Shown: one piece after another, positions 1 through 10,361 of the stretch
Numbering within the stretch: position 1 is the stretch's first letter
Layout of the letters: every line of letters begins with the position of its first letter
Origin: Pseudobdellovibrionaceae bacterium
GTDB lineage: Bacteria; Bdellovibrionota; Bdellovibrionia; Bdellovibrionales; JAMPXM01
NCBI GenBank assembly: GCA_913776405.1
Contig: CAJYOV010000543.1
Span: 1-10,361 of the forward strand
Reading direction: 5' to 3'
DNA length: 10,361 nt
Notes under the pieces: generated by a model
Database searches by the model: none
What the model was told of the DNA's origin: nothing
Seen by the model: the letters and a program-made list of their open reading frames with translations, nothing else
Translations under genes and position numbers: made by a program

Positions 1-1
1 T

Positions 2-325
2 CAGGTCAGCTATAAGCGACCGCTAAAATTCGACGATCAAATTGAGATTTGGATGCAGGCCAAACTCGATGGCGTGCGGATTCGGATCCAGTATGCTGTC
101 GAAAAAATTATTTCTGAGTCGACGTTCGCTCAGTATCAAAAAGGCCTGATCGAAGCCGCTGCGGGTAGCGCGGCGGATAAAGATGCGAAAAGTGATCGAA
201 TCTTAGTCGCTACGGGTAAGACGACGCTCGTGCCGCTCGACAAAGACTTCTGCCCCGTTCGGTTGCCCACGGAGGCGCGTGACCTCTTCAAGGCGACGAC
301 TTGGTCAGAGGCATGGCCGCACTAA
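2..325 (+). CDS. acyl-CoA thioesterase, hotdog fold (YbgC/FadM-like), 3' end only
   Basis: The reading frame is open from the first bases of the window, so this is the C-terminal part (about 107 residues) of a gene that begins upstream. The segment VSYKRPLKFDDQIEIW, followed by alternating strand-like residues (VRIRIQYAV), a region ending ILVATGKTTLVPLD, and the closing PVRLPTEARDLF, has the order seen in single-domain 4-hydroxybenzoyl-CoA thioesterase/YbgC-type hotdog proteins: a strand with K/R-P and a D-D-x-I/L-E-I turn, the 'ATG.T.LV..D' strand, then 'P.RLP...R'. Known family members hydrolyse acyl-CoA thioesters in the cytoplasm. The catalytic Asp near the N-terminus lies outside the window and cannot be checked. 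An internal ATG at 53 exists but would split the fold, so I treat it as internal. There is no clear terminator before glpX. Confidence 0.75.
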   Translation, partial: QVSYKRPLKFDDQIEIWMQAKLDGVRIRIQYAVEKIISESTFAQYQKGLIEAAAGSAADKDAKSDRILVATGKTTLVPLDKDFCPVRLPTEARDLFKATTWSEAWPH

Positions 326-351
326 CCCTTTAGGTCTCTCAGCGTTATGCG

Positions 352-380
352 TTGTGAGCGAGATTGAATTTTGATTTGAT
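352..380 (+). promoter_or_regulatory. candidate sigma70-type promoter for glpX
   Basis: In the 128-base gap before glpX, TTGTGA (352-357) and TTTGAT (375-380) are separated by 17 bases and each matches the -35/-10 consensus at 4 of 6 positions. Transcription would start near 387 and leave a leader of about 65 bases before the GTG at 454. The match is moderate and the local AT richness makes chance matches likely. Nothing else is recognisable in the gap. Confidence 0.3.
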
Positions 381-453
381 CCAGAGGCAAACAGATTTCT
401 TTTTCTGAATGGATTCGAGCCGGCCTAGATCGGTTCAAATCGGAAGGAACGCA

Positions 454-1494
454 GTGGCAAACTCATCGACTTCAAATCAAGCGGGTCTTTCTTCAACCGG
501 AATGGATCGAAACCTCGCTCTCGAATTTGTACGCATCACGGAAGCTGCGGCGCTTGCGTCTTCGAAGTGGATGGGTCGCGGTGACGAGAAGTCAGCCGAT
601 CAAGCCGCGGTCGATGCCATGAGAAAAGCGTTCAACAGCGTTCGCATCGACGGCACCGTCGTCATCGGTGAAGGCGAACGCGATGAAGCGCCGATGCTGT
701 ATATCGGTGAGCGCGTGGGCCAAGGCGCAGACGGTTCAATCCTCGATTGCCCAAAGATCGATATCGCGCTTGATCCACTCGAAGGCACAACGATCTGTGC
801 GACCGGTGGCGTCGGTGCCATTGCCGTGATTGCGGTGGCTGAGCGTGGCAACTTCCTGCATGCACCAGACACTTACATGGACAAAATTGCGTGCGGGCCA
901 CTGGCTAAAGGCAAGATCGATATTGACGCACCCATCGAAGACAACATTCGAAACGTCGCAAAGGCGATCGGTAAAGATGTGTCGGAAGTGACAGTCGTCA
1001 TCATGAATCGTCCGCGTCACGAAGAAATCATTCGTCGGACTCGCGTGCTCGGTGCGCGGATTCAGTTGATTGGTGACGGCGATGTTTCTGCGGCCGTTGC
1101 AACCGGCATCGATGACGCCGGGATCGATCTCTTGATCGGCATCGGTGGTGCGCCCGAGGGCGTCATCAGTGCTGCTGCGATGAAATGCTTGGGTGGCGAT
1201 TTCCAAGGCCGTTTAAAATTCCGCAACGAAGAAGAGCGCGCTCGTGCTCTTCGCATGGGTGTGAAGGAACTCGACAAAGCCTACTCGTTAGAAGAAATGG
1301 CTCGAGGCGATGTCATGTTCTGCGCAACCGGCATCACAACAGGTCCGCTTCTGAAAGGTGTTCGCTTCATTCCTGGGAAAAAAGCGCTCACTCACTCGAT
1401 CGTCATGCGATCGGCAACAGGCACGATCCGCAACATCGAGGCTCAGCACAGCTTAGAGAAAAAACCAGGCGGCTTCGGCTCGCTCGGTTGGTAA
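454..1494 (+). CDS. glpX: class II fructose-1,6-bisphosphatase GlpX
   Basis: Hydrolyses fructose-1,6-bisphosphate to fructose-6-phosphate in the cytoplasm, the committed step of gluconeogenesis. The 346-residue product is similar in length to E. coli GlpX and contains the family's metal and substrate motifs: ADQAAVDAM with the Asp equivalent to E. coli D33 (residue 49 here), GEGERDEAPM with the E57 equivalent (residue 73), DPLEGTT with the D85 and T90 equivalents (107, 112), and further on GIGGAPEGV (E213 equivalent) and FCATGITTG. Start choice: GTG 454 has a good ribosome site (GGAAGGA, 442-448) about 5 bases upstream. The in-frame ATG at 409 has none. The usual family start MDRNLALEF is at 502, also without a site. 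The GTG start adds a 16-residue Ser/Thr/Asn-rich N-terminal extension to the usual protein. It could be first in the plus-strand run with the two or three genes that follow. Confidence 0.93.
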   Translation: MANSSTSNQAGLSSTGMDRNLALEFVRITEAAALASSKWMGRGDEKSADQAAVDAMRKAFNSVRIDGTVVIGEGERDEAPMLYIGERVGQGADGSILDCPKIDIALDPLEGTTICATGGVGAIAVIAVAERGNFLHAPDTYMDKIACGPLAKGKIDIDAPIEDNIRNVAKAIGKDVSEVTVVIMNRPRHEEIIRRTRVLGARIQLIGDGDVSAAVATGIDDAGIDLLIGIGGAPEGVISAAAMKCLGGDFQGRLKFRNEEERARALRMGVKELDKAYSLEEMARGDVMFCATGITTGPLLKGVRFIPGKKALTHSIVMRSATGTIRNIEAQHSLEKKPGGFGSLGW

Positions 1495-1514
1495 GCTGAA
1501 AGTCGAACGCGCCC

Positions 1515-1814
1515 ATGTCGAACGTCAAAATCAAATGCCACGCTTGCGGAACTGAGATGAGTTTTTCGGGGCAGCCCGGTCGCCGGGATGAATGCCCGAA
1601 ATGTCGCGCCGATGTGCATGCTTGCAAGAACTGCAAGCATTACGATCCCAAAGCCTACAATGAGTGCAGAGAACCCTCGGCCGATCGCGTTCAAGAAAAA
1701 GATCGTGCGAACTTTTGCGACTTCTTTTTAGGCGCCGATCCGTCTGGCGCGTCTCCAGTCGACAAAGCGGCCGAACTTCGCGCCGCCGCCGAAGCTCTCT
1801 TCAAAAAACGGTGA
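1515..1814 (+). CDS. small eight-cysteine zinc-ribbon-like protein, function unknown
   Basis: The 99-residue cytoplasmic protein has eight cysteines in two sets of four: C8/C11 with C27/C30 (CHAC and CPKC, flanking a GRRDECP turn), then C37/C40 (CKNC) with C51 and C68 in HYDPKAYNECRE and RANFCDFF. The spacing suggests two zinc sites, the first a classic zinc ribbon. The phrases 'GRRDECP.C.AD.H.C..C..YDP.AYNECREP.A.RV..K.RANFCD.F' are ones I recall from a conserved uncharacterised family in deltaproteobacteria and relatives. The last 30 residues are an Ala/Lys-rich helical tail. It starts 20 bases after the glpX stop with no obvious Shine-Dalgarno site, consistent with translation by read-on from glpX. 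The biochemical role is unknown; RNA, DNA or protein binding would all fit. Confidence 0.85.
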   Translation: MSNVKIKCHACGTEMSFSGQPGRRDECPKCRADVHACKNCKHYDPKAYNECREPSADRVQEKDRANFCDFFLGADPSGASPVDKAAELRAAAEALFKKR

Positions 1815-1860
1815 GCCTTTCGGCTCGACAAAAAGATGTAGGCCTTCAGCCGCGGGTTGG

Positions 1861-1881
1861 TTATCCTTCTCGGGTAAGGAG
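1861..1881 (+). promoter_or_regulatory. ribosome binding site with a small hairpin that overlaps it
   Basis: AAGGAG (1876-1881) lies 5 bases before the ATG at 1887 and is a clear ribosome site. Its first two bases are also the 3' end of a 6-bp stem, TTATCC (1861-1866) with GGGTAA (1872-1877), loop TTCTC, one G-U pair. The hairpin could modulate access to the site; its stability is modest. Confidence 0.35.
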
Positions 1882-1886
1882 ACTTC

Positions 1887-2318
1887 ATGCCAGGCACTCA
1901 ACATACGGAAGTATTCAATTGTTCACCGGAAGAGTTCTACAAGATCGTCACGGATTACGAGAAGTATCCTGAGTTCTTGCAAGAGGTGAAAGAGTGCAAG
2001 ATCGTCAAAACCGATGGCGATCGTCAGCTGGTTGAGTACAAAGTTTCAGTCATCAAGAGCTTCACGTATCAACTTTGGATGACTCACAAGCCGAACGAAC
2101 TCGTCTCGTGGACATTCGCAGGCGGCGACATTTTCAAAACAAACGCAGGCTCTTGGAAGATCGAAGATCAAGCCGGTAAAGCCAAAGTCACCTACACGGT
2201 CGAAGCGACGTTCGGTGTCTTCGTACCCGGCATGATCGCAAAAACACTTTTGAACGTGAACTTGCCTGCAATGATGAGCGCTTACCATAAGCGCATTAAG
2301 GATCTTTATGGCAAATGA
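1887..2318 (+). CDS. SRPBCC/START-like protein, Coq10/RatA type
   Basis: The 143-residue protein has the plan of the polyketide cyclase/Coq10 branch of the START (SRPBCC) superfamily. An N-terminal strand leads into 'CSPEEFYKIVTDYEKYPEFL', the signature helix and Y-P-F motif. Antiparallel strands follow (ECKIV, QLVEYKVSV, YQLWMTHKP, LVSWTFAGG, GSWKIED, AKVTYTVEATF), then a long C-terminal helix. This fold makes a deep pocket for lipids or quinones. Family annotations include ubiquinone-binding Coq10 and RatA ribosome-association proteins. I see nothing that decides between them, and 'toxin' should not be inferred from the fold alone. The ribosome site AAGGAG fixes the start. The stop overlaps the start of the next gene by 11 nt, so the two are probably translated together. 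Confidence 0.82.
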   Translation: MPGTQHTEVFNCSPEEFYKIVTDYEKYPEFLQEVKECKIVKTDGDRQLVEYKVSVIKSFTYQLWMTHKPNELVSWTFAGGDIFKTNAGSWKIEDQAGKAKVTYTVEATFGVFVPGMIAKTLLNVNLPAMMSAYHKRIKDLYGK

Positions 2319-2718
2319 TGAAGATCAAGGGTTTCCGGGCGACGCCGATCGCGAAAATCGCGATAATAAAGACGGCGGCGGCCTCTCGATGACAGACGCC
2401 ATTCGTAAAATCGTCACGACGGGTGTCTCTGCCGCCTTTATGACAGAAGAAGCGATTCGCTCGCGAGTCTCTGAGCTCAAGCTTCCGAAAGAAACGCTGA
2501 ACGTGCTTCTTCAGGGCGCTTCGAAATCGAAAGACCAACTGATGAATCGCGTGACCGACGAAGTCGTGAGCATCATCAATAAAATCGACTTTGTGAAGGA
2601 AGCCTCGCGCTTCGTGGAAGAACACAAATTTCGCGTCACGGCTGAGATCGAAGTGATCAAAAAAGACGGGCAGTTCGAGACAAAAGTCACGCCCGTCAAA
2701 TCAGATAAGCCAGATTAA
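2308..2718 (+). CDS. small helical protein, phasin-like
   Basis: The 136-residue protein has an acidic, charged, probably disordered N-terminus (residues 1-27: many D, E, N, G), then about 80 residues of predicted amphipathic helix: MTDAIRKIVTTGVSAAFMTE, a stretch ending LKLPKETLNVLLQGASKSKDQL, and a third helix through VVSIINKIDFVKEA. A short strand segment (FRVTAEIEVIKKD) and a lysine-rich tail close it. The order 'TGV.AA..T.E....V.EL.LP.E....LL......K..L..RV..EV..I..K.D' resembles PhaI/PhaF-type phasin-like proteins associated with polyhydroxyalkanoate granules. The match is by general pattern only, and no PHA synthase is visible here. Ribosome site AAGGA (2298-2302) is 5 bases before ATG 2308, inside the end of the SRPBCC gene. 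A lipid-associated role beside a lipid-binding-fold protein is an attractive but unproven link. Confidence 0.7.
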   Translation: MANDEDQGFPGDADRENRDNKDGGGLSMTDAIRKIVTTGVSAAFMTEEAIRSRVSELKLPKETLNVLLQGASKSKDQLMNRVTDEVVSIINKIDFVKEASRFVEEHKFRVTAEIEVIKKDGQFETKVTPVKSDKPD

Positions 2719-2746
2719 CTTGCAGATTAATTTGCAGATTAATTTG
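2711..2746. repeat. 12-bp unit in three tandem copies over two convergent stop codons
   Basis: CAGATTAACTTG (2711-2722) is followed by two identical copies of CAGATTAATTTG (2723-2734 and 2735-2746). Each copy contains TTAA, which reads as TAA on both strands. The plus-strand gene stops in the first copy (TAA 2716-2718) and the minus-strand gene stops in the third (2739-2741). The array leaves only 20 bases between the convergent genes, and no terminator hairpin is visible there. Confidence 0.9.
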
Positions 2747-3560
2747 TAGCAGTCGCTGCAGGTGCGACAGTTGTTACGGGCGCTTGCGACGACGTCGAAG
2801 ACACCGTATCCGCTGTCGCAGTCGAAACCGTTTTCGGCGGTAGAGTCAGCTCAAGTGTCATCGCGCGCACACCCGATTTGCGTGTGACGGTGTCAGGGAT
2901 ATCATCGCCAATCGATTCACGTGAAACCGGACGAGCCGCAACGCTTTGAACACCGTTTGTGTAGTTGCGAGACGCCAAGAATTCAGCCGGCGTCTTAGGA
3001 TCAAGAACGTTTGAGAAATTCATGTAGCTCTCGATCACGTTGAACATGTCTTCGCGCGGCTCTGGCACTTCACGCATCGCGATTGAAAAGTACGTGTAGG
3101 CTTTCCACATGCGGCTGTCGCGTGCCTCTGATAGGTCCGTTGAAGCCATTTCCAAAAACTGCTGCTCAAGAAACTGTTGGATCGGTTGATTCGAGTATTT
3201 CGAGTCGACCGCAAAGATCAAGCGATCGATCATTTCGCGTCGAGCGTTGAGTTCTGCGCGGCGTGAATTGAGTTCATCGAGGCGTTTTGCGAGAAGACCC
3301 GCTTTGGCGGTTGCGAATCGAACTTCTTCGTTTGAGACGTTGAGGCTCATTGAATCTTGAAGTTGCTTACGGATCGCAGTTTCGAGATTCGCAAGTTCCG
3401 AGGACTGAGTCTCTTTCAATTTTTTCAGGCGCTCAATCATGTCTCGCTTTGCCATCGTTGGCAGTGAAGACATGTTTGCTGGCGCGGCCTTCGCGGTAAG
3501 CGAGAAGCCAGAGCAAATCGCGATCATGATGCATGTCAAAGCTGTGATCCAGGTTTTCAT
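2739..3560 (-). CDS. exported coiled-coil protein, family unknown
   Basis: I do not recognise this 273-residue protein. The first 26 residues are a clear Sec signal peptide (MKTW, a hydrophobic core of Ile/Met/Cys/Leu, then LTAKAA with likely cleavage after AKA). Residues about 37-115 are charged and heptad-like (MIERLKKLKETQSSELANLE and following, with a second block around LAKRLDELNSRRAELNARRE), consistent with a long helical hairpin or coiled coil. Residues about 125-190 are a more compact region rich in aromatic and acidic residues. The last 40 residues are Thr/Ser/Ala/Val-rich and low in complexity. No cysteine remains after the signal peptide and there is no lipobox, so a soluble periplasmic or secreted protein is likely. 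The start is the ATG at 3560; the strong AAGGAGG (3573-3579) ends 12 bases upstream, rather far. It is a single gene, convergent with the gene at 2308-2718. Confidence 0.8.
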   Translation of the reverse strand: MKTWITALTCIMIAICSGFSLTAKAAPANMSSLPTMAKRDMIERLKKLKETQSSELANLETAIRKQLQDSMSLNVSNEEVRFATAKAGLLAKRLDELNSRRAELNARREMIDRLIFAVDSKYSNQPIQQFLEQQFLEMASTDLSEARDSRMWKAYTYFSIAMREVPEPREDMFNVIESYMNFSNVLDPKTPAEFLASRNYTNGVQSVAARPVSRESIGDDIPDTVTRKSGVRAMTLELTLPPKTVSTATADTVSSTSSQAPVTTVAPAATATN

Positions 3561-3572
3561 AGATTGCTCACG

Positions 3573-3579
3573 CCTCCTT
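3573..3579 (-). promoter_or_regulatory. strong but distant ribosome binding site
   Basis: On the minus strand AAGGAGG is a near-perfect anti-16S match. Its spacing to the ATG at 3560 is 12 bases, longer than the usual 5-9. A GTG lies directly after the site but is out of frame with the gene, so the ATG stands. Confidence 0.55.
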
Positions 3580-3673
3580 CAGAGAGGAATAGAAGCAATC
3601 CTCGCGCCAACCTGAGGGCGGTCTTAAGGCCCAACAGAGCGAAATGATAGGGGATTTTTGCCCCGCCGGGGAC

Positions 3674-3701
3674 AAAAAAGACATTTTGCCCGCCGGAAAT
3701 G
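3674..3701 (-). terminator. possible weak intrinsic terminator after the kinase-like gene
   Basis: Reading the minus strand after the stop at 3715, CATTT (3697-3701) can pair with AAATG (3682-3686) around a GC-rich loop, and a run of six T (3674-3679) follows. Directly beyond it CCCC-GGC-GGGG (3661-3671) forms a second short stem flanked by T6 and A5. The first stem is AT-rich, so termination would be inefficient. No other signal ends the two-gene unit before the next minus-strand gene. Confidence 0.35.
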
Positions 3702-3714
3702 AGCCATTTGGCCG

Positions 3715-5616
3715 CTATTGATCGTAGAAGCTAGCCCCGCGACCGTTCTCGATCCGCATTTGATCTTCGTGAACTGACCAAAAGAGAATCTCTTTTTCGC
3801 GTTTAGGTGTGAGCGGCTGAAAAAGGTCGGCGTCTGTTATGCCCATTTCGCCTCGCTTGATTTCGATCTGACCTGTAGCTATCGGGCCGGCGGATTGGGT
3901 TCGGTTAGGCGTCGGCGTTCGGGCGCGATCCGAGAGAATGGTCGTACCAAATTCTTTCTTCGCGGCTTCAACCGACTCGATCATCGACCGGCGTCTCGCG
4001 AGAAACCCGGCGATGGCTTCATTCGACGTTCCGCTTTTCTCTAAAATCTCGCGCCAGGACGATTCGCTCGTGCTGACTAATTTTTCGTAAGCGGATTTCG
4101 GAGGAAGCAGTGTTTCCGCACGTACGCGAAGTGTTCGAGCGGAGTCATATCGAATGTCCCGGTACTGCTCGAGAATCTCTTGGACCTTCGGATCTTTGGC
4201 CTTCGGCAATTGCGAGCGAGCGGGCAAAAACTTGAGGGGTGACTTCTTTTCAGCGATCAACACTTTGACCGAGCGATCGAATTCAAGATTCTTTTTCTCG
4301 CGAAAGAGCCGGTCGGTGTCGGGGCGTAACGAGACACCGTGGTCGATCGCGACAGTGCGCCCTTCAACGCTGAGATAATTGCCTGCGTGCCGATCTGAAT
4401 TTCGGATGAGGGTATCAAACCAGCGTAAGTGATCGGGCGAAGTCATCTTTTGAACGGAATCATCTGCGCCTTCGACGAAGAGTTGGAGCGTGCCTTCTTT
4501 ACCGTCGATCGTTCGTTTGACCGTCACGGGGACAAGGTGTGCTCCCAATTTTTCGTCTACGGCATACGTGCCGAGTTCACCGTCGATGGAATAAGATCTG
4601 CGGCCCGTTGTCGGCTTCCAAATCGCCTTTGTTCCATCGTCGAACGTGACGATGCGGGCTCCAGTGAAGCCACCGAGTTTCGAAACTTTCGCAGGCACTT
4701 TGAAGCCAAGCACGGGCTTCATGCCCCAAACCAAGTTATCCATCTCCGCCACGGGTGCTGTCGCAAGATGAGTTTCGAGCGACGATCGAAGCGCGTTCGA
4801 GGCCGCAGTCTCACCGACTTCGGCCAAGCGCCAGACTTCGAGTTGCGGGTTTGAGGTAAATTTTGAGGCAACGCGAGTAACGAGCCCCTTCGTCCCGTTA
4901 ACGAGAGCTGTGCCCGCTAGAGGAACCGCGAGCGCGGCAGCGCCAGCGCCGAGATTCGCGTAGCAGCTCGAGGCCTCTGCGCGTTTCAAGATGCCGTTGA
5001 ACACATCTTCACTCGAGCACGTGGCCGGGCTTTTCGGGATAACCGACGTCGTATCGTTGCAGGTTGTGAGGATATTCGCTCCAACTGTCGCAACGTCGAA
5101 CATCGCGACACCCATTTGAAGAGCGAGATGTGATGAGCGAGCCGTGAGCGCAGCTGCCGTGCCTTCTGCAGCGCCCGCGAGCAGAGCGGACGTACCGAAG
5201 CTTGCGCCGATGGAAAGGATGGATAACGCCATCAAGCCATTTTGAGTGCGCCTGCGACCTTTCACAAATTCGGCATCACGGCGGCAGAGCAGATTGCGCT
5301 TCGCCGTCGGTGTTGCGCCTAATTCGCTAAGCGCAGCCGCGTAGCGATCGGACATCATGAGTTCTTCTCGAAAGTGCGGCATCTTTGAGAAGTCGTAGAA
5401 GAACGATCGGTCGTCGAGATTTTGGCGACCGCGCTTCATTTCAGTTTTGAATTCTTCCATTCCGGTTTTCAATTCGACGACGCCAGCGGCGTAAGCGCCC
5501 GTAAAGCTAGCTTCGTCGAACTTGCCGGTCTCGATTAGGCTGTAGAGTTTTGCTCTAACAGGCTCCGTCGTCCCGAGGGGGATGTCGACCGTGAGCGCAT
5601 CTCGTTTCAGTTTCAA
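3715..5616 (-). CDS. membrane-associated atypical kinase, HipA/PI3K-PI4K-like fold
   Basis: The 633-residue protein has an unrecognised N-terminal 120 residues, then three hydrophobic stretches rich in small residues (about 126-150, preceded by KGRRR; 163-183; 217-240) with cysteines C186, C200 and C218 between and beside them. The kinase-like domain spans about 313-430. It begins GGFTGARIVTFDDGTKAIWK with K334 as the likely ATP-binding lysine. Then come GELGTYAVDEKLGAHLVPVTV with E347 as a candidate Lys partner, GTLQLFVEGA, the catalytic loop DTLIRNSDRHAGNYL (D408, H410, N413), and the metal-binding VAIDHG (D425) in the DFG position. This is the order of bacterial PI3/PI4-kinase-like, HipA-related proteins. 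Residues 430-633 are charged and helical with a Pro/Thr-rich linker near 565-580. The start is TTG 5616, the only start in the frame before an upstream stop at 5641-5643. It has no ribosome site and overlaps the preceding stop as TTGA. Substrate unknown; I infer protein or lipid. Confidence 0.72.
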   Translation of the reverse strand: MKLKRDALTVDIPLGTTEPVRAKLYSLIETGKFDEASFTGAYAAGVVELKTGMEEFKTEMKRGRQNLDDRSFFYDFSKMPHFREELMMSDRYAAALSELGATPTAKRNLLCRRDAEFVKGRRRTQNGLMALSILSIGASFGTSALLAGAAEGTAAALTARSSHLALQMGVAMFDVATVGANILTTCNDTTSVIPKSPATCSSEDVFNGILKRAEASSCYANLGAGAAALAVPLAGTALVNGTKGLVTRVASKFTSNPQLEVWRLAEVGETAASNALRSSLETHLATAPVAEMDNLVWGMKPVLGFKVPAKVSKLGGFTGARIVTFDDGTKAIWKPTTGRRSYSIDGELGTYAVDEKLGAHLVPVTVKRTIDGKEGTLQLFVEGADDSVQKMTSPDHLRWFDTLIRNSDRHAGNYLSVEGRTVAIDHGVSLRPDTDRLFREKKNLEFDRSVKVLIAEKKSPLKFLPARSQLPKAKDPKVQEILEQYRDIRYDSARTLRVRAETLLPPKSAYEKLVSTSESSWREILEKSGTSNEAIAGFLARRRSMIESVEAAKKEFGTTILSDRARTPTPNRTQSAGPIATGQIEIKRGEMGITDADLFQPLTPKREKEILFWSVHEDQMRIENGRGASFYDQ

Positions 5617-6233
5617 TTCGACAGCTGCTTTTGGTAGGCCTCAAGGGTCGCAGCCGTCGGGCGTTCGCCACGGATTCCGGGTGCATTTGATTCCAAATCG
5701 AGAACAGCATGATGGGCTTTAGCGAGAGCGTCTTGCTTCGATTCAAACTTTTTGAAGGCGGCGGCGTTTAAGTCGCGAATCTCCGGCGGCGTCGCGCTCT
5801 GTTTCGCTGATCGCTTCATGGCTTCTTCGTAAGCGTTGAAGAACGGCAGGTGGCAGTCGACAGTGGCTTCCGCTTGCGACGCAAGATCGTTGAGAATCAG
5901 CTGTTCCGAGTAGTAAGCGATCCGGAGGATATCGTTTCTGTTGCCGCCGAAGCTGGAGTTCGTACAAGTATCGATTTTGTCGAGGTCGTCGATGGTGACG
6001 CGACCGAGATCATCGCACCGATTAAGACCGCCCACCGCCGCGTTAAATCCGTTCGCGAGATTCGTACCTGTATCCGCCATGTCGCGGGCGAGCGATTTCA
6101 GTTTCGCTTTCGCGCGAGTCGATAGGGGCGGTTGAGAGGGGCGTGACTCCGCTTCAGCGCGCGGCGTGCTCGCAACGCCGAGGCCAAAAGTGAGAAGGGC
6201 GGTGAGACTGAGAAGACGCCAGGAAGTCCGCAT
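5613..6233 (-). CDS. Sec-exported protein of unknown family, upstream partner of the kinase-like gene
   Basis: I do not recognise this 206-residue protein. Its first 28 residues are a signal peptide (MRTSWR, hydrophobic core LLSLTALLTFGLGV, then TPRAEA with likely cleavage after AEA). The mature part is mostly helical and charged, with three cysteines (C73, C90, C127). An odd number leaves one unpaired or able to bond with a partner. Motif-like phrases are LARDMADTGTNLANGFN, CDDLGRVTIDDLDKIDTC and DILRIAYYSEQLILNDLA. The start is ATG 6233; the upstream bases contain no good ribosome site. Its TGA stop overlaps the TTG start of the downstream kinase-like gene, so the two are one transcription unit and probably translationally coupled. 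An envelope protein that senses, anchors or is modified by the kinase is an inference from this arrangement only. Confidence 0.75.
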   Translation of the reverse strand: MRTSWRLLSLTALLTFGLGVASTPRAEAESRPSQPPLSTRAKAKLKSLARDMADTGTNLANGFNAAVGGLNRCDDLGRVTIDDLDKIDTCTNSSFGGNRNDILRIAYYSEQLILNDLASQAEATVDCHLPFFNAYEEAMKRSAKQSATPPEIRDLNAAAFKKFESKQDALAKAHHAVLDLESNAPGIRGERPTAATLEAYQKQLSN

Positions 6234-6332
6234 AGTTGCTTATCGGAAACCCACAGGGTCGCTTAACAATATTTGGCTCTCAGCGCAGGCTCAGATCTTG
6301 CGTTCGATCAGGGACGTTGGTCTAGTAAGCTT

Positions 6333-7379
6333 ATGAGAGACTCGTTCCAATCAGGAAAACTGCGCGATTTTGAATTCGCGGTTTATCGCAAGCTTCAGCC
6401 GATCAAGGGTGTCGCGAACTCGAAAATCCTGATCGCGTGTAGCGGCGGGCTGGATTCCGTTGCTCTTCTGTCTGTTCTGGCGGCTCTGAAAGCGAAACTC
6501 AGATTGAGCCTGGAAGTCGCGCATGTCCATCACGGTGCGACTTCGGATCAGCGCCAATTCCAGTCGCGTCATCAAGCTCGAGATCTGGTTTCGTCACAAT
6601 CAGAAGCGTTCGGTTTGAAATGCCATCTCATCGAGCCGGATACGCCTCTTCACAAGCAGTCGGAAGAAGCCTTCCGTGAGTTTCGTCTGACCTCGCTCGG
6701 GAAATTAAAAGAGAAACTCGAAGCCGACGCGGTCGCGTTGGCCCATCACGCTGACGACCTTTTTGAAACGCGTCTGATGCGTCTCATTCGTGGAACCGGA
6801 GCCCACGGTCTCGAAGCGATGTCGCTCTTTGACCCTGCGAATTCGGCGTCGATGGCAGCGGAAGCTTCGGGCCTCGAATTCTCGAAGCTGCGACCGTTTC
6901 TTGGTGAAACGCGTTCTGCGATCCGTGCTTATGCCGAAGAGAAGAATTTGAAATGGATCGACGATCCCTCAAACGCAGAAACTCATTTTTTCAGAAACTG
7001 GCTTCGAAACGAGTGGCTTCCCGCTCTGGAAGCAAAGCGCTCGGGGAGTGTTCGCAGCTTCGCGAGAAGCCTCGAGATGCTTGTTCACGAATTACAGAGT
7101 CCAGCGTCATTTGGAACTGCGCTCGATGAAGGCCTCGATATTGCCCTTGGCAAAATCGGGCGCGGCGCGTTTGAAGGTCTAGAGCTTGCGCGTAAACGAT
7201 CTGTTATTGTGAGTCTGACACGCACGCTCGGAGCGCGAGATTTCTCGCTTTCTCGTGTCGAAGAAGTGATCAAGCGTCTGCATCATCTTGAATCGACTGG
7301 TCAAAAAGTCGCACGCTTTCACGTAGGCGGTGTCGACTGGTCCATCTCTGCCTCAGAAATCGCCGCCACCGTAGACTAA
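6333..7379 (+). CDS. tilS: tRNA(Ile)-lysidine synthetase TilS
   Basis: Ligates lysine to C34 of the CAU-anticodon tRNA-Ile using ATP, which changes the tRNA from Met to Ile identity and makes AUA readable; essential in most bacteria. The 348-residue protein has the N-type ATP pyrophosphatase P-loop SGGLDS (37-42), the HVHHG motif, the AHHADDLFETRLMRLIRGTG segment that matches the family's 'HH.DD..ET...R..RG.G', and RPFLGETRSAIRAYAEE, then WIDDPSN and RNWLRNEWLPAL. It is shorter than E. coli TilS (about 430), so the C-terminal tRNA-binding domain is reduced, as in some short TilS proteins. ATG 6333 is preferred because it gives the usual short N-terminus; TTG 6273 would add 20 residues. Neither has a clear ribosome site. 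It is divergent from the exported-protein gene, with 99 bases between them, and lies upstream of ftsH. Confidence 0.9.
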   Translation: MRDSFQSGKLRDFEFAVYRKLQPIKGVANSKILIACSGGLDSVALLSVLAALKAKLRLSLEVAHVHHGATSDQRQFQSRHQARDLVSSQSEAFGLKCHLIEPDTPLHKQSEEAFREFRLTSLGKLKEKLEADAVALAHHADDLFETRLMRLIRGTGAHGLEAMSLFDPANSASMAAEASGLEFSKLRPFLGETRSAIRAYAEEKNLKWIDDPSNAETHFFRNWLRNEWLPALEAKRSGSVRSFARSLEMLVHELQSPASFGTALDEGLDIALGKIGRGAFEGLELARKRSVIVSLTRTLGARDFSLSRVEEVIKRLHHLESTGQKVARFHVGGVDWSISASEIAATVD

Positions 7380-7406
7380 GTCTCGATCTTTCCACAGTAA
7401 GTGTAT

Positions 7407-7434
7407 TTGTGGGATCTGCCAGCCGTGCTATCCT
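7407..7434 (+). promoter_or_regulatory. candidate promoter for ftsH
   Basis: In the 87-base gap between tilS and ftsH, TTGTGG (7407-7412) and TATCCT (7429-7434) are separated by 16 bases and match the -35/-10 consensus at 3 and 4 of 6 positions. The start would be near 7441, about 12 bases before the ribosome site. It could let ftsH be expressed apart from tilS. The -35 match is poor. Confidence 0.3.
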
Positions 7435-7466
7435 TGATAGTGGGTTCAGGGAAAGGACTTAAGCGC

Positions 7467-9461
7467 ATGCGGCAAACACAGAAGACGATGGCACTCTGGG
7501 CAATTTTGCTAGTTGTGATGATCCTCTTGTTTCAGATGTACGCCACGCAACGTGGTACGCAGATCAATCACGAAAAGTTTCAATATCCGCAGTATCAGAA
7601 AGCTCTCAAAGAGCACAAGATTCAGTCGGTCACGATTCGTTCGGGCGGTACCGATGCAGGGCCATCTGAAATCGCGGGCGATCTCGATCCGCAATACAAA
7701 GATGAGTTCGGCGGTCTGCACTTCGTGATCACGGGGCCACCGATGGCCGTTGCGCACGAAGAAGCTGTTCAGGCGGGCGTGAAACTTAACTACGAGCGAG
7801 CTGACTCCAACGGTCTTCTTCAGACACTTCTCATTAACTGGCTCCCGCTGATCTTGATCGTCGCGATGTTCATGTTCATCTTGCGCCAAATTCAAGTGGG
7901 CGGCGGTAAGGCGATGAACTTCGGTAAATCGAAAGCGCGCCTTCTGACTGAGAATAAAAACAAAGTTCTCTTCCAAGACGTCGCAGGCGTCGAAGAAGCA
8001 AAAGAAGATCTCGTTGAGATCGTTCATTTCTTAAAAGACCCAAAGAAATTTACGAAACTCGGTGGTCGTATTCCGAAGGGTGTTTTGCTTGTCGGCCCTC
8101 CGGGCACAGGTAAGACGCTCTTGGCTCGCGCCGTTGCCGGTGAAGCAGGCGTTCCATTCTTCACGATCTCGGGTTCTGACTTCGTTGAAATGTTCGTCGG
8201 TGTCGGTGCTTCGCGTGTTCGCGATTTGTTCGAGCAAGGTAAACGAAACGCGCCCTGCTTGATCTTCATCGATGAGATCGATGCAGTCGGTCGCCACCGC
8301 GGTGCCGGCATGGGCGGCGGTCACGATGAACGTGAACAGACTCTCAACCAACTTCTCGTTGAAATGGATGGCTTCGAATCATCAGAGGGCGTTATCTTGA
8401 TTGCGGCGACAAACCGCCCTGACGTTCTCGATCCGGCGCTCTTGCGTCCAGGTCGTTTCGACCGTCGCGTTGTCGTGAACAAGCCTGATCTCGGTGGCCG
8501 TTTGAAGATCTTAAACGTGCATGCGAAGAAGACGCCGCTTGCGTCAAACGTCGATCTTGAGAAGGTCGCTCGCGGAACTCCGGGTTTTGCAGGTGCCGAT
8601 CTTGAAAACTTGGTGAACGAAGCGGCCCTGAATGCAGCTCGCTCAAATAAGTCAAAACTCACTCAAGACGACTTCGAACACGCGCGCGATAAAGTCATGA
8701 TGGGTGCTGAACGTCGCTCGATGGTCATCAGCGAATCGGACAAACGCATCACGGCGTATCACGAAGCAGGGCACACGCTTGTCGCGAAGATGCTTCCAGG
8801 TTCGGACCCGATTCATAAGGTGACTATCATTCCACGCGGGATGGCGCTTGGCCTGACATGGACTTTGCCTGAAAAAGAAGCATTGAACCTGACACGCACT
8901 CAAGCTGAGAACACGATCGCGTTCGCCTTCGGCGGTCGCGCTGCGGAAGAGTTGATCTACAAAGAATTTACGACAGGTGCCGGTAACGACATCGAGCGTG
9001 CGACAGACATCGCGCGTCGCATGGTCTGCGAATGGGGTATGAGCGAAAAGCTTGGCCCTCTAGCGTGGGAGAAACGTGAAGGCCAGCCATTCTTGGGCAT
9101 GCAGCAATCATCGGGCGCCCACTATTCGGAAGCGAAAGCCGAAGAGATCGACGCGGAAATTTATCGCCTGATCACTTCAAACTACGAGCGCGCCCGCAAG
9201 ATTCTCGCGGACAACTTGCCGATCCTCGAAGTGCTGACTCAAGCTCTGATGGAGTTCGAGACGATCGACGGTTCAGAAGTCGACTTCCTCGTTAAAGGCG
9301 GAACGCTCGACGCCCTTCGCGACCAACGCCAAACGCGCGAACGCGATATGGCAAAAGAACAAGCACAAGGCCGCGCAAACGAAGAAGAAGCCGAGAAAAA
9401 GGCCGCAGCAGCCAACAACTCCGGCGGCTCCTTCGGCGGGACACCCGCTGCTGCAACGTAA
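7467..9461 (+). CDS. ftsH: ATP-dependent zinc metalloprotease FtsH
   Basis: Membrane-anchored hexameric AAA+ protease that extracts and degrades misfolded membrane proteins and short-lived regulators. In the 664-residue product I see TM1 at about 8-24, a periplasmic domain of about 90 residues, TM2 at about 118-139, Walker A GPPGTGKT (210-217), the pore loop FVG (243-245), Walker B LIFIDEID (265-272), the second region of homology [19 protein letters not shown] (315-333), the zinc site HEAGH (432-436) and a third zinc ligand, Asp 508, in [10 protein letters not shown]. The tail is Ala/Glu/Lys-rich and ends in Gly/Ser/Ala, as is common and variable in the family. ATG 7467 is chosen because AAGGA (7453-7457) lies 9 bases upstream and the protein then begins [11 protein letters not shown], directly before TM1. 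The in-frame GTG at 7401 would add 22 residues and has no site. A strong terminator follows. Confidence 0.97.
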
Positions 9462-9487
9462 AAGTCTTTACGCTCAAGGCGCTCTAG

Positions 9488-9515
9488 AAAGCCGAGGGAG
9501 ACCTCGGCTTTTTTT
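9488..9515 (+). terminator. strong intrinsic terminator of ftsH
   Basis: AGCCGAGG (9490-9497), loop GAGA, CCTCGGCT (9502-9509) form a perfect 8-bp GC-rich stem, extended by A-T pairs, followed by a run of T to 9515. It sits 26 bases after the ftsH stop and separates ftsH transcription from the repeat region and cdaA. Confidence 0.93.
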
Positions 9516-9531
9516 ATGGCGCAGTGGCCGC

Positions 9532-9683
9532 CAGTTTTCAGGGCCCAGTTCCAGTTGCAGATGCAGTTCCAGTTTGAAGTACAGTTTTTCAGTCCTGCTT
9601 TGCTGCCGCAGGCCGAGCTCATCTGGCAAACTGTGCTGAAAACTCAATCTGCAACGGCAACTGGAACTGATCCCTGCAAACTG
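9532..9683. repeat. gapless 61-bp imperfect inverted repeat with 30-base spacer
   Basis: The arms are 9532-9592 and 9623-9683. Aligned by eye, the left arm and the reverse complement of the right arm match at 48 of 61 positions with no gap; the longest exact block is CAGTTCCAGTTGC (13 bases). The 30-base spacer (9593-9622) contains a further stem, CCTGC (9594-9598) with GCAGG (9608-9612). The left arm carries CAGTTN hexamers in phase. As RNA from either strand it would fold into one long hairpin. No coding sequence, ribosome site or flanking target duplication is recognisable. The region 9462-9762 holds this, the ftsH terminator and the cdaA promoter only; a 7-bp stem at 9691-9710 is minor. 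Confidence 0.85.
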
Positions 9684-9745
9684 AATTCACCGGGTCATGA
9701 TCGTGACTCGAGCAACGTTTGTCCTTCCCCAGAGTCTTTTCCGTG

Positions 9746-9754
9746 TGCTCTAAT
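9746..9754 (+). promoter_or_regulatory. extended -10 promoter of cdaA
   Basis: TG-C-TCTAAT (9746-9754) matches the extended -10 pattern TGnTATAAT at all but one position. No good -35 lies 16-18 bases upstream, as is common for extended -10 promoters. Transcription would start near 9760-9763, at or just before the cdaA start codon. Confidence 0.45.
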
Positions 9755-9762
9755 CATTCACG

Positions 9763-10361
9763 ATGTTGCAGAGCATTCTCGAGAACTTACAATTCATCTT
9801 CACGCAGCTTCGGCTCCGTGACTTTCTCGACATGTTCTTGGTTTGGATCGTCGTTTACCGCGTTTTGATCCTCATCCGCCACACCGGTACGGTTCAGATG
9901 TTGTCGGGTCTCGGGATCCTTGCGATCGCGTACCTGATGAGCATCTGGTTTGAACTTTTCACGTTTAACTGGATTCTCGAGAAGTTCTTCAACAACCTCT
10001 TCTTGATTGTCGTGATTCTCTTCCAGGGTGAAATTCGGCGCGCGCTCGCACACATTGGTTCGAATCCGTTTTTCACGGGCGCGTCTCACGTGCAAGAGAC
10101 CCACATCATCGAGGAGATCGCAAAAGGTGCGATTCAGCTTGCGCAAAAAGGTGTTGGCGCTTTGATCGTGATCGAAAAAGAGATCAACCTCGAATACTTC
10201 ATCGAGATCGGCACCGAGGTCGACTCGATCGTGAACGCGGACGTTTTGAATTCAATCTTTCATCCGTCGGGTCCGCTTCACGATGGTGCGGTCATTATTC
10301 GCGGCGGCCGCCTTTGGGCTGCAGGCTGCTTCCTTCCACTTTCGAAGAACCCGGCACTTGA
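9763..10361 (+). CDS. cdaA: diadenylate cyclase CdaA, 5' part (cut by the window end)
   Basis: Makes cyclic di-AMP from two ATP at the inner face of the membrane; the messenger controls osmolyte and potassium balance and wall homeostasis in organisms that use it. The visible 199 residues begin MLQSILENLQFIF, with three membrane helices (about 24-39, 46-62, 73-88), then FQGEIRRALAHIG, the linker to the DisA_N cyclase domain, which runs from about 110 with HIIEEIAKGAIQLAQKG, GALIVIEKE and LNSIFHPSGPLHDGAVIIRGGRLWAAGCFLPLS. The DGA nucleotide-binding motif is at 174-176; the RHR motif should follow beyond the window. The frame has a stop at 9751-9753, so ATG 9763 (or TTG 9766) is the earliest start. 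No ribosome site precedes it, and the promoter position suggests a leaderless message. Family genes ybbR/cdaR and glmM would be expected downstream. Confidence 0.93.
   Translation, partial: MLQSILENLQFIFTQLRLRDFLDMFLVWIVVYRVLILIRHTGTVQMLSGLGILAIAYLMSIWFELFTFNWILEKFFNNLFLIVVILFQGEIRRALAHIGSNPFFTGASHVQETHIIEEIAKGAIQLAQKGVGALIVIEKEINLEYFIEIGTEVDSIVNADVLNSIFHPSGPLHDGAVIIRGGRLWAAGCFLPLSKNPAL

Follow-up and report, generated by a model that had tools for sequence, protein, structure and literature searches.

The FAM20 and four-jointed proteins of animals are secreted kinases, and FAM20 kinase domains carry conserved disulfides. Type II PI 4-kinases carry a cysteine palmitoylation motif. To our knowledge, how invasive predators put enzymes into their prey is poorly understood. 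Here we analysed a 10,361-nucleotide stretch of DNA from a Pseudobdellovibrionaceae bacterium (hereafter the window), in which the initial annotation had read a two-gene unit made of an atypical kinase and a dedicated, separately exported partner. The kinase of the window is like the FAM20/four-jointed enzymes in its best profile and fold match, its K, E and D residues, its metal-binding D-H-G and its apparent secretory route, and it differs from them in having a kinase domain without cysteine, in its fusion to an unrelated bacterial N-terminal domain (N-domain), and in not reaching the Pfam Fam20C family. As the kinase domain contains no cysteine at all (none in residues 219-633 of the 633-aa ORF), the palmitoylation motif of the type II PI 4-kinases is not possible in it; the protein is, in addition, of an exported type. 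In contrast to CtkA and HipA/HipT, the window protein has a signal peptide and the N-domain and is without a recognised HipB or HipS, and its fold match to these proteins is weaker than that to FAM20.

The FAM20 cluster has been termed eukaryotic- or Metazoa-specific, yet four Legionella families were put with the FAM20/CotH group in the cited part of the same work (PMC9758233). These too are bacterial kinases near FAM20; as that part describes them, they apparently lack the six-cysteine N-domain. Exported kinases of Bdellovibrionota closest to FAM20 would extend the known range of FAM20-like kinases (compare the cited part of PMC9758233). Polymorphic toxin systems, whose repertoire includes ADP-ribosyltransferases and kinases, place various C-terminal enzymes behind one recurring N-terminal region, as do the proteins described here; as far as the cited sections go, the differences are that our N-domain lies outside the curated families, that no immunity gene is recognised, and that the kinase is FAM20/PI4K-like rather than lantibiotic-synthetase-like (PMC3482391). 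The CapCone-2 proteins are likewise predicted secreted effectors of Bdellovibrionota, but in the excerpted account they have other domains and a true two-gene layout, unlike the window protein (PMC12419801). Among the matches listed in a search of the open-access literature, titles and abstract starts held nothing on the six-cysteine N-domain or on an exported FAM20-like Bdellovibrio kinase.

Organisation of the reading frames

Both annotated reading frames were recovered on the reverse strand, an ORF of 206 aa at 6233-5613 and an ORF of 633 aa with a TTG start at 5616-3715; their interpretation as two genes was not borne out. The 206-aa ORF (5613..6233) corresponds to the N-terminal half of an exported protein, with a putative Sec signal peptide at residues ~1-28 (6150..6233), judged by eye from the N-terminal residues, and the first part of the six-cysteine N-domain, including Cys73, Cys90 and Cys127, whose columns match the invariant C34, C48 and C83 of a family member (L055). 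In the signal-peptide region the window sequence lies below the hydropathy cut-off; the corresponding P0002 segment exceeds it at 2.52. A wide protein search with the 633-aa ORF returned only two proteins other than the query, P0002 (852 aa) and P0003 (562 aa). P0002, the nearest relative, is one natural protein spanning both window ORFs, its residues 1-202 aligning with the 206-aa ORF at 43% identity and its residues 204-838 with the 633-aa ORF at 54% identity, and six further relatives (L068-L073) are each a single ORF that contains the supposed partner half. Among the family members examined, the exported partner was never met as a separate gene. Because P0002 spans both ORFs and the six invariant N-domain cysteines divide into three in the 206-aa ORF and three in the 633-aa ORF, we conclude with high confidence, from sequence comparison, that the window encodes one exported-type protein that is split here, and not two genes.

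At the junction (5613..5616, reverse strand), the stop of the 206-aa frame overlaps the TTG of the 633-aa frame as TTGA, which amounts to one net frame change relative to the relatives, and the kinase frame is open for 8 codons further 5' of its TTG. Most simply, this is a single gene whose frame shifts once at this point, through either an assembly error or a real disruption; the window copy may be broken, with its reading frame interrupted, or the assembly, which consists of 693 contigs and is 84% complete, may be wrong at this point. Two real, translationally coupled genes, or one protein made through ribosomal frameshifting at the overlap, would agree with both frames being open, and a stop-start overlap is a common geometry for translational coupling, but such an arrangement is very unlikely given that P0002 and L068-L073 are single ORFs, that the break would cut one six-cysteine domain three and three, and that the TTG has no ribosome-binding-like sequence just upstream, as judged by eye.

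Within the single interrupted protein, the second part of the N-domain takes up approximately residues 1-226 of the 633-aa ORF (4939..5616, reverse strand as for all features below), as placed by an N-domain HMM match at residues 6-219 and by cysteine alignment, and holds Cys111, Cys186 and Cys218 of the invariant set as well as Cys200. Two hydrophobic Gly/Ala-rich stretches lie at residues 128-146 (5179..5235; Kyte-Doolittle 1.76) and 221-239 (4900..4956; 1.54). The initial annotation had described the kinase protein as carrying hydrophobic segments and cysteines; these are indeed present in the ORF, but they belong to the N-domain and not to the kinase domain. The kinase domain follows at residues 305-560 (3937..4704), and the C-terminal tail, residues 561-633 (3715..3936), is common to P0002 and P0003 and mostly missing in L002 and L003 (alignment A1).

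The kinase domain

Alignment, profile and the predicted structure of P0002 residues 449-771 locate K334, E347, D408-R-H, N413 and D425-H-G in the kinase domain. In an alignment of 20 sequences including the window, taken from 29 translated kinase-type sequences with nine left out, E347 and N413 are kept in 20/20 and K334, D408 and D425 in 19/20 each; these proposed kinase residues are real. The two histidines are less constant, H410 being kept in only 16/20 and H426 in 14/20. The DRH/N/D pattern as a whole is thus mostly kept, with exceptions such as L012, one of the sequences left out, which lacks the equivalents of D408, N413 and D425; another of these, L008, has Asp in place of E347. All four residues by which FAM20 kinases are gauged, the Lys, the Glu, the Asp of DRH and the metal-binding Asp, are present in the window.

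Structure prediction and fold search gave a FAM20-type kinase fold for the P0002 model, in agreement with the kinase fold proposed for residues 313-430 of the window ORF, and FAM20 was the best match in both profile and fold, the HipA-type fold match being weaker. The window domain is therefore almost certainly a FAM20/PI4K-like kinase fold. Its assignment as an exported-type atypical kinase nearer to FAM20 and type II PI4K than to HipA is supported. Curated families capture the domain incompletely. Pfam Fam20C gave no listing for the window or P0002, and L002, L003 and L071 scored below its cut-off; a more distant kinase-bearing protein (L150) reaches 27.2 against a cut-off of 26.8 as a whole, with no single stretch passing. 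For PF00454 (PI3/PI4 kinase), the window scores 17 bits, below the cut-off of 27.1, which is passed by 9 of the 17 kinase-type proteins scanned (L002, L003, L006, L010, L062, L071, L075, L076 and L077). From NCBIfam the 633-aa ORF drew a single match, the SCO1664 family (TIGR03843; E 1.9e-9 over two stretches), but it is not a member, as its 37.3 bits fall short of the required 172.4. HipA_C (PF07804) had no match in the window's genome (84% complete) and a Pfam scan of 8 window proteins showed none that resembles HipB, in line with the initial annotation; a toxin-antitoxin system of the HipBA type was set aside on these two grounds.

The six-cysteine N-domain and its exchanged C-termini

The N-domain comprises ~410 aa with a signal peptide, six invariant cysteines and hydrophobic stretches. 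The six cysteines, which might form disulfides, are invariant across 18 family N-domains, and the window fills all six columns. A five-sequence profile matched 36 of 140 genomes of the order, including that of the window; it picked up full-length relatives and shorter kinase proteins as well as proteins of ~560-1200 aa that matched in their N-terminal part only. An HMM of the kinase-group N-domains spans the greater part of the first ~400 aa in 11 of 13 such N-terminal-part-only proteins, the match being split in two in L059; in L057 and L058 it covers less, and it matched 0/260 shuffles. As the 13 proteins had been found with a related profile, this result speaks to extent and not to discovery. 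The kinase HMM matched none of the 13. In a less circular test, an HMM of 12 non-kinase N-domains found P0002 (2.1e-15) and the 633-aa ORF (7.7e-15; residues 6-219) and matched 0/600 shuffles; taken by itself, the 206-aa ORF gave no match to this HMM at E<=1. An HMM of six Bdellovibrio-type kinase-bearing N-domains found neither P0002 nor either window ORF, and these misses indicate that the branch of the window is divergent. The L055 N-domain was modelled as all-helical with moderate confidence (pLDDT 75, pTM 0.74), with no solved relative in the fold search, and no curated Pfam or NCBIfam family was common to more than one of the 18 N-domain members, isolated matches occurring in 1/18 each.

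Across 41 proteins, 40 have the N-domain, and in 39 the part C-terminal to it is 60 aa or longer; these regions fall into 17 clusters, 11 of them with a single member. The largest C-terminal cluster (10 members) is apparently joined through a recurring linker, and the final domains within it may differ. By eye, this linker reads LGRxLS...AHxVG...Y...L..K..IL..AGF... and lies at the boundary between N-domain and C-terminus in L048, L056, L060, L112, L116 and other proteins of the ten-member cluster. The C-termini that could be named are ADPrib_exo_Tox (ADP-ribosyltransferase) in L055 and RamC_N in L048, and the five members of one C-terminal cluster, along with two other proteins, all carry an HExxH motif. 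L048 and L049, both of genome G009, are 75% identical in the N-domain over 445 columns, with no further BLASTP match at 1e-3 beyond it. The feature that marks polymorphic toxins and modular effectors, one N-terminal domain joined to C-termini that are unrelated to one another, was therefore found here, and the N-domain proteins very likely constitute a modular family of this kind.

Locus, neighbours and distribution

The window ORFs sit between a gene for a 273-aa exported-type coiled protein (g273; 2739-3560, reverse strand), which has a weak FliG_M match (0.0024) and belongs to a conserved block, and two neighbours that we take to be tilS and ftsH, after which comes a DisA/CdaA-type gene. 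Besides the window's genome, g273 is present in 17 of 38 relatives. In 5/5 same-family relatives (L134-L138), g273 and tilS are adjacent and the kinase gene is missing between them; a sixth locus (L139) gave no tilS match. The kinase gene was thus inserted at the window site or lost in the others, and no foreign base composition was seen (GC 0.553 and 0.572; neighbours 0.47-0.555). The downstream g273 was considered as a partner and rejected, as it adjoins tilS without the kinase gene in L134-L138.

A polymorphic toxin for competition among kin, guarded by a specific immunity protein, would account for the common N-domain and the exchangeable C-termini. However, no partner or immunity gene common to family members was seen around 36 places, where a payload-specific one could escape notice, and the window gene is flanked by g273 and tilS, which are conserved and occur at loci without the kinase as well; we regard such a toxin as highly improbable.

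At phylum scale, the N-domain occurs in at least 41 of 368 genomes and 19 of 181 genera, and the kinase domain in at least 79 of 368 genomes and 56 of 181 genera, the window's genome being counted in both; G001, the second genome representing the window's genus, matched neither profile. This patchiness bears on a further alternative, namely a self-directed FAM20-like enzyme in the predator's own periplasm or on its surface whose targets would be proteins or lipids of that same envelope and whose N-domain would act as a scaffold. The signal peptide, cysteine-rich N-domain and FAM20-type fold would suit an oxidising compartment, and four copies (L070-L073) occupy one stable locus with common neighbours in four genomes of genus g19, unlike a fast-moving toxin. 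Nevertheless, the patchy distribution, the missing gene at the syntenic site in all five relatives, and the joining of this N-domain, in other proteins, to C-termini of the ADP-ribosyltransferase, RamC_N and HExxH kinds, which better fit effectors, make a self-directed enzyme rather unlikely, and periplasmic ATP supply is a further problem for it.

A possible delivery module

We slightly favour a reading in which the window protein is a secreted, accessory effector and its kinase works inside a different cell that contains ATP, probably a prey cell; action on prey, raised in the initial annotation, is thus supported as a possibility. The Sec signal peptide would take the protein out of the predator cytoplasm, perhaps with onward export through a secretin route. 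The mostly helical six-cysteine N-domain would serve as the common carrier and the FAM20/PI4K-like kinase as the payload, with the N-domain, helped by hydrophobic stretches that might insert into the membrane, moving the payload across the membrane of the other cell. There the kinase, if active, would phosphorylate protein or lipid substrates at the expense of the target cell's ATP, and might so harm the target.

More broadly, and more tentatively, we speculate that the N-domain could be a new delivery module of Bdellovibrionota that takes exchangeable enzymes from the predator across a prey membrane (FAM20-like kinase, ADP-ribosyltransferase, RamC_N-like lyase, metallopeptidases and other domains), defining a predator polymorphic effector class without kin-immunity genes; this general form seems somewhat less probable than not. 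Several observations count against the effector reading: at the sequence level no dedicated delivery machine was recognised (no TssK match, PF05936 of the T6SS, in the window's genome, 84% complete, and GspD-like matches below the family cut-off), no immunity-type neighbour was seen, the locus is stable in four genomes, the window's branch is divergent, the N-domain model has a pLDDT of 75, and the window copy is interrupted. If true, a common carrier with exchangeable payloads would provide a sequence handle for listing candidate prey-acting enzymes phylum-wide, and delivery would become directly testable.

Further variants

Unusual members were seen for both domains. In one kinase-family protein (L061:3856-5679), the equivalents of D408 and D425 are replaced and it is probably a pseudokinase; an intact relative (L062) is encoded in the same genome (G061). 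Open frames of 1662 aa (L151, G319:C3) and 1639 aa (L150, G197:C59) contain three separate and two kinase-profile matches, respectively, and represent tandem kinase proteins. In L148 (1437 aa) and L149 (1119 aa) the kinase is placed towards the C-terminus, and Pfam shows no additional domain at 0.01; ~13 kb away from L149, the same G170 contig encodes an N-domain protein. The N-domain paralogues at L120:2898-5408 and 5428-7827 lie in tandem and are 65% identical along most of their sequence. L115 and L125 have in common a C-terminal domain of ~550-580 aa that Pfam does not match at 0.01; genome G020 has one of the copies.
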